Shown here one piece after another: positions 1 through 59,842 of a DNA stretch of 59,842 bases (position 1 is the first letter of the stretch; the number at the start of each line of letters is the position of its first letter). The stretch is from assembly GCA_934418125.1 (NCBI GenBank), contig CAKRWT010000016.1:1-59842 (forward strand), in the 5' to 3' direction. Below the pieces are notes generated by a model. That model was not told the DNA's origin. It saw only the letters and a program-made list of their open reading frames with translations, and made no database searches. This DNA comes from an uncultured Lachnospiraceae bacterium. Lineage in GTDB: Bacteria; Bacillota; Clostridia; Lachnospirales; Lachnospiraceae. Position numbers and translations under genes: made by a program.

Positions 1-704
1 CATCTACAGTAACAGGTACCATCAATGAGAAGACAACCGGTGATGTATTGCATGTAGATACCCCACAGGGAGAAATGGAAATCAAATATGACGGCACCAC
101 CAATATCCAGTGCTCCGTTCTGGTTGCGAATAAAAATTATACAATCAGCTGCGCAAGAGGTTCTGACGCGTATATGCATGCACTTACCATTTCCGATGCG
201 CCGACTCAGAGCAGCACAACAGCAAATACCCAGGTCACAACAGGCAGTGGAAATACGGCAACGAACAATTTTACCGGAACCATTGCAAGTAATACAACAG
301 AAAGCGTTTTATATTTATCAACCCGGGATGGTGTGATGGAATTTAAAATAGACAGTGATGCAGACACCAGCAATGGATTTGTGAATGTTTCCGGCAACCG
401 TATGACAGTAGGTGCTTATCATGGCAGTGATGGTTACTGGCATGCGGTATCCACTACCGGTGATAAGGAAAGCAGTTCTGCCAGCATCAACACAGGCTCG
501 ACCATCACGGTAAGTGGAACTGTTGCCGGTAAATCCACAGAGAAGAAACTGTATCTGGATACGAATGGCGGAACCATGGAGCTTAAGCTGGATGCAGTCA
601 GAAGCCGTAATAATTTCAAAGTACTGACAGTGGGTAAGAAGATTACCGTAACCTGCGGATATGGCAGTGACGAATACTGGCATGCGTTAGATATTACAAA
701 ATAA
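1..704 (+). CDS. C-terminal part of a repetitive protein (5' end outside window)
   Basis: The reading frame is open from the first bases of the window (frame of position 3) to TAA at 702-704, so this is the 3' end of a longer gene. The visible part holds three imperfect repeats of about 70 residues. Each has a beta-strand-like first half containing a G-x-MEhK type stretch (GEMEIK, GVMEFK, GTMELK) and ends in a GSDxYWHA-like motif (GSDAYMHA, GSDGYWHA, GSDEYWHA). Ser/Thr-rich linkers separate the repeats. No cysteine pairs, sortase signal or membrane segment lies in the visible part, and the protein ends directly after the third repeat. I do not recognise the family. A secreted or wall-bound binding protein is plausible, but that is inference from composition only. 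Confidence 0.75.
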   Translation, partial: STVTGTINEKTTGDVLHVDTPQGEMEIKYDGTTNIQCSVLVANKNYTISCARGSDAYMHALTISDAPTQSSTTANTQVTTGSGNTATNNFTGTIASNTTESVLYLSTRDGVMEFKIDSDADTSNGFVNVSGNRMTVGAYHGSDGYWHAVSTTGDKESSSASINTGSTITVSGTVAGKSTEKKLYLDTNGGTMELKLDAVRSRNNFKVLTVGKKITVTCGYGSDEYWHALDITK

Positions 705-727
705 TCGGACTGGAAAGAAGAAAAGAG

Positions 728-763
728 CGGAGAGAAGACAGGAATGTTTTCTCTCTGTTTTTT
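728..763 (+). terminator. Rho-independent terminator of the repeat-protein gene
   Basis: A nine-pair stem (728-736 with 749-757) is followed by six T residues. It lies 24 bases after the stop codon of the upstream gene. Confidence 0.7.
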
Positions 764-777
764 GTATAAAGGAAACT

Positions 778-915
778 CGCTTGCACGGATGAAAACCATC
801 TCAGGTGCGCTTTCGCTCCACACAGAACACAGCGGTACATAAGTGGCTAAAGGACAGCCACTAAGTGCCTGTGTTCTGTAAGGACCCTTCGATTGGTTAT
901 TCATCTGCGCAAGCG
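778..915. repeat. Structured 138-bp repeat, copy 1
   Basis: The ends of this segment pair with each other (778-798 with about 894-915). Inside is a second long stem in which CAGAACACAG pairs with CTGTGTTCTG, enclosing GGTAC/GTGCC and a hairpin GTGGCT/AGCCAC. A small GCG-CTTT-CGC hairpin sits near the left side. A second copy at 53878-54016 has the same plan and nearly the same length, with different bases on both sides of several stems, so pairing rather than sequence seems conserved. It could be a small RNA gene, a regulatory leader or a MITE-like mobile repeat. It lies between a terminator and the PadR promoter. Confidence 0.7.
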
Positions 916-977
916 TAATATAAGACATAGAAGAGATATAGAGAGCATTAGATATAGTATATGAATATAAATATGTG

Positions 978-1041
978 TTGACAAACAATATTATATGGCA
1001 TATAGTATTAACAGAAACAATATTATACAACGTATAATATT
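978..1041 (+). promoter_or_regulatory. PadR-operon promoter with two palindromic operators
   Basis: TTGACA (978-983) and TATAGT (1001-1006) are 17 bases apart, a near-consensus vegetative promoter. An inverted repeat AATATTATAT-N3-ATATAGTATT (987-1009) covers the spacer and the -10 box. A perfect one, AATATTATAC-N3-GTATAATATT (1019-1041), lies just downstream. PadR proteins bind AT-rich inverted repeats and often repress their own gene, so these are the likely autoregulatory operators. Confidence 0.75.
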
Positions 1042-1119
1042 ATAAATAACAAGATAGCCGGCAATGAAAGGGTAGCATTTGTTATGAGATACGTAAAAAG
1101 CAGGAAAGGAGTATATCGC

Positions 1120-1446
1120 ATGGTTTTTAACACAGGAGCAGCACTTCTGGATGCTATAGTTCTGGCGGTTGTTTCCAGTGAGATGGAAGGCACGTATGGG
1201 TATAAGATTACACAGGAAGTACGACAGGTTATTGAGATTTCAGAGTCGACATTATATCCGGTGCTGAGACGGCTGCAGAAGGATGAATGTCTGGAAGTAT
1301 ATGATATGGAATGTGCGGGACGAAACCGCCGTTATTATAAAGTAACGGAGAAAGGCAGAGCACAGTTGAATCTGTACATTAGTGAATGGTATCGCTATTC
1401 CGCTAAATTGAACAGTATCTTTGAGGGAGGATTAAAACATGAGTAG
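1120..1446 (+). CDS. PadR family transcriptional regulator
   Basis: This 108-residue protein is a PadR-type winged-helix repressor. The N-terminal MVFNTGAALLDAIVLAVVS leads into the family signature around YGYKITQEV and ESTLYPVLRRLQKDE, followed by the wing with RNRRYYKVTEKGR. The start at 1120 is chosen because AGGAAAGGAG ends 8 bases before it and the protein then begins like other PadR members; an in-frame ATG at 1084 has no comparable site. It is the first gene of an operon, with its last 8 bases overlapping the HAAS-domain gene. Two inverted repeats at its promoter suggest autoregulation. PadR/DUF1700/DUF4097 operons are common in Firmicutes and are usually linked to membrane or envelope stress. 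The effector is unknown. Confidence 0.9.
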   Translation: MVFNTGAALLDAIVLAVVSSEMEGTYGYKITQEVRQVIEISESTLYPVLRRLQKDECLEVYDMECAGRNRRYYKVTEKGRAQLNLYISEWYRYSAKLNSIFEGGLKHE

Positions 1447-2197
1447 AGGAGAATTTATAGAACGTCTGAGACAACTGCTGCAGGACGTGCCACCGACGGA
1501 ACGGGAGGAAGCAATCCAGTATTATACGGATTACTTCGATGATGCAGGAGAGGAAAATGAGGCAGGTGTGATTGCTTCTTTAGGAAGTCCGGAAGAACTG
1601 GCAAAGGTAATCAAGGCTGGTTTAAATGACGGAGGAGCTGCCGGAGAGTTTACGGAGTCTGGCTTTGCAGGCTATGGCACCAGAGTGAAAGCAGAGGTGG
1701 CAGCTCCGGGCAGCATGGCACAACCGGAAAGTGAGGAAAAGAAAACAGAGAGCACAGACGATGCGCATACTTCCCATAACGGACAGGAAAGTACCGCTTC
1801 CAAGCCGGAGAAAAAGAAACTTTCCGGTGGGATAATAGCCTTGATAGTGATTGCTGTGATTCTTACTTTCCCTTTGTGGATTGGGATTGTAGCCGGTTTG
1901 TTTGGGATAGCTGTTGGACTTTTGGGCGGTTTGTTCGGAATCCTGGTAGGGGTGTTAGCCTGCGGCATCGCTTTAATTGTGGCGGGTGCAGTGGTTTTTG
2001 GTGTAGGAATTGCCACATTGGGTACATTGCCTCTTGGTGGGTTATGCCTCATCGGGGTATCTTTCCTGATTATAGCAGTAGGTATTCTGTTCTTCTGGCT
2101 GATGGTTCTGGGCTTTGGAAAAGTACTTCCCTGGGCGGTCAGAGGAATTGCAGCGTTGTTTCAGAAGCTTTTTCATAGAGGAGGTGCAACAGTATGA
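1439..2197 (+). CDS. HAAS domain (DUF1700) membrane protein
   Basis: The 252-residue protein begins with the HAAS/DUF1700 helical domain (about residues 1-65, with EFIERLRQLLQDVPPTEREEAIQYY and a later LGSPEELA turn). A charged, low-complexity linker follows, then several glycine-rich hydrophobic segments from about residue 128 to 240. HAAS domains occur next to PadR regulators and DUF4097 proteins and are thought to act in membrane-associated signalling, but the biochemical role is unsettled. The start overlaps the end of the PadR gene by 8 bases, and its stop overlaps the next start in an ATGA, so the three genes are translationally coupled. Confidence 0.85.
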   Translation: MSRGEFIERLRQLLQDVPPTEREEAIQYYTDYFDDAGEENEAGVIASLGSPEELAKVIKAGLNDGGAAGEFTESGFAGYGTRVKAEVAAPGSMAQPESEEKKTESTDDAHTSHNGQESTASKPEKKKLSGGIIALIVIAVILTFPLWIGIVAGLFGIAVGLLGGLFGILVGVLACGIALIVAGAVVFGVGIATLGTLPLGGLCLIGVSFLIIAVGILFFWLMVLGFGKVLPWAVRGIAALFQKLFHRGGATV

Positions 2198-3240
2198 AAA
2201 AATTTACAAAGGTGTGTCTGACAGCAGCAGCGGTTCTGGCAGTGCTGGGACTGGTACTATGTGGTGTATTTGGTGCCCTGGGCGGTTTCAGACAGTTAAG
2301 ACAAATCAATGACGGCACAATCTATTCACTGGTTCCGATAGCTTATTCCGGTACAGACGGGGACTGGAGCGAGTGGGACGAAGATTTTGAGGACATGGAA
2401 GAAGACTGGGATGACCTGGAGGACACAGAGGATATGGATGAGGACTGGGATGAAATGAATCTGGCAGATATGGAAGAAGCAGCAGGTTGGAATGCAGACC
2501 AGATAACGAAGCTGAATCTTTCCTTAAAGGCATGCTATCTGTCTATACAGCCATCGAAAGATGATAATATCTGCTTATCAGTTTCCGGGAACAAGGATGA
2601 AGTAAAGTATCGGATAGATGGAGAAACCCTTGTCATTAAGACAAGAAAAAAGGATAACTGGCTGCAGTATGTCAATATGAGACAGAACAATGCGAGAGTT
2701 GTACTGCAAATTCCTGAGGATAAGTACTTTGAGCAGTTGGATATGGAATTTGGTGCCGGAAAAATCAAAAGCATGGCATTGCAGGCAGATGACATGGAGA
2801 TAGAGCTTGGTGCCGGAAAATGTGACATAGAAGGACTGAGTGCAGAGAAAATGGATTTATCCATCGGAGCAGGTAAAATGACAATAGGAAGTCTGAAGGC
2901 ACATAAGGCAGCGATTGACCTGGGAGCTGGAGAGATGAGCGTTAAAGAGGTTGTAATTCCGGAGAAGCTGGATGTAGAGATTGGCATGGGAAATGCAGTG
3001 ATAGAGGGAAGTGTTACCGGTAAGATGACGGCTGAATGTGGCATGGGAAGCTTACAACTGCAGTTGGATGATTCAGAAAAGGCTCATAATTACAGCATAG
3101 ACTGTGCGATGGGAAATGTGACCATAGGAAACATGAATTACAGTGGCATGGCAGCATCGAAGGAGATTAATAATGATGCAGACAGCAAATTTGACATTAG
3201 CTGTGCGATGGGAAATGTGAGTCTTCGGTTTGCGGAGTAA
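2194..3240 (+). CDS. DUF4097 family beta-strand repeat protein, membrane-anchored
   Basis: A single N-terminal hydrophobic segment (about residues 8-30) is followed by a very acidic stretch (about 52-92, rich in Asp, Glu and Trp). A DUF4097-type domain then runs to residue 348, with repeated strands such as LGAGKCDIEG, IGAGKMTIGS, LGAGEMSVKE, IGMGNAVIEG and CAMGNVTIGN, the pattern of a right-handed beta-solenoid. The family is common in PadR/DUF1700 operons and probably acts outside the membrane; its ligand is unknown. The acidic region could bind cations. The start shares the ATGA with the upstream stop. Confidence is high for the family and low for function. Confidence 0.85.
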   Translation: MKKFTKVCLTAAAVLAVLGLVLCGVFGALGGFRQLRQINDGTIYSLVPIAYSGTDGDWSEWDEDFEDMEEDWDDLEDTEDMDEDWDEMNLADMEEAAGWNADQITKLNLSLKACYLSIQPSKDDNICLSVSGNKDEVKYRIDGETLVIKTRKKDNWLQYVNMRQNNARVVLQIPEDKYFEQLDMEFGAGKIKSMALQADDMEIELGAGKCDIEGLSAEKMDLSIGAGKMTIGSLKAHKAAIDLGAGEMSVKEVVIPEKLDVEIGMGNAVIEGSVTGKMTAECGMGSLQLQLDDSEKAHNYSIDCAMGNVTIGNMNYSGMAASKEINNDADSKFDISCAMGNVSLRFAE

Positions 3241-3260
3241 GCAGATGCCAGAGAATATCT

Positions 3261-3338
3261 GGAACCATAGAAGTCATGGAAAAGAACAGAGGCTGTTCGG
3301 AAATCATGAAAGTTATGGAAAAATAACAGAATCTGTTT
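3261..3338. repeat. Imperfect tandem repeat of about 39 bp
   Basis: Two adjacent units (3261-3298 and 3299-3338) share the pattern GGAA-N-CAT-GAAG/AAAG-T-ATGGAAAA-AACAGA-CTGTT. An incidental reading frame of 31 codons from 3245 covers both, but it has no ribosome binding site. The repeat lies in the gap between the DUF4097 and PspC genes. Confidence 0.5.
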
Positions 3339-3423
3339 AGAAAGAAGTAAGAATAGGGAAAGGTAAGCATGCTAACATACAAACATGCAGGGGAAACAAC
3401 CCAAAAGAGAGGAGAAAATAGAT

Positions 3424-3633
3424 ATGAATAACGATTATAAGAAATTAGTACGTTCCAAAACAAACAGAACTTTTTGCGGAGTATGCGGAGGGATTGGTGA
3501 ATACCTCAATGTAGACCCGACCCTGGTAAGATTAATCTGGCTGTTATGCTCCATCGCCAGTCTGGGAACCGGTCTAATCGTCTACATCATTGCCGCCCTG
3601 ATAATTCCGGAAGATAATAGTATTGTCGGATAG
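3424..3633 (+). CDS. PspC domain protein
   Basis: This 69-residue protein is essentially one PspC domain. A basic start (KKLVRSKTNR) precedes FCGVCGGIGEYLNVDPTLVRLIW and one hydrophobic helix ending in IIPE, all hallmarks of PspC. PspC proteins are small inner-membrane proteins tied to envelope-stress responses; in Firmicutes they often sit beside PadR/DUF1700/DUF4097 genes, as here. The ATG at 3424 is preceded by GAGAGGAGAAA. A 183-base gap separates it from the upstream operon, so it may be co-transcribed or separate. A strong terminator follows. Confidence 0.9.
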   Translation: MNNDYKKLVRSKTNRTFCGVCGGIGEYLNVDPTLVRLIWLLCSIASLGTGLIVYIIAALIIPEDNSIVG

Positions 3634-3654
3634 GAAAAACAACATAAGTGTAAA

Positions 3655-3700
3655 CAGAAAGGTGAGTACCCGGAAACGGATACTCACCTTTCTGTTTTGT
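3655..3700. terminator. Bidirectional terminator between pspC-like gene and ECF S component
   Basis: A long stem (3655-3672 with 3677-3694) with a GAAA tetraloop is followed by TGTTTTGTTT. It separates convergent genes ending at 3633 and 3708 and can serve both strands. Confidence 0.85.
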
Positions 3701-3707
3701 TTATCAC

Positions 3708-4304
3708 TTAGTTTTCTTTTTTCTGACCGATAGTAAAGAACAGGTTTGACTTTTTCAAGGCAGGGCGAAGTGCCATATATACTGCTACCGATACAATAGT
3801 AGAAGTAACGGCATTGATAGAAGTGGAAGCAACATTCCATGCCAGTGTCAGCTCAGCAGCGGGCTTGCCTAAGATAACTAACTTATAGAAGTAGCCTACA
3901 AGCGGGTCAAAGATGACATTGAATAAAAGACCACCGATAGCTGCCAGAATAGTCCATTTTAAGACCTTTTTGTTATCGGTTTCTGTGCTGATATGTCCTA
4001 ATTTGTGGGCAATCAGACCGGTAATCAGACCGATACAGAACTTTAAGATAAAAGTCTTAGGAGCATATACCACATAGACAGGGTCGAAGATATCGCCAAT
4101 AGTCATACCGATGGCACCGCCAAGCCCACCATAGACACCACCTAACAGCAGGGCACCCAGTACACAGACTGCATTGCCAAGATGGATAGAAGTGGCATCG
4201 CCGCCAGGCAGCGGAATCTTAATCTGCAGGAACGTAAACACTACATAAGACAGGGCGGCAAAGATGCCGGTAAATACGATTTTGAGTAACTTTTCATTTT
4301 TCAT
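3708..4304 (-). CDS. ECF-type transporter S component (vitamin/cofactor uptake)
   Basis: A 198-residue integral membrane protein with about six hydrophobic segments. The family features visible are the N-terminal TGIFAALSYVVFTFLQIKIP, the conserved HLGNAVCVLGALLLGGVYGGLGGAIGMTIGD block and a YAPKTFILKF segment. S components bind the vitamin and pair with the shared EcfA/A'/T module, which is not in this window, so it probably uses a general ECF module encoded elsewhere. The ligand (riboflavin, pantothenate, pyridoxine or other) cannot be told here, and I see no known riboswitch upstream. The start at 4304 fits a GAGGATT ribosome binding site; the frame stays open upstream but without family residues. 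Its leader resembles that of the MATE gene. Confidence 0.85.
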   Translation of the reverse strand: MKNEKLLKIVFTGIFAALSYVVFTFLQIKIPLPGGDATSIHLGNAVCVLGALLLGGVYGGLGGAIGMTIGDIFDPVYVVYAPKTFILKFCIGLITGLIAHKLGHISTETDNKKVLKWTILAAIGGLLFNVIFDPLVGYFYKLVILGKPAAELTLAWNVASTSINAVTSTIVSVAVYMALRPALKKSNLFFTIGQKKEN

Positions 4305-4607
4305 AACAATCCTCATTTCTGCACACGCGTTTATTAGTAATCGGAAATACTCTGGAAATCCTCTATTTCCTAATACTTTGATATGATTAGTATTATACTG
4401 CTTGCTGGTATGATAAAAAGTACCAATTTGAGTTTTTTTCATAATACCAGATTATGGCGACGGTAAAATTTTACGGAGAGCTTAGATTGATTTTTCCATA
4501 TTGCAGTTTAAACTGTGTAATGTTAAAATAATAACAGAAAAATGAGTATAAAGAGTATAAATAGGAGGTTGCAGGCATGGGGATGTCTGTAACAATGTGA
4601 GGGTATT
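4305..4607. other. Divergent intergenic region between ECF S component and HD-GYP gene
   Basis: The 303 bases hold the leader of the minus-strand transporter, including a stretch (4305-4328) almost identical in reverse complement to the RBS region of the MATE gene. Toward the other side is the promoter of the HD-GYP gene. A -10-like TATAAT on the minus strand near 4394 may serve the transporter, but I found no convincing -35. No coding signal is visible. Confidence 0.5.
4501..4529 (+). promoter_or_regulatory. Promoter of the HD-GYP membrane protein
   Basis: TTGCAG (4501-4506) and TAAAAT (4524-4529) are 17 bases apart, about 80 bases before the gene. This is a reasonable vegetative promoter by inspection only. 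Confidence 0.5.
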
Positions 4608-6578
4608 ATGACAAGTTATTGTATCTGGTATGGTCTGGCAGCAATATGTGCATTAGGGTGTGCTGCATATACCCGCCAGCAAAGTGATAAAATGAGTCTG
4701 CTTTTAGGGAAACTGTATGTTTCCGTGGCAGCAGTGAACTTGCTTTATTTATTAGAAAGAGTCTATGCGGATGCTTACCAAAAGGCAGAGATTTTTAACT
4801 GTTTGTTTTTGGTGGCAGTGGATTTGCTGTTATTTGCACTGCTCCGGTATATTGTGGAATTTACAGAACCGAAAACAGCACCGACAAAAGGAAAGAAAAA
4901 TCTGCTTTGGGGGTTATTGGTACTGCTGTGCATGGATGTCTTACTTCGATTGCTTGATGGGAAACATAGCTTCTATCTGCACATGGCATTCTGTTGTTGC
5001 CTGTTAGGCAGCATGCTCTATTTCCTGATTAAAAAGATATATATGATTCCGAGAGTTTACAGAGGACGTTACTATGTAATGCTTGGAATATTAGGAATCC
5101 TGGCAGCAGCCAATGTGTTTTGCCTGATGGAAGCGACACCGCTGCGAGAAAACGTTTCACTTATCCTGATGGGCTGTCTGTGCCCAATGCTATATTGGAA
5201 TACTTTTGATTACACGTCGAAGAGTTCCCTGAACACAACCAGGAAGATGATTCTGGAATATATGGGTGCCCCTATGATACTCTTTGATTATGAGGGATAT
5301 GTGGCGGACAGTAACAGGGATATGCGGGTATTGTTTCCAATCTTAAATAATAAGGAAAGAAAAATCAGCATGATGGACTTCCTGCAGATTGGTGCTTTTA
5401 AAGAGCTGCAGAATACCGAGCAGGACCAGATATTTGAATGGAATTATACTTCGGTGCTTGGTAACAGACCATACCAGTGTAATTTTAACTGCCTGAAAGA
5501 TGAAAAAGGACGTGTGATAGGGCATCTTCTTATTATGCGTAATATGGAAGAACAGAGAGATATGCTGACCCAGCTGCATTCCAAACAGAATTTCTTTACG
5601 AGGATGGACAAGATTGCGCAACAGGGAGTATATCCGATTACGGTGGCTATCTGTAATGCCAATGGCATTGGTTTGATAAATGATGTGTTTGGCTGGAATA
5701 AGGGAAATGAAATGATTCGGCTGACGGCAGACCTTTTGCGGGAGAATCTGCCCAAGAACACAGAACTGGCGCGTATGGAAGATGGCAATATCGCAGCAGG
5801 TTTTGTACAGGTGGAACAGGAATATGCCATCCGGTTATTTGAAAATGTAAGAGAGAAATACAGCCAGGCGAATGATACGGGCATAGAGTCTGATTTAGAG
5901 TATGGGATTGCTGTGGTACGGGATAGCAGCAAGAGTATCCAGCAGGCAGTCAGGGAGGCAGCGGAAAGTCTTCGTACCAAGAAACTGATGAATGAAACGT
6001 CTAACAAGAGTTCTCTTTTGGATTCGCTTACGCAGACGCTCACAGAGAGTGATTATGAGACAGAAGAGCATGTGGAACGTACGAAAGAGATGGCGGTAAA
6101 GCTGGGCAGAGCCTTACATCTGTCAGATGGCGAGCTGGGTAAGCTGGCACTATTGGCGGTGTTACATGACATTGGTAAGATAGCTATTCCACAGACAATC
6201 TTATTAAAACCGGGCAAGCTGACAGACGAAGAATGGGAAGTGATGAAATCCCATGCAGAAAAAGGATTTCGGATTGCCAGTGCTTCGAAAGAGCTGCGAC
6301 CGATTGCCGATTATATTCTGCATCATCATGAGAGATGGGATGGAAAAGGGTATCCTGGTGGTCTGGAGGGTGAGAGTATTCCATTGTTGTCCAGAATTAT
6401 TACGGTGGTAGATTCCCATGATGTAATGGTACATGACAGACCATACCATAAAGCAATGAGTGAGGAAGATGCGGAGAAGGAATTAGTCCGATGTGCCGGG
6501 ACACAGTTTGACCCGCATATTGTAGAGGTGTTCCTGGAGGTATTGAAGCATAATACAGAAGGAAAGAAAACAGAGTGA
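4608..6578 (+). CDS. Membrane-bound HD-GYP c-di-GMP phosphodiesterase with degenerate GGDEF
   Basis: Domains in this 656-residue protein: seven or so membrane helices (about 1-205), a PAS-like region (about 215-320), a GGDEF-fold domain (about 335-460) whose active-site loop reads RMEDGN instead of RxGGDEF, and a C-terminal HD-GYP domain. The last has HDIGK near residue 520, HHHERWDGKGYPGG near 568 and VVDSHD later, so the metal ligands of an active c-di-GMP phosphodiesterase look intact. The GGDEF part is predicted to be inactive and may be regulatory. It probably converts a membrane or intracellular signal into lower c-di-GMP. A second HD-GYP and a PilZ protein lie near 21-22.6 kb. Confidence 0.88.
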   Translation: MTSYCIWYGLAAICALGCAAYTRQQSDKMSLLLGKLYVSVAAVNLLYLLERVYADAYQKAEIFNCLFLVAVDLLLFALLRYIVEFTEPKTAPTKGKKNLLWGLLVLLCMDVLLRLLDGKHSFYLHMAFCCCLLGSMLYFLIKKIYMIPRVYRGRYYVMLGILGILAAANVFCLMEATPLRENVSLILMGCLCPMLYWNTFDYTSKSSLNTTRKMILEYMGAPMILFDYEGYVADSNRDMRVLFPILNNKERKISMMDFLQIGAFKELQNTEQDQIFEWNYTSVLGNRPYQCNFNCLKDEKGRVIGHLLIMRNMEEQRDMLTQLHSKQNFFTRMDKIAQQGVYPITVAICNANGIGLINDVFGWNKGNEMIRLTADLLRENLPKNTELARMEDGNIAAGFVQVEQEYAIRLFENVREKYSQANDTGIESDLEYGIAVVRDSSKSIQQAVREAAESLRTKKLMNETSNKSSLLDSLTQTLTESDYETEEHVERTKEMAVKLGRALHLSDGELGKLALLAVLHDIGKIAIPQTILLKPGKLTDEEWEVMKSHAEKGFRIASASKELRPIADYILHHHERWDGKGYPGGLEGESIPLLSRIITVVDSHDVMVHDRPYHKAMSEEDAEKELVRCAGTQFDPHIVEVFLEVLKHNTEGKKTE

Positions 6579-6627
6579 GGGAATGGTTATGCCTGAAAAT
6601 AAATTAGGACTTACCAAAGTTTTATAT

Positions 6628-6655
6628 TTGACTTTTCTCAAAAAATAAATATAAT
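6628..6655 (+). promoter_or_regulatory. Promoter of the MATE transcript
   Basis: TTGACT (6628-6633) and TATAAT (6650-6655) are 16 bases apart. Transcription would begin near 6662, right before the first terminator-like hairpin and about 255 bases before the MATE start codon. Confidence 0.7.
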
Positions 6656-6665
6656 AATTATCAGA

Positions 6666-6787
6666 CGAGTAGCAAACTAGCGTAAATCCAGTTTTGCTGC
6701 TCGTTTTTTATTTTATATAATGCCATTAAAAAGTGTGTAGCTTATCAGCGTAAGTCCAACTTATACGATAAGTGCGCACTTTTTTTG
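6666..6787 (+). terminator. Two tandem terminator-like hairpins at the start of the MATE leader
   Basis: Hairpin 1 pairs 6666-6678 with 6690-6703 and is followed by TTTTTT. Hairpin 2 pairs about 6730-6746 with 6767-6782 and is followed by a T run. Both contain GTAGC in the left arm and the motif AGCGTAA(A/G)TCC in or at the loop. Because a promoter lies just upstream, these are probably attenuators or small RNAs in the MATE leader, although they could also end transcription of the HD-GYP gene. Confidence 0.6.
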
Positions 6788-6808
6788 TGCAGGAAAACGA
6801 GGAGGATA

Positions 6809-6917
6809 GTGTGAAAAATCCATATAGGAGAGATTTTTCACACACGAGATTTGTGTCTGCGCGCACTTGACACAAACTCGGCATGCGCAAAGAGCGTGCG
6901 CAGAAATGAGGATTAAG
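6809..6917 (+). promoter_or_regulatory. Three further leader hairpins upstream of the MATE gene
   Basis: A perfect 12-pair stem (GTGTGAAAAATC 6809-6820 with 6832-6843) is followed by a 12-pair stem with one bulge (6845-6857 with 6869-6880) and a short stem (6881-6888 with 6894-6901). The last directly borders the ribosome binding site GAGGA, so folding could control translation initiation. Confidence 0.55.
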
Positions 6918-8309
6918 ATGGAAGAGAGTAACAAGATGAAGGAAATGCCGGTAAATAAGCTTATGATTCAGATGGGAATTCCCATGATTTTATCCATGGC
7001 ATTACAGGCAGTCTACAATATTGTGGACAGTGCTTTTGTTGGCAACATGAAGGTGGGAAGCGAGGCAGCATTAAATGCGCTTACCCTGGTATTCCCGGTG
7101 CAGATGCTTATGGTAGCAGTAGGAATCGGAACGGGAGTAGGAACGAATGCACTTTTAGCCATGACACTGGGACAGGGAGATACCAAAAAAGCAGCGAAGG
7201 TTGCGGGAAACAGTTTGTTTCTCGGTGGCATTATTTATGTGGTGTGCTTGTTGTTCGGGATTTTCGGGGTAAAAGCATACATTTCATCCCAGACAACTGA
7301 CCCGGAGGTGCTTGCCATGGGAACCAGTTATTTGAGGATATGCTGCGTTGTGTCTTTTGGTATTATTTTCTTTTCCCTGTTTGAAAAACTGTTACAGGCG
7401 ACAGGGCGTTCCCTTTATTCCACGATTGGTCAGGTGGTAGGTGCAGTCATCAATATTATTCTTGACCCGATTATGATTTATGGTATCGGACCGGTTCCGG
7501 AGATGGGAGTAGAAGGGGCTGCCTATGCAACAGTAATCGGGCAGGTCGCATCAGCAGGACTATTGTTTGTTTTTCATGTAAAAAGGAACAGGGAGTTTGC
7601 ACATGGAGTAAAGTACCTGAAACCGGATGCCGGAATCCTAAGGGCAATCTATGCCATAGGACTGCCTGCCATTATAGCACAGGCATTGATGTCGGTCATG
7701 GTATATGTCATGAACCTTATTTTGAAATTTAATCCGTCAGCCCAGACGGCATATGGGCTGTTCTATAAAGTGCAGCAGTTTGTCCTGTTCCTTGCGTTTG
7801 GACTGCGGGATGCCATCACACCCATTATTGCTTATGCCTATGGAATGCACAGTAAGAAGAGGATTCAGGATGGAATCAAATATGGACTGCTTTATACAGT
7901 GGGACTTATGCTATTTGGTATGGCTATTACAGAAATCTTTCCGGGGGCTTTTGCGACCTTATTTAATGCCGGACAATCCAGAGCATATTTTATCGGAGCG
8001 ATGAGAGTTATTTCTATCAGTTTTCTGTTTGCAGGAATCAATGTGGCATACCAGGGGATTTATCAGGCGTTGAATGGGGGAATGGAATCACTGGTTATTT
8101 CACTGCTCAGACAGCTTGTACTTATATTGCCGCTTGCCGGAATCTTTTCCATATTTGTCCGGAATGGGCAGGCAGGGGTTTCCCTTATCTGGTGGGCATT
8201 TCCGATTACAGAGTTTGTTGTGTGTCTGGTGGGATATGTCTTTTTAAAGAGAATCAGAAAAATAAGGGTGGATGAAAAGGAAGAAAAGCATATCAACAAA
8301 AATGAATAA
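6918..8309 (+). CDS. MATE family efflux transporter
   Basis: A 463-residue polytopic membrane protein with about twelve hydrophobic helices in two similar halves, of the MATE (MatE) family. It opens with the typical [30 protein letters not shown] and has [18 protein letters not shown] in the first half. MATE proteins export drugs or metabolites in exchange for Na+ or H+; the substrate is unknown here. The start at 6918 is preceded by GAGGATTAAG; reading further upstream would run into the hairpins. The strikingly structured leader suggests regulation at the RNA level, perhaps by the exported compound or by stalled translation. It probably stands alone, with the DUF2798 gene 140 bases downstream. 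Confidence 0.9.
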
Positions 8310-8449
8310 AATTGGGTATTACATGAGATAAAATATTGTGATATGATATATGCACTTTTGATGGTTCATATTGGAAACGCACAATCCTCCGGGATGATAA
8401 CGAACAACACAGAAAGAATAGTGATTAGTTATCATAAGGAGGATTTTTT

Positions 8450-8911
8450 ATGCCAAAAAACAAGTTTCAGGATGTCATTTTTACGCTTATTATGGCGACC
8501 ATTATGGTTTATGGAATGGTGGTTTATAATGTAGCACTTAACACAGGAGGGGTAACCGGGCAGACATTTTTACTGGCGGTGCATGAATTGCCGATTATGG
8601 TGCCGGTTGCTTTTGTGCTGGAGTTTTTCGTTGTGGGAAAAATTGCAAGAAGGCTGGCGTTTAGTGTTATAACACCGGATGACAGACCGCAGTTTATTAC
8701 CTATGCGATTTCGATTTGTATCTGCTGTATTATGTGTCCGTTGATGAGCCTGGTTGCAACGATTCTGTTCAAAGAGACTAAGACATTTGGAACATGGGTA
8801 CAGACGTGGGGAATGAATTTTCCGATGGCGATTTGTTATCAGATGTTTTACTGTGGACCACTGGTAAGACTGCTCTTTAGAACCATTTTCCGGGAAAAGA
8901 AAGCTTCCTAG
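8450..8911 (+). CDS. DUF2798-like small membrane protein
   Basis: This 153-residue protein has four hydrophobic helices (about 8-28, 42-64, 85-107, 120-140). It starts MPKNKFQDVIFTLIMATIMVYGMV, and a second similar half begins with a short TPDDRPQF loop, as in the two-repeat DUF2798 family. Function is unknown. A clear ribosome binding site AAGGAGG precedes the ATG. It follows the MATE gene and could share its transcript, although a possible separate promoter cannot be excluded. Confidence 0.7.
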   Translation: MPKNKFQDVIFTLIMATIMVYGMVVYNVALNTGGVTGQTFLLAVHELPIMVPVAFVLEFFVVGKIARRLAFSVITPDDRPQFITYAISICICCIMCPLMSLVATILFKETKTFGTWVQTWGMNFPMAICYQMFYCGPLVRLLFRTIFREKKAS

Positions 8912-8922
8912 TCTGGAAGCTT
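8901..8922. terminator. Possible convergent terminator hairpin
   Basis: AAGCTTCC (8901-8908) pairs with GGAAGCTT (8915-8922) around the stop codon of the DUF2798 gene. There is no clear T run, so its role as a terminator is uncertain. Confidence 0.35.
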
Positions 8923-8944
8923 GTCTGTCAGAAAGAATTGAGAC

Positions 8945-10243
8945 CTACAAATCATTTCCCCGCCCCACAAACAGGAGCATTCCGGTATCCAAGTCTTCAA
9001 TCACATAGACAAATGGCTGGTCGACGATAAAATAGGTCTCTTCCGATGGCATGGCTGCGGTCTCCGCAATCATGATATCTGTTACGGCAGCAGCCTTTGT
9101 GCCATTTTCATCCACAATTATTTTTGCCTTGTGGGAGACGGAAGATACAGCAATGTCATCTGCGATTTTGGAAAAATCTGCGGAAGCATAGGCTGACTGG
9201 ATTCCAAGACCCCTCAGGATATCGTCAAGACCATCAATTCCCTGCTCATCCGTAAATTTTGGAAGCTGCACCATCTGGATTTCCTCATTCTCTGCAGTAT
9301 CCAGAGAATCAATCAATGCCTGTTTTTCATCATTGCTTAAAGCATCGAACAGAGCGGAGATGGTATCGCCTTCTTTGGATGGGATGAAAATCTTCATTAC
9401 TACGGAACTGTCCTCATAAGGAAGCGTGATGCCCTTAATCGAACCAGTGTCGATATAAGGGAAACGCTCATCATACAGGTGCATCATAGGGACGATAGAA
9501 TCTCCACTTGTTCCGTGGAAGGTATCATCATAGGTATCATCCTCCAGAAAAGGTGTCTGCCATTTTCCTTCAAAATAAACAGCATTTATAAGCATCATAA
9601 CGGTATTAGGTGGAAGCTTATCTACAATAGATGGAATCATCTGATTTGTATGTTCTGCTACCCAGTTATTCACATCCTTCACAACCTGGTCCGCCTGATT
9701 TGTGAAGTCTGCTTCGTATATTTCACCGTGGTAATAAGTCTTTGCCGGCAGCAGAAAATCATCGGAGATATTCGCTGCCCATTCTTGTGGATTTGACATC
9801 CAGATGGAATTTGCAGTATTGACAAATGTCTGCTCGGACCATTCTTTATTCAGATAGCCTTGCATTTCGTTATTCCAGTCAGAAAGATTCTTGATACCGA
9901 GCACCGATTCCAGTTCCGTTTTCGTATCACTTCCGGCTCCCTGGTCCAGCATGGACAATGCGCTTGCAATGCTGTAAGGAGAATAGAAGCAGTTGCTGTC
10001 TTCTGGCAGGGCATCATACAGAGCAAATGCGAATTTGTTGACCCCGTTTTTCAGTTCTTCATAGGAACTGACCGGTGCAGGCTTCGCACTAGCTGCGATA
10101 TCGCTTTCGAGCTCTTTGACTGCAGAAGACTGCTGTTTGGCGACAGTTCCGCCAGGAGTGTCTGCATTTCCACATCCGAAAAGGGTGGCACACAGACATG
10201 CACCGAGAAATAGACTGCGTAATTTCTTGTTCATAATATTCAT
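8945..10243 (-). CDS. Serpin family lipoprotein (serine protease inhibitor)
   Basis: A 432-residue serpin. Serpins trap serine or cysteine proteases by a loop-insertion conformational change. The N-terminus is a lipoprotein signal peptide with lipobox LFGC (Cys about 24), then a spacer, then the full serpin fold beginning near NKFAFALYDALPEDSNCFYSPYSIASALSM. The hinge is DENGTKAAAVT, with small residues as in inhibitory serpins, and the C-terminus ends with QPFVYVIED and GMLLFVGR. The reactive loop between hinge and the VDQPF strand is longer than in human alpha-1-antitrypsin, so P1 cannot be set; a Thr or Met in IAETAAMPSEE is possible. The start at 10243 fits AAGGAAGG. It likely protects the cell surface from proteases in the gut. 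Confidence 0.92.
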   Translation of the reverse strand: MNIMNKKLRSLFLGACLCATLFGCGNADTPGGTVAKQQSSAVKELESDIAASAKPAPVSSYEELKNGVNKFAFALYDALPEDSNCFYSPYSIASALSMLDQGAGSDTKTELESVLGIKNLSDWNNEMQGYLNKEWSEQTFVNTANSIWMSNPQEWAANISDDFLLPAKTYYHGEIYEADFTNQADQVVKDVNNWVAEHTNQMIPSIVDKLPPNTVMMLINAVYFEGKWQTPFLEDDTYDDTFHGTSGDSIVPMMHLYDERFPYIDTGSIKGITLPYEDSSVVMKIFIPSKEGDTISALFDALSNDEKQALIDSLDTAENEEIQMVQLPKFTDEQGIDGLDDILRGLGIQSAYASADFSKIADDIAVSSVSHKAKIIVDENGTKAAAVTDIMIAETAAMPSEETYFIVDQPFVYVIEDLDTGMLLFVGRGNDL

Positions 10244-10351
10244 AATAACCTTCCTTTCTTTCGTGGTAGCGAAAGCCACCAGAATCATAATGAGTGCTCA
10301 CAAACTAACTAAATACTCCTGCTTTGTTGTGCAATTAGTGGCAGATTCCAA

Positions 10352-12598
10352 TCAGATAACCTGATATACGATATTCGGATATGGTTTATAGCCTTCGTGG
10401 AGCATGGTCGTTGTTACGTTGCCTGCGGCATCTTTCGTAAACTGATAGGTATTGTAGGCACCTTCCTGATAAGCAAAGTCTTCTCCGTTATCCTGATAAT
10501 GGGTGTAAGTGCCTTCCCCTGGATAGAGCTCCAAAATCAATTCCAGTTCAGCAATTTCACCGACATAATTCTGGGCAGGAGCCTTGGGTAAGATAGTACC
10601 TGCTTTTACGAAAATCGGGCAGACATCTAATGGTGCATCTACCATATAATAATCATTTCCGGTGTAAGCCTTGTGTGTCCAGTAGTCATACCAGGTGCCT
10701 TCCGGCAGATAAACCACCCGTTTGACAACACCCTGTTCTACAACCGGTGCAACTAACAGGTTGGCACCAACCAGGAATTCGTCGTTGATATTTCTAACAT
10801 TCTTATCCTGTTCATAATGCAGTACCAGTGGACGTAACATAGGAAGACCGGTTTCTTCACATTCTTTACACAGGTCATAATAATAGGGCAGCAGAGAGTA
10901 GCGAAGCTCTACATATTTACGGTAAATATTCAATACTGTTTCTCCAAAGAGCCATGGTTCCTGGTTCATATTGCCTTTTGCACAGTGGCTGCGGAAAAGA
11001 GGAGAGAAGCAGCCTGCTTCGACCCAGCGAGCCATCAGTTCCGGTGTGGTATCGGCACCGAAACCACCGATATCCGTACCGACAAAAGCCATGCCGCTTA
11101 AGCCTAAATTACACTGCTGTGGAATTGCCATGCGAAGGTGTGTCCAGAGACTCTGGTTATCGCCGGTCCAGACGGTAGTGTATTTCTGGCTGCCGCCATA
11201 GCAGGCACGGGAAATAACGAAGGGACGTTTGCCGGTCAGCTTGCGCCAGCCTTCATAGGTTGCCTTTGCCATATTGTGACCGTAGACATTGTGCAGCTCT
11301 TTGTGGGTAGATGGTTTGTCTTCGTCGGTAAAAACGATGTCATCCGGTAAAGGACCATGGAAGCTTGCCGGTTCGTTCATATCATTCCAGATACCGCTCA
11401 CGCCATGATTTACATAAAATGAAAGGTGTTTACCCCACCAGTCCCTTACTTCGGGATTGCCGAAATCAGGGAACACGGAATCACCGGGCCATACGGCATT
11501 GACATAGGTTTCGCCAGCGGGTGTCTTGGCAAAATAGCCTTTTTCCATACCTTCTTCATACATGAAGTAATCTTTTTCTACTTTTACGCCAGGGTCAATG
11601 ATGGTAACGGCTTTAAAGCCATTTTCCTGGAAGTCAGCCAGCAATTTTCTGGAATCGGTAAAGCGGGTATCATCCCAGGTAAAGACTTTGTAGTGGTCCA
11701 TATAGTCGATATCGAAGTGAATGGCATCACAGGGAATCCGGTACTGGCGAAGCTTGGTGGCAATATCGCGGAATACCTCTTCACTGTCATAGCCCCAACG
11801 GGACTGGTGGTAGCCTAACACCCATTTCTGGGGCAGAGGCATACGTCCGGTCAGGTAAGTGTAATTGTTTACTACGGCAGGCATATCAGCACCGGCAATA
11901 TAATAGTAGTCCAGGTTGCCGTCATCACTGCCAAAGCAGTAGTACCCATCATTTTCCTTGCCGAAATTAAAGTAGCTCTTAAAGGTATTATCATAGAAAA
12001 TACCGTAAACACCTTTTTCCTTCAGGGTAAGGAAGAAGGGAATACTTTTATAAAGGGATTTAAAACAGTCCTCATGGGGGTCTGGAATATCGCTGTTCCA
12101 GTTTTCATATTCATAATAGCGTTTGTTCAGCACACCGGTCTTATCACCCAGACCATAGATGCAGTCGCCCTCGTCCAGCTTCTTGATGCACTGGACTTTA
12201 TAATTTTTCAAACCATCGGCATCTAACTGATGGCCTTCCTGTTTGATAAATTCAATATAGGATTCCTGTAACTGGAAACGGGGAATCCGCTGTCCACGGT
12301 AATCGGCGCACAGAAGGTTTTCTTCCTTATCATAGAAGTCCAGATTGCCGTCTTTGCCAATTTTACAGATAATATCTGCGGTTTTGAGGGTCAGTTCTTC
12401 CCCGGAGTCTGTCAGGGAATATTCGGTAGTCTGTTCTTTATTGCCCTCGATAGCCTTGGAACGGTGGTCCTTATGGGCATAAGGAACAAACACATTGATG
12501 ATTTGGGAGGTCAGCACATGCAGGATGACATCCTGTTTTTCATAATGCAGGGTAATCTGCTGCCCATTCTGGGTATAGTCTGTTAATTTTCCAAACAT
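10352..12598 (-). CDS. Glycoside hydrolase family 31 alpha-glucosidase
   Basis: A 748-residue GH31 enzyme that would release alpha-linked glucose from oligosaccharides. Visible features: an N-terminal beta-sandwich (to about residue 230), the TIM barrel with HFDIDYMDHYKVFTWD, the nucleophile block GIWNDMNEPASF (Asp about 404), and VGTDIGGFG in the region after the acid/base. The C-terminal part has LPEGTWYDYWT, typical of alpha-glucosidases. There is no signal peptide, so it is probably cytoplasmic. The ATG at 12598 has AAAGGA upstream. It lies upstream of the serpin on the same strand with a 108-base gap. Substrate (maltose, isomaltose or xyloside) cannot be decided by eye. Confidence 0.92.
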   Translation of the reverse strand: MFGKLTDYTQNGQQITLHYEKQDVILHVLTSQIINVFVPYAHKDHRSKAIEGNKEQTTEYSLTDSGEELTLKTADIICKIGKDGNLDFYDKEENLLCADYRGQRIPRFQLQESYIEFIKQEGHQLDADGLKNYKVQCIKKLDEGDCIYGLGDKTGVLNKRYYEYENWNSDIPDPHEDCFKSLYKSIPFFLTLKEKGVYGIFYDNTFKSYFNFGKENDGYYCFGSDDGNLDYYYIAGADMPAVVNNYTYLTGRMPLPQKWVLGYHQSRWGYDSEEVFRDIATKLRQYRIPCDAIHFDIDYMDHYKVFTWDDTRFTDSRKLLADFQENGFKAVTIIDPGVKVEKDYFMYEEGMEKGYFAKTPAGETYVNAVWPGDSVFPDFGNPEVRDWWGKHLSFYVNHGVSGIWNDMNEPASFHGPLPDDIVFTDEDKPSTHKELHNVYGHNMAKATYEGWRKLTGKRPFVISRACYGGSQKYTTVWTGDNQSLWTHLRMAIPQQCNLGLSGMAFVGTDIGGFGADTTPELMARWVEAGCFSPLFRSHCAKGNMNQEPWLFGETVLNIYRKYVELRYSLLPYYYDLCKECEETGLPMLRPLVLHYEQDKNVRNINDEFLVGANLLVAPVVEQGVVKRVVYLPEGTWYDYWTHKAYTGNDYYMVDAPLDVCPIFVKAGTILPKAPAQNYVGEIAELELILELYPGEGTYTHYQDNGEDFAYQEGAYNTYQFTKDAAGNVTTTMLHEGYKPYPNIVYQVI

Positions 12599-12725
12599 AA
12601 TGAGTATCCTTTCTGTTTTGTCAGAGTATTTTACTTAGGTTCCGGCTGTATTGCCTTATGAATGGTTTCGTAAATTTTCGTATCTTTATTCTAATAAAAA
12701 GTCCCTTTGCTTGCAATAGAAATGT

Positions 12726-12754
12726 TTGACATCCTTTGCAGAATTTATTATAGT
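12726..12754 (+). promoter_or_regulatory. valS promoter
   Basis: Perfect TTGACA (12726-12731) and TATAGT (12749-12754) are separated by 17 bases, directly in front of the T-box leader. Confidence 0.8.
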
Positions 12755-12761
12755 ATAAAAC

Positions 12762-13022
12762 AAAGGTGATGATGAAGAGGAGTACGCAGTGACTGCCGTC
12801 AGAGAGAGGAATCACAGGCTGGAAGATTCCTTCGGAAAAGAATTGCGGAAGGTAGCTTTGGAACCGGAATACAGAACGTGGCAGATGAGCCATCAGTAAG
12901 GATTCACGATTTATCCCCGTTAACGGATAAGACTCTTGGAAAACGGAGTCGTGAGAGTGATAAGGTAAGGTGGTACCGCGTATATACGCCCTTTGCTGTG
13001 TAAACAGCAGAGGGCGTTTCTT
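12762..13022 (+). promoter_or_regulatory. T-box riboswitch of valS
   Basis: The leader carries the T-box antiterminator sequence AAGGTGGTACCGCG (12967-12980). Upstream lies a Stem I region with AGAGAG (about 12821) and a GGAATC/GATTCC apical stem around GGCTG. Downstream is a terminator (12986-13020, GCCCT...AGGGC then a short T run). T-boxes sense uncharged tRNA through a specifier codon and the NCCA end. The downstream gene is valS, so tRNA-Val is the expected ligand; I could not place the specifier codon with certainty. Confidence 0.93.
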
Positions 13023-13042
13023 GTGCGAATAAGCAGAGTCAG

Positions 13043-13097
13043 AAGCTATGCGAGGCTGCTGCTGTGCTTGCACGGAAAAGCAGCTTCGCATAGGCTT
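13043..13097 (+). other. Long hairpin between T-box terminator and valS
   Basis: Positions 13043-13060 pair nearly perfectly with 13079-13097, enclosing an 18-base loop. It lies only in read-through transcripts, between the T-box terminator and the valS start. No T run follows, so it is not a terminator; it could stabilise or space the mRNA. Confidence 0.55.
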
Positions 13098-13159
13098 ATG
13101 AGTTAAAGAGCAAAGCCACCAAAAGTCGCATAAACGCATAAAGATAAAGGAGAACAGAC

Positions 13160-15859
13160 ATGAGCAAAGAATTGGCAAAGACCTATGACCCGAAGGGCAT
13201 AGAGGACAGACTGTATCAGAAATGGTTAGATAAGAAATACTTCCATGCAGAAGTGGATAAGACGAAGACCCCTTTTACGATTGTAATTCCTCCGCCAAAC
13301 ATTACGGGACAGCTTCACATGGGACATGCACTGGATAACACCATGCAGGATATTTTAATCCGTTATAAGAGAATGCAGGGATATAACGCTCTGTGGCAGC
13401 CGGGAACAGACCATGCTTCCATCGCAACAGAGGTTAAGATTATTGAGAAGTTAAAAGAAGAAGGCATTAACAAGGAAGACCTGGGAAGAGAGGGCTTCCT
13501 GGAGCGTGCCTGGGACTGGAAGAGAGAGTACGGCGGCAGAATCATTTCCCAGCTTAAGAAGTTAGGTTCTTCCTGTGACTGGGACAGAGAGCGTTTTACC
13601 ATGGATGAGGGCTGCAACAAGGCAGTTACCGAAGTATTCTGCAAGATGCATGAAAAAGGCTGGATTTACAAGGGAAGCCGTATCATCAACTGGTGTCCGG
13701 TATGTAATACTTCCATTTCCGATGCGGAAGTAGAATATGAGGAGCAGGCAGGCCATTTCTGGCATATCAAATATCCGCTGGTAGATGAGAATGGACAGCC
13801 AAGCACAACCGAATTCCTGGAGTTTGCAACAACCCGTCCGGAAACCATGTTAGGCGATACTGCGGTTGCCGTTAACCCGAAGGATGAAAGATATACTTAT
13901 CTGCACGGCAGACAGGTGTGGCTTCCGATTGTGAACAAACCGATTCCGGTTGTGGAAGATGATTATGTAGATATGGAATTTGGTACGGGTGTTGTTAAGA
14001 TTACACCGGCCCATGACCCGAATGACTTTGAGGTAGGAAAGCGACACAACCTGCCGGAAATCAACATTTTAAATGATGATGCAACCATCAATGCCAACGG
14101 CGGTAAGTATGAAGGCTTAGACCGTTATGAGGCAAGAAAGCAGATTGTAGAAGAACTGGATAAAGAAGGACTGCTGGTACGCATTGAAGACTACTCTCAT
14201 AATGTAGGTACCCATGACCGTTGTAAGACAACCATCGAGCCGATGATTAAGAAGCAGTGGTTTGTCAAGATGGATGAGTTGATTAAGCCTGCAAGGGAAG
14301 CGGTTAAGAACGGCGAGATTCAGTTGATTCCAAAGCGTATGGAGAAGACCTATTTTAACTGGACAGACAATATCCGTGACTGGTGTATTTCCAGACAGCT
14401 CTGGTGGGGACACCGGATTCCGGCTTACTATTGTGATGACTGTGGTGAGACTGTGGTAGCCAAGGCGGCACCGGGTGTCTGCCCGAAATGTGGCGGAACA
14501 CACTTTACCCAGGACCCGGATACGCTGGATACCTGGTTCTCCTCTGCATTATGGCCATTCTCTACCTTAGGCTGGCCGGAAATGACAGAGGATTTGAAGT
14601 ATTTCTATCCAACCGATGTACTGGTAACCGGATATGATATTATTTTCTTCTGGGTTATCCGTATGATTTTCTCAGGTTATGAGCAGATGGGAGAAAAACC
14701 ATTCAAGACCGTATTATTCCATGGACTGGTACGAGACTCCCAGGGACGGAAGATGAGTAAATCCCTTGGAAATGGTATCGACCCATTGGAGATTATTGAC
14801 CAGTATGGTGCAGATGCCCTGAGACTGACCCTGATTACCGGGAATGCGCCCGGTAACGATATGCGTTTCTACTATGAAAAAGTAGAAGCGAACCGTAACT
14901 TTGCCAACAAGGTATGGAATGCTGCCCGTTTCATCATGATGAATATGGAACAGGCAGAGGAGAAGACCGGCAAGCGTGGCTGGGAAGTGTCCTACGAGGA
15001 GATTAAGGACAGCCTTTACCGTGTAGATAAGTGGATTCTTTCCAAATTAAATACGCTGATAAAAGATGTGACTGACAATATGGACAGTTTTGAACTGGGT
15101 ATTGCCGTACAGAAGGTTTATGACTTTATCTGGGATGAATTCTGTGACTGGTATATCGAGATGGTAAAACCTCGTCTTTACAGCACAGAGCCAGGCGAGG
15201 AAGGCGCTAAGAATGCAGCCTTATGGACATTGAAGAATGTTCTGATAGATGCGTTGAAGCTGTTACATCCTTACATGCCGTTTATTACAGAGGAAATCTT
15301 CTGCACCATCCAGTCTGAAGAGGAATCCATCATGATTTCCAAGTGGCCGGAGTATACAGAGAAGAGAGCTTACGAGGCAGGAGAGAAAGCCGTTGAGCTG
15401 ATTAAAGATGCGGTACGTGGTATTCGTAATGTAAAGACCCAGATGAATGTGGCACCAAGCCGGAAGGCAGCCGTATATGTAGTCAGTGACAGTGAAGAGG
15501 TGCAGCAGGTATTTATCCACGGAAAGCAGTTCTTTGCTTCCCTGGCAGGGGCATCCGAGGTTACCATTCAGACAGATAAAACCGGTATTGCAGATGATGC
15601 GGTATCCATAGTGATTCCGAATGCGACGGTATATATTCCATTCGCAGAGCTGGTAGACATTACGCAGGAAATCGAGAGATTGAAGAAGGAACAGAAGCGT
15701 CTGGAGGGAGAGCTTGCCCGTGTAAATGGTATGTTGAGTAACGAAAGATTTATGTCCAAGGCACCGGAAACAAAGGTAGCAGAGGAACGTGCCAAGTTAG
15801 AGAAATATACCCAGATGAAAGCACAGGTAGAGGAGCGTTTAAGCCAGCTGAATGCATAG
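13160..15859 (+). CDS. valS: Valyl-tRNA synthetase
   Basis: An 899-residue class Ia aminoacyl-tRNA synthetase that charges tRNA-Val with valine. It has the HIGH region PPPNITGQLHMGHALD (about residues 44-58), an editing domain with TTRPETMLGDTAVAVNP, a zinc-ribbon-like CDDCGETVVAKAAPGVCPKCGG insertion, GRKMSKSLGNGIDP (KMSKS about 531-535), an anticodon-binding helical domain, and the C-terminal coiled-coil arm typical of ValRS. Length agrees with the family. The start at 13160 has AAAGGAG upstream. Expression is under the T-box just before it. folC follows closely. Confidence 0.98.
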   Translation: MSKELAKTYDPKGIEDRLYQKWLDKKYFHAEVDKTKTPFTIVIPPPNITGQLHMGHALDNTMQDILIRYKRMQGYNALWQPGTDHASIATEVKIIEKLKEEGINKEDLGREGFLERAWDWKREYGGRIISQLKKLGSSCDWDRERFTMDEGCNKAVTEVFCKMHEKGWIYKGSRIINWCPVCNTSISDAEVEYEEQAGHFWHIKYPLVDENGQPSTTEFLEFATTRPETMLGDTAVAVNPKDERYTYLHGRQVWLPIVNKPIPVVEDDYVDMEFGTGVVKITPAHDPNDFEVGKRHNLPEINILNDDATINANGGKYEGLDRYEARKQIVEELDKEGLLVRIEDYSHNVGTHDRCKTTIEPMIKKQWFVKMDELIKPAREAVKNGEIQLIPKRMEKTYFNWTDNIRDWCISRQLWWGHRIPAYYCDDCGETVVAKAAPGVCPKCGGTHFTQDPDTLDTWFSSALWPFSTLGWPEMTEDLKYFYPTDVLVTGYDIIFFWVIRMIFSGYEQMGEKPFKTVLFHGLVRDSQGRKMSKSLGNGIDPLEIIDQYGADALRLTLITGNAPGNDMRFYYEKVEANRNFANKVWNAARFIMMNMEQAEEKTGKRGWEVSYEEIKDSLYRVDKWILSKLNTLIKDVTDNMDSFELGIAVQKVYDFIWDEFCDWYIEMVKPRLYSTEPGEEGAKNAALWTLKNVLIDALKLLHPYMPFITEEIFCTIQSEEESIMISKWPEYTEKRAYEAGEKAVELIKDAVRGIRNVKTQMNVAPSRKAAVYVVSDSEEVQQVFIHGKQFFASLAGASEVTIQTDKTGIADDAVSIVIPNATVYIPFAELVDITQEIERLKKEQKRLEGELARVNGMLSNERFMSKAPETKVAEERAKLEKYTQMKAQVEERLSQLNA

Positions 15860-15890
15860 AAAGTCGACATCAAAGGAATATAGCAGTTGT

Positions 15891-17228
15891 ATGAAAAAGA
15901 TAGAAGAAGTAGGAACTTATGAGGAAGCAATAGACTATATTATGTCAACTCCTAAGTTTACTGCCAAAAACAGTATGGAGAATACCAGATGTTTTTTAGG
16001 GCATCTGGGAAATCCCTGCTGTGACAGGAAGATAATTCATGTAGCAGGCACAAATGGAAAAGGCTCCGTTTGTGCCTATTTGCACAGTATTTTACAGGAA
16101 GCGGAAATTTCCAGCGGTATGTTTATTTCGCCCCATTTAGTAACCATGCGGGAACGGTTTGTGATAGAAGGACAGATGATTTCCGAACAGGAATTTCTGG
16201 AAGCCTTTCAGGGAGTGGCAAAAGGACTTCTGACATTGCCGGAGCAGTTAAGACAGACAGAATACCATCCGACTTTTTTTGAATTTCTGTTCTTTATGGC
16301 AATGCTTGTTTTTGAGAAAAGACAGGTGGAATATCTGATTCTGGAAACTGGGCTGGGAGGAAGGCTGGATGCCACCAACAGCGTATACAGCAAGCAGGTC
16401 TGTGTGATTACCTCTATCGGCTATGACCATATGGAATATCTGGGCAATACCTTGCCGGAGATTGCCGGAGAGAAGGCCGGTATCCTGCGAAAAGAAACCC
16501 CGGTAGTATACAGAAAGGGGGAAAAGATACCAACAGAAGTTACGACAGTGATTGAACAGGCAGCGGCGAAGGTGGGGGCAAAATGTGTTCCGGTTTCCGA
16601 CCTGGCGATAAAAGAAATCAGGAAAGAGAACAAAACAATTGATTTTTCTCTGTATATAAATTATTATGATTATGTTGGGTTTACTGTATCCACGACAGCT
16701 TTTTATCAGGTGGAAAATGCTGCACTGGCACTGTATGCAGTAACCTGTCTGGAAGAAAAGAGGATTACCCTGCCTATGATGCAGGCAGGTATACGAAAGG
16801 CTTTCTGGGAAGGCAGAATGGAGGAGATACTTCCGTCTGTCTATCTGGATGGTGCCCATAATACCGATGGGATGCGTGCCTTTCTGGAAACCATTGCGAA
16901 GCACGAAGAAAACGGAAGACGAAGATTATTGTATTCTGTTGTAAAAGATAAACAGTATAAGGCAGTGATAGAACAGATTGCGCAATCTAGGCTGTTTGAT
17001 CGGATAGAACTGGTCGCCTTGGAAGATGAAAGAGCACTGCCGTTAGAAACATTGGAGGAGACGTTTGGACAATATGCAGGCTGTACCTGTACAGGACATG
17101 CCACCCTCTCAGACGCCCTGAAGGCATTACTGGCAGACCGGGCAGCAGGGGAGAACGCATATATTACCGGTTCATTATATTTGGTTGGGGAAATCAAAGC
17201 CCTGTTGAGGAGTTGCAAGAATGATTAA
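15891..17228 (+). CDS. folC: Folylpolyglutamate synthase / dihydrofolate synthase
   Basis: A Mur-ligase-family enzyme of about 445 residues that adds glutamate to dihydropteroate or folates using ATP. It has the P-loop HVAGTNGKGSVCAYL (about 48-62), the DATN...GYDHMEYLGNTLPEIAGEKAGI central block and EGRMEEI...YLDGAHNTDGM in the C-terminal domain. The start at 15891 gives the family-typical MKKIEEVGTYEEAIDYI; an in-frame ATG at 15852 overlapping the valS stop would add 13 residues. It lies downstream of valS and is probably read from the same transcript. A 49-codon gene overlaps its last 8 bases. Confidence 0.93.
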   Translation: MKKIEEVGTYEEAIDYIMSTPKFTAKNSMENTRCFLGHLGNPCCDRKIIHVAGTNGKGSVCAYLHSILQEAEISSGMFISPHLVTMRERFVIEGQMISEQEFLEAFQGVAKGLLTLPEQLRQTEYHPTFFEFLFFMAMLVFEKRQVEYLILETGLGGRLDATNSVYSKQVCVITSIGYDHMEYLGNTLPEIAGEKAGILRKETPVVYRKGEKIPTEVTTVIEQAAAKVGAKCVPVSDLAIKEIRKENKTIDFSLYINYYDYVGFTVSTTAFYQVENAALALYAVTCLEEKRITLPMMQAGIRKAFWEGRMEEILPSVYLDGAHNTDGMRAFLETIAKHEENGRRRLLYSVVKDKQYKAVIEQIAQSRLFDRIELVALEDERALPLETLEETFGQYAGCTCTGHATLSDALKALLADRAAGENAYITGSLYLVGEIKALLRSCKND

Positions 17229-17370
17229 TTTTGAAGAGGAATTGAAGAAATTTCATCCAAGTCTGGAGATTGAGGATGCGGAAGAAGCTATTTATAATCA
17301 GGATTTGACCGATATGGCAGACCTTATGGTTAAGGTTGTGAAGGAAGCAAAGAAAGCAGAAGAAGAGTAG
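17221..17370 (+). CDS. Small acidic protein of 49 residues, unknown function
   Basis: The ATG at 17221 lies inside the end of folC and is preceded by GAGGAG about 7 bases upstream, a good ribosome binding site. The product is short, highly charged and predicted helical: MINFEEELKKFHPSLEIED, then an NQDLTDMADLM stretch and a Lys/Glu tail. No cysteines, membrane segment or known domain is visible. The overlap with folC and the 13-base gap to the TPR gene place it within an operon, which supports it being real. Function cannot be inferred. Confidence 0.7.
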   Translation: MINFEEELKKFHPSLEIEDAEEAIYNQDLTDMADLMVKVVKEAKKAEEE

Positions 17371-17383
17371 AGGACAGGCATAA

Positions 17384-18814
17384 ATGATTTGTTATCAGTG
17401 TGGATGTAATCTGTCCGAGCATGATTTTTGTACAAATTGTGGTGCTGATGTAGCCCTTTATAAGAAAATTATCTATATTTCGAACCGGTTCTACAATGAT
17501 GGGCTGGAACGGGCAAACGTCAGGGACCTGACAGGTGCAATCGCGAGTTTGCGACAGAGTTTAAAGTTTAATAAGAATAATGTGGAGGCAAGGAATCTTC
17601 TGGGACTGGTCTATTTCGAGTTAGGTGAAGTAGTGGCTGCTCTGAGTGAGTGGGTTATCAGTAAGAACCTGCGTCCCAGGAAAAATATTGCAGATGATTA
17701 TATCAACATGATTCAGACAAACCAGAATCGGCTGGATATCATCAATCAGACCATTAAAAAGTATAATCAGGCACTTAGCTATTGCAACCAGGACAGCCTG
17801 GATTTGGCAGTAATTCAGTTAAAAAAGGTGCTTTCCTTAAATCCAAAGTTTGTCAGGGCACATCAGCTGCTTGCATTGTTGTATATCAACAGCGAGGAGT
17901 GGGAAAAAGCGAAACGGGAATTGGCCCGTTGTATGGAAATTGACACGAACAATACCCTGACATTACGCTATCTGCGGGAGGTAGACGAGATGCTGGCACC
18001 GGAAGAAGGGGTCAGGAATCCGTCTAAGAAACAGAAGAAAAACGAGGATGTCATTAAATACCAGAGTGGCAATGAGACTATCATCCAGCCGCTCAATATG
18101 AAAGAGGGAAAAGGCGTTACTTCCCTGGTAAATCTGGGGATTGGGCTGATTATCGGTATTGCGATTGCACTTTTCCTGATTTTGCCGGCAAGAATACAGT
18201 CTGCCAGGACAAATATTGATGAGGAACTGCGCAAGGTCAGCGAACAGTCTGATGCCAAGACCGCAACCATTGATGAATTACAGCTTCAGATAAATGAACT
18301 GACAGGGGAACGGGATACATTACAGCAGGATTTACAGGCATATATGGGAACCGATGGTGTTTTACAGTCTGTAGACAGTCTGATGAAAGCAGCCAATGAA
18401 TATCTGACCAATCCGGAAGCGGTTACGGTGGTGGCAGATTATCTGGATGAGATTGAAGAACAGCAGACCGAAGAAGAACAGGAGAATTCCGAAGCCTTTG
18501 ATAACTTATATGCTACTTTGCTGGCACTGATTGGACCGGATATTGCACAATCCTACTATCAGGATGGCTATGAGGCATTCCGGCAGGAGAATTATGCAGA
18601 TGCCATTCCGAATCTGGAAAAAGCATTTAAGTATGATGCTACCAATGGCGATGCTCTTTATAATCTGGCGAACGCATATTATCGTTCCGGCGATGAAGAC
18701 AAGGCAAGAGAAGCTTATTTACAGGTAATTGAGCTGTTTCCTGGCACAGAACGTGCAAGCCGTTCCGAGAATTATCTTGCAGAAATGGGCGATACGGAAA
18801 CAGAAACCAATTAA
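17384..18814 (+). CDS. Zinc-ribbon and TPR repeat membrane protein
   Basis: The 476-residue protein starts with a zinc ribbon (CYQCGCNLSEHDFCTNCG, four cysteines in two CxxC pairs). TPR-like helical repeats follow (about residues 30-200), then a basic linker, one transmembrane helix (about 247-268), a coiled coil (about 270-320), and two more TPRs near the C-terminus (about 390-460). Such proteins are common in Lachnospiraceae and may act as scaffolds at the membrane, with N-terminal repeats in the cytoplasm and C-terminal repeats outside. No enzymatic domain is seen. A terminator follows, ending the valS-folC transcript. Confidence 0.8.
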   Translation: MICYQCGCNLSEHDFCTNCGADVALYKKIIYISNRFYNDGLERANVRDLTGAIASLRQSLKFNKNNVEARNLLGLVYFELGEVVAALSEWVISKNLRPRKNIADDYINMIQTNQNRLDIINQTIKKYNQALSYCNQDSLDLAVIQLKKVLSLNPKFVRAHQLLALLYINSEEWEKAKRELARCMEIDTNNTLTLRYLREVDEMLAPEEGVRNPSKKQKKNEDVIKYQSGNETIIQPLNMKEGKGVTSLVNLGIGLIIGIAIALFLILPARIQSARTNIDEELRKVSEQSDAKTATIDELQLQINELTGERDTLQQDLQAYMGTDGVLQSVDSLMKAANEYLTNPEAVTVVADYLDEIEEQQTEEEQENSEAFDNLYATLLALIGPDIAQSYYQDGYEAFRQENYADAIPNLEKAFKYDATNGDALYNLANAYYRSGDEDKAREAYLQVIELFPGTERASRSENYLAEMGDTETETN

Positions 18815-18842
18815 GAGAAAAGAACAGACAGGACACGAAAGA

Positions 18843-18871
18843 GGACGTAACAGATGTTTACGTCCTTTTTT
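18843..18871 (+). terminator. Terminator of the valS-folC-TPR unit
   Basis: GGACGTAA (18843-18850) pairs with TTACGTCC (18858-18865), followed by a run of T. It separates this unit from the spoIIA operon. Confidence 0.8.
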
Positions 18872-18968
18872 ACGTCCTTTTTTCGCTGTGAAAAATACCG
18901 GAGTGATATTTCAGGCTACATAAGAATGGAGTGAAAGCAGAAAAAACAGGAAGGAAACGGTAGAAAAT

Positions 18969-19292
18969 ATGAGTGAAGACTATAGAGGCGAGGAATTTAA
19001 AATTATTGACAATTATCTGATGATAAGACTGCCCAGTGAAATCGACCATCATAAATCGGTGGATATCAGTGCCAAGGCAGACCGCTATATTTTATCCAGA
19101 CAGATAGGAAATGTAGTGTTTGACTTTGAACAGACAACCTTTATGGACAGTTCAGGTATTGGTATTATTGTAGGGCGATATAAGAAAATTGCCTGCTTCG
19201 GTGGGAAGGTGTTCGCTATCAATGCGGATAACCGGATTCGCCGGATACTGTTATTGTCCGGCTTACAGAATATCGTAGAGATTATGGAATAG
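18969..19292 (+). CDS. spoIIAA: Anti-sigma F factor antagonist SpoIIAA
   Basis: A 107-residue STAS-domain protein with the phosphorylation motif in TTFMDSSGIGIIVGRYK (Ser about 58). In its unphosphorylated form SpoIIAA binds SpoIIAB and frees sigma F in the forespore; SpoIIAB phosphorylates it and SpoIIE dephosphorylates it. Gene order spoIIAA-spoIIAB-sigF is as in Bacillus and clostridia, which settles the identity against other STAS antagonists. A GAAGGAAACGG sequence precedes the ATG. Confidence 0.97.
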   Translation: MSEDYRGEEFKIIDNYLMIRLPSEIDHHKSVDISAKADRYILSRQIGNVVFDFEQTTFMDSSGIGIIVGRYKKIACFGGKVFAINADNRIRRILLLSGLQNIVEIME

Positions 19293-19371
19293 GAGAAATG
19301 GAACAGGCAGGAAGAGCTGGTGTAAGCCGGACCTGTCAAGTTTAAGGAAACAGATAAAAGGGGAATGAAAA

Positions 19372-19860
19372 ATGATTGAAGTCATGGAGAAGATGGAACA
19401 GAAACAGATGGTAAATGAAGTACGGATAGAATTTGCAGCGTTATCCAGAAATGAAGCCTTTGCCAGAATGGCGGTAGCAGCTTTTATCGCGCCTTTGGAC
19501 CCGACGATGGAAGAACTGGCAGATGTTAAGACTGCGGTGTCCGAGGCAGTAACCAATGCCATTATTCACGGCTATGAAAACCGCAACTGTGCCGGGGACA
19601 GGGTATGGATGAATTGCAGACTGCAAAAGGATGTGCTGGAAGTGGAGATAGAGGATAAGGGAGTTGGTATTCAGAATATCAAGAAGGCAATGGAGCCTTT
19701 GTATACTACGAAACCGGAATTAGACCGCTCCGGTATGGGATTTGCATTTATGGAAGCCTTTATGGATGATTTGGAGGTGTTTTCCGAACCGGGCAGCGGC
19801 ACGAAGATACAGATGCGCAAGAAAATAGGAATTACATCCTGGATTGACAGTGAGGAATAG
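19372..19860 (+). CDS. spoIIAB: Anti-sigma F factor SpoIIAB
   Basis: A 162-residue GHKL-type serine kinase and anti-sigma factor. Motifs visible are the N box VSEAVTNAIIHGYE, the G1 region EIEDKGVGIQN, and RSGMGFAFMEAFMD near the ATP lid. It binds sigma F with ATP and phosphorylates SpoIIAA. It is a little longer than the Bacillus protein (146 residues) because of N- and C-terminal extensions. The start follows AAGGGG. It lies 79 bases after spoIIAA and 2 bases before sigF. Confidence 0.97.
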   Translation: MIEVMEKMEQKQMVNEVRIEFAALSRNEAFARMAVAAFIAPLDPTMEELADVKTAVSEAVTNAIIHGYENRNCAGDRVWMNCRLQKDVLEVEIEDKGVGIQNIKKAMEPLYTTKPELDRSGMGFAFMEAFMDDLEVFSEPGSGTKIQMRKKIGITSWIDSEE

Positions 19861-19862
19861 CC

Positions 19863-20642
19863 ATGGAAGAAACTGCCGTATTAATTGAGAAATCACAGGC
19901 AGGAGATAAAGAGGCTAGAGAGAAACTGATAGAGGAAAATCTGGGACTGGTAAGGCATATCGTGAAACGTTTCGTATCCAGAGGGTATGATGCAGAGGAT
20001 TTATTCCAGACCGGCTGCATCGGACTGATGAAAGCCATTGATAAATTTAATCTGGATTTCGACGTGCGTTTCTCCACCTACGCAGTGCCCATGATACAGG
20101 GGGAAATCAAACGGTTCCTGCGGGATGACGGGATGGTCAAGGTAAGCAGAACCCTGAAAGAAAATGGCTGGAAAATCAAGCAGGCAGCCCAGAAGCTGTC
20201 CTATGAACAGGGCAGGGAACCAACCATGCAGGAGCTTTCCGAAGCCACCGGGCTTAGCATGGATGATATTGTGATGGCACTGGATGCCAACGTGGAGGTG
20301 GAGTCCATCTATAAGTCCGTCTACCAGTCGGATGGTAACGAAATTTATCTGGTAGACCAGATTGTAGGAAGAAGCGGCAGTGTAGGCAGGTCAGCCATGC
20401 AGCATGGTGGTACAGGCGGCTTGGGTGCCTGCGAGGATGTGGAGAAGGAAGAACTGTTAAACCACATGCTGCTGGAGCAGCTTCTTGATAATCTGGAGGA
20501 AAAAGAAAAGGAACTGATTTTCATGCGCTATTTCCAGAATAAGACGCAGGTGGAGGTTGCAAGGTATCTGGGTATCAGCCAGGTACAGGTCAGCCGTATG
20601 GAAAAAAGGATTCTGTTGCGTTTACGGGCACAAGTGTTGTAA
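19863..20642 (+). CDS. sigF: RNA polymerase sigma-F factor, forespore specific
   Basis: A 259-residue sigma-70-family factor that starts forespore gene expression. Region 2 contains GLVRHIVKRF and DLFQTGCIGLMKAIDKFNLD...FSTYAVPMIQGEIKRFLRDDG. Region 3 has REPTMQELSEATGLS. Region 4 holds the helix-turn-helix KTQVEVARYLGISQVQVSRMEK. Between regions 3 and 4 is an unusual glycine-rich stretch of about 25 residues (GRSGSVGRSAMQHGGTGGLG...). The ATG is 2 bases after spoIIAB; GAGGA at the end of that gene can serve as its ribosome binding site. Confidence 0.97.
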   Translation: MEETAVLIEKSQAGDKEAREKLIEENLGLVRHIVKRFVSRGYDAEDLFQTGCIGLMKAIDKFNLDFDVRFSTYAVPMIQGEIKRFLRDDGMVKVSRTLKENGWKIKQAAQKLSYEQGREPTMQELSEATGLSMDDIVMALDANVEVESIYKSVYQSDGNEIYLVDQIVGRSGSVGRSAMQHGGTGGLGACEDVEKEELLNHMLLEQLLDNLEEKEKELIFMRYFQNKTQVEVARYLGISQVQVSRMEKRILLRLRAQVL

Positions 20643-20765
20643 TATGGTAGAGGATAGATAGTCCTTCCGAAGCATTATGGTAAGTAATCGTAAGAAGAAA
20701 AATCAGTGGTAAAATATTATATAGCATAAATACGAAGCTGCCTGAGAGCAGGAAATGAGGAAAGT

Positions 20766-20939
20766 ATGAATACATTTCAGTATGAAGTTGTCAGTATTGA
20801 CGGAGATTATGCCAACCTGAAAAGGATTGATATAGAAAATGATGAATTGAAACTGGTAGCCAGAGCGCTTCTGCCACCGGAAATCAGGGAAGGTACCAGA
20901 CTTTTATATGAAATGATGCAGTATGAAATCATAGAATAA
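20766..20939 (+). CDS. Small protein of 57 residues, unknown function
   Basis: The ATG at 20766 follows GAGGAAAGT, a suitable ribosome binding site. The product (MNTFQYEVVSIDGDYANLK..., ending in MMQYEIIE) alternates short strands and looks like a small beta-barrel with the pattern xxIDGDYAxLKR, loosely like DUF3006-type proteins. It sits 123 bases after sigF and 34 bases before the PilZ gene, all on one strand, and is probably read with the PilZ and HD-GYP genes. A role in c-di-GMP signalling is only a guess from location. Confidence 0.65.
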   Translation: MNTFQYEVVSIDGDYANLKRIDIENDELKLVARALLPPEIREGTRLLYEMMQYEIIE

Positions 20940-20973
20940 GACCGGATTAGACAGTGCAAAGGAATACGGGCAG

Positions 20974-21537
20974 ATGAATGAGAATACGTTTAAGAATCAC
21001 AGGATTCTGGTAAAAAGGATAACCGACGGAAAGGTTGTGGCAGATACCAGAATCAAGAGATATGAACCGGTAACCAATTCTTTCGTTATCAGTGCGGGCA
21101 GTCTGACAGAAAAAAGTTATTATCAAGTGACAGCAATGGTCTTTGGAGAAGACGATTTGTATGAATTTGAAGGAAGCATTAAGGGTACTGTAATTGAGAA
21201 CGAAGTGGAGATTTCCTTAGGAAAGCGCAGAAAGAAGGAAGACCGGAAAAGACCAAGATACCAGCTTTCGGCAAGCGGTCTGGTAACAGAGATATACTTT
21301 GAAAACCATGGCATCAGGCTGTATAAGCCCATGTTTTTTAAAACGATAAATATGAGTTCTGGCGGTGTGCTTTTGCGAATGGACAGTGGCAGCTTTGAAA
21401 GGGGAAACCGGTTTAAGGGAGTGATTCCTGTTGAGGGAAGAAAGCTGGAATTTATCTGTGAAATCGTAAGGATACAGAATGATAACCGGCTGACGGAGGA
21501 GTATGGCTGCCGAATCGCCAATTTACAGTATGAGTAA
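20974..21537 (+). CDS. PilZ domain c-di-GMP-binding protein
   Basis: A 187-residue protein with an N-terminal YcgR-like beta domain (about 1-88) and a C-terminal PilZ domain (about 91-185). The PilZ c-di-GMP ligand motifs are present: RKRPRYQ (Arg 91 and Arg 95, RxxxR) and NMSSGGVLL (N/DxSxxG near 126-131). Binding c-di-GMP would change the protein's partner interactions, often in motility or surface behaviour. It lies next to an HD-GYP gene (50-base gap), so a degrader and a receptor of the same messenger are encoded together, beside the sigF operon. Confidence 0.9.
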   Translation: MNENTFKNHRILVKRITDGKVVADTRIKRYEPVTNSFVISAGSLTEKSYYQVTAMVFGEDDLYEFEGSIKGTVIENEVEISLGKRRKKEDRKRPRYQLSASGLVTEIYFENHGIRLYKPMFFKTINMSSGGVLLRMDSGSFERGNRFKGVIPVEGRKLEFICEIVRIQNDNRLTEEYGCRIANLQYE

Positions 21538-21587
21538 CGATACAGAGCCATGTATAAAACAAAAATAAGGGAAGCAGATACAGGGGA

Positions 21588-22664
21588 ATGGACAAAAGAA
21601 AGTTGCGAAAATTGCCAATCGAATATTTGTGGGAAGGACTTGTCTTAAAAGAAGACCTATACGATCACAGTGGTTCCGTATTGCTGTTGCCCAAGGGAGA
21701 AGTCATTACGGCAGAGAATATTCAAAGGCTGGTAAATTTTGATCAGGGCGATAAGAATATTATGGTCTATGAGGATACCTTTTATGAGATTCTGGCAGAC
21801 GAACATATTCCACCGGAGAAGCGTCAGGAGCTGACGGAAAGCAGCTCCGGTTATGGGAGACTGCAGCAGAGTGTCGGTGCGTTATTTCACTATGTAGATG
21901 CCTGGTTGGAAAATGATGAAATTGAGTTACTGGTACAGGAAATTTCCCAGAAGCTGGTGGAGATTGACCCGGTAGTTATCTTTTCCTGTATCAGTTTTCC
22001 ACGTCCGATGGACGAGGGCTTACAGAGACATTCCCTAAACGTGGCAATGATGAACGGCATGATAGGGGAGTGGCTTGGTCTGTCCAGGGATGATATTGAG
22101 ACCCTGGTAATGGCAGGGCTGCTGCATGATATCGGTAAAACCCAGATACCGGAAGAAATCCTCAATGCCCCCAGACGGCTGACTCCGGAGGAATTTAAGA
22201 TTATGAAACGGCATCCGGTTTATTCGGATAAGATGTTAGGCAATCAGTTTGGCGAGGCAGTGCGTGATGCCGCAAGACACCATCATGAGAAGCTGACCGG
22301 TGATGGTTACCCGGATGGTTTAAAAGGAGATGAACTTTCTCTTTTTACCAGGATTACCGCTGTGTCAGATATTTACGATGCCATGGTTTCCAAGCGTAGT
22401 TACAAGGAAGCGAATCTGCCGTTCCACGTTTTTGATATGTTCTATGAAGAGGAATTCAAAGGGCTTGACCGCAAGCTGATAATGACTTTTCTTAAAAATA
22501 TGCGCAGGCAGTATCAGAATAAAAAGGTAATCATGTCTGATGGCCGGGTGGGTAAGATTCGTTACATTCCAGTCAATGATGCCGAACACCCGGTTATAGA
22601 GCAGGATAAGCGGATAGAGCAGACCAGTGAAGAGTGGTACTGCACGGAGATACTTACCGTATAA
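21588..22664 (+). CDS. HD-GYP domain c-di-GMP phosphodiesterase
   Basis: A 358-residue soluble protein. An N-terminal region of about 110 residues (LRKLPIEYLWEGLVLKEDLYDHSGSVLLPKG-like, often seen before HD-GYP domains) precedes an HD-GYP domain with HDIGK near 179-183, then HHHEKLTGDGYPDGLKGDE and VSDIYDAM. The metal and GYP motifs look intact, so hydrolysis of c-di-GMP is expected. A C-terminal tail of about 60 residues follows. It probably forms an operon with the PilZ gene. Its 3' end overlaps the convergent spoVAC by 11 bases. Confidence 0.9.
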   Translation: MDKRKLRKLPIEYLWEGLVLKEDLYDHSGSVLLLPKGEVITAENIQRLVNFDQGDKNIMVYEDTFYEILADEHIPPEKRQELTESSSGYGRLQQSVGALFHYVDAWLENDEIELLVQEISQKLVEIDPVVIFSCISFPRPMDEGLQRHSLNVAMMNGMIGEWLGLSRDDIETLVMAGLLHDIGKTQIPEEILNAPRRLTPEEFKIMKRHPVYSDKMLGNQFGEAVRDAARHHHEKLTGDGYPDGLKGDELSLFTRITAVSDIYDAMVSKRSYKEANLPFHVFDMFYEEEFKGLDRKLIMTFLKNMRRQYQNKKVIMSDGRVGKIRYIPVNDAEHPVIEQDKRIEQTSEEWYCTEILTV

Positions 22665-23130
22665 ACTGCCACAGATAGTAGACCAGTCCAAGTCCCCAGC
22701 TTGTGACAATGCCGTAGAGGATAACCGGACCGGCGATGGTAAAGATTTTACAGCCGATACCGAAAACCTGTCCTTCCTTCTGGTATTCAATGGCAGCCGA
22801 GGCAATGGAATTGGCAAAGCCGGTAATCGGAACGAGGGCACCGGCACCGCCCCATTCGACTAGCTTCGGATAGAGGTTACAGCCAGTCAGCAGGACACTG
22901 ACAAGCACCAGCAGCATGGAACACCAGGAACCGGCGGTTTCCTTATCCATTCCAAGGTTGTTGGCAGCATAATTTAAGATGCATTGTCCAATCAGACAGA
23001 TGGTTCCACCTACCAAAAAGGCTTTCAGCATACGCCAGAACAGACTGTACTTCGGGGTAACCTGTTCTACATGCTGCTGGTAGTCCATTTCTTTCTTCTC
23101 CTGTAATGTCTTAGGTTCTTTCTGAGTCAT
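22654..23130 (-). CDS. spoVAC: Stage V sporulation protein AC
   Basis: A 158-residue membrane protein of the SpoVAC family. SpoVA proteins form the channel that moves dipicolinic acid into spores and releases it at germination; SpoVAC acts as a mechanosensitive channel in Bacillus. Features include the N-terminal YQQHVEQVTPKYSLFWRMLKAFLVGGTICLIGQ and the conserved VEWGGAGALVPITGFANSIASAAIEYQKEG. It lies downstream of spoVAB on the same strand with a 139-base gap in which I found no convincing sigma-G promoter. Unlike in most spore formers, spoVAD does not follow it. Confidence 0.96.
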   Translation of the reverse strand: MTQKEPKTLQEKKEMDYQQHVEQVTPKYSLFWRMLKAFLVGGTICLIGQCILNYAANNLGMDKETAGSWCSMLLVLVSVLLTGCNLYPKLVEWGGAGALVPITGFANSIASAAIEYQKEGQVFGIGCKIFTIAGPVILYGIVTSWGLGLVYYLWQFIR

Positions 23131-23269
23131 GATATACTTCCTTTCTACTATAATATATTTATGGTTAATGTCCCTTACAGCCAGTAAGGAATTGTGACCT
23201 TGTTGCTTATTTATTTGTGCATTTTATATTTCCACTTAATGTCAATATGATATAGTTTCACAATTACCA

Positions 23270-23767
23270 TTACTTACCATAAAGATACACCTGCTGCGTG
23301 AAGTACAGCAGACTCCCTGCCAGTTTCCCAAGTGCCACGAACAGAATCGCAACCCCCAACCCATGCCGGAATCCGATTCGCCTCGAGAAGATGGGAATGG
23401 TGTTTAACATCTCTGCGATAGCCAGTGCCAGACAGCCAACGAAGATACCGGAGAAGAAACCGATGGCAATGAGAAGAACCGTACCTATCAGATGCCAGAC
23501 ACCCACGGATGCGCCGACACCAAATATCTGGTGGTTAAGAATAAATGCACCAATCATGCCATAATCGCTGAAAACACTGAAAAAGTTACCAAACAGGGTG
23601 CCAAGTACCACCATTTCCTCTAACAGGAATATTTTGCGTGCCACATGCATTTTACCGGCGAAGCGTGGAATCAGCCCGACAGAAATCAGGACGGTAAAGA
23701 CGCCGCCGGATACGACAAGTCCTGCGCTGATACCGATGATTGCCAGAAACAGATTTTTAAAGAACAT
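23270..23767 (-). CDS. spoVAB: Stage V sporulation protein AB
   Basis: A 165-residue protein with four or five membrane helices and no polar domain, matching SpoVAB in the context of spoVAA. Conserved-looking stretches are ISAGLVVSGGVFTVLISVGLIPRF and HQIFGVGASVGVWHLIG. Its exact role in dipicolinate transport is unknown. The start at 23767 overlaps the end of spoVAA by 11 bases; an upstream in-frame ATG would lie deeper in spoVAA and is less likely. Confidence 0.92.
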   Translation of the reverse strand: MFFKNLFLAIIGISAGLVVSGGVFTVLISVGLIPRFAGKMHVARKIFLLEEMVVLGTLFGNFFSVFSDYGMIGAFILNHQIFGVGASVGVWHLIGTVLLIAIGFFSGIFVGCLALAIAEMLNTIPIFSRRIGFRHGLGVAILFVALGKLAGSLLYFTQQVYLYGK

Positions 23768-24398
23768 CAATGGTTCTCCCCTCTCTGTCAGCCGTTTCAA
23801 TCAATGCGGTATTCACATCTTTTTCATAGACACGCATTTCTACCTCAATAGGGGTAGGGTCTTTGGTAATCCGTCTGCCACCAATGTGGTTGAAGAAGAG
23901 AATGATGCCAAAGGCAAGTCCTGCGGAATAGGAAAGCTCCAGAATTCCATAGCCGTCGCTGGGGGCACCCATTACCATTTCATAAATTTTTACGAAAACA
24001 GCATTGATGCCGATATCGTTATGAAATGCCATGATGGTAAAGGCGGTACCAAAGAAGCTAATCAGCGCCACGAGAAACAGTTTGGCAGCCTGCAAGGGAC
24101 CTTTGTGGCGGTTTACGTTGATAAGCTCCACCAGGGTGTCGGTTTCACCAACTACTTCGATGGAAGCCTGGGGATAGAGTTTTTCGATTTCCTCGATGAC
24201 TTTCAGGATACTGATAACCTGCCGTTTGGGCTGTCCTTTGGCAAAATGATGAAGCTTGATGGATTTTATCTTTGCCAGGGCGATGGCATCACTGCAGGAG
24301 AGCTTGCCGATGTCCTTCACATACACGTCTTCGGTCTGTAATTCCACATTCTGTACTGCTTTAATATAGATAGTCAGGTTGCTTGTGTTGGTTGACAT
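23757..24398 (-). CDS. spoVAA: Stage V sporulation protein AA
   Basis: A 213-residue SpoVAA protein: a soluble N-terminal domain (about 1-110, with DVYVKDIGKLSC and a VGETDTLVEL strand) followed by two membrane helices. It is part of the spoVA dipicolinic acid transport system in the inner spore membrane. A sigma-G-like promoter (TGTATA-N17-TATACTA) lies upstream. It begins the run spoVAA-AB-AC; spoVAD and spoVAE lie 9 and 18 kb away on the other strand. Confidence 0.95.
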   Translation of the reverse strand: MSTNTSNLTIYIKAVQNVELQTEDVYVKDIGKLSCSDAIALAKIKSIKLHHFAKGQPKRQVISILKVIEEIEKLYPQASIEVVGETDTLVELINVNRHKGPLQAAKLFLVALISFFGTAFTIMAFHNDIGINAVFVKIYEMVMGAPSDGYGILELSYSAGLAFGIILFFNHIGGRRITKDPTPIEVEMRVYEKDVNTALIETADREGRTIDVL

Positions 24399-24425
24399 AA
24401 TTTAGACCTCGCATTATTTGTTGTT

Positions 24426-24455
24426 TAGTATAACGAAAGACCTATCTTTTATACA
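24426..24455 (-). promoter_or_regulatory. Sigma-G-like promoter of spoVAA
   Basis: On the minus strand TGTATA (24455-24450) and TATACTA (24432-24426) are 17 bases apart. The known sigma-G pattern is roughly TGAATA and CATACTA with 17-18 bases between, so each box differs by one base. Confidence 0.6.
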
Positions 24456-24572
24456 TGAATTTGGATTTTAAAGGAAATGATTCATAAAAATCCATGTGAT
24501 AAATTTGTTTGCACATCTTTCAAAGCATGGTAAACTATAATAAGTGTATAGAAAAAATAAGGATGAACGATT

Positions 24573-25751
24573 ATGCAATATAGAAAGAATAGGCAGGGAG
24601 AACCAATCTCTATTTTAGGCTATGGCTGTATGCGTTTTACGAAAAAGGGCAACAGCATTGATATTGATAAGGCAGAAAAAGAAGTCATGGCAGCCATCCG
24701 TGGCGGCGTTAACTACTTGGATACCGCGTATATTTACCCAGGCAGTGAGGTGGCTCTGGGAGAAATCCTGAAGCGCAACCATTGCCGGGAACAGGTGTCG
24801 ATTGCAACGAAGCTGCCCCAGTATCTGATTAAGTCCGAGGCAGCCCTGGACAAATACTTCAACGAACAGTTGAGCCGGTTGCAGACGGATTATGTGGATT
24901 ATTATCTGATGCACATGCTGACAGACATTGCAGCCTGGGAGAAGCTTTGCAAGCTGGGAATCAAAGAATGGATTGCGAAGAAGAAGGAAGAGGGCAAGAT
25001 TAAAAATCTGGGTTTTTCTTTCCATGGGAATACGGAAATGTTCCTGCAGATTCTTGATGCCTATGACTGGGATTTCTGCCAGATTCAGTACAACTATATG
25101 GATGAGCACAGCCAGGCAGGACGAAAAGGATTGCAGGCGGCAGCGGAGAAAAACATTCCTGTTATTATTATGGAGCCTTTGCGGGGTGGCAAGCTGGTAG
25201 ACTTGCTGCCGGAAAAAGCCAAGAAGCTGATAGCAGATAATGAACGGAAAAGAACTCCGGCAGAATGGGCATTCCGCTGGCTCTGGAATCAGCCGGAGGT
25301 CACCTGTGTGTTGTCCGGCATGAATTCCCTTGCCATGGTAGAGGAGAATGTGCAGATTGCTTCTTCGGCAGAGGCAGGAGCCTTTACCAAGGAAGATTTT
25401 GCATTGATTGAAGCAGTTAAGCAGGAGATTAACAGTAATATTAAGGTGGGATGTACCGGGTGTTCCTACTGTATGCCATGTCCCAAGGGCGTGGATATTC
25501 CCACGGCATTCCGCTGTTATAACCGGATGTATACGGAGAATAAGAAAGCCGGAAGATTTGAGTACGCGCAGATAGTCGCTCTCCAAAAGGAAATGAGCGA
25601 TATGGGCCGGTGCATTGAGTGCGGCAAATGCGAGAGCCATTGTCCACAGCATATTGAGATTCGCAGGGAACTAAAAGAAGCGCGTAAGCATTTGCTGCCC
25701 TGGTATTATGTGGTAATTATTAAAATAGCCCGGTTATTTAAGTTCTGGTAA
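24573..25751 (+). CDS. Aldo/keto reductase with C-terminal 4Fe-4S ferredoxin domain
   Basis: The 392-residue protein has an aldo/keto reductase barrel (about 1-285) with GYGCMRF at the start, the catalytic Asp/Tyr in DTAYIYPGSE, a Lys in IATKLPQYL and a His in DYYLMHML. The C-terminal part has CTGCSYCMPCPKGVDIP and CIECGKCESHCPQ, cysteine patterns for iron-sulfur clusters. This domain pair is widespread in anaerobes and is thought to couple NAD(P)H-linked reduction to an electron carrier; the substrate is unknown. A terminator hairpin follows, so it is probably not in the next operon. Confidence 0.9.
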   Translation: MQYRKNRQGEPISILGYGCMRFTKKGNSIDIDKAEKEVMAAIRGGVNYLDTAYIYPGSEVALGEILKRNHCREQVSIATKLPQYLIKSEAALDKYFNEQLSRLQTDYVDYYLMHMLTDIAAWEKLCKLGIKEWIAKKKEEGKIKNLGFSFHGNTEMFLQILDAYDWDFCQIQYNYMDEHSQAGRKGLQAAAEKNIPVIIMEPLRGGKLVDLLPEKAKKLIADNERKRTPAEWAFRWLWNQPEVTCVLSGMNSLAMVEENVQIASSAEAGAFTKEDFALIEAVKQEINSNIKVGCTGCSYCMPCPKGVDIPTAFRCYNRMYTENKKAGRFEYAQIVALQKEMSDMGRCIECGKCESHCPQHIEIRRELKEARKHLLPWYYVVIIKIARLFKFW

Positions 25752-25753
25752 GC

Positions 25754-25795
25754 AAATAGCAGTGTTATCCGGCAACGGGTGATTCTGCTATTTTT
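25754..25795 (+). terminator. Terminator after the aldo/keto reductase
   Basis: AAATAGCAG (25754-25762) pairs with CTGCTATTT (25785-25793), followed by a T run to 25795. It stands between the reductase and the G3E GTPase genes. Confidence 0.7.
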
Positions 25796-25818
25796 CAGTA
25801 CCAAGGGAGAGAGAAAGT

Positions 25819-26796
25819 ATGATAAAAATTGATTTGATTACAGGCTTTCTGGGAGCCGGTAAGACAACTTTTATGAAAAAATATGCCAGATATCTGATAG
25901 AAAGCGGTCAGAAAATCTGTATTCTGGAAAATGATTTTGGCGCGGTCAATGTGGATATGCTGCTGTTACAGGATATGCTGTCTGAGCAGTGCGACCTGGA
26001 AATGGTAGCAGGCGGCTGTGATGCAGACTGCCATAAGAGGCGGTTTAAAACGAAGCTGATTTCTATGGGAATGCGGGGGTTTGACAGGGTGCTGGTGGAG
26101 CCTTCCGGAATTTTTGATATGGACGAATTCTTTGACACTCTGCGGGAAGAGCCGTTGGAGCAGTGGTATGAAATCGGTAATGTCATCGCCATCGTAGATG
26201 CCCGTCTGGAAGAAAATCTGTCCACCCAGGCACAGTTTCTGTTAGCTTCGGAAACGGCTGGTGCAGGGCAGGTCATTTTAAGCCGGGTACAGGAGGCTGA
26301 GAGTACCGATATCGAACATACGCTGACTTATCTGAACCAGGCAATGGAACAGGTGCAGTGTAAGAGACGGTTTCAGACAGAGAACGGAGACGGAGTGCGC
26401 CCGAAGGATGTAGTGCTGGCAAAGGATTGGGACAGCCTGACGAAGGAAGACTATGAGAAGATACTTCACAGTGGCTATGCATCGGAAAGCTATCAGAAGA
26501 TGTGGTTAGATAAGAAGGACGCGTTTACTTCCTTGTATTTTATGCATGTGAAGATGTCGGAGCAGGACATGCGGGAAGCGGTAGAGAAACTGTTTGCCAC
26601 ACCTGCCTGCGGCAATATTTTCCGGGTAAAAGGGTTCCTCCTGGTGGCAGAGGATTCCTATATAGAGTTTAATGCCACCAGAGAAAAGTTTTCCAGCAAA
26701 CCGGTAGAAAAGGGACAGGAAGTGTTCATTGTTATCGGGGAAAATCTGACAGAAGCAGCAATTAAGGAAGTATTTCATATACAGGAGCAGGCATGA
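25819..26796 (+). CDS. G3E family GTPase (CobW/P47K-like) with altered metal motif
   Basis: A 325-residue P-loop GTPase of the CobW/HypB/UreG group. It has GFLGAGKTTFMKKY (Walker A, about 8-21), ENDFGAVNVD, the LVEPSG Walker B-like strand, NVIAIVDA, and a CobW-type C-terminal domain (about 230-320). COG0523 proteins usually have CxCC for metal binding. Here that segment reads GGCDADCHKRRF, which keeps two cysteines and a histidine but not the standard spacing. G3E proteins deliver metals to target proteins; this one may do something different. It is the first gene of a coupled operon: its TGA overlaps the next ATG. Confidence 0.88.
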   Translation: MIKIDLITGFLGAGKTTFMKKYARYLIESGQKICILENDFGAVNVDMLLLQDMLSEQCDLEMVAGGCDADCHKRRFKTKLISMGMRGFDRVLVEPSGIFDMDEFFDTLREEPLEQWYEIGNVIAIVDARLEENLSTQAQFLLASETAGAGQVILSRVQEAESTDIEHTLTYLNQAMEQVQCKRRFQTENGDGVRPKDVVLAKDWDSLTKEDYEKILHSGYASESYQKMWLDKKDAFTSLYFMHVKMSEQDMREAVEKLFATPACGNIFRVKGFLLVAEDSYIEFNATREKFSSKPVEKGQEVFIVIGENLTEAAIKEVFHIQEQA

Positions 26797-29558
26797 AACG
26801 AAAGAACATCGTGCTGGGGGTTCTTGCCCACGTAGATGCGGGTAAGACAACACTGGCAGAAAGCATATTATATATAAGCGGAACGCTCCGCAAGTTAGGG
26901 CGTGTAGACCATAAGGATGCCTTTCTGGATACGGACAGGCAGGAGCGGGACAGAGGCATTACAATTTTTTCCAAGGAGGCAAGATTTCACTGGAAGGACA
27001 TGGACGTGACCTTATTAGATACACCCGGACATGTGGACTTCTCAGCAGAGATGGAGCGTACCTTACAGGTGCTGGACTATGCGGTGTTGATTATCAGCGG
27101 TGCAGATGGTATCCAGGGACATACCATGACCCTGTGGAGGCTGCTGGAACGCTACGGCATCCCGACATTTCTGTTTATCAATAAGATGGACCAGCCGGGG
27201 ACAGAACAGGAAGCCTTACTGGCGCAGTTAAAAGAACGGCTGGACGGACGATGTATTTCTTTTGCAAAGAAAGATACGGCTTTCTATGAGAATGTGGCAG
27301 TCTGTGAAGAGGACTTGCTGGAGCGGTTTCTGGAATCGGAGCAGATAGAAGAGGAAGAGATTGTAAGACTGGTGGCAGAACGGAAGGTCTTTCCCTGCTT
27401 CTTTGGTTCCGCTCTGAAAGTAGAAGGCGTGGAGGAACTGCTGGAGGGATTGTATAACTATACCAGGATGCCGGAATACCAGGCAGCTTTGGGTGCAAGA
27501 GTCTATAAGATATCCAGGGATGGACAGGGTAACCGGATGACCCATGTAAAGGTGACCGGTGGAAGTCTTAAGGTAAAGCAGATGATTCCTGTCTATGACC
27601 GGGAAAAGGATTGTCATACAGAGGAAAAGATAGACCAGATACGGCTTTATTCCGGCAATAAATATGAGATGGCGCAGGAGGTGCAGGCAGGAGACATCTG
27701 TGCTTTGACAGGTCCGGTAAAAACCTTCAGTGGGGAAGGCATCGGTGCAGAGCAGGAGAATACCATTCCTTTGCTGACACCGGTCATGACCTACCGTATT
27801 GTGTTGCCGGAAGGCTGCGATGTGCACCAGATGTATGACAAGTTATGTCAACTGGAAGAGGAAGAACCGCAGCTTCATATTTTATGGAAGGAGCAGAAGG
27901 AAGAGATTCATGCACAGCTTATGGGCGAGGTGCAGATTACGATTTTGCAGAATCTGATAGCAGAACGCTTCGGGGTGGAAGTTACCTTTGATGAGGGAAG
28001 CATTGTTTATCAGGAAACCATTGCCAATGTGGTAGAGGGAGTAGGTCATTTTGAACCCCTGCGGCATTATGCGGAGGTGCATCTGGTACTGGAACCGGGT
28101 GAGCCGGGCAGTGGCTTACAGTTTGCTGTCAGCTGTAGTGAAGACGTATTAGATAAGAACTGGCAGAGACTGATACTGACCCATCTGGAGGAAAAGGAGC
28201 ATTTAGGCGTGCTGACCGGTTCGCCCATTACCGATATGCTGATTACTATAGTGGCAGGGCGGGCACACACGAAGCATACAGAGGGCGGCGATTTCCGGCA
28301 GGCAACCTACCGGGCATTGCGGCAGGGACTGTGCAAGGCTCAGAGTGTCCTGTTAGAGCCGGTGTATGCCTTCCGGCTGGAACTGCCGGCTGGTATGATT
28401 GGACGAGCCATGACGGATATCCAGACGAAGCAGGGAGATTTTGAACCACCGGTTATAGAGGGGGAATACGCTATTCTGACGGGGACGGTGCCGGTATCGG
28501 AAATGAGCGGTTATCAGACGGAGCTGCTTGCCTATTCCGGAGGAAAAGGAAGGCTTTTTACCGAATTAAAAGGCTATGCACCCTGCCATAATGCGAAGGA
28601 GGTCATTGAGCAGACAGGCTATGAAGCAGAGCATGATGTAGCAAATCCCTGCGGTTCAGTGTTCTGTGCCCACGGAGCGGGATTTGTGGTGGAATGGGAC
28701 AGTGTAGAAGCGTATATGCATCTGGAAAGTATACTGGACAGCGGTACTTTCCGGTTGGCAGATGGCAGCCTGTATCAGCCGGAAAAGGCAAAACAGGATG
28801 CCCAGGAAGCCAGTGGTAACTTTGCAGGACAGTATGCCAGACGGGCAGGAGCGGCTAAGAGCAGTACCGCGGAGGATTTTATCGGACAGGATGAGATAGA
28901 GGAAATCTTTACCAGAACCTTCGGGACAAAGAAACGGGAGAAACCGGGCTGGGGAAAAACCATCCGTTCTGTCCCACACAGCAGGGAAACGAAGTATCAG
29001 GGAACACCACTTCCCCAGGAAGAATATCTGCTGGTGGACGGCTATAACATTATTTTTGGCTGGGAGAACCTGAACGAACTGGCGAAGACGAATCTGGACG
29101 GAGCCAGAGGCAGGCTGATGGATATCCTGAGCAATTATCAGGGATACCGCAAGATGCATCTGATTCTGGTATTCGATGCCTATAAGGTAAAAGGCAATCC
29201 GGGAAGTGCGGTGCGTTATCACAATATTGATGTGGTTTACACGAAGGAAGCTGAAACTGCAGACAGCTATATCGAGAAAGTGACCCACCAGATAGGGAAA
29301 AAATACAGGGTGCGGGTTGCAACCTCTGATGGACTGGAGCAGATGATTATTATGGGTGCCGGAGCGACCAGGGTATCTGCCAGGGAATTTCAGGAAGAAG
29401 TGATGGCAGCAGGCAAGGAAATACGCCAGATGTTTCTGGAGAACCCGGAAAGGCAGACCGGTGGCAGAAATTATCTGTTGGAAGGAGCCTCCGAGGAAGT
29501 AACTGCCTATCTGGAGAAACAGAAACAAAAACTAGAAGAAGACAGAGAAACGATATGA
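26793..29558 (+). CDS. TetM-like ribosomal-protection GTPase fused to a YacP/Rae1-type NYN nuclease domain
   Basis: This 921-residue protein joins two families. Residues 1 to about 640 form an EF-G-like translational GTPase of the Tet(M)/Tet(O) group: LAHVDAGKTT (G1, about 11-20), RGITI (switch I), LDTPGHVDF (G3), INKMDQPG (G4), then domains II to V, with GGDFRQATYRALRQGL and ELKGYAPCHNAKEV. A charged linker (about 640-740) leads to an NYN domain (about 742-890) that matches bacterial YacP/Rae1, with acidic residues kept in LLVDGYN, VFDAYKVKG, TKEAETADSYIEKV and ATSDGLEQM. Rae1 of Bacillus cleaves mRNA in the ribosomal A site, where Tet(M) also binds. It likely acts on stalled ribosomes; tetracycline resistance is uncertain. 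Neighbours overlap by 4 bases on both sides. Confidence 0.93.
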   Translation: MKRKNIVLGVLAHVDAGKTTLAESILYISGTLRKLGRVDHKDAFLDTDRQERDRGITIFSKEARFHWKDMDVTLLDTPGHVDFSAEMERTLQVLDYAVLIISGADGIQGHTMTLWRLLERYGIPTFLFINKMDQPGTEQEALLAQLKERLDGRCISFAKKDTAFYENVAVCEEDLLERFLESEQIEEEEIVRLVAERKVFPCFFGSALKVEGVEELLEGLYNYTRMPEYQAALGARVYKISRDGQGNRMTHVKVTGGSLKVKQMIPVYDREKDCHTEEKIDQIRLYSGNKYEMAQEVQAGDICALTGPVKTFSGEGIGAEQENTIPLLTPVMTYRIVLPEGCDVHQMYDKLCQLEEEEPQLHILWKEQKEEIHAQLMGEVQITILQNLIAERFGVEVTFDEGSIVYQETIANVVEGVGHFEPLRHYAEVHLVLEPGEPGSGLQFAVSCSEDVLDKNWQRLILTHLEEKEHLGVLTGSPITDMLITIVAGRAHTKHTEGGDFRQATYRALRQGLCKAQSVLLEPVYAFRLELPAGMIGRAMTDIQTKQGDFEPPVIEGEYAILTGTVPVSEMSGYQTELLAYSGGKGRLFTELKGYAPCHNAKEVIEQTGYEAEHDVANPCGSVFCAHGAGFVVEWDSVEAYMHLESILDSGTFRLADGSLYQPEKAKQDAQEASGNFAGQYARRAGAAKSSTAEDFIGQDEIEEIFTRTFGTKKREKPGWGKTIRSVPHSRETKYQGTPLPQEEYLLVDGYNIIFGWENLNELAKTNLDGARGRLMDILSNYQGYRKMHLILVFDAYKVKGNPGSAVRYHNIDVVYTKEAETADSYIEKVTHQIGKKYRVRVATSDGLEQMIIMGAGATRVSAREFQEEVMAAGKEIRQMFLENPERQTGGRNYLLEGASEEVTAYLEKQKQKLEEDRETI

Positions 29559-31465
29559 TAAAAGACAATGAACAACAAGACCTGAATCCATTTCAGGACA
29601 AACCGGCAAATGGCATTCCGGAAGCCGTCTGGAAGGTGTATGAGGCAGCATTTTTCCAGTTTGCCCCAGAGGAACAACGTAAATATATCAAAAGCTGTGA
29701 ACGGCAGATTGGGCAGTTGGAACGAAGGATTGCCCGTAAGAAGTATCAGGATAAACATCAGATACTGGCGGATATGGGGTCCATGCATATCCGGGCAGCA
29801 AGCATTGGTTATACGGTAGTACGTAAGCAACGGCGGCTGATGAAGAAGTACCGCCATGTTATACGACGGCTGGCAAAGTTAGACATCAGCTTTTTACACA
29901 GTATGGCACCCAAGGTGTCAGAGGGGGAAGTGGCAGGCATGGAGCAGACGGTCCAGTATCTGCGCAGCAAATCCCTCTATGAAATCTATCGGGATGAATA
30001 CATGAAATATCTGGTAGGACAGCGGATGGAAGAGCTGATGGAGGCAGAGCCGGAGAAGCAGTATCCGGAAGCCAGAGGAATGAAGCGGCATTTTGTGCTG
30101 CACATAGGAGCCACCAACAGTGGCAAGACGTATCAGGCATTACAGCGGCTGCGGCAGGCATACCGGGGTATCTATTTAGGACCATTACGCCTGCTGGCAC
30201 TGGAAATCTATGACCGGATGATGGAATCAGGAATCCCCTGCAGCATGATAACCGGGGAGGAAACCATCCGCACACCGGGCAGTTTTGTACAGGCATCTAC
30301 CATTGAAATGATGGACTTATGGGAGGTTTATGACATTGCTGTAATCGACGAAGCCCAGATGATGACAGATGAGAACCGAGGCAGCTACTGGACCAGGGCT
30401 ATTCTGGGAATCCGTGCGGAGGAAGTACATGTATGCTGTTCTCCTACGGCAGAGAACCTGCTGGTAAAGATGATAGAGCGTTGTGGTGACAGCTATGAAA
30501 TCGTACGCCATGAGCGAAATACAAAACTGGAATTCATACCGGAACGGTACGATATCCGGAAGGATGTACAGCGAGGAGATGCCCTGATTGCCTTTTCCAA
30601 GAAAAATGTACTGGCAATTGCCGCAGCACTGGAAGCCAGGGGCATGCATGTCAGTGTTATCTATGGCAATCTGCCGCCTCAGACCAGACAGGAGCAGGTA
30701 CGTCTGTTTACTGAGGGGGTCCATGAGGTGGTTGTGGCAACCGATGCTATCGGGATGGGAATCAATCTGCCGATTCGGCGGATTGTGTTTATGAATACGG
30801 TAAAATTTGATGGTGTGCAGAAACGGAGGCTTCATGCAGAGGAGATACGGCAGATAGCCGGGAGGGCAGGGCGTTATGGCTACTACGATACCGGTTATGT
30901 GCAGACTGCCATGGACATAGAATATATTGGAAAGAAGCTGGAGGAGCCGTGGTATCCGTTAAAAAAAGCCAGAGTCGGATTTCCGGAAGTGTTGTTAGAT
31001 TTGGATTTGGAATTGGACGAAATCATGGAAGCCTGGGAAAAAACCGGCAATCTGCCGATGTATGACAAAGTATCCATGACCGAAAGTATTAAGAAATACC
31101 ATTATCTGAAAAAGGAAAAGAGAAAGTTACCTTACCTGAATGACAGGAAGTTAGTCATGATTTTGATTACCTGTCCTTTTGATATCAATGACAGAGATGT
31201 CTTAAAGCTGTGGCGGCGGTATTGTGACCAGCCGGACAAGCAGCAGGACTGCCCGATGTTACCGAGAGATTTCAGTCTGGAAGGGCTGGAATCTTATTAC
31301 AAACAGTTGGATTTGTATCATCAGTTTGCAGGCAGGATGAACTGGGTGGTAGACAAAGAAGAGGTAGCAGCCAACCGGGAATGGGCGCAGCATGAAATCA
31401 GTGTCCTGTTGAAGGAAGATAAAGGGCAGTATCTGCCCTTGTCGGCATTAACGCCTGGAGAGTAA
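29555..31465 (+). CDS. SUV3-like ATP-dependent RNA helicase
   Basis: A 636-residue superfamily 2 helicase. An N-terminal basic helical region (about 1-175) precedes Walker A GATNSGKT (about 185-192), the SUV3-type GIYLGPLRLLALEIYDRM, the motif II box DEAQMM (about 265-270), YGNLPPQTRQEQV and the arginine-finger motif QIAGRAGRYG. It resembles mitochondrial SUV3, which works with RNA-degrading exonucleases; homologues occur in some Firmicutes. The stop of the TetM/NYN gene overlaps its start (ATGA), so the two are translationally coupled. I infer a joint role in handling mRNA on or from ribosomes. Its 3' end overlaps the convergent hydrolase gene by 18 bases. Confidence 0.9.
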   Translation: MIKDNEQQDLNPFQDKPANGIPEAVWKVYEAAFFQFAPEEQRKYIKSCERQIGQLERRIARKKYQDKHQILADMGSMHIRAASIGYTVVRKQRRLMKKYRHVIRRLAKLDISFLHSMAPKVSEGEVAGMEQTVQYLRSKSLYEIYRDEYMKYLVGQRMEELMEAEPEKQYPEARGMKRHFVLHIGATNSGKTYQALQRLRQAYRGIYLGPLRLLALEIYDRMMESGIPCSMITGEETIRTPGSFVQASTIEMMDLWEVYDIAVIDEAQMMTDENRGSYWTRAILGIRAEEVHVCCSPTAENLLVKMIERCGDSYEIVRHERNTKLEFIPERYDIRKDVQRGDALIAFSKKNVLAIAAALEARGMHVSVIYGNLPPQTRQEQVRLFTEGVHEVVVATDAIGMGINLPIRRIVFMNTVKFDGVQKRRLHAEEIRQIAGRAGRYGYYDTGYVQTAMDIEYIGKKLEEPWYPLKKARVGFPEVLLDLDLELDEIMEAWEKTGNLPMYDKVSMTESIKKYHYLKKEKRKLPYLNDRKLVMILITCPFDINDRDVLKLWRRYCDQPDKQQDCPMLPRDFSLEGLESYYKQLDLYHQFAGRMNWVVDKEEVAANREWAQHEISVLLKEDKGQYLPLSALTPGE

Positions 31466-32608
31466 GAACTGGCAGGCTGCGTTACCCATTGCTTGATAGG
31501 CGGCAGCGGAAGGATGCAGATGGTCTCCGCTGTCATAGCCTTTGGCAAAGGCTTCCGGGTGTTCATAGTCACGGACTACCGCATCAAAATCAATGACTCC
31601 GTCTGTAAGACGATTGTGGCGAATCCAGTCGTTGAACTGGTTCTTTAATTCTTCCCGGAAAGGGGCATAAGTCCGCCAGCCATAAATAGGCAGTAACGTG
31701 CCTAAGAAAACTGATAACTGTTGCTTTCTACATTGGTTTACATAATATTCAATCCCGACACACAACGCATCCAGGGAAGGAAGGTCACTCATAGGACGGA
31801 AAGGGTTTACCTCGGTTCCTACCGGGTGAATGATGTCATTGATGCCTTGCTGGATGATAATGCTGTCGGCACCGGCGACATTCAGTTCATGGGGAATCCG
31901 GTTTGTTCCTTTCAGACCATAGGATTCATACGTGATACAGTCGTATTGGCGCAGGATTCTGGTACCACTGGCGGCACGGCGGATAATGGCAGTGTCGCAG
32001 ATTCCCTGCTCCTTCAGTGCCAGGGTCAGGTAGTCAGGCCAGTCCTGGGCGGTGATGGAATCGCCGTAGCAGATAAGAGCGCGGTTATGTTCCACCGTCA
32101 GAATGTCGATAGTATTTAAGAAGTAAAACCAGTTCGTGTTCCTGGTGGTATCCAGGGGAAGGGTTTCAGTGCAGCAGACATCCCCAACGGAATAGAAACC
32201 TTTGGAAAGAGGTCCGGTTACCAGGGTGGCGGAACGCATCAGGGTAAAGTCAGCCAGATAGAAGCTGACAGACAGGGTGCTGCCAGCGGTTACGGAAAAG
32301 GGAATCTCGTCACTGGTAAGACTACCGCCAGCCGGAAGGACGCCTTTTTCGGCACCATGAAAGGTAATGGAACAGGAGCTTTCTGGCTCAATACTCCGGT
32401 CATCGGTGGTAATGGCAACAGAGGCTCTGGTAATCGTAACCGGTTCTGTACCACAGTAGTTATCGAAGGTAAAGCGCAGTGCGCTGCCGCTAAAGGGTGC
32501 ATAGACCGGGTAGCGGAGTGTTATATTTTTACTGTAGGTTTCGGACCTGTGTTCGGCAATGGACATGGCATTGCCCCACATGGAAACCCATTTTGTATTG
32601 TCAGTCAT
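31448..32608 (-). CDS. SGNH/GDSL family hydrolase (probable carbohydrate esterase)
   Basis: A 386-residue protein with an N-terminal beta-sandwich domain (about 1-165) and a C-terminal SGNH hydrolase domain. The latter has ALICYGDSITAQ (block I nucleophile Ser), then a block II Gly in RRAASGTRI, the block III QQGINDI and DSGDHLHPSAAAY (Asp and His of the triad). No signal peptide is seen, so it is likely cytoplasmic. Such enzymes often deacylate sugars; the substrate is unknown. The start follows GAGG. It ends inside the last codons of the helicase gene and diverges from the Sfp-type gene. Confidence 0.88.
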   Translation of the reverse strand: MTDNTKWVSMWGNAMSIAEHRSETYSKNITLRYPVYAPFSGSALRFTFDNYCGTEPVTITRASVAITTDDRSIEPESSCSITFHGAEKGVLPAGGSLTSDEIPFSVTAGSTLSVSFYLADFTLMRSATLVTGPLSKGFYSVGDVCCTETLPLDTTRNTNWFYFLNTIDILTVEHNRALICYGDSITAQDWPDYLTLALKEQGICDTAIIRRAASGTRILRQYDCITYESYGLKGTNRIPHELNVAGADSIIIQQGINDIIHPVGTEVNPFRPMSDLPSLDALCVGIEYYVNQCRKQQLSVFLGTLLPIYGWRTYAPFREELKNQFNDWIRHNRLTDGVIDFDAVVRDYEHPEAFAKGYDSGDHLHPSAAAYQAMGNAACQFLLSRR

Positions 32609-32703
32609 AAAAAAACCTCATTTCGATTTTTATTTATCTGACCCATTAAGGTCTGTCCTATTGTAACACTTCAGGACAGGAAAGGAAAGCTAAGAGAAAA
32701 AAT

Positions 32704-33372
32704 ATGATTTCCACATATTATATGGATGTGACACAATTAGAAGAAGAAAAGCTTTATGAAGAAAAGTTCAGAAGCCTGTCACCCTACCGACGGCAGAAGA
32801 TACAGATTCTCAAGCATCATAAGGATAAATGCCGCAGTCTGGGGGCTGGAATCGTCTTAGACTACGCTTTACAGCAGTATGGTCTGCGGGAGCGGCAGAT
32901 GGACTATGCTATCGGACAGTGGGGAAAACCTTTTTTTAAGGAATATCCGCAGTTACATTTTTCGTTGTCCCATTCCGGGGATTATGCGATATGCAGTATC
33001 GGTAAAACACCTGTCGGGAATGATATCGAGGGTATTAAAAGCGGGCATCTTAAGGTGGCAGACCGTTTCTATACGCCAAAGGAACGGGAATGGATGTATG
33101 AGGCAGTTACTGGTCCGGAGATAGAAAAGCGGATGTTCCGTATCTGGACGGTAAAGGAAAGCTTCTTAAAGGCAACCGGAAGAGGGATGTCCCTTAGCCT
33201 GTTGGATTTTTCCGTGCTGTTTGGGGACGGGGGAGTTATCAACATTGAGCAGACGTTGGAAGAAGCCCCTTTTCATGGAAAAGAATACCGGCAGATTCCG
33301 GGCTACTGCGTGTGTGTGTGCTGCCATCAGGGGGAAGAGATAGCACCGGAAATACAGCCCGTTATTCTTTAA
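32704..33372 (+). CDS. 4'-phosphopantetheinyl transferase (Sfp type)
   Basis: A 222-residue enzyme that transfers 4'-phosphopantetheine from CoA to a carrier-protein serine. It shows FSLSHSGDYAICSIG, the magnesium-binding GNDIEGIK block and the WTVKESFLKATGRGM signature, which together define the Sfp group rather than AcpS. No carrier protein, polyketide or peptide synthetase gene is seen nearby, so its target may be encoded elsewhere. The next gene is spoVAD. Confidence 0.93.
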   Translation: MISTYYMDVTQLEEEKLYEEKFRSLSPYRRQKIQILKHHKDKCRSLGAGIVLDYALQQYGLRERQMDYAIGQWGKPFFKEYPQLHFSLSHSGDYAICSIGKTPVGNDIEGIKSGHLKVADRFYTPKEREWMYEAVTGPEIEKRMFRIWTVKESFLKATGRGMSLSLLDFSVLFGDGGVINIEQTLEEAPFHGKEYRQIPGYCVCVCCHQGEEIAPEIQPVIL

Positions 33373-33430
33373 GGAAAGTGATAGCAGAAAAAATTATAGT
33401 AAGAAAAATCCTAATAAGACAAGCATGCTG

Positions 33431-33460
33431 CGAATAGAGTTGGAAAAAGGCACCATACTA
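33431..33460 (+). promoter_or_regulatory. Sigma-G-like promoter of spoVAD
   Basis: CGAATA (33431-33436) and a perfect CATACTA (33454-33460) are separated by 17 bases, 60 bases before the spoVAD start. It matches the sigma-G pattern apart from one base in the -35 box. Confidence 0.7.
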
Positions 33461-33519
33461 AGAATAAGTGGAAAGCCGTTCTGGCAGAATGGCAATCGTA
33501 TGGAAAGCGAGGAAAAGGC

Positions 33520-34563
33520 ATGCTTGGAAAACAGAGTATAGCATATACGAAGAAACCTTATCTGATTGGCAGTGGTTCAATTGTGGGGAATAAGGAAGCC
33601 CAGGGCCCCATGGGGAAGTTGTTTGATAAGGTAGGATATGATGATAAGTTTGGAGCCGATACCTGGGAAAGTGCAGAGAGCAGCTTACAGCAGGAGGCAG
33701 TGGAAATTGCCCTTCATAAAGCGAATCTGAACAAACAGGATATCCAGGTAATTTATGCAGGAGATTTACTGGGACAGTCCATTGCCAGCAGCTTTGGAAT
33801 GTCCCAGTTTGAACTTCCCCATGTGGGATTGTATGGAGCCTGCTCTACCTGTGGATTAAGTCTGGCGATGGGCAGCATGAGTGTGGCTGCCGGTTTTGTG
33901 CCAAAGTGTGTCTGTGTGACTTCCAGTCACTTTGCCAGTGCAGAGAAAGAATTCCGTTTCCCATTAGCTTATGGTACGCAACGACCAAAATCAGCAACCT
34001 GGACGGTAACCGGCAGCGCTGCCTTTGTGTTATCGGAGCAGCCGGGAAAACAGGTGCAGGCGGTCATTGAAGGTGTTACTCTGGGAAAGATTGTAGATTA
34101 TGGTGTAAAGGATTCTATGAATATGGGTGCCTGTATGGCACCGGCAGCAGCTGATACCATCAGGCAGCATCTGGAGGATTTCGGAAGGACGCCGGAAGAT
34201 TATGATAAGATTATTACAGGCGATTTGGGAAAAGTAGGGCAGCAGCTTCTCTTTGATTTACTGCAGGAAGCCCGGATTGATATTACGAAACAACACATGG
34301 ACTGCGGTATCGAAATCTATGACAGCGGGAAGCAGAACACCGATGCCGGTGGCTCAGGCTGTGGCTGCAGTGCAGTGGTACTGTCGGCTTATATTTTAAA
34401 GAAGATAGAAGAAGGTGTCTGGAAACGAGTGCTTTTTGTGCCAACCGGAGCGTTGTTGAGTAAGACCAGTTTTAACGAGGGACAGAGCATTCCGGGGATT
34501 GCCCACGGGGTAGTGCTGGAACATTATGACTGTTCTATGTGTGACACCGTACTGTCCCGCTGA
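33520..34563 (+). CDS. spoVAD: Stage V sporulation protein AD
   Basis: A 347-residue thiolase-fold protein of the SpoVAD family, which in Bacillus binds dipicolinic acid at the outer face of the inner spore membrane. Visible family regions are QSIAYTKKPYLIGSGSIVG, GYDDKFGADTWE.AES, the YGACSTCGLSLAMGSM nucleophile-like region and GGSGCGCSAVVLSAYIL. It stands alone, 9 kb from spoVAA-AB-AC and on the other strand, with its own sigma-G-like promoter. The last 40 bases overlap the convergent LacI gene. Confidence 0.96.
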   Translation: MLGKQSIAYTKKPYLIGSGSIVGNKEAQGPMGKLFDKVGYDDKFGADTWESAESSLQQEAVEIALHKANLNKQDIQVIYAGDLLGQSIASSFGMSQFELPHVGLYGACSTCGLSLAMGSMSVAAGFVPKCVCVTSSHFASAEKEFRFPLAYGTQRPKSATWTVTGSAAFVLSEQPGKQVQAVIEGVTLGKIVDYGVKDSMNMGACMAPAAADTIRQHLEDFGRTPEDYDKIITGDLGKVGQQLLFDLLQEARIDITKQHMDCGIEIYDSGKQNTDAGGSGCGCSAVVLSAYILKKIEEGVWKRVLFVPTGALLSKTSFNEGQSIPGIAHGVVLEHYDCSMCDTVLSR

Positions 34564-35555
34564 ATCAGATGTAGCAGGGCAGTATAAGTCTGGATAAGCA
34601 TTTCCGGGTTTTGTATCTTTTTCAGCAGAGAGGAGCCGGCACGGGTGCCGAGGCTGTACATGTCAATATCTACGACTGTAAGGGAAGGCGTGATTAAAGG
34701 CGCATAAGGGTAGTTGTCGAAAGATATGATGGAAATATCCTCAGGAATCCGCAGATGACATTGCTGGATTGCCTGGATGACGCCCACGGCGATGAGACTG
34801 TTAAAGCACAAAATGCTGTCGGGAGGCTCCGGCAGCCGTAGAAGTGCTGTGGTGCGTTGAATGATTTCTTCGAGACTGGAAGAAGTAGGGATGACATAAG
34901 CATCGTAGGAAGAGAGACTGTTGCGTGCCAGAGACAGTCGGTATCCCAGAAAACGATCCTTGTAAATATTGTCTTTGTCGGAGCCTCCGACAAAGGCAAT
35001 TTTTTTATGCCCAAGAGAAACCAAATGCGTGATTGCCAGACTGGAAGACAGTGAGTGATTGGTGTCAATCCAGGACAACATGGAATCAAAAGCAGGTTTT
35101 CCGATACAGACATGGGGAAAATCGGTAGCCAACAGTATTTTTTCGATAGAGGGAGTTACATAATAGCCGTTAATCAGAATACCATCTGCTGTTTTGGACT
35201 GAATGGCGGTAATAATCTGTTCTTCTGCCTTTTCCCTGGAACGATCCAAATCCAACAGACCGAGGAAATATCCTTTTTTGCGCAGCTCATGCGAAGAACC
35301 GGAGATAATGTCGAACATATGAGGATTCTCATAGGGACGTCCCTTGTAAAAACTGTCAGCATAGAGGATGGTCATGCTGCTTTTCTTTACCAGAGATACT
35401 GCGGAAGAATTGGGGACGTAATTCAGTTCAGCAACTGCATCCTGAATCCTTTTGTAAGTGGAAGAGGAGACGTGCATCTGGTTGTTCAGCACTCTGCTGA
35501 CTGTGGAAATAGATACATTGGCTTTTCTTGCTACATCCTTGATTGTTGCTGCCAT
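34524..35555 (-). CDS. LacI family transcriptional regulator of maltodextrin genes
   Basis: A 343-residue LacI/GalR repressor. The N-terminal helix-turn-helix is ATIKDVARKANVSISTVSRVLNNQMHVS, followed by the hinge and a periplasmic-binding-like effector domain. It is divergent from the malE-type operon, and AAAACGTTT half-palindromes lie before both genes, so it most likely represses that operon and itself in the absence of a maltodextrin inducer. The start at 35555 follows GGAGGA by a normal distance and gives the usual N-terminus; the frame is open upstream without family residues. Confidence 0.92.
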   Translation of the reverse strand: MAATIKDVARKANVSISTVSRVLNNQMHVSSSTYKRIQDAVAELNYVPNSSAVSLVKKSSMTILYADSFYKGRPYENPHMFDIISGSSHELRKKGYFLGLLDLDRSREKAEEQIITAIQSKTADGILINGYYVTPSIEKILLATDFPHVCIGKPAFDSMLSWIDTNHSLSSSLAITHLVSLGHKKIAFVGGSDKDNIYKDRFLGYRLSLARNSLSSYDAYVIPTSSSLEEIIQRTTALLRLPEPPDSILCFNSLIAVGVIQAIQQCHLRIPEDISIISFDNYPYAPLITPSLTVVDIDMYSLGTRAGSSLLKKIQNPEMLIQTYTALLHLIQRDSTVSHIEQS

Positions 35556-35574
35556 CCAGGAGTCCTCCATTGGT

Positions 35575-35723
35575 AAAACGTTTGCGTAAATTGTGCACTT
35601 TTTATAGGCTGTTTCGTTGCTATTTTGCAGTCGTTCTGCTATTTTTAGTATATCGAATTCGCAAGGAAGATTCAATACTTTTCAAGCATAGCGCTGTGTT
35701 TTATGAAAGTAGAAAAACGTTTT
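35575..35723. promoter_or_regulatory. LacI operators between regulator and maltodextrin operon
   Basis: AAAACGTTTG (35575-35584) lies just upstream of the LacI gene start. AAAACGTTTT (35714-35723), a perfect palindrome, lies 18 bases before the binding-protein gene. Central CG palindromes of this kind are typical for LacI-family regulators such as MalR and CcpA. CcpA control cannot be excluded. Confidence 0.6.
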
Positions 35724-35740
35724 ATTAAAAGGAGGAAGCT

Positions 35741-37000
35741 ATGAAGAAAAAAATTGCAATGTTGCTCAGTTCACTTTTAGTAGTATCCATGTTGAGTGGA
35801 TGCGGATCAGAGACAACCGCAACAAATACAGAGAGTAATACCACAACAGGAACCGAAAATACACAGACTGCAGCAGAACAGACAGAGCCGGTAAATATTA
35901 CCATATGGCACTGCGCAGATGCCACTATCGCCGACACATTACAAAAACAGGCCGATACGCTGGCACCGGAGATTGTAGTAACTTTTGAGAGAAAAGAAAA
36001 TATGTCTGATGCCCTAAAATTAGTGGGAGATGATCTGGAAAGTGCACCGGATATGTTTTTGTGGGCGCATGATAAAGTAGGAACTTTTGCACAGATGGGA
36101 ATTTTGTCGCCCATTACTGATGTGCTGTCAGAGGATGAACTGGCAGATTTTCTCCCTATGACATTAAGTGCCGGAGAATATCAGGGAAATAAATATCAAT
36201 TGCCGCTGTACTATGAAGCATTGCTGTTTATGTACAATAAGGATTTGATGGAGACAGCACCGGAGACCACGGATGAACTGCTGGCACTTATGGAGAGTGA
36301 AACCCAGGCAGATCAGTATGTCTTTGTGGAACAGCACTCCACGGCTTACAATGCAGCAGCATGGATTCAGGGGTTTGGTGGGTATTTGATTAACGAGGAC
36401 AGAGAACCCGGACTGAATCTGCCCCAGACGGTAGAGGCTATGGAATATCATAAACAGTTTGTGTCTTATATGCCGGCGGATGGAGAATACAATACCGTGA
36501 CTACATTGTTTACAGAAGGGAAAGCAGCCAGTACCATAGGAGGTCCCTGGCTGGTACCGGGTATCAAAGAAGCCGGTATTAACCTGGGGATTGCATCGAT
36601 GCCGATTCTGCCGAATGGCACATCTCTGACACCTTTCTCCGGAGTACAGGGCATTCATGTGCTGAAGCATGCGGCAGAAACGAAAAAGGAGGCACTGGCA
36701 GAAGTACTGAAGGTACTGGGCTCCAAGGAAACCGGTGTGTCACTGGCAAATGCTGCAAGCTGTGCACCTGCCAACAGCAAATCTTATGAAGATACATCTG
36801 TATCAGAGAATGAAATGATTATGGCCCTGAAGACCATATCGGGCAATGTAGTACCTATGCCCAACATACCGGAGATGGATGTGATGTGGTCGGTAACAGA
36901 TGATTTACTGGCAGCAGTGAATAAGCGTGGAGAAGATGTACAGACGGTTTGTGATGCACATCAGAAAGAAGCCTTGGAACAAATTTCCGCAATGCAGTAA
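35741..37000 (+). CDS. Maltodextrin ABC transporter substrate-binding lipoprotein
   Basis: A 419-residue family 1 solute-binding protein (MalE type). A lipoprotein signal peptide ends in LSGC (Cys 21), followed by a Thr/Glu-rich linker and a binding domain with VNITIWHCADATIADTLQKQ, PLYYEALLFMYNKDL and VQGIHVLKHA. It would capture maltose or maltodextrins outside the membrane and hand them to the two permeases downstream. AAGGAGG precedes the ATG. The downstream GH13 enzyme supports alpha-glucan oligosaccharides as substrate. No ATPase gene is in the operon, so a shared MsmK-type ATPase is expected elsewhere. Confidence 0.92.
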   Translation: MKKKIAMLLSSLLVVSMLSGCGSETTATNTESNTTTGTENTQTAAEQTEPVNITIWHCADATIADTLQKQADTLAPEIVVTFERKENMSDALKLVGDDLESAPDMFLWAHDKVGTFAQMGILSPITDVLSEDELADFLPMTLSAGEYQGNKYQLPLYYEALLFMYNKDLMETAPETTDELLALMESETQADQYVFVEQHSTAYNAAAWIQGFGGYLINEDREPGLNLPQTVEAMEYHKQFVSYMPADGEYNTVTTLFTEGKAASTIGGPWLVPGIKEAGINLGIASMPILPNGTSLTPFSGVQGIHVLKHAAETKKEALAEVLKVLGSKETGVSLANAASCAPANSKSYEDTSVSENEMIMALKTISGNVVPMPNIPEMDVMWSVTDDLLAAVNKRGEDVQTVCDAHQKEALEQISAMQ

Positions 37001-37038
37001 TTTCGCATATGTAATGACAGATAAGGAGTGAAAGCAGG

Positions 37039-37929
37039 ATGAAACGAGGAAAAAAGAAAGCATGGATTTACAGTATGCCGTTTCTGACCATAGTAGGGTT
37101 GATGATAGTAGTACCTTTATTGTATACCATAGAAATATCTTTTACCAATATGAGTATTTATCATTGGAAGGACTATCATTTTGTTGGACTGGATAATTAC
37201 AAAAAGGCATTATTGGCTTTTGATTCCGGGTTTCTTCCTGCATTTTTACGCACACTTTTATGGACGGTATCCAGTATGGCGCTGCAGTTGATTTTTGGCT
37301 TTTTTGTCGCTGTCGGACTGAATGTAAAGGGGTTAAAGCTCAGAAGGGTCTATAAGACTTTGCTGATTGTGCCATGGGCGATGCCAGCCTATGTATCCAT
37401 TCTGTTATGGCGTATGGGAATTTTTAATACGGAATTCGGATTGTTTAATCAGATTTTAAAACAGATTGGAGGTAAACCGGTAAATTTTCTGTCCACGAAC
37501 TGTATGGCATTTATCAGCTGTCTGGTAGTAAATCTATGGCTGGGAGTTCCGTATATGTTCACGATGATGGATGGTGCCATGCAGAGCATTGACAGGAGTA
37601 TCTATGAAAGTGCCCAACTGGATGGCGCAGGATTCTGGAAAAAACATTTCTATGTGACAATTCCGCAGATTCTTCCAATCCTGTTGCCCGTGATTATTAT
37701 GGCTACATTCACAGCATTTAAACAGTTTGACATTGTATATCTGATGACGATGCAGACCGGCTCCAAGACGGGAGCAGACATTAATACCGTAATCACCTAT
37801 GTATATGAAAAAGCCTTTATCACCAGCAATTATGGATATTCATCCGCAGTAGCATTTATTGTATTTTTGATTATACTGGTGTTTTACAAAACAATGAATC
37901 GAAGAGAATTTGTGGTCTCGGAACAGTGA
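37039..37929 (+). CDS. ABC transporter permease (MalF type)
   Basis: A 296-residue permease with six hydrophobic helices and the ATPase-coupling EAA-like loop in IYESAQLDGAGFWKKHFYVTIPQILPIL. It belongs to the carbohydrate-importer family that works as a heterodimer with the next gene product. It starts 38 bases after the binding-protein gene with an AAGGAG-type site. The stop is only 7 bases before the second permease start. Confidence 0.92.
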   Translation: MKRGKKKAWIYSMPFLTIVGLMIVVPLLYTIEISFTNMSIYHWKDYHFVGLDNYKKALLAFDSGFLPAFLRTLLWTVSSMALQLIFGFFVAVGLNVKGLKLRRVYKTLLIVPWAMPAYVSILLWRMGIFNTEFGLFNQILKQIGGKPVNFLSTNCMAFISCLVVNLWLGVPYMFTMMDGAMQSIDRSIYESAQLDGAGFWKKHFYVTIPQILPILLPVIIMATFTAFKQFDIVYLMTMQTGSKTGADINTVITYVYEKAFITSNYGYSSAVAFIVFLIILVFYKTMNRREFVVSEQ

Positions 37930-37936
37930 GGGGAAT

Positions 37937-38782
37937 ATGAAAAGAAAAAAAATGAAAGAAAAGGGAAAGCTGATATTGCTGAATATAGGATTCATTTTAC
38001 TTTCTTTCCTGACCTTGATTCCTATCCTGTATGCATTCAGTATATCCATCAGTGGAAGTAACAGCATTATTTCCACAGAATTTCATGTATTGCCGAAGAC
38101 AATTACTATGGACCATTATATTACGATTCTGACGGAGAGACCTTTCGGAAGATGGTTTGTGAACAGTCTTCTGTTAAGTGCTCTGACTGTTCTGTTAACC
38201 ATGCTGGTGTCGGTGCCGGCGGCATATGTATTTTCCAGAATGCGGTTTGCCGGACGACAGAGAACTTTACATATTTTACTGGTGTTAAATGCGTTCCCGG
38301 CAATCCTTTCCATGTTTGCTATTTATCGGATTATTAAGATTATGAATCTGATGAATTCTTACACAGGACTGGTTTTTATCTATGCGGGCAGCATGGCCAT
38401 TTTTGTTTTTTGGAATATGAAGGGGTATTTTGACAGTATTCCGGAGGCCATCGAGGATGCAGCGAGAATTGATGGTGTGAATGACAGACAACTGATTACG
38501 AAGATTGTCATGCCACTGGCGAGACCAAGCATTATCATTTCTTCTGTGCTGGTGGTAATTTATGTATGGAATGAATATGTTTTCAGCACAGTATTTTTGT
38601 CGGGAGCAGAGAAAAATACATTAGCAGTAGGCCTGTATTCTCTGCAGGCTACGGACTATACACGAAACTGGCCGCTTTTTTCAGCAGCGGCAATTCTGAC
38701 AACACTTCCTGTATTGATTCTGTTTTTCCTGGTGCAGAAATACATGGTATCAGGATTGTCTTCGGGAGGTGTAAAAGGTTAA
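37937..38782 (+). CDS. ABC transporter permease (MalG type)
   Basis: A 281-residue permease with six membrane helices. The EAA loop is in IEDAARIDGVNDRQLITKIVMPLARP, and VVIYVWNEYVFSTVFL is typical of MalG-type partners. It pairs with the upstream permease. The start at 37937 has GAGGGG four bases before it; upstream in-frame codons overlap the previous gene and are unlikely to be used. The GH13 gene follows after 15 bases. Confidence 0.92.
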   Translation: MKRKKMKEKGKLILLNIGFILLSFLTLIPILYAFSISISGSNSIISTEFHVLPKTITMDHYITILTERPFGRWFVNSLLLSALTVLLTMLVSVPAAYVFSRMRFAGRQRTLHILLVLNAFPAILSMFAIYRIIKIMNLMNSYTGLVFIYAGSMAIFVFWNMKGYFDSIPEAIEDAARIDGVNDRQLITKIVMPLARPSIIISSVLVVIYVWNEYVFSTVFLSGAEKNTLAVGLYSLQATDYTRNWPLFSAAAILTTLPVLILFFLVQKYMVSGLSSGGVKG

Positions 38783-38797
38783 AAGCAGGAGGAACTT

Positions 38798-40525
38798 ATG
38801 ATTTTACAAGAAGCGATTTTACATATACCGCTTTCGCAGTATGCTTTCGCCAACAGTGAGACGAATCTTACGATTCGTATCCGTGTGGCGAAGGACAATC
38901 TGGCAGATTGTATTCTTTGGTATGGAGACCGGGTACAGCCCAACGACCCAATTGCGTTTACCGCAATACGTATGAAAAAGATTTTGTCAGATATGTATTT
39001 TGATTATTATGATGCCACTTTTGAAACTCCGTATGACAGGGTATGCTATTATTTTGAGTTGAAGAATCCGGAAGAAACGAGATTTTACTATGCAGATATC
39101 TGTGCCAAATATCTTCCGGTTGAGAGAAGTGAATTTTATCAGTATCCGTTTATCCGCAGAGAGGAAATCTGTGAGGAGCCGGAATGGTTTCGGGAAGCGG
39201 TGGTCTACAATATTTTCCCGGACAGCTTTGCCAGTGGCTATCGTGAAATTACAGCGCAGGGAAAAGAGATGGAATGGAAAGACGGCATCCGGTTGAAAAG
39301 CCGCCTGGGAGGAACCATACAGGGGATTCGGCAAAATCTGGATTATATTCAGAACCTGGGATTCAATTGCATCTACCTGAATCCAATTTTCACGGCGGGC
39401 GAGTATCACAAATACGATTTGCTGGATTATTTTCATGTATCCCCCGATATGGGAACGAATGAAGAGTTCCGGGAACTGGTACAGGATATTCATAGCAGGA
39501 AAATGCATATTGTCATTGATGGTGTGTTCAATCACTGCAGCTGGTACTTTCCACAGTTCAGTGATGTGGTGGAAAAAGGAAAAAACTCCAAATATGTTGA
39601 TTGGTTTTATAAGCTTCCGTTTCCGGTAATCCGTCCGGTCACGGAAGAGGAAAAGCCGGAATACAGCTGCTTTGCTTATGAACGGAAGATGCCGAAACTG
39701 AATTCGTCCAACCCGGCGGAAAGAGCTTATTTTATGGAAGTATGCCGCTATTGGATTCGGGAATTTAAGGTAGATGGCTGGAGACTGGATGTGGCCAACG
39801 AAGTAGATCGGGGATTCTGGAGAGATTTCCGAAGGGCTGCGCACGAGGAGAACCCGGAGAGTGTCATGATTGGAGAGATTTGGGAAAGCTCGGAGACCTG
39901 GCTGAATGGAGATATGTTTGACTCTACCATGAATTATGATTTCCGGAAAAACTGCCGGGATTTCTTCGCCCTACGGAAGATTTCCACGGAGGAATTCCAT
40001 GACCGGATTGTGAAGATGCTTCTGAGGTATCGTACCGGAACGCTGGAGGGACAGCTGAATCTGCTGGACAGCCATGATGTCAACCGTTTCCTGTCATACT
40101 GTGAAGGAGATATAAGAAGACTACGACTGGCAGAGGTGTTTCTGTTTACCTCTCCGGGAATCCCCTGTGTGTTCTATGGAGATGAACTGGGAATGGATGG
40201 GAACAGCGAGGCAACGCTGCGCGGACCTATGCCGTGGGAAAAGCTGCAGGATAATAGGGATGATTTCTTTACCCGGTTGATTGCAATACGTAAGGAGCAT
40301 AAAGAACTAATCTATGGAGATTATACTTTGCGATATATGGATCAAGACGGAGGATATATTTATCAGAGAACCTGGGGAAATCGTAAAATTATAGTCTGCC
40401 TTAATAACGGAAGCGCAGCGATTGACCTGCAGCAGTATCTGGAAAATGGCAGCGTGCTTTTGAGTGAGTCCTATGAAAAGGAAAAGCTTGGAAGTATGGG
40501 ATACGTGATTCTGGAGATAAAATAA
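38798..40525 (+). CDS. GH13 alpha-amylase family enzyme (neopullulanase / cyclomaltodextrinase-like)
   Basis: A 575-residue enzyme with an N-terminal beta-sandwich (about 1-125, CBM34-like), a GH13 barrel and a C-terminal beta domain. The GH13 regions are visible: DGVFNHCS (I), DGWRLDVANEVD (nucleophile Asp about 331, II), MIGEIWE (acid/base Glu about 359, III) and LLDSHDVNRF (Asp about 426, IV). There is no signal peptide, so it would act on maltodextrins or cyclodextrins after import. The N-terminal domain and the operon position next to the importer favour neopullulanase or cyclomaltodextrinase activity over extracellular amylase. Confidence 0.92.
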   Translation: MILQEAILHIPLSQYAFANSETNLTIRIRVAKDNLADCILWYGDRVQPNDPIAFTAIRMKKILSDMYFDYYDATFETPYDRVCYYFELKNPEETRFYYADICAKYLPVERSEFYQYPFIRREEICEEPEWFREAVVYNIFPDSFASGYREITAQGKEMEWKDGIRLKSRLGGTIQGIRQNLDYIQNLGFNCIYLNPIFTAGEYHKYDLLDYFHVSPDMGTNEEFRELVQDIHSRKMHIVIDGVFNHCSWYFPQFSDVVEKGKNSKYVDWFYKLPFPVIRPVTEEEKPEYSCFAYERKMPKLNSSNPAERAYFMEVCRYWIREFKVDGWRLDVANEVDRGFWRDFRRAAHEENPESVMIGEIWESSETWLNGDMFDSTMNYDFRKNCRDFFALRKISTEEFHDRIVKMLLRYRTGTLEGQLNLLDSHDVNRFLSYCEGDIRRLRLAEVFLFTSPGIPCVFYGDELGMDGNSEATLRGPMPWEKLQDNRDDFFTRLIAIRKEHKELIYGDYTLRYMDQDGGYIYQRTWGNRKIIVCLNNGSAAIDLQQYLENGSVLLSESYEKEKLGSMGYVILEIK

Positions 40526-40534
40526 AAGAAAGAT

Positions 40535-40574
40535 AAAAGACCGGTGGTAAGCGATTACGGACCGGTCTTTTCAT
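40535..40574 (+). terminator. Terminator of the maltodextrin operon
   Basis: AAAAGACCGGT (40535-40545) pairs with ACCGGTCTTTT (40561-40571) just after the GH13 stop codon. Confidence 0.85.
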
Positions 40575-40789
40575 TTTGAGCTGGTTGTGTTATACTTTTG
40601 TGAAGTTTACTGACCATCTGCTCTGGTGATAATACCAGGAAATGATGATGCGTTTTTAAAATGCCCGTATTACGGCTTGAAGTATGGTAATTACCATTGC
40701 CTGCCTGAAAGGAAACGCACGATAAAAGACGAACAGAAGCAGGAAATAACAGAGTCAAGGAATAACAGAGCTAGAAAGCTGGTAAAAAA

Positions 40790-41020
40790 ATGAGGGAAAT
40801 GGAATTTAAGATGGAACGCCCCGGACTGTTGAAGAAGGGGGATAAAATTACCGTAACGGAAGGTGTTCTTCCCAGTAATTATTACTATACGATAGACCCC
40901 TCGCTGGCAATGTCCGGCAACTACCCTTTCCGGGAAAGAATGTTAGAGCGGGAAGGCGTGGTAACGGAAGTCCTGGAGAATGCCAGAGGATTCTATGTAA
41001 AGGCAAGATTTGGTGAATAA
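40790..41020 (+). CDS. Hypothetical protein of 76 residues
   Basis: A short soluble protein beginning MREMEFKMERPGLLKKGD with an SH3-like strand pattern (GDKITVTEGVL ... EGVVTEVLENARGFYVKARF) and a Tyr-rich middle. I do not recognise the family, but similar-looking short proteins occur in Lachnospiraceae. The start is uncertain, since the ribosome binding site is weak; two further in-frame ATG codons lie within seven codons. It lies 40 bases before ridA on the same strand. Confidence 0.55.
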   Translation: MREMEFKMERPGLLKKGDKITVTEGVLPSNYYYTIDPSLAMSGNYPFRERMLEREGVVTEVLENARGFYVKARFGE

Positions 41021-41060
41021 TTTCACTATCAAATAAGAACAGACAGAGGAGGACAACATT

Positions 41061-41438
41061 ATGTTAAAAAAAGTAGCAACAAGTAAAGCACCGGCAGCAA
41101 TCGGACCTTATTCCCAGGGTATTATCGCAGGAGATATGCTGTTTGCATCCGGACAGATTCCGATTAACCCGGCAACCGGCGAAATCACAGGAAAAGACAT
41201 TACGGAGCAGGCAACCCAGGCAATCGAGAATGTAGGTGCGATTCTGGCAGAGGCGGGATGCGACTATACCAAAGTAGTAAAGACCACCTGTTTCTTAGCA
41301 GAGATGGCAGACTTTGCAGCTTTTAACGCTGTTTATGAGAAGTATTTTACCGAGAAGCCTGCAAGAAGCTGTGTCGCAGTGAAGCAGTTACCAAAGGACG
41401 TTCTGTGTGAAGTAGAAGTCATTGCGTATCTGAAATAG
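41061..41438 (+). CDS. ridA: RidA family enamine/imine deaminase
   Basis: A 125-residue RidA (YjgF/YER057c/UK114) protein that hydrolyses reactive enamines and imines made by PLP enzymes. It has AIGPYSQGI near the N-terminus, LFASGQIPINP, and the substrate-binding Arg in KPARSCVAVKQLPKD, so an active archetypal RidA is expected. AGAGGAGG precedes the ATG. It lies just upstream of the shikimate kinase-like gene. Confidence 0.95.
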   Translation: MLKKVATSKAPAAIGPYSQGIIAGDMLFASGQIPINPATGEITGKDITEQATQAIENVGAILAEAGCDYTKVVKTTCFLAEMADFAAFNAVYEKYFTEKPARSCVAVKQLPKDVLCEVEVIAYLK

Positions 41439-41456
41439 AAAGGATACCTGGAAGCG

Positions 41457-41966
41457 ATGAAAAAGGGACAGACAACGAATGTGGTTCTGATTGGAATGCC
41501 GGGAGCCGGAAAAAGTACCGTAGGTGTGGTGCTGGCAAAGAAGCTGGGCTATGCCTTTCTGGATTCAGATTTGGTTATCCAGAGCAGGGAAGGAAAGCTT
41601 TTGCATGAGATTATTTCGGAGAAAGGTGTGGAAGGCTTCTGGCAGATTGAAGAAGAAGCCAACTGCTCCATTGACACCATCAGAACCGTGATTGCCACAG
41701 GCGGCAGTGTCATCTATGGTGCCAGAGCCATGGAACATTTTCAGAAGACTGCAGCCATCGTCTATCTGAAATTATCTTTGGAGGCGATTGCAGAACGACT
41801 GGGAGATTTGAATGAGCGGGGTGTTACTCTGAAAGAAGGGCAGGACCTGAAAGGACTCTACGAAGAACGAATCCCCCTGTATGAAAAGTATGCAGACATT
41901 ACCATAGACTGCGAAGGCTTATCCATTCGCGAAATAGTGGCAGAAATTGTAAAGAGAATTGCATAA
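41457..41966 (+). CDS. Shikimate kinase-like protein
   Basis: A 169-residue P-loop kinase with Walker A GMPGAGKST (about 14-22), DSDLVI, VIATGGSVIY and the late ERIPLYEKYADITI. These match shikimate kinase, which phosphorylates shikimate at position 3. Compared with E. coli AroK, the shikimate-binding Arg in GFRxRE is Trp here (EGFWQIEEE), and the GGG of ATGGGS is shortened to GG. It may be a divergent shikimate kinase or a paralogue with another substrate. The gene is 18 bases after ridA. A terminator follows. Confidence 0.75.
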   Translation: MKKGQTTNVVLIGMPGAGKSTVGVVLAKKLGYAFLDSDLVIQSREGKLLHEIISEKGVEGFWQIEEEANCSIDTIRTVIATGGSVIYGARAMEHFQKTAAIVYLKLSLEAIAERLGDLNERGVTLKEGQDLKGLYEERIPLYEKYADITIDCEGLSIREIVAEIVKRIA

Positions 41967-41990
41967 TATCAGAAAAGGTGCAGAAAATAA

Positions 41991-42030
41991 CAGAAAGAAT
42001 CATCCGAAGGGATGGGGCTTTCTGTTTTTT
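41991..42030 (+). terminator. Terminator between the kinase gene and spoVAE
   Basis: CAGAAAG (41991-41997) pairs with CTTTCTG (42018-42024), with an inner CATCC/GGATG stem and a run of six T. Confidence 0.75.
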
Positions 42031-42055
42031 ATTAAAGAAGACAAGGAGAAGGAAA

Positions 42056-42412
42056 ATGGATTATTTTAATGCGTTCTGGGTGGGGGGACTGATTTGTGTC
42101 CTGGTGCAGATTCTGATGGAAAAGACGAAGATGCTGCCGGGGCGGATTATGGTTTTGTTAGTCTGTCTGGGGGCACTCATCAGCTTTGTTGGCTGGTATG
42201 AGCCTTTTATGGAATATGCCGGAGCCGGAGCAAGTGTGCCGTTGTTAGGATATGGCAACATTTTGATGAAAGGGGTAAAGGAAGCGGTGTCACAGAATGG
42301 TTTTATTGGACTGTTCCAGGGCGGTTTCAAGACAGGTGCCGTAGGATGCTGCGCGGCACTGGTCTTTGGTTACCTTGCCAGTCTGGTGTTTAAACCAAAA
42401 CCGAAAAAATAA
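42056..42412 (+). CDS. spoVAE: Stage V sporulation protein AE
   Basis: A 118-residue protein with three or four hydrophobic helices of the SpoVAE family, with FWVGGLICVLVQILMEKTKM, GAGASVPLLGYGNILMKG and GFKTGAVGCCAALVFGY. It is part of the dipicolinic acid channel. It lies alone, 7.5 kb from spoVAD and 18 kb from spoVAA-AB-AC. The start at 42056 has AAGGAGAAGG upstream. I could not identify a clear sigma-G promoter because a terminator occupies most of the gap. Confidence 0.95.
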   Translation: MDYFNAFWVGGLICVLVQILMEKTKMLPGRIMVLLVCLGALISFVGWYEPFMEYAGAGASVPLLGYGNILMKGVKEAVSQNGFIGLFQGGFKTGAVGCCAALVFGYLASLVFKPKPKK

Positions 42413-42495
42413 AGGAAAAAAGTTGAAGACAATGAAACGGTTCTGTCGTTATAATGATTAGAGTTGCTAAGGAAAGGAGGCAGATAGTTATCAAT

Positions 42496-43023
42496 GTGGT
42501 AAATGGAATGAACCGGGAAGAACAATTGGCGGCACTGATTGATTCTTACCAGAATCTTATTTTTTCTATTTGTTATAAGATGACATCCGACTATTTCGCC
42601 TCCGAGGATTTGGCGCAGGAAACGTTCCTATCTGCGTACAAGCATTTAGGCAGCTTTGATGGCAGATATGAAAAGGCGTGGCTTTGCACCATAGCTGCCA
42701 ACAAGTGCCGGGATTATCTGCAAAGTGCAGGCAGGCGAAGCATTCCTATGGAGGAGATTGAGATGGGGGAGCAGGGCGATTCCAGACAGACTCCGGAGCA
42801 TCTGTGTCTGGAAGAGGAAGTCCGACAGACGTTACTTGCACGCTGTAAGGCATTGAAGCCACCCTATGATGAAATTGCCAGACTGTATTATTACGAAGAA
42901 CTGGATGCCAGTGAGATTGCACAGAAAAAGGATATGAAGGTTAAGACGGTGCAGACGCAAATCTACCGTGCCAGGGCAATGTTACGCAAGGCGTATGGAA
43001 AGGAGAGGGCGTATGATACATAG
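42496..43023 (+). CDS. ECF-type RNA polymerase sigma factor
   Basis: A sigma-70 family factor of about 175 residues with only regions 2 and 4: YQNLIFSICYKMTSDYFASEDLAQETFLSAY (region 2) and YYEELDASEIAQKKDMKVKTVQTQIYRARAML (region 4 helix-turn-helix). The strong AAAGGAGG at 42473-42480 lies downstream of the in-frame ATG at 42454, so translation more likely starts at the GTG at 42496 or the ATG at 42508. It heads a four-gene operon, with the anti-sigma-like gene overlapping its end. It may respond to envelope stress. Confidence 0.9.
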   Translation: MVNGMNREEQLAALIDSYQNLIFSICYKMTSDYFASEDLAQETFLSAYKHLGSFDGRYEKAWLCTIAANKCRDYLQSAGRRSIPMEEIEMGEQGDSRQTPEHLCLEEEVRQTLLARCKALKPPYDEIARLYYYEELDASEIAQKKDMKVKTVQTQIYRARAMLRKAYGKERAYDT

Positions 43024-43471
43024 TTTCGAAGAAAAAGAACAAAGCAGCATGGAGCAGACGGACTTCTCTGTTCCTATGAGTGATGAACAGATTGCACGGC
43101 TCATTGCAGAAGTGGAAGAGCAGGAGATGCTGCCTGCCCCGGTACATCTGAAAGAAAATGTGCTTGGCAGGGTCAGAAGACAGAAGCGGGTAGAACGGGA
43201 AAAGAAGCTGTTTTCCTATCGTGCCCAGGTACTGGTAACCGTTGCAGCAGCCCTTACCGTCCTGCTTCTGATACCATCCGGAAAACAACAAACTGTTGTA
43301 CAAGGGAAAACGTTAGAACAGATGGCACAGATAAGACAAGAGAACCGGGAAAATGACTGGCAGAAGTACCAGAAACAGGAAGAGCGGAAGTGGGAAAACA
43401 AAGAGAAGTATACGATTGAAAATATGATTGCAGCTTTATTAGAAAAGGGAGGACTAAGTGATGAAAAGTAA
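43013..43471 (+). CDS. Anti-sigma factor-like single-span membrane protein
   Basis: A 152-residue protein with a cytoplasmic N-terminal part (about 1-65), one transmembrane helix (about 72-88) and a charged outer part with a coiled-coil look (QENRENDWQKYQKQEERK). Its position, overlapping the ECF sigma gene by 11 bases, and its topology fit an anti-sigma factor, but no zinc-binding HxxxCxxC motif is seen, so it would not be a ZAS-type. Function is inferred mainly from context. GGAGAGGG precedes the ATG at 43013. Confidence 0.7.
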   Translation: MIHSFEEKEQSSMEQTDFSVPMSDEQIARLIAEVEEQEMLPAPVHLKENVLGRVRRQKRVEREKKLFSYRAQVLVTVAAALTVLLLIPSGKQQTVVQGKTLEQMAQIRQENRENDWQKYQKQEERKWENKEKYTIENMIAALLEKGGLSDEK

Positions 43472-44099
43472 GAAAAGTAAATTTTGGTTAGGAGTATGGT
43501 CTCTCATACCGGGGGCAGGAGAAATGTATTTAGGGTTTATGAAAATGGGTGTAAGCCTGATGCTGGCGTTTGGGGTAGCCATTGCATTGATAAATATGAT
43601 GGGATTGGATGCACTGGCGATTCTGCCGGTAACGATATATATTTACAGCTTTTTTCATGCCAACAACTTAGGCAGGGTAGATGACCAGACCTTTCAGAAT
43701 ATTGAGGATGTCTATTTGTTTGGCTTAGAGGGAATTTCCGATATTCGGATAAAAGTAACCGGAAAATACAGAAAAGCAGCAGCGGTTGTACTGATTTTTA
43801 TTGGTGTGATAATGATATGGAACACTATTTTTACGCTGCTGTGTGATGTTTTTGGATGGGATAATGCATATTTGATTCAGGTTTACTATTTTGTGAGAGA
43901 TGCGGTTCCGAGAATTCTTATCGGTATCGCTGTTATCTGGGGAGGTATTGTTATGCTGCGGGGCAAAAAGGCAGAAGAACCTGCCGTAGAGGCCACGATA
44001 GATGAGGATGCGAAGAATGTTTATGAAGCCTATATCAGAGTTACCGAAGAAGGGGAAAAGGGAAAAGAAAATGGAGCAGAAGAAAATAAGAACGCGTAG
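43461..44099 (+). CDS. Membrane protein with TM2-like N-terminus
   Basis: A 212-residue protein. The first 70 residues resemble a TM2-type pair of helices (WLGVWSLIPGAGEMYLGFMKMGVSLMLAFG), followed by a cytosolic-looking stretch, two more helices (about 108-130 and 148-168) and a charged tail. No enzymatic motif is visible. It overlaps the upstream gene by 11 bases and the next by 29, so it belongs to the ECF sigma operon and is probably part of that response. Confidence 0.75.
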   Translation: MKSKKSKFWLGVWSLIPGAGEMYLGFMKMGVSLMLAFGVAIALINMMGLDALAILPVTIYIYSFFHANNLGRVDDQTFQNIEDVYLFGLEGISDIRIKVTGKYRKAAAVVLIFIGVIMIWNTIFTLLCDVFGWDNAYLIQVYYFVRDAVPRILIGIAVIWGGIVMLRGKKAEEPAVEATIDEDAKNVYEAYIRVTEEGEKGKENGAEENKNA

Positions 44100-44382
44100 G
44101 GTAGGTACAGTTACCCTGGGGATTACCATGGTCTGCTTTGGCGTACTGTTCTTACTACATATATTCGTCCCCATGTTACCCTATTCGGTTATCTTTCGTT
44201 GCTGGCCGGTAGTCTTCATTGTACTGGGGCTGGAGATTCTTATAGAGCATAGAAGAACCGGAAAAGAGGAGGAGAGGTATGTCTATGACTTTGCGGCTAT
44301 TCTCATGCTTCTTGGGATGATGATATTTGCCATGGTAATGGCGGCTGTTGATTTTGGACTGAATCATGGTGTAATATGGTAA
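44071..44382 (+). CDS. Small membrane protein (LiaF/DUF5668-like)
   Basis: A 103-residue protein with three hydrophobic segments and a basic N-terminus (KKIRTRRVGTVTLGITMVCFGVLFLLHIF). The following RCWPVVFIVLGLEILIEH segment recalls the LiaF/DUF5668-type membrane domain found in cell-envelope stress operons. ATG 44071 has GGAAAAG upstream and overlaps the previous gene by 29 bases. It is the last gene of the sigma-factor operon. Confidence 0.7.
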   Translation: MEQKKIRTRRVGTVTLGITMVCFGVLFLLHIFVPMLPYSVIFRCWPVVFIVLGLEILIEHRRTGKEEERYVYDFAAILMLLGMMIFAMVMAAVDFGLNHGVIW

Positions 44383-44421
44383 TGTTACAGGAAACTGACA
44401 TCGGAAAGAAAGAGACAGCTT

Positions 44422-44925
44422 ATGATTGCATTAAAGATAACCAACGTGAAAATGTTTATGGGAAAGTTACTGGCATCCGACAACTTTGACATATTTATGC
44501 TGGAGGAGGCAATGATTTCTACCTATAATACTTTTTCCATTGATGGGCACCAGAACCGGGATTTTTATACCACAGAGGAATGGGAGAATAAGGAAATATG
44601 TCCCTATGATTTTTCCATGTGGAAGACCATCCGGCCTATCTGCTTTGATTTGATAAAGGGAACCCATACCCCCACAGCTTTCCGGTTTGTGCTGCATTTA
44701 CTGCCAGAGCATGTGGCAGCCATCCTGCAAAAAGGGAATACGTCGGTTACTGCAGACCAGGTTAAGGCATTTGTCCTGAATATCAAATATGACGGCTCCA
44801 CGCTGACACTGGTTACCGGGACGGCTTTTCATTCCTTTTTGATGGATAAAACACCGGATCAGTTATGGGACGTGGCTATCAGGCAGTTCCTTTCCAAGAA
44901 AGAAATCGGCTATGAAGAACTGTAA
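44422..44925 (+). CDS. DUF5721 family protein
   Basis: A 167-residue soluble protein, starting MIALKITNVKMFMGKLLASD and containing FSIDGHQNRDFYTTEEW and LHLLPEHVAAILQK. This pattern matches the DUF5721 proteins that are widespread in Lachnospiraceae, whose function is unknown. It is 39 bases after the preceding membrane gene and may be on the same transcript. No catalytic motif is evident. Confidence 0.75.
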   Translation: MIALKITNVKMFMGKLLASDNFDIFMLEEAMISTYNTFSIDGHQNRDFYTTEEWENKEICPYDFSMWKTIRPICFDLIKGTHTPTAFRFVLHLLPEHVAAILQKGNTSVTADQVKAFVLNIKYDGSTLTLVTGTAFHSFLMDKTPDQLWDVAIRQFLSKKEIGYEEL

Positions 44926-44962
44926 GAAATAGCAGGCATATCGCAGAAATGTAGAAATACTA

Positions 44963-44992
44963 TTTACAAGGCAAAGTAATATGTGCTATTAT
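44963..44992 (+). promoter_or_regulatory. Probable promoter of the DegV gene
   Basis: TTTACA (44963-44968) and TATTAT (44987-44992) are 18 bases apart, 42 bases before the start codon. By-eye match only. Confidence 0.4.
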
Positions 44993-45033
44993 AAGTGGTA
45001 ATGAAAACTACATTGAATAGTTGCGGAGGCCCT

Positions 45034-45870
45034 ATGAGCTATAAAATTGTTGTAGACAGTTGTTGTGAACTGCCGGAAGAATATAAGAAAGATGCCAGAT
45101 TCCAGATTATTCCACTGGGACTGGAGGTAGGAGAATATCAGGTTCTGGATGATGAGAATTTCAATCAGAAGGAGTTTTTGCAGAAGGTAGCAGCATATCC
45201 ACATTGTCCGAAATCAAGCTGTCCTTCCCCGGAACGGTACCGGGAAGCCTATCACTGTGATGCGGAGGAAATCTATGTGATTACCTTATCCTCCCATCTG
45301 AGCGGAAGCTATAACAGTGCAGAGCTGGGCAGGAAGCTGTATGAGGAAAAATATGGGGAAAAGCAAATCCATATCATAGATTCGGAATCTGCAAGCTGTG
45401 GTGAGACACAGATTGCCATGCAGATTATGGCAGACAAGGAAATGGGTCTTTCTTTTGCGGAAACCTGTGAGAGAGCGGAGAACTTTAAACTCCGGATGAA
45501 GACGTATTTTGTACTGGATAATCTGGAAACCCTTCGGAAGAATGGAAGACTGACCGGCGTGAAGGCACTGGTTGCCTCTACCTTAAACATTAAGCCGGTT
45601 ATGGTTGGAAAACGAGGCGTTATCGAGCAGAAAGGGCAGGCAATCGGTATTAATAAAGCCCTTGCCAGGATGGCAGACCATCTTGTGGCAGACGTGGATA
45701 ATCCGCAGGAAAGAACGCTGATGATTACCCATTGCAATTGTCCGGAGCGGGCAGAGTATATGAGAAACCTGATGGAAAAGCGGGCTTCTTACCGCAGTAT
45801 CCTCATTATGGATACCGCAGGCATCAGCAGCATGTATGCCAATGATGGTGGCATAATTGTTACGTTGTAG
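45034..45870 (+). CDS. DegV family fatty-acid-binding protein
   Basis: A 278-residue DegV protein. It starts YKIVVDSCCELPEEY, the family N-terminus (VDSxxDL-like), contains VITLSSHLSGSYNSAELG (the lipid-head-group Ser region) and LDNLETLRKNGRLTG (the conserved L..L..GR.. region). Related FakB proteins deliver fatty acids to the FakA kinase in Firmicutes. No FakA gene is here. ATG 45034 is preceded by GCGGAGG. Confidence 0.93.
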   Translation: MSYKIVVDSCCELPEEYKKDARFQIIPLGLEVGEYQVLDDENFNQKEFLQKVAAYPHCPKSSCPSPERYREAYHCDAEEIYVITLSSHLSGSYNSAELGRKLYEEKYGEKQIHIIDSESASCGETQIAMQIMADKEMGLSFAETCERAENFKLRMKTYFVLDNLETLRKNGRLTGVKALVASTLNIKPVMVGKRGVIEQKGQAIGINKALARMADHLVADVDNPQERTLMITHCNCPERAEYMRNLMEKRASYRSILIMDTAGISSMYANDGGIIVTL

Positions 45871-45884
45871 GATGAAGAATATAG

Positions 45885-45940
45885 AAAAAACAGGCGGCTG
45901 CCCGTATCGGTTATTGCTGATACAGGGCAACCGCTTTTTT
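45885..45940. terminator. Bidirectional terminator between degV and LytTR genes
   Basis: GCGGCTGCCCGTATC (45894-45908) pairs with 45919-45934, with A6 on the left and T6 on the right, so it can end transcription on both strands. The stop codon of the LytTR gene lies inside its loop. Confidence 0.85.
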
Positions 45941-46684
45941 GATAAGAGAAATCTGCAAGGGTGACATAGTGAAATGTTTTCCATCTGTCATCGACAATTT
46001 TAGAAGGGAAACCTTTTTAATAAACATGACATTAACAAATACCTGTTCTGAAATCGGGAAAAAGTGCATAAATGGGGAAAGCTGGCTGTAGAAGTTCCCC
46101 ATGGTGCTCAGCAAATCCATCTGCCTGTCTTCTGTCAGCACCACATGGGCGAAATTGCCATCCTTTTGCACATACATGATTTCATCTTCGTGGACGTAGA
46201 GGGTTTCGTGGTCTCCACGAAGTTCTATCGTCTGTACGGTATTTGCCTTGACCTCCAGGGCATAATTTAACATATCTTCTAATCTGGCAACCAGAATGGG
46301 TTTATCCAGAAAGAGAATCTGGTTTCGTAACTGTCTGCGGAGAATATCGTGATTGGAGCTCTCTACCACATCTTCCGGCTTGTCAGCACAGGCTGTCTCA
46401 ATAATGGCACGATAATCGATGGAAGAGATACATAGAACAATAGGGGCAGTAACACCTGCATCAATCAATTCTCTGGCGAGCTGGAAACCATTTATCGGAC
46501 CATCTGTCATATCAATGAAAAACACGTCATAGAGCATAGGAGAACGCATAATAGCATTCTTATTCCCGTAGGAATCAATATAGAACACTCCGGTGGTACT
46601 GGCGTGTCTGTCGGAAGCACGCTGTAAGAGGCGTTCCATCTGTTTTCGGTCAGCAACGTTGTCATCACAAACTGCGATATGCAT
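45911..46684 (-). CDS. LytTR family response regulator
   Basis: A 257-residue regulator with an N-terminal receiver domain (HIAVCDDNVADRKQMERLL, an acidic pocket in DVFFIDMTDG) and a C-terminal LytTR DNA-binding domain (DETLYVHEDEIMYVQKDGN, ...LSPFMHFFPISEQVFVNV). LytTR regulators control peptide-sensing and cell-envelope genes. No sensor kinase gene is next to it, although a two-component partner may be elsewhere. ATG 46684 follows AAGGAG. The DUF1294 gene lies upstream on the same strand. Confidence 0.9.
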   Translation of the reverse strand: MHIAVCDDNVADRKQMERLLQRASDRHASTTGVFYIDSYGNKNAIMRSPMLYDVFFIDMTDGPINGFQLARELIDAGVTAPIVLCISSIDYRAIIETACADKPEDVVESSNHDILRRQLRNQILFLDKPILVARLEDMLNYALEVKANTVQTIELRGDHETLYVHEDEIMYVQKDGNFAHVVLTEDRQMDLLSTMGNFYSQLSPFMHFFPISEQVFVNVMFIKKVSLLKLSMTDGKHFTMSPLQISLIKKAVALYQQ

Positions 46685-46707
46685 AGAAACCACTCCTTTT
46701 TCCTTTA

Positions 46708-47001
46708 TTACATTACCAGAAACTCGATAGGGGAGAAGATAAGGGCAACCACCAGAAGTATCTGCACAATTAGAATAGCAGGCATGCCATAGAGAAAATA
46801 CCAGTGCCTTGTCTTATGATGGAAAAGATGCATGCCCAGAATGGAGCCGATACTGCCACCGATGATGGCAAGGACAAAAAGGGTAGACTCCGGGATACGC
46901 CAGGCACGTTTCTGTGCCTTTCTCTTATCCATACCCATAACGATAAAACTGATAATATTAACAGCAATTATATATATAACGATTAACTGAAATGCATTCA
47001 T
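46708..47001 (-). CDS. DUF1294 family membrane protein
   Basis: A 97-residue membrane protein with three hydrophobic segments and the DUF1294 pattern: MGMDKRKAQKRAWRIPEST, then GGSIGSILGMHLFHHKTRHWYFLYGMP. Function is unknown. It is 23 bases upstream of the LytTR gene on the same strand, and the two are probably co-transcribed. Confidence 0.9.
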   Translation of the reverse strand: MNAFQLIVIYIIAVNIISFIVMGMDKRKAQKRAWRIPESTLFVLAIIGGSIGSILGMHLFHHKTRHWYFLYGMPAILIVQILLVVALIFSPIEFLVM

Positions 47002-47093
47002 GAACTAACCTGACTTTCCATATTGCAAAATGATTTATGCGAAATAGATGTATATCTAGGAGTATCATACCATAGGAAAAAATATTTTAAAAG

Positions 47094-47130
47094 ACAAAAA
47101 AGAATGTCCCATGCAAAGATGAGACATTCT
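47094..47130 (-). terminator. argG terminator
   Basis: On the minus strand GAATGTCTCAT (47129-47119) pairs with ATGGGACATTC (47112-47102), followed by a run of T (47101-47095). It is 44 bases beyond the argG stop. Confidence 0.85.
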
Positions 47131-47173
47131 CTCGTATAAGCATTCTTTTCCTGCTATCTGGACAAAATGCAGG

Positions 47174-48397
47174 TTAGATAAGTTTTTCGCCCTGTTCCTG
47201 CATCTTCATGGCACGAACCTTGCTGGATAAACCGAACAGGTTGATAAAGCCTTCTGCATCATGGTGGTCATATAAATCACCGGTTGTGAAAGAAGCGATG
47301 CTCTCATTGTACAGAGAGTATGGGGAAGTAGTGCCGGCTTTGATAATGTTTCCTTTATAAAGCTTGAATTTTACTTCGCCTGTTACATATTTCTGTGTGG
47401 ATTCGATAAATGCCTGTACTGCCTCACGAAGTGGTGTGAACCATTTTCCTTCATATACAATCTGTGCAAACTTGTTACCCATATCCATCTTCAGGGCATA
47501 GGTATCACGGTCGAGAATCAGCTCCTCTAACTGCTGATGTGCTTCGTAAAGGATGGTTCCGCCAGGAGTCTCATAAACACCACGGGATTTCATGCCAACA
47601 ACACGGTTCTCTACGATATCTACGATACCGATACCATGTTTGCCGCCTAATTCGTTCAGGGTAGCAATAATTTCGGAAACTTTCATCTTCTTGCCGTTTA
47701 CGGAAGTAGGAACACCTTTTTCAAAAGTCATGGTAACATACTCGCCCTCATCAGGAGCTTTCTCAGGAGTCGTACCAAGTACTAATAAGTGGTCATAATT
47801 AGGCTCGTTAGCAGGGTCTTCCAGTTCCAGACCTTCGTGGCTGATGTGCCATAAGTTACGGTCACGGCTGTAGCTGTTATCCGCAGAGAAAGGAAGGTTG
47901 ATGCCATGCTGACGGCAGTATTCGATTTCCTCTTCACGGGAATTCATAGTCCATTTCTCATTTCTCCATGCTGCGATAATCTTTAAGTCAGGAGCCAGAG
48001 CCTTGATACCAAGTTCAAAACGAATCTGGTCATTTCCTTTACCGGTAGCACCATGACAGATAGCGGTAGCACCTTCTTTACGTGCAATCTCTACTAACTT
48101 CTTAGCGATAACCGGTCTTGCCATGGAAGTACCAAGTAAATATTTATTCTCATAAACTGCATGTGCCTGTACGCAAGGAACGATAAAGTCATCACAGAAC
48201 TCATCCGTTAAATCTTCGATGTAAAGTTTGGATGCGCCACTGGATAATGCTCTCTCTTCGAGTCCGTCAAGCTCGTCTGCCTGACCACAGTTACCACATA
48301 CACAGATAACTTCGTAATCGAAATTTTCCTTTAACCAGGGAATGATTACGGTTGTATCCAGTCCACCGGAATAAGCAAGAATAACTTTTTCTTTCAT
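47174..48397 (-). CDS. argG: Argininosuccinate synthase
   Basis: A 407-residue enzyme that joins citrulline and aspartate with ATP to form argininosuccinate. The ATP-pyrophosphatase P-loop [13 protein letters not shown] is at residues 5-17. [27 protein letters not shown] and [24 protein letters not shown] are family motifs. The start at 48397 follows GGAGGA; an in-frame ATG at 48412 lacks a good site. It is divergent from argC, and both promoters carry ARG-box-like repeats. argH is not in the window. Confidence 0.97.
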
Positions 48398-48486
48398 GAT
48401 TGTTTCCTCCATATAATATGTAATAATTTATTGGTGCACAGCCACAGGGAATGTCAAATGGGGCTGTGTAACTTTGCTCTTAATCC

Positions 48487-48515
48487 AATATACAACAAGA
48501 GAATGCATAATGCAA
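48487..48515 (-). promoter_or_regulatory. argG promoter with ARG-box-like repeat
   Basis: On the minus strand TTGCAT (48515-48510) and TATATT (48492-48487) are 17 bases apart. The -35 overlaps TGCAT-N-ATGCA (48504-48514), which is likely an ArgR/AhrC site. Confidence 0.7.
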
Positions 48516-48543
48516 GTATAAAAGTGTATAAAATGAAAAAATA

Positions 48544-48573
48544 TTTGCATATTATGCAAATGCGGTGTATAGT
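48544..48573 (+). promoter_or_regulatory. argC promoter with ARG-box-like repeat
   Basis: TTGCAT (48545-48550) and TATAGT (48568-48573) are 17 bases apart. A perfect palindrome, TTTGCATA-N-TATGCAAA (48544-48560), covers the -35 box, so a bound repressor would block RNA polymerase. Confidence 0.75.
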
Positions 48574-48663
48574 TATACATGGAAATACCATCCCTTTTCC
48601 ATTGCCAAGCGGGAAAGCAGGTGGTATAGTGGAAGAAGCAGAGCAGAAAGGCGGATTATAAGT

Positions 48664-49731
48664 ATGATAAAAGCAGGAATCATTGGTGCAACAGGTTATG
48701 CAGGAGGCGAGCTGGTCAGACTGCTGATGGCGCATAAAGAAGTGGAAATCAAATGGTATGGTTCCAGAAGCTACATAGATAAGAAATATGCAGAAGTATA
48801 TCAGAATATGTTTCAGATAGTGGAAGATACCTGTCTGGATGATAATATGGAAGAACTGGCCAACCAGGTAGACGTTATCTTTACGGCAACGCCACAGGGG
48901 TTCTGTGCTTCTATGTTAAATGACACGATTTTATCCAAAGTAAAAATTATAGATTTAAGTGCAGACTTCCGTATTAAGGATGTACCTACTTATGAGAAAT
49001 GGTATGGAATCGAGCACAAGTCGCCGCAGTATATTGACGAGGCTGTGTACGGACTGTGTGAAATTAACAGGGAGGATGTGAAAGGGGCAAGACTGGTGGC
49101 TAATCCGGGCTGTTATACGACTTGTTCCATTCTCACGGCTTATCCGTTAGTAAAAGAAGGACTGATTGATACCGATACCCTGATTGTGGATGCCAAGAGC
49201 GGTACTTCCGGTGCCGGACGTGGCGCGAAGGTGCCAAACCTGTATTGTGAAGTCAATGAGAATATCAAGGCTTATGGTGTGGCAACCCACAGACATACAC
49301 CGGAAATCGAGGAGCAGTTAGGTTATGCGGCAGGCAAAGAAATCCGGATTAACTTTACCCCTCACTTAGTACCGATGAACCGGGGAATTCTGGTAACCGA
49401 ATATGCAAAGCTTCTGCCGGTTAAGAAGGCAGACGGCAGCATGGGCTTACCGGCTTATGAAGATATCAAGGCAGTATATGACAAATATTATAAGGAAGAG
49501 AAGTTTGTCAGGGTATTGAATAAAGGTGTCTGCCCGGAAACCAAATGGGTGGAAGGCAGCAATTATGTAGATGTGAACTTCGTGATTGATGAAAGAACCG
49601 GCAGGATTATTATGATGGGTGCCCTGGATAACCTGGTAAAAGGGGCAGCAGGACAGGCTGTGCAGAATATGAATCTGATGTTTGGATTTAAGGAAAGTGA
49701 AGGATTGGAATTGGTTCCGATGTTCCCATAA
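48664..49731 (+). CDS. argC: N-acetyl-gamma-glutamyl-phosphate reductase
   Basis: A 355-residue NADPH-dependent dehydrogenase for step three of arginine synthesis. It has the Rossmann IKAGIIGATGYAGGELVRLL, the active-site Cys in NPGCYTTCSIL, and AKSGTSGAGRGAK and HRHTPEIEEQL (catalytic His). The start at 48664 is chosen because family similarity begins there; the frame continues upstream through the promoter and cannot be coding. A dCMP deaminase gene follows after 13 bases. Confidence 0.97.
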   Translation: MIKAGIIGATGYAGGELVRLLMAHKEVEIKWYGSRSYIDKKYAEVYQNMFQIVEDTCLDDNMEELANQVDVIFTATPQGFCASMLNDTILSKVKIIDLSADFRIKDVPTYEKWYGIEHKSPQYIDEAVYGLCEINREDVKGARLVANPGCYTTCSILTAYPLVKEGLIDTDTLIVDAKSGTSGAGRGAKVPNLYCEVNENIKAYGVATHRHTPEIEEQLGYAAGKEIRINFTPHLVPMNRGILVTEYAKLLPVKKADGSMGLPAYEDIKAVYDKYYKEEKFVRVLNKGVCPETKWVEGSNYVDVNFVIDERTGRIIMMGALDNLVKGAAGQAVQNMNLMFGFKESEGLELVPMFP

Positions 49732-49744
49732 GAAAGGATACAGG

Positions 49745-50233
49745 ATGGAGAGACGAGATAAGGTAAATTATTATTTGGATTTGGCGAAGATGGTATCGCA
49801 GCGTTCTACCTGTCTGCGGCGTCGTTATGGTGCAGTTATTGTCAAAAATGATGAGGTAATATCTACCGGATATGTGGGAGCCCCCAGAGGCAGGAAGAAC
49901 TGTACGGATTTGGGAGAATGTGTGCGCATTAAGATGGCGATTCCACGAGGAGAGCGTTATGAGCTCTGCCGAAGCGTGCATGCGGAGGCCAATGCCATTA
50001 TCAGTGCATCCAGGGATAAGATGATAGGCAGTGCTCTCTATCTGGTGGGAGTGGAAGCAGATACCGGAGAGTATGTGAAAAATTCCTGTAGCTGCTCCAT
50101 GTGCAAGAGACAGATTATCAATGCGGGAATCGAGACCGTTTATATCCGGGATACAGAGAACGAGTACCGCGTGATTCCGGTAAAAGAATGGATAGAAAAT
50201 GATGAGTCCATTCAGGGAACCTTTGGATACTAA
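49745..50233 (+). CDS. dCMP deaminase-like (ComEB family) cytidine/deoxycytidylate deaminase
   Basis: A 162-residue zinc-dependent deaminase. The zinc site is HAEANAI plus SCSMCKRQI (PCxxC type, with Ser for Pro), together with VIVKNDEVISTGYVGAPRGRKNC at the substrate side. It would convert dCMP to dUMP for thymidylate synthesis; the ComEB branch is also seen beside competence genes, but here it follows argC. The start at 49745 has AAAGGATACAGG upstream. It probably shares the argC transcript. Confidence 0.88.
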   Translation: MERRDKVNYYLDLAKMVSQRSTCLRRRYGAVIVKNDEVISTGYVGAPRGRKNCTDLGECVRIKMAIPRGERYELCRSVHAEANAIISASRDKMIGSALYLVGVEADTGEYVKNSCSCSMCKRQIINAGIETVYIRDTENEYRVIPVKEWIENDESIQGTFGY

Positions 50234-50256
50234 AAAGAAGAGATGGAGTAACAGAT

Positions 50257-50700
50257 ATGATACGCACGATGACAATAGAAGATTATGATGGCGTGAAAGC
50301 CCTCTGGATGACCATTAAAGGGTTCGCTATCAGAAGCATTGATGATTCCAGGGAAGGCGTGGAACGGTTCTTGCAGAGAAATCCCACCACCAGCGTAGTA
50401 GCGATAGAGGATGGAAAAGTCGTAGGAGCCATTCTCTGTGGACATGACGGCAGACGAGGCTGTCTGTACCATGTATGTGTGGCAGAGGATTACCGGATGC
50501 ATGGAATCGGTAAGGCAATGGTTGTCTATTGTATGGAAGCGTTGAAGGCGGAGCATATCAATAAGGTATCGCTAATAGCTTTTACCGTGAATGATATAGG
50601 AAATGCATTCTGGCGGCAAATCGGATGGACGAAGCGGGAAGATTTAAATTATTATGATTTTACCCTGAACGCAGAGAACATCACGGCATTTAACCAGTAG
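50257..50700 (+). CDS. GNAT family N-acetyltransferase
   Basis: A 147-residue acetyltransferase. The acetyl-CoA loop appears as AEDYRMHGIGKAMV (Q/RxxGxG/A type) after a GCLYHVCV strand, and the C-terminal AFTVNDIGNAFWRQIGWTKREDLNYY is typical of GNAT proteins. The N-terminal IRTMTIEDYDGVKALW is likewise standard. The substrate is unknown; its position 23 bases after the deaminase gives no firm clue. A terminator follows. Confidence 0.9.
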   Translation: MIRTMTIEDYDGVKALWMTIKGFAIRSIDDSREGVERFLQRNPTTSVVAIEDGKVVGAILCGHDGRRGCLYHVCVAEDYRMHGIGKAMVVYCMEALKAEHINKVSLIAFTVNDIGNAFWRQIGWTKREDLNYYDFTLNAENITAFNQ

Positions 50701-50738
50701 AAAAGTAGGAAAGCCGTTATCGGAATACAGAAACAGAG

Positions 50739-50775
50739 CACCTGAAAGATTTGTGGATTTTTCAGGTGTTTTTTT
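50739..50775 (+). terminator. Terminator after the GNAT gene
   Basis: CACCTGAAA (50739-50747) pairs with TTTCAGGTG (50759-50767 region), followed by a long T run. It closes the argC unit. Confidence 0.85.
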
Positions 50776-51118
50776 GTGCAGTAATTGGATAAAACTGCTT
50801 TGTAAGAGGATATGATTTATATTCCTTTCAAACTAATATAGATTACAATGTTAGCATGAAAGGAAAATGCTATATTTATCCATCCGACAGGTATTTCCTG
50901 TGCGATAGGGAATATGCCAAAGCCACTGGCAAGGCTGCTATTTGTATTTATCTTGGTTTGCAATATATGGCTGTTAGTTAAAAAGGTAAGTCCGGCTCGG
51001 TCTGATTTGTACCTTTTCCTTAAAGAAAATCATCCGAAATGTCGATAATAAATGATAGAATTGCAGTCTGAATGATGAAAAACAGACCATAGCAGAGAAC
51101 AGGAAACCCAGTACATGG
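50776..51118. other. Non-coding gap with a possible structured element
   Basis: This 343-base gap separates the argC unit from the coiled-coil gene. It holds a short open frame of 41 codons (50856-50981) without a ribosome binding site and a hairpin in which AAAAGGTA (about 50980) pairs with TACCTTTT (about 51010) over a GGTAAGTCC start. I find no tRNA, insertion sequence or clear promoter. Confidence 0.4.
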
Positions 51119-51754
51119 ATGTACGACAGACATAAGGATATGGTGACAGGTATGAAAATTTCAGAAGCGACCAGTATGTACAGAGCACAGCTTGCACAGC
51201 AGAGAGGACAGCGTAAACAACTGCTGGAGCAGAAGAAAAAGCTGGAAAAGGAAGCAGGAATCGACCAGAAGAATCAAGCGGGTGTAACGTTGGAACTTTC
51301 CGAGGAATATCAGAAACGGATGCAGGAATTACAGGAAAAGATCGACGTTCTGAATGGTGAGATCAAGGAGAACGAAAAAGGTCTGGATCAGATTATAGAG
51401 ACAGAAGTCGGTATTTTCAATGCGGAGAACAGCAAACAGCAGGCAGACGCCATGAAAAAGTACGCCGAGGACATGGCAAAATGTCTTGAGATAGCCAGAA
51501 GGATCAGCAACGGCGACAAGGTTCCCGCTACCGATGAAAAGAAACTGATGGATTTTAACATGGAAATTTATATGGCTGCCAAGAATATGGCAGTTATGAA
51601 CATGGATAAGAAACATAAAGAGTATGACACTTTATGGGGTGATGAAGAAGAGAAAGAATATGATGACCCGGATGAAATAGCGTCCAATTCGGAAATCAAC
51701 ATTGCGGAACCCGCAGGCACACCGGTGGATGCTGCCGGGGATCCGCAGGCATAA
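51119..51754 (+). CDS. Coiled-coil hypothetical protein
   Basis: A 211-residue protein that is mostly charged helix. QRGQRKQLLEQKKKLEKEAG and SEEYQKRMQELQEKIDVLNGEIKENEKG form coiled coils, then a helical region rich in Met and Lys, and an acidic, Pro-containing tail. It has no signal, membrane helix or enzymatic motif, and I do not recognise the family. The start is uncertain: the ATG at 51152 (MKISEATSMYRAQL) is a plausible alternative, since neither has a strong ribosome binding site. It is followed by a NUDIX gene after 44 bases. Confidence 0.65.
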   Translation: MYDRHKDMVTGMKISEATSMYRAQLAQQRGQRKQLLEQKKKLEKEAGIDQKNQAGVTLELSEEYQKRMQELQEKIDVLNGEIKENEKGLDQIIETEVGIFNAENSKQQADAMKKYAEDMAKCLEIARRISNGDKVPATDEKKLMDFNMEIYMAAKNMAVMNMDKKHKEYDTLWGDEEEKEYDDPDEIASNSEINIAEPAGTPVDAAGDPQA

Positions 51755-51798
51755 GGAAACAAAAAGAAAGAGGCAGGAAGGCAGTAGGCAGTACAGAA

Positions 51799-52371
51799 AT
51801 GTTGTTAGAGAAAATCAGGGCATATCAGCCTTACAATGAGCAGGAAGAAAAGGACAGGGAGCTGATATTGCATAGTCTGGAAACCCAGCCGGATATTTTT
51901 ACAAGGAAAAATCATCTGGCACACATGACGGCATCTGCCTGGGTGGTAAATAAGACAAGGGATAAGGTATTGATGGTATACCATAATATATACCATTCCT
52001 GGTCCTGGCTTGGCGGACATGCAGACGGCGAAGAGGATTTATTGCAGGTAGCATGCAGGGAGGTCAGGGAGGAAAGTGGGCTTCATGAAGTACGCCCTGT
52101 GACGGAGGATATCTTTTCCCTGGAAAGCCTGACCGTAGAGGGGCACTGGAAAAAGGGAAGCTATGTGTCCTCCCATCTGCATTTGAACGTGACTTATCTT
52201 CTGGAGGCAGCAGAATCGGAACTGTTATTCGTAAAGCCGGATGAAAACAGCGGTGTAGCCTGGTTTTCCCTGGAAGAAGCAGTGGCGGCATCGACAGAAC
52301 CCTGGTTTCAGGAGCATATATATACCAAGCTGAACGATAAATTAAAAGCATTGGGCAGATACAACGGCTAA
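51799..52371 (+). CDS. NUDIX hydrolase
   Basis: A 190-residue NUDIX enzyme with the full box GGHADGEEDLLQVACREVREESGL (residues about 72-95, with all the conserved Gly and Glu residues), so hydrolysis of a nucleoside diphosphate linked to X is expected. The N-terminal region FTRKNHLAHMTASAWVVN and YHNIYHSWSWLGG fit the family. Substrate cannot be inferred. It lies upstream of the argJ promoter region. Confidence 0.9.
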   Translation: MLLEKIRAYQPYNEQEEKDRELILHSLETQPDIFTRKNHLAHMTASAWVVNKTRDKVLMVYHNIYHSWSWLGGHADGEEDLLQVACREVREESGLHEVRPVTEDIFSLESLTVEGHWKKGSYVSSHLHLNVTYLLEAAESELLFVKPDENSGVAWFSLEEAVAASTEPWFQEHIYTKLNDKLKALGRYNG

Positions 52372-52442
52372 AGACAGAATAAAAAAGTATAAAGTATATA
52401 AACTGAATATATATACATGAAAATCAAATAAAATGAAACAAA

Positions 52443-52518
52443 TATGCATAAAACGAATAAAAATAAATGAAATATGCATAAAATTGCACTTGCATTCCCA
52501 GGAGATTTATTGTATATT
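52443..52518 (+). promoter_or_regulatory. argJ promoter with ARG-box-like repeats
   Basis: TTGCAT (52490-52495) and TATATT (52513-52518) are 17 bases apart. Two TATGCATAAAA copies start at 52443 and 52473, exactly 30 bases apart, close to three helix turns, and the second runs into the -35 box. The arrangement is like that of argG and argC, so a common regulator is likely. Confidence 0.7.
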
Positions 52519-52580
52519 GTTTTATAGTCATTGCAACAGGTAAATCATACAGAAGCTGAGGCTTCGGAATGGGAGAGAGC

Positions 52581-53804
52581 ATGAAAGTCATCGAAGGCGG
52601 AGTGACCGCAGCAAAAGGATTTGAAGCAGCCGGTGTGGAAGCTGCAATTAAATATCAGAACAGAAAAGACATGGCGATGGTATATAGTACGGCACCCTGT
52701 ACGGCAGCCGGTGTATTTACCAGCAATGTAGTTAAGGCAGCCCCGGTACTGTGGGACAAAGAAGTGGTTGCCCATGCTCCATCCGTACAGGCAATTGTGG
52801 TTAATTCAGGAATCGCCAATGCCTGCACAGGAAAACAGGGATATGACTGCTGTAAAGAGACAGCGGATAAAGCGGCAGAAGTATTAGGAATCCAGGCAGA
52901 TGGGGTAATCGTAGCCTCCACCGGTGTTATCGGCTGGCAGCTTCCGGTTGACCGTATCAAAGCAGGTGTGGAGAAATTGGCAGCAGCAAAGCAGGCTACC
53001 TTAGAGGCAGGAACTCAGGCAGCAGAAGCCATCATGACAACCGATACTGTTTCCAAGCAGGTAGCAGTAACGATAGAGATTGACGGCAAACAGGTTACCG
53101 TAGGCGGTATGTGCAAAGGCTCCGGCATGATTCATCCGAATATGTGTACCATGCTTGGCTTTATCACAACGGATATCGCTATTTCCAAGGAACTGCTGCA
53201 GGAAGCACTCAGCGAGGATGTGGTAGACACCTTTAACATGATTTCGGTAGATGGGGATACTTCTACCAACGATACCCTGGTGGTACTTGCCAACGGACTT
53301 GCAGAGAATGAAATGATTACGACGAAGAACGATGCCTACTATCAGTTTAAAGAGGCATTACATTATATTGATACTACCCTGGCTAAGAAAATGGCAGGAG
53401 ACGGAGAAGGTGCGACGGCTTTATTTGAAACGAAGGTTATCCATGCGGCTTCCAAAGAAGAAGCACGCATTTTAAGTAAGTCTGTTGTCTGCTCCAGTCT
53501 GACCAAGGCGATGATATACGGTCATGACCCGAATGTGGGCAGAATCATGTGTGCACTTGGTTATTCCGGTGTGCAGTTTGACCCGGAACAGGTAGATTTG
53601 TACTGTGAAAATGAGGAAAAGAAGATTCAGATTTGCAAAGGTGGTCTGCTGACCGACTACAGCGAGGAAGAGGCTTCCGCCGTACTGGCAGCCCCGGAGG
53701 TCCGTGTCATCGTGGACATGCACCAGGGCGAAGCAGAGGCAACCGCCTGGGGCTGTGACCTGACTTATGATTATGTAAAAATCAATGCGGACTATAGAAG
53801 TTAG
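52581..53804 (+). CDS. argJ: Bifunctional ornithine acetyltransferase / N-acetylglutamate synthase
   Basis: A 407-residue ArgJ that transfers acetyl from N-acetylornithine to glutamate. It shows VIEGGVTAAKGFEAAGV at the start, VVNSGIANACTGKQG and the autocleavage site in CTMLGFITTD, where the Thr becomes the nucleophile of the beta subunit. Whether it also uses acetyl-CoA (bifunctional) is not decidable by eye. The start at 52581 has GGGAGAG upstream; the promoter is about 70 bases away. A structured repeat separates it from argB. Confidence 0.96.
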   Translation: MKVIEGGVTAAKGFEAAGVEAAIKYQNRKDMAMVYSTAPCTAAGVFTSNVVKAAPVLWDKEVVAHAPSVQAIVVNSGIANACTGKQGYDCCKETADKAAEVLGIQADGVIVASTGVIGWQLPVDRIKAGVEKLAAAKQATLEAGTQAAEAIMTTDTVSKQVAVTIEIDGKQVTVGGMCKGSGMIHPNMCTMLGFITTDIAISKELLQEALSEDVVDTFNMISVDGDTSTNDTLVVLANGLAENEMITTKNDAYYQFKEALHYIDTTLAKKMAGDGEGATALFETKVIHAASKEEARILSKSVVCSSLTKAMIYGHDPNVGRIMCALGYSGVQFDPEQVDLYCENEEKKIQICKGGLLTDYSEEEASAVLAAPEVRVIVDMHQGEAEATAWGCDLTYDYVKINADYRS

Positions 53805-53877
53805 GTAAAAATTATAGTGTGAATAATTGGTTTACATACTATATGAGATTGTTATATGGCGAGATGTGCCAATAAAT

Positions 53878-54016
53878 AGATTGACCAAACGAATAACCAG
53901 CAAGGACGCGCTTTCGCTCCACTTCGGACGCAATGGTACATAAGTGGTCAAAGAACAACCACTAAGTACCAGCGTCCTGCAAGGGTCCTTCGCTTGGTTA
54001 TTCATTTGCACAATCT
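53878..54016. repeat. Structured 139-bp repeat, copy 2 (between argJ and argB)
   Basis: This copy has the same plan as the one at 778-915. The outer arm AATAACCAGC (53892-53901 region) pairs with GCTTGGTTATT, an inner stem GGACGC/GCGTCC encloses TGGTAC/GTACCA, and a top hairpin is formed by AGTGGT/ACCACT. The blocks GCGCTTTCGCTCCAC and GGTACATAAGTGG are identical in both copies. It lies inside the argJ-argB gap, so as RNA it would affect the operon, or it may be a mobile repeat that landed there. Confidence 0.7.
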
Positions 54017-54077
54017 AAAATAAGTGTTTTGTAAGAACTTAACAGAAGTTAATTTTATAATAGAAACGAGGTTTATC

Positions 54078-54971
54078 ATGGAACAGAAGGAAATGGACAA
54101 AATTCTCGGAAAAGCGGAGGTCTTAATCGAAGCGCTTCCTTATATTCAGAAATTCAATCGTAAGATTATCGTAGTAAAATATGGCGGCAGTGCCATGAGC
54201 AATGAAGAGTTGCAGAAGAACGTCATCAAGGACGTTACCCTGTTGAAGCTGGTTGGGTTTAAACCGATTATCGTACACGGTGGTGGTAAGGAAATCAGCC
54301 GTTGGGTAGGCAAGGTTGGCAAAGAAGCAAAGTTTGTCAACGGACTGCGTGTGACCGATGAAGAAACCATGGAAATAGCCGAAATGGTTCTGAATAAAGT
54401 TAACAAGAATCTGGTTCGTATGGTGGAGGAGCTGGGAGTTAAGGCAGTAGGCATCAGCGGCAAGGATGCCCGCCTGTTACAGTGTGACAAGAAGTATTCG
54501 AATGGTGAGGACATCGGTTTTGTAGGGGATATCAAGAAGGTGGATCCGCAGGTATTGTACGACTTGCTGGAGAAGGACTTTCTTCCAATTGTAGCACCGA
54601 TTGGACTGGATGATGAATTTAATACCTATAATATCAATGCAGACGATGCTGCCTGTGCCATTGCAAAGGCAGTAGGTGCGGACAAGCTGGTATTTCTGAC
54701 GGATATCGAGGGACTTTATAAGGACATTAATGATAAGTCAAGTTTTATTTCCCGTCTGACTGCTTCCCAGGCAGATGAGCTGATTGCCAGCGGCTGTATC
54801 GGTGGTGGTATGTTGCCGAAGTTAAATAATTGTACTGCGGCAATTAAAGAGGGGGTAAGCAGAGTCCATATTCTGGATGGACGAATTGCCCACTGTCTGC
54901 TTCTGGAAATCTTTACCAACCAGGGTATCGGAACAGCAATTTTCCGTGATCACGAAGAGGGAGCAGAGTAG
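54078..54971 (+). CDS. argB: Acetylglutamate kinase
   Basis: A 297-residue amino-acid kinase that phosphorylates N-acetylglutamate. It has [56 protein letters not shown] and [11 protein letters not shown], all family landmarks. In many bacteria it is the arginine-inhibited step; the N-terminal helix here ([26 protein letters not shown]) is like that of arginine-sensitive enzymes. Start 54078 follows GAGG. It is followed by argD after 63 bases. Confidence 0.97.
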
Positions 54972-55034
54972 GGAAAAAGCAAGAAATTACCGGTGGTCAT
55001 ATTGCAGAAGACAGAAAGGCATGGTTAGCAGAGA

Positions 55035-56240
55035 ATGAGCGAATTGATGAGCAGTTATATTGAAGAGGCAGAGAAAGCGTTATTACATACCTACAATCGT
55101 TATCAGGTTGTTTTTGAAAAGGGCGAAGGCGTTCATCTGTATGATATGGATGGAAAAGAGTATCTGGACTTTGTATCCGGTATCGCGGTATTTGCCTTGG
55201 GATATCAGAATCAGGAGTATAATGATGCATTAAAAGCACAGATTGACAAGATTATCCATACTTCAAATTACTATTATAATATTCCGGCAATTGAGGCAGC
55301 CAGGAAGCTTAAGAAAATTTCCGGTATGGATCGGGTTTTCTTTACAAACAGCGGTGCCGAGGCGATTGAAGGGGCAATTAAAACTGCCAGAAAATATGCT
55401 TACCTGAAAGATGGCACAACAGACCACGAGATAATTGCCATGAATCATTCTTTCCACGGCAGAACCATGGGAGCCCTGTCTGTTACAGGAAATCCTCATT
55501 ACAGGGAAGCTTTTGAACCAATGATTGGAAATATTAAATTCGCCGATTTGAATGATTTTGACAGCGTGCTTGCCCAGGTAACGGATAAGACCTGTGCGAT
55601 TATTCTGGAAACCGTGCAGGGTGAAGGCGGTATCTATCCGGCAACAGAGGACTTTTTACAGAAAGTAAGGAAGCTGTGTGATGAGAAAGATATCCTGATG
55701 ATTTTAGATGAAATCCAGTGTGGTATGGGACGTACCGGTGCGATGTTTGCCTGGCAGAGATATGGCATCAAACCGGATGTGATGACAACAGCAAAGGCAC
55801 TCGGCTGTGGAGTACCGGTAGGAGCCTTTCTGATGACCGAAAAGGTAGGAGCCCATTCACTGGTCGCAGGAGACCATGGAACAACTTATGGCGGAAACCC
55901 TCTGGCTTGTGCGGCTATCTGTAAGGTCATCGAATTGTTTGAGAAGCAGAAGGTATTAGAGAATGTAAAGGCAGTCGGTGATTACCTTGGAAAACGCTTA
56001 GACGAGCTGGTAGAAGAATTCGACTGTGTAGAGACAAGACGTGGTATTGGTATGATGCAGGGACTTGTGTTTAACAGACCGGTAGGTGATATTATTGTAA
56101 GAGCTATGGAGAATGGGTTGATTCTCATTAATGCAGGAACCAATATCATCCGTTTTGTACCATCTCTTATTATTACGAAAGAAAATGTAGATGAGATGAT
56201 GGAGATTCTTCATAAGAGTATGAAGGAAATATTAGATTAG
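55035..56240 (+). CDS. argD: Acetylornithine aminotransferase
   Basis: A 401-residue PLP-dependent class III aminotransferase that converts N-acetylglutamate semialdehyde to N-acetylornithine. Landmarks are FFTNSGAEAIEGAIKTARKY, FHGRTMGALSVTG, ILDEIQCGMGRTG and the PLP lysine in TTAKALGCGVPVGA. It fits the arg pathway between argC and argJ products. It starts with ATG and is followed after 13 bases by the binding-protein-like gene. Confidence 0.96.
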   Translation: MSELMSSYIEEAEKALLHTYNRYQVVFEKGEGVHLYDMDGKEYLDFVSGIAVFALGYQNQEYNDALKAQIDKIIHTSNYYYNIPAIEAARKLKKISGMDRVFFTNSGAEAIEGAIKTARKYAYLKDGTTDHEIIAMNHSFHGRTMGALSVTGNPHYREAFEPMIGNIKFADLNDFDSVLAQVTDKTCAIILETVQGEGGIYPATEDFLQKVRKLCDEKDILMILDEIQCGMGRTGAMFAWQRYGIKPDVMTTAKALGCGVPVGAFLMTEKVGAHSLVAGDHGTTYGGNPLACAAICKVIELFEKQKVLENVKAVGDYLGKRLDELVEEFDCVETRRGIGMMQGLVFNRPVGDIIVRAMENGLILINAGTNIIRFVPSLIITKENVDEMMEILHKSMKEILD

Positions 56241-56253
56241 AAGGAGAAAGATA

Positions 56254-57867
56254 GTGACTCTGAAAAAGAGATTAGGTATGATTCTGGCAATCGTTGTGGT
56301 TGCAGTAGGTGTTTATGGCGTAGGAAAAGCCGGAATCACAATAAAGCAGACAGAGAAAACGGAAGGAGAGGATTCCCTTTTCGGACACAGGGAGACATTA
56401 TACCTTTGGTATACTGACGAAGCACTGACAGATTATCTCAACAGTGTGGCAGTATCCTACAGTGAATACCAAAGTGAGGTCAGAGTAGTACCAGTATATA
56501 CCTCAGGACTGGAGTACCTGGAAACCATTAACCAGGCAGCCTTGCAGACAGAGGAAGTACCGGATTTGTATATTGTAGGCAATGACAGTCTGGAAAAAGC
56601 TTATCTGGGAGGACTTGCCAGTGAAATACAGACACCGGAAGGAAGTCCTGCGTTACAGGATATTTTCCCGGATACGGCAATTCGGGCAGTAACTTATCAG
56701 GACAAGCAGATTGCCTACCCATTTTATTTTGAAACAAGCTGTCTGTTGTACAACAAGACTTATCTGGAGGACTGGGCAAAGGAACAGATTGAGGCAGAAG
56801 CAGATGCAGTAGCAGGTGAGGAAGCCCAGGAACAGGCAGATAATGGTCAGATAATAACAGAGGAAGATACGGAAGAAACCACTTTGGAAGAAGAAACGGA
56901 TACAGATGGGACGGCAACTGATGTAGCTGCGGAGGAGACAACGCAGGAAACAGAAGCCGAGGAAGCAGACACACAACTGGATGCACAGGTTGCGGAGAAA
57001 GTGCAGCAGATATTACCGGATACGATTGATGATATCCTGAATTTTGCGGATGAATATGATGCACCGGAGCAGGTTGAGGCAGTGTTTAAATGGGACGTTT
57101 CCGATATTTTCTATAATTATTTCTTTGTGGGAAATTATATTGATGTAGGCGGTACGAATGGCGATAACGCGGATTGTATTCATATTTATACGGAAGATGC
57201 CATCCGATGTATGCGTGTGTATCAGAATCTGAATCAGTTCTTTTCCATTGATACGCAGGAAATCAGTTATGCAGGAGTGTTACAGGATTTCTTAGATGGT
57301 AAGATTGTGTATACAGTGGCAACAAGTGATGCATTGAAGACAATGGAGCAGGCAAAAGAAGATGGTACTTTTGCTTATGATTATGAGATGTCCATGCTGC
57401 CCAACGTAAGCGAAGAACTGGTTTCTTCTTCGCTGTCAGTTACCCAGTGTCTGGTGGTAAATGGTTATTCCACGAAGAAGGAGATGGCAAATGATTTTGC
57501 TGTATACCTGACAGAATACGATACCGATAATCTCTATGGAAGAACCGGAAAGCTTCCTGTTTATACAAGTGGCACAACTTATGATAATCCCAACGCAGCA
57601 GCGTTTAAGGCAGAGTATGAAAACTCTGTTCCGATGCCGAAAATGATTGAAACCAGTAATTTCTGGGTAGAGTTGGAGATTGCTTTTGCCAGGATTTGGG
57701 ATGGTGAGGATGCCAACCAGGATTTGAAAGCCTTATCTGAGAAAATCATGGCACAGGTAGTGGGCGAAGAATATACGGAGGAGTATATTGATGTACCGGA
57801 AGAAACCAATGAAGAGGTATTAGAAGAAGGCGATATGCCGGAAAGCGGCGAACAGGCTTCGGAATAG
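56254..57867 (+). CDS. Solute-binding-protein-like membrane-anchored protein with acidic insertion
   Basis: A 537-residue protein starting with GTG after AAGGAGAAAG. An N-terminal membrane anchor (about 6-24, no lipobox) precedes a family 1 solute-binding fold: LYLWYTDEALTDYLNSVAVSYSEYQ, VPDLYIVG, PFYFETSCLLYNKTYLEDW, then a continuation from about residue 275 (YDAPEQVEAVFKWDVSDIFYN...) to the end. About 85 residues (182-265) rich in Glu, Thr and Ala interrupt the fold, and the C-terminus is also acidic. There is no permease nearby. It may be a sensor or a scavenger; its arrangement right after argD suggests co-transcription with the arg genes. Confidence 0.75.
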   Translation: MTLKKRLGMILAIVVVAVGVYGVGKAGITIKQTEKTEGEDSLFGHRETLYLWYTDEALTDYLNSVAVSYSEYQSEVRVVPVYTSGLEYLETINQAALQTEEVPDLYIVGNDSLEKAYLGGLASEIQTPEGSPALQDIFPDTAIRAVTYQDKQIAYPFYFETSCLLYNKTYLEDWAKEQIEAEADAVAGEEAQEQADNGQIITEEDTEETTLEEETDTDGTATDVAAEETTQETEAEEADTQLDAQVAEKVQQILPDTIDDILNFADEYDAPEQVEAVFKWDVSDIFYNYFFVGNYIDVGGTNGDNADCIHIYTEDAIRCMRVYQNLNQFFSIDTQEISYAGVLQDFLDGKIVYTVATSDALKTMEQAKEDGTFAYDYEMSMLPNVSEELVSSSLSVTQCLVVNGYSTKKEMANDFAVYLTEYDTDNLYGRTGKLPVYTSGTTYDNPNAAAFKAEYENSVPMPKMIETSNFWVELEIAFARIWDGEDANQDLKALSEKIMAQVVGEEYTEEYIDVPEETNEEVLEEGDMPESGEQASE

Positions 57868-57912
57868 GATTTTTTGTTAAAGATGCATACTTTTTTCTAA
57901 GATGGATAGGAT

Positions 57913-57945
57913 AAGACAAGACAGAATTTCTGTCTTGTCTTTTGT
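57913..57945 (+). terminator. Terminator after the binding-protein-like gene
   Basis: AAGACAAGACAGAA pairs with TTCTGTCTTGTCTT, followed by TTGTT, ending the arg-linked transcript. Confidence 0.85.
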
Positions 57946-58023
57946 TATGGCGACGAAAAAATGCACGCACTTGTGCAGGATAGATTTTCAGAGCGGAAAT
58001 AAGGAAAAAGGAGCAGGTTTCTT

Positions 58024-58455
58024 ATGTTTGGTTTTTTGATTGCATTGATATCGGGTGCCCTGATGAGCATACAGGGGGTATTTAACACCCAGGTTACGAA
58101 GAGTTCCAGTATCTGGGTAGCAAATGCTTTCGTGCAGTTTACGGCACTGTTAGTCTGTCTGGCAGCGTGGCTGATAACGGACAGGTCTTCCTTTTCGTCA
58201 TTGTGGAAGGTAGAGCCCAAGTATATGTTGTTAGGCGGAGCCATAGGGGCTTTTATTACGTATACGGTCATTAAGGGAATGGAAATGTTAGGACCAGCGA
58301 AAGCGGTTATGATTATTGTCATTTCCCAGCTGCTTGTTGCCTATCTGATTGAATTGTTTGGACTCTTTGGTGTGGAAAAACAGCCATTAGAGCTTCGGAA
58401 GGTGGTAGGCATGGGAATTGCGATTGCCGGAATCGTTATTTTTAAGTGGACATAA
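58024..58455 (+). CDS. DMT family transporter (DUF606/YdcZ-like)
   Basis: A 143-residue protein with five hydrophobic helices of the EamA-related DUF606/YdcZ family: FGFLIALISGALMSIQGVFNTQV, YMLLGGAIGAFITYTVIKGMEMLGPAKAVMIIVISQ. Members can work as half-size transporters and need a partner or dimer. The substrate is unknown. AAGGAG lies about 15 bases before the ATG. A ComEA-like gene follows after 77 bases. Confidence 0.85.
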   Translation: MFGFLIALISGALMSIQGVFNTQVTKSSSIWVANAFVQFTALLVCLAAWLITDRSSFSSLWKVEPKYMLLGGAIGAFITYTVIKGMEMLGPAKAVMIIVISQLLVAYLIELFGLFGVEKQPLELRKVVGMGIAIAGIVIFKWT

Positions 58456-58532
58456 ACCATAATTTATCTTACAATGAGGATACAGTGCATAGGCGGGGAC
58501 TTCCTTGGAGTGAAAGACTCGGAAAGGAAACT

Positions 58533-59429
58533 ATGCATAGGAGAAAAAACAGAACAAAAAGTGATAATAAACAGTGCGCTAAAATAAAAAAAACGTGCAT
58601 ACGGCTGGGCATAGAGCTACTCTTACTGGGAGGACTGCTGTGTGGCTGTACCAGAAAAGAAGAGCTGCTGTTCGTGGAACAGACTACGTCCCATGATGCA
58701 AGGCTTTCCCAAGAAGGAGAGAAGGAAAGTTCTACGACTCAAGAGGATGGAAATTCAGTAGAGGGAGAGCCACAGAGTTCCGGTTTTCAGGGAACTGGAA
58801 ATCTGGAAGAAGGAGAGCGACAGAGTCCTACCTTTCAGGGAACTGGAAATCTGATAGAAGATGGGCAAGAAAATCTGTCAGAAGAAAAAAGACAGGGGCA
58901 GGCTGACGGCAACGCTTTTAAAGAGGCGGGTTACATAGAGACAGGGAACACATCCGGGAAAATCTACGTCCATGTCTGTGGTGCGGTAAAACAGCCGGGC
59001 GTTTATGCGTTGGAACCGGAAAGCCGCGTGTACGAAGCGGTTATGGCAGCCGGAGGATTTACAGAGGAAGCAGATGAAGATTATGTAAACCAGGCACAGC
59101 CGATAAGCGATGGAGTCAAGCTGCAAATTCCTACCAGGGAAGAGGTCGCAACGGGCAGTGTGGAGAGCACAGCGGCAGGGATTACCGGAGGCGGTAATGT
59201 GCCGGCAACAGCAGAGCCGGAAATTTTACAGGATGGAAGGATTGACATTAATACCGCAACAGAAGCACAGCTATGCGGAATTCCGGGCATTGGTGCCACC
59301 AGGGCGGCAGCGATTGCAGCCTATCGGCAGGAGCATGGCAGATTTGACCGGATAGAAGATATTATGAAAGTAAATGGTATCAAGGAAGGTACCTTTGAAA
59401 AAATAAAGGATGCAATTAAAGTAGATTAA
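58533..59429 (+). CDS. ComEA family helix-hairpin-helix lipoprotein
   Basis: A 298-residue protein: signal peptide with LCGC lipobox (Cys 39), a low-complexity region with two 16-residue repeats (QSSGFQGTGNLEEGER and QSPTFQGTGNLIEDGQ), an SLBB domain (GKIYVHVCGAVKQPGVYALEPESRVYEAVMAAGGF), and a helix-hairpin-helix domain (RIDINTATEAQLCGIPGIGATRAAAIAAYR). ComEA binds external DNA during competence; it normally has a membrane helix, but here lipidation is predicted. The start at 58533 has AAAGGAAA upstream. The next gene, 13 bases later, is a response regulator. Confidence 0.9.
   Translation: MHRRKNRTKSDNKQCAKIKKTCIRLGIELLLLGGLLCGCTRKEELLFVEQTTSHDARLSQEGEKESSTTQEDGNSVEGEPQSSGFQGTGNLEEGERQSPTFQGTGNLIEDGQENLSEEKRQGQADGNAFKEAGYIETGNTSGKIYVHVCGAVKQPGVYALEPESRVYEAVMAAGGFTEEADEDYVNQAQPISDGVKLQIPTREEVATGSVESTAAGITGGGNVPATAEPEILQDGRIDINTATEAQLCGIPGIGATRAAAIAAYRQEHGRFDRIEDIMKVNGIKEGTFEKIKDAIKVD
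58773..58868. repeat. 48-bp tandem repeat within the comEA-like gene
   Basis: Two adjacent in-frame units of 48 bases (58773-58820 and 58821-58868) share TTTTCAGGGAACTGGAAATCTG or nearly so. They encode the 16-residue linker repeats before the SLBB domain. Confidence 0.75.
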
Positions 59430-59442
59430 AGGCAGGGGAAAA

Positions 59443-59842
59443 ATGGGTCAGAAAGTCTTGGTAGTAGATGATGAGAAATTGATTGTGAAGGGCATTCGTT
59501 TCAGTCTGGAGCAGGATGGCATGGAAGTGGATTGTGCGTATGATGGTGAGGAGGCACTGGAGCTGGCACGGGAAAATAACTATGATATGATTCTTTTGGA
59601 TGTCATGCTTCCGAAAATGACTGGATTTGAAGTATGTCAACAGATTCGGGAATTTTCCAACGTACCGATTGTTATGTTAACTGCAAAGGGCGATGATATG
59701 GATAAAATTCTGGGGCTGGAATATGGTGCCGATGATTATATTACCAAGCCTTTTAATATCCTGGAAGTGAAAGCACGTATTAAAGCGATTATGCGCCGCA
59801 CGAACCGTAAACCGGATGAAAGGGAAGTGCCCCACGTTGTGG
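59443..59842 (+). CDS. OmpR-type response regulator, N-terminal part
   Basis: The frame begins with MGQKVLVVDDEKLIVKGIRFSL and runs off the window end after 133 residues, so the gene is incomplete. It has the receiver domain with the acidic pair DDE, the phosphorylated Asp in ILLDVMLPKM, Thr in MLTAKG and Lys in YITKPF, and then the linker before the DNA-binding domain. It is 13 bases after the comEA-like gene and preceded by GGCAGGGGAA. The partner kinase would lie downstream. Confidence 0.92.
   Translation, partial: MGQKVLVVDDEKLIVKGIRFSLEQDGMEVDCAYDGEEALELARENNYDMILLDVMLPKMTGFEVCQQIREFSNVPIVMLTAKGDDMDKILGLEYGADDYITKPFNILEVKARIKAIMRRTNRKPDEREVPHVV

Follow-up and report, generated by a model that had tools for sequence, protein, structure and literature searches.

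The window analyzed here, a stretch of 59,842 nucleotides from an uncultured Lachnospiraceae bacterium, contains a gene that joins an EF-G/Tet-type translational GTPase to a Rae1-type NYN nuclease and raises the question of what such a protein does: does it protect ribosomes from tetracycline, or does it cut mRNA on paused ribosomes? Translation of the window established one frame of 921 residues with a single terminal stop, as the initial annotation had claimed, and the motifs that it quoted, LLVDGYN, VFDAYKVKG, TKEAETADSYIEK and ATSDG, are all present (Table 1). Chance and an assembly or sequencing artefact are ruled out, and the occurrence of the same fusion in related genomes is confirmed: it is read in one frame of 853 to 1086 residues, a few ending at a contig end, in 80 of 80 loci (the best 80 of 590 confirmed genome loci, a set that is biased because the query was the fusion alignment), and a search of genomes with the NYN family only, free of that bias, returned many long frames.

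Table 1. Features of the fusion gene, its product and the adjoining genes (positions are those of the window)
Feature	Residues	Positions	Strand	Basis or remark
CobW-type GTPase gene		25819..26796	+	4-nt overlap with the start of the fusion; context only
GTPase-NYN fusion coding sequence, 921 aa		26793..29558	+	ORF translation, Pfam
G domain; HVDAGKTTL, DTPGH and NKMD intact	6-224	26808..27464	+	Pfam GTP_EFTU, 1.7e-51
EF-G domain IV	403-517	27999..28343	+	Pfam EFG_IV, 3.7e-16
Domain IV tip loop 3	489-503	28257..28301	+	HxKHTEGGDFR versus YYSPVSTPADFR in Tet(M)
EF-G domain V	519-602	28347..28598	+	Pfam EFG_C, 9.6e-18
GTPase C-terminal end, subfamily marker A2	586-646	28548..28730	+	Alignment
Linker, presumably disordered	672-742	28806..29018	+	Low confidence: pLDDT <50 at 674-676, 682-706 and 708-739
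Conserved linker motif E-[LIV]-x-x-I-[F/I/L]-x-[R/K]-T-[F/Y]	701-710	28893..28922	+	Followed by a basic stretch
NYN_YacP (Rae1-type) nuclease domain	746-909	29028..29519	+	Pfam, 2.1e-50
Asp749 (VDGYN)	749	29037..29039	+	Rae1 Asp7 by alignment
Asp795 (VFDAY)	795	29175..29177	+	Rae1 Asp53 by alignment
Asp824 (ETADS)	824	29262..29264	+	Rae1 Asp81 by alignment
Asp846 (ATSDG)	846	29328..29330	+	Rae1 Asp104 by alignment
SUV3-like RNA helicase gene		29555..31465	+	4-nt overlap with the end of the fusion; context only

The architecture itself is already in print: proteins built like the one studied here, carrying a YacP-like NYN domain, were described from ten Clostridiales species and classed as "Tet" proteins, and resistance through an RNase was surmised for them (Atkinson 2015, BMC Genomics 16:78, PMC4342817). 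Relative to that account, what is new here is the assignment of the GTPase to a separate, non-Tet subfamily, a far wider distribution, the replacement of Rae1, and a conserved linker motif together with the loss of the Rae1 C-terminal element. Literature searches found no biochemical test of any GTPase-NYN fusion.

The assignment of the nuclease to the Rae1 type is well supported. Rae1 (YacP) of Bacillus subtilis is an NYN/PIN-type endonuclease of A-site mRNA (PDB 5mq8 and 5mq9), with S1025 named among its targets (PMC11780869). The C-terminal domain of the fusion scores 171.4 bits with NYN_YacP, against a curated cut-off of 24.6. Since the PDB fold search with the whole predicted model covers residues 1-611 only, the NYN domain was also predicted and searched alone, and it matched the Rae1 fold. 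The positions equivalent to Asp7, 53, 81 and 104, numbered on an alignment with B. subtilis Rae1, are Asp in all 81 proteins compared, a conservation on which the initial annotation had staked its reading. Its proposal that a GTPase of the ribosomal kind is fused to a nuclease of the Rae1 kind is supported. The fused nuclease differs from B. subtilis Rae1 in being the C-terminal part of a 921-residue protein that also comprises a translational GTPase and a linker with a conserved motif. The C-terminal LExhR element, a criterion of our own that lies outside the published family definition, is mostly lost: its strict form occurs in 8 of 81 fused domains versus 22 of 25 stand-alone ones (25 of 81 versus 22 of 25 with a looser pattern), and the window protein reads LEKQKQ at that position.

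The GTPase module (residues 1-646) has the G domain motifs and domains II to V of the EF-G (EF2) family, with Pfam matches to domains II and III falling slightly short (20.9 and 26.8, respectively, against a cut-off of 27 for each). The G domain motifs are identical in the 81 proteins compared, save residue 16 (Ala in 72, Ser in 9) and residue 132 (Met in 80, Ile in 1), and a fold search against viral proteins gave distant GTPases at best. Domain IV is the part of EF-G and of Tet proteins that enters the A site; in its tip loop 3, H492 aligns with the EF-G loop His, and K494 with Pro509 of Tet(M). Identity with EF-G itself is 27%, and loop 1 reads HFEPLRHYAEV where EF-G has RQSGGRGQFG; we take the fusion to be a factor additional to EF-G. 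The last part of marker A2 has no counterpart, in our alignment, in Tet(M/O/W/Q), TetB(P), the OtrA-like protein or EF-G. Proteins named "translation factor GTPase family protein" (∼640-725 residues) from Clostridium-like genomes, Paenibacillus and Ligilactobacillus salivarius belong to the same subfamily and share the loop HTxGGDFR and the C-terminal extension, but they lack the NYN domain.

Between the two modules, the linker is variable except for one helix-like motif. A strict pattern, composed after viewing the 81 linkers, matched 75 of them versus 0.05 expected in shuffles. It was then tried on 20 other genomes with at most 74% DNA identity to any of the 80 loci and matched 14 of the 18 that were parsed (8 of the 11 whose linker was cut cleanly, 6 of the remaining 7); for L209, L220 and L227, the searched stretch was longer than the linker, which makes those matches softer. 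A relaxed pattern, composed after the first 11 of the other genomes, is left out of these counts, and a narrower core motif occurs in 41 of the 81. The persistence of the motif, with the loss of most Rae1 C-terminal elements, suggests that the modules depend on each other.

How the fusion relates to stand-alone Rae1 is best seen at the level of genomes. Of 391 genomes of the class Clostridia searched with the NYN family, a long, fused frame is present in 128 and a short one with NYN in 108, and only one (G363) has both, where 35 would be expected under independence, counts that take no account of kinship. The 128 genomes do not represent as many independent replacements, because kinship is uncorrected and a single origin of the fusion was not rejected (p-AU 0.49 in a tree of 26 rows). 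All carry one copy except G167, with two long fused frames. In 35 of 35 chosen relatives with the fusion, it is the sole YacP of the genome. At the loci inspected, stand-alone yacP is next to rlmB, which encodes an rRNA methylase. Seven fusion genomes were checked for the rlmB-yacP-sigH operon; six show rlmB-sigH with no yacP between, and in G020 the rlmB-sigH pair is itself broken. The fusion gene lies outside this operon in the fusion genomes examined. The replacement of stand-alone Rae1 by the fusion in nearly all examined carrier genomes is thus well supported.

A few assignments call for care, and absence from any single genome may reflect assembly gaps. Thirteen intermediate frames were assigned to neither the fused nor the stand-alone class; 12 of the 13 have the GTPase marker (G365 lacks it), and the coordinates of those in G361 and G214 place them close to the start of a contig. 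One frame counted among the 128 (G115) stops at a contig end. The "short" NYN of G258, kept among the 108, is probably part of a cut fusion, since this NYN (28007-28462 of 28600) and the GTPase that would belong to it are found at the ends of two different contigs.

Because the fusion takes the place of stand-alone Rae1, cutting of mRNA on stalled or paused ribosomes, as the initial annotation had proposed, is its likeliest predicted job. We think it fairly probable that the protein is a clostridial Rae1 with its own ribosome-docking GTPase, which cuts A-site mRNA on paused ribosomes. The nuclease would be tethered through a flexible linker of ∼70 residues to its own EF-G/Tet-type GTPase, which would recognize paused or stalled ribosomes with an open A site and dock in the factor site. 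The A site is the presumed place of both domain IV and Rae1, which would thus be unable to work on one ribosome simultaneously; sequential use, or action on a neighboring ribosome, must be assumed. GTP hydrolysis would make domain IV vacate the A site, and the tethered nuclease would then enter it and cut the codon there, which would destine the transcript for degradation and the ribosome for rescue, presumably as part of general ribosome-coupled mRNA turnover. We infer ribosome binding, a GTP-driven hand-over, A-site cleavage and a use in mRNA turnover. More tentative, and in our opinion rather doubtful, is the stronger version of a GTP-powered A-site nuclease, whose EF-G-like module would select paused or collided ribosomes, whose GTP hydrolysis would empty the A site and whose tether would hand that site to the Rae1 domain. 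If this version were true, a core ribosome quality-control factor would be present in about one-third of the Clostridia genomes sampled (128 of 391), and it would replace the passive entry of stand-alone Rae1.

Could the protein instead protect ribosomes from tetracycline or a related drug, with the added RNase domain contributing to resistance? This possibility was raised in passing in the report that classed the fusions under Tet (Atkinson 2015) and is implied by some NCBI names, the members from A. rectalis and L. salivarius being annotated as TetM/TetW/TetO/TetS family. The fusion has the domain order of Tet(M), an EF-G-like GTPase of five domains with 29-31% identity to Tet(M), Tet(O), Tet(W), Tet(Q) and TetB(P) over 614-620 residues, and tet_protect is its top NCBIfam match. 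We nevertheless consider it very improbable. The scores of the Tet models, in bits, are far under their cut-offs (NF012153, 420 of 775; NF033148, 290 of 1100; NF012155, 252 of 1420), and the tree places the subfamily and Tet(M/O/W/Q), TetB(P) and the OtrA-like protein on opposite sides (support 100/99 and 98/99); the careful tree of 26 rows, a chosen part of the whole, agrees with a quick tree of 64 rows in setting the subfamily apart. The tip loops of Tet(M) are missing, with HFEPLRHY in place of NP[FY] in loop 1 and KHTEGG in place of S-P-x-S-T in loop 3, where a Lys aligns with Pro509, the residue of Tet(M) that is reported to overlap bound tetracycline (PMC7456112). The C-terminal extension and the distribution also differ: a long fused frame that occurs in 128 of the 391 Clostridia genomes, as a single copy save for G167, is unlike a sporadic resistance gene. 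The fusion GTPase thus forms a separate subfamily, outside the Tet proteins, to judge from the sequence comparisons. The description of the module as a complete EF-G/Tet(M)-like GTPase therefore holds for fold and domains and fails for the Tet model scores and tip loops. The view that the protein is something other than plain tetracycline resistance is borne out, whereas the differing loops and the Lys at the Pro509 position speak against the idea that it acts on drug-bound ribosomes as Tet(M) does. A role in antibiotic response found no support, as no sign of antibiotic control was seen among the neighboring genes in the window and at the best 80 of 590 loci.

The remaining alternatives accept the nuclease but give it other work. 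Two independent jobs on one chain, namely, those of an EF-G-like GTPase acting in rescue or stress and of a Rae1 nuclease merely coexpressed with it, would fit the long, disordered linker and the existence of each part by itself. Of 106 genomes that have a stand-alone NYN, 15 also encode an unfused GTPase of the subfamily and 91 do not; the GTPase further occurs without any NYN in 8 of 142, which suggests that it has a use of its own. The fused-type NYN of G277 stands alone, so the nuclease can survive untethered. The same counts were considered as Rosetta-stone support for a link between unfused GTPase and stand-alone Rae1, but the cooccurrence (odds ratio 2.8, p 0.03, kinship ignored) was too weak. 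Since G277 is the sole such case among the fused-type NYN domains seen, and given the conserved linker motif and the loss of most Rae1 C-terminal elements, we judge separate jobs unlikely. A nuclease for the maturation or decay of rRNA or tRNA, for which the GTPase would give access to the ribosome or precursors and which would cut rRNA rather than mRNA, would suit the position of stand-alone yacP beside rlmB; we consider it improbable, as domain IV would fit the translating ribosome better than precursors and as A-site cleavage of mRNA is what has been reported for the characterized relative, Rae1 of B. subtilis (PMC12320835, PMC6613710). NYN and PIN nucleases also occur in abortive-infection and toxin-like systems, which brings to mind a defense or growth-arrest nuclease borne on a translation factor. 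This is extremely improbable in view of the mutual exclusion with stand-alone Rae1, of the single copy in all but one of 128 genomes and of the lack of a conserved partner gene: any neighbor family is common to at most 7 of the 80 loci (the best 80 of 590), some of which end close to the fusion and limit the view of neighbors.

Descriptions of Rae1 have this nuclease entering paused ribosomes at the A site. A natural GTPase fusion that excludes stand-alone Rae1 offers a handle on how Rae1 chooses those ribosomes, and GTPase-dead, linker-motif and nuclease-dead versions can be compared within one protein. This work should direct attention to the conserved linker motif and to the unfused GTPase subfamily. 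In addition, some "TetM/TetW/TetO/TetS family" labels in gut commensals may denote another kind of factor and could inflate counts of resistance genes.

Of note, L. salivarius and L. fermentum branch among the fused proteins in the quick 64-row tree, in which the row F_L156 is marked as fused though its NYN domain is on another contig; their placement perhaps results from loss of the NYN domain. As for the flanking genes, the possibility that the SUV3-like helicase and CobW form an operon with the fusion and belong to its system was considered and rejected, the helicase lying beside the fusion only in L001 and CobW giving no match among the best 80 of 590 loci. In L001, the helicase gene follows the fusion and is itself followed by a phosphopantetheinyl transferase gene.

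The single 921-codon frame described in the initial annotation proved sound, and every motif quoted there was present on translation of the window. The G domain, EF-G domains IV and V, and NYN_YacP were all matched in Pfam, with matches to domains II and III falling just under the cut-offs. A protein search seeded with the linker and NYN domain returned at least 7988 candidates, all with E <= 0.001; among the best 120, 118 were 852 to 1015 aa long and all contained NYN_YacP together with EF-G domains IV and V. A sequencing or assembly artefact, a possibility raised in the initial annotation together with a search for the same fusion in related genomes, is argued against by scanning genomes with the fusion alignment as query: 590 loci were confirmed, and the best 80 of them, a set biased towards fusions and comprising Lachnospiraceae and other clostridial names, all carry a fused frame (853 to 1086 aa). 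The nuclease reading had been made to depend on conservation of the catalytic Asp residues, and D749, D795, D824, and D846 are kept in all 81 proteins compared, including that of the window; the G-domain motifs are intact. Two divergent fusions (L220 in genome G171 and L209 in G036) have VDSYN for VDGYN and a loop GKHTEPPDFN for KHTEGGDFR; changes of function are possible.

Coordinates of the fusion gene, its neighbors, and related loci
Feature	Sequence	Position	Strand	Remark
GTPase-NYN fusion	window	26793-29558	+	one open frame, 921 codons
CobW-type GTPase	window	25819-26796		domain match; 4-nt overlap with fusion start
SUV3-like RNA helicase	window	29555-31465		DEXQc_Suv3, 2.4e-62; 4-nt overlap with fusion end
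Phosphopantetheinyl transferase	window	32704-33372		upstream of SpoVAD gene
SpoVAD	window	33520-34563		1.4e-141; downstream of phosphopantetheinyl transferase gene
SigF/SigG-type sigma factor	window	19863-20642		
Relative	L121	2998-4917		NCBI: TetM/TetW/TetO/TetS family tetracycline resistance protein
A. rectalis fusion	L123	4989-7790		same NCBI name
Unfused GTPase	L172 (L. salivarius UCC118 pMP118 megaplasmid)	2384-4902		adjoins rpsN (S14) and a putative metal homeostasis protein gene
Stand-alone NYN of G277	L157	5790-6308		away from rlmB

The initial annotation called the GTPase TetM-like, and NCBI likewise names some relatives as Tet family. The fusion protein scores far under the Tet model cut-offs, and its GTPase is 29% identical to Tet(M) and 27% to an EF-G, versus 43 to 50% to four unfused relatives (two clostridial, Paenibacillus, and L. 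salivarius). A careful tree built on 26 selected proteins places fused and unfused members of this subfamily on one side of a branch with support of 100/99; a second branch (98/99) has Tet(M), O, W, Q, TetB(P), and an OtrA-like protein on one side, and the same separation is seen in a quick 64-row tree. At the domain IV tip, Tet(M/O/W/Q) have YYSPVSTPADFR, TetB(P) has FFSPASTPADFR, and the OtrA-like protein has SSPSSTAADFR, whereas the fused proteins have HxKHTEGGDFR (81/81) and 15 unfused ones HxKHT[E/S/C/N]GGDFR, with NEHTHGGDFR in the unfused Paenibacillus protein and NVHTVGGDFR in that of L. salivarius. Tet(M) Pro509, reported to overlap bound tetracycline (PMC7456112, PMC8161019), aligns with K494 of the fusion, and H492 of the fusion with an EF-G His. 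Loop 1 reads PPNPFW in Tet(M/O/W) and either NPY or NPF in the other Tet proteins; the fusion has HFEPLRHY instead. Together, the tree, the tip loops, the Pro509 position, and the Tet scores place the GTPase, as judged from its sequence, on the EF-G plan and outside the Tet family. The L121 protein lacks an SPVST loop and scores 374 bits against the Tet model, whose cut-off is 775; its Tet name is probably wrong.

In a large part of Clostridia, the fusion replaces stand-alone Rae1. The fused NYN is the sole NYN over the family cut-off in all 35 chosen fusion genomes, one of which has a second match below it. We searched a sample of 391 genomes from the class to which Eubacterium sp. 14-2 belongs, which we take to be Clostridia, with the NYN family alone, and found matches in 249 (248 above cut-off). 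Sorted by frame length, 108 genomes have a short (160 to 217 aa), 13 an intermediate (295 to 734 aa), and 128 a long frame (789 to 1190 aa). Exactly one genome, G363, combines short and long frames and is counted in both classes, versus 35.4 expected under independence (Fisher p 2e-21, kinship ignored). The C-terminal end of the fusion GTPase, used as a marker, is present in 164 genomes: all 128 with a long frame, 12 of 13 with an intermediate one, 8 without NYN, and 17 of the 108 with a short one, namely G363 (entered twice in this tally, as short and as long), G258, where the gene is split between contigs, and 15 that carry the GTPase unfused; the remaining 91 short-frame genomes lack the marker.

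Gene order agrees. Stand-alone yacP sits between rlmB and sigH in G302 (L207), G363 (L158), and G213 (L160), the last with an additional 779-aa frame separating rlmB from yacP. In six fusion genomes (G031, G019, G015, G011, G014, and G025; L200-L204 and L208), the rlmB-sigH gap is 3 to 341 nt and holds no NYN, so the operon that normally includes yacP is without it in these fusion carriers; in a seventh fusion genome, G020 (L205), sigH was not found beside rlmB. A quick NYN tree separates 36 fused domains plus the stand-alone NYN of G277 from 25 other stand-alone ones (support 100). The G277 domain branches within the fused group; this genome has an unfused GTPase elsewhere, and its NYN may be the product of fission of a fusion.

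The protein that replaces Rae1 joins a Rae1-type nuclease, acidic site included, to a GTPase that belongs to a distinct subfamily and retains its motifs. The initial annotation proposed a nuclease brought to stalled or drug-bound ribosomes to cut mRNA; its observation was confirmed, and its interpretation is right in part. The GTPase would deliver the tethered nuclease to ribosomes whose A site is open, which the two would occupy in turn because both are built for it; by rough estimate, the linker at full extension could measure well over 100 angstrom, sufficient to connect the factor site with the decoding site. Against this simple picture, some genomes have the GTPase but no such nuclease, and one has a fused-type nuclease apart from the GTPase.

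The architecture itself is already known: Atkinson 2015 (PMC4342817), the only open-licence paper found in which the terms "ribosomal protection protein" and "NYN domain" both occur, reports the fusion in ten Clostridiales and suggests an RNase-based resistance mechanism. The open-licence literature yielded no functional study of the fusion and no report of Rae1 replacement by it, and earlier notice elsewhere is possible. We add that the fusion takes the place of Rae1 in much of Clostridia, that its GTPase is separate from Tet, and that its linker has a conserved motif.

As for gene neighborhoods, CobW had no match in any of the 80 fusion loci. At L001, a SUV3-like helicase again follows the fusion, so that an RNA helicase and a ribosome-type nuclease are paired locally. 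The neighbors of the L. salivarius GTPase may hint at metal limitation. In the window, sporulation genes (the SigF/SigG-type sigma factor and SpoVAD) flank the fusion locus on both sides.
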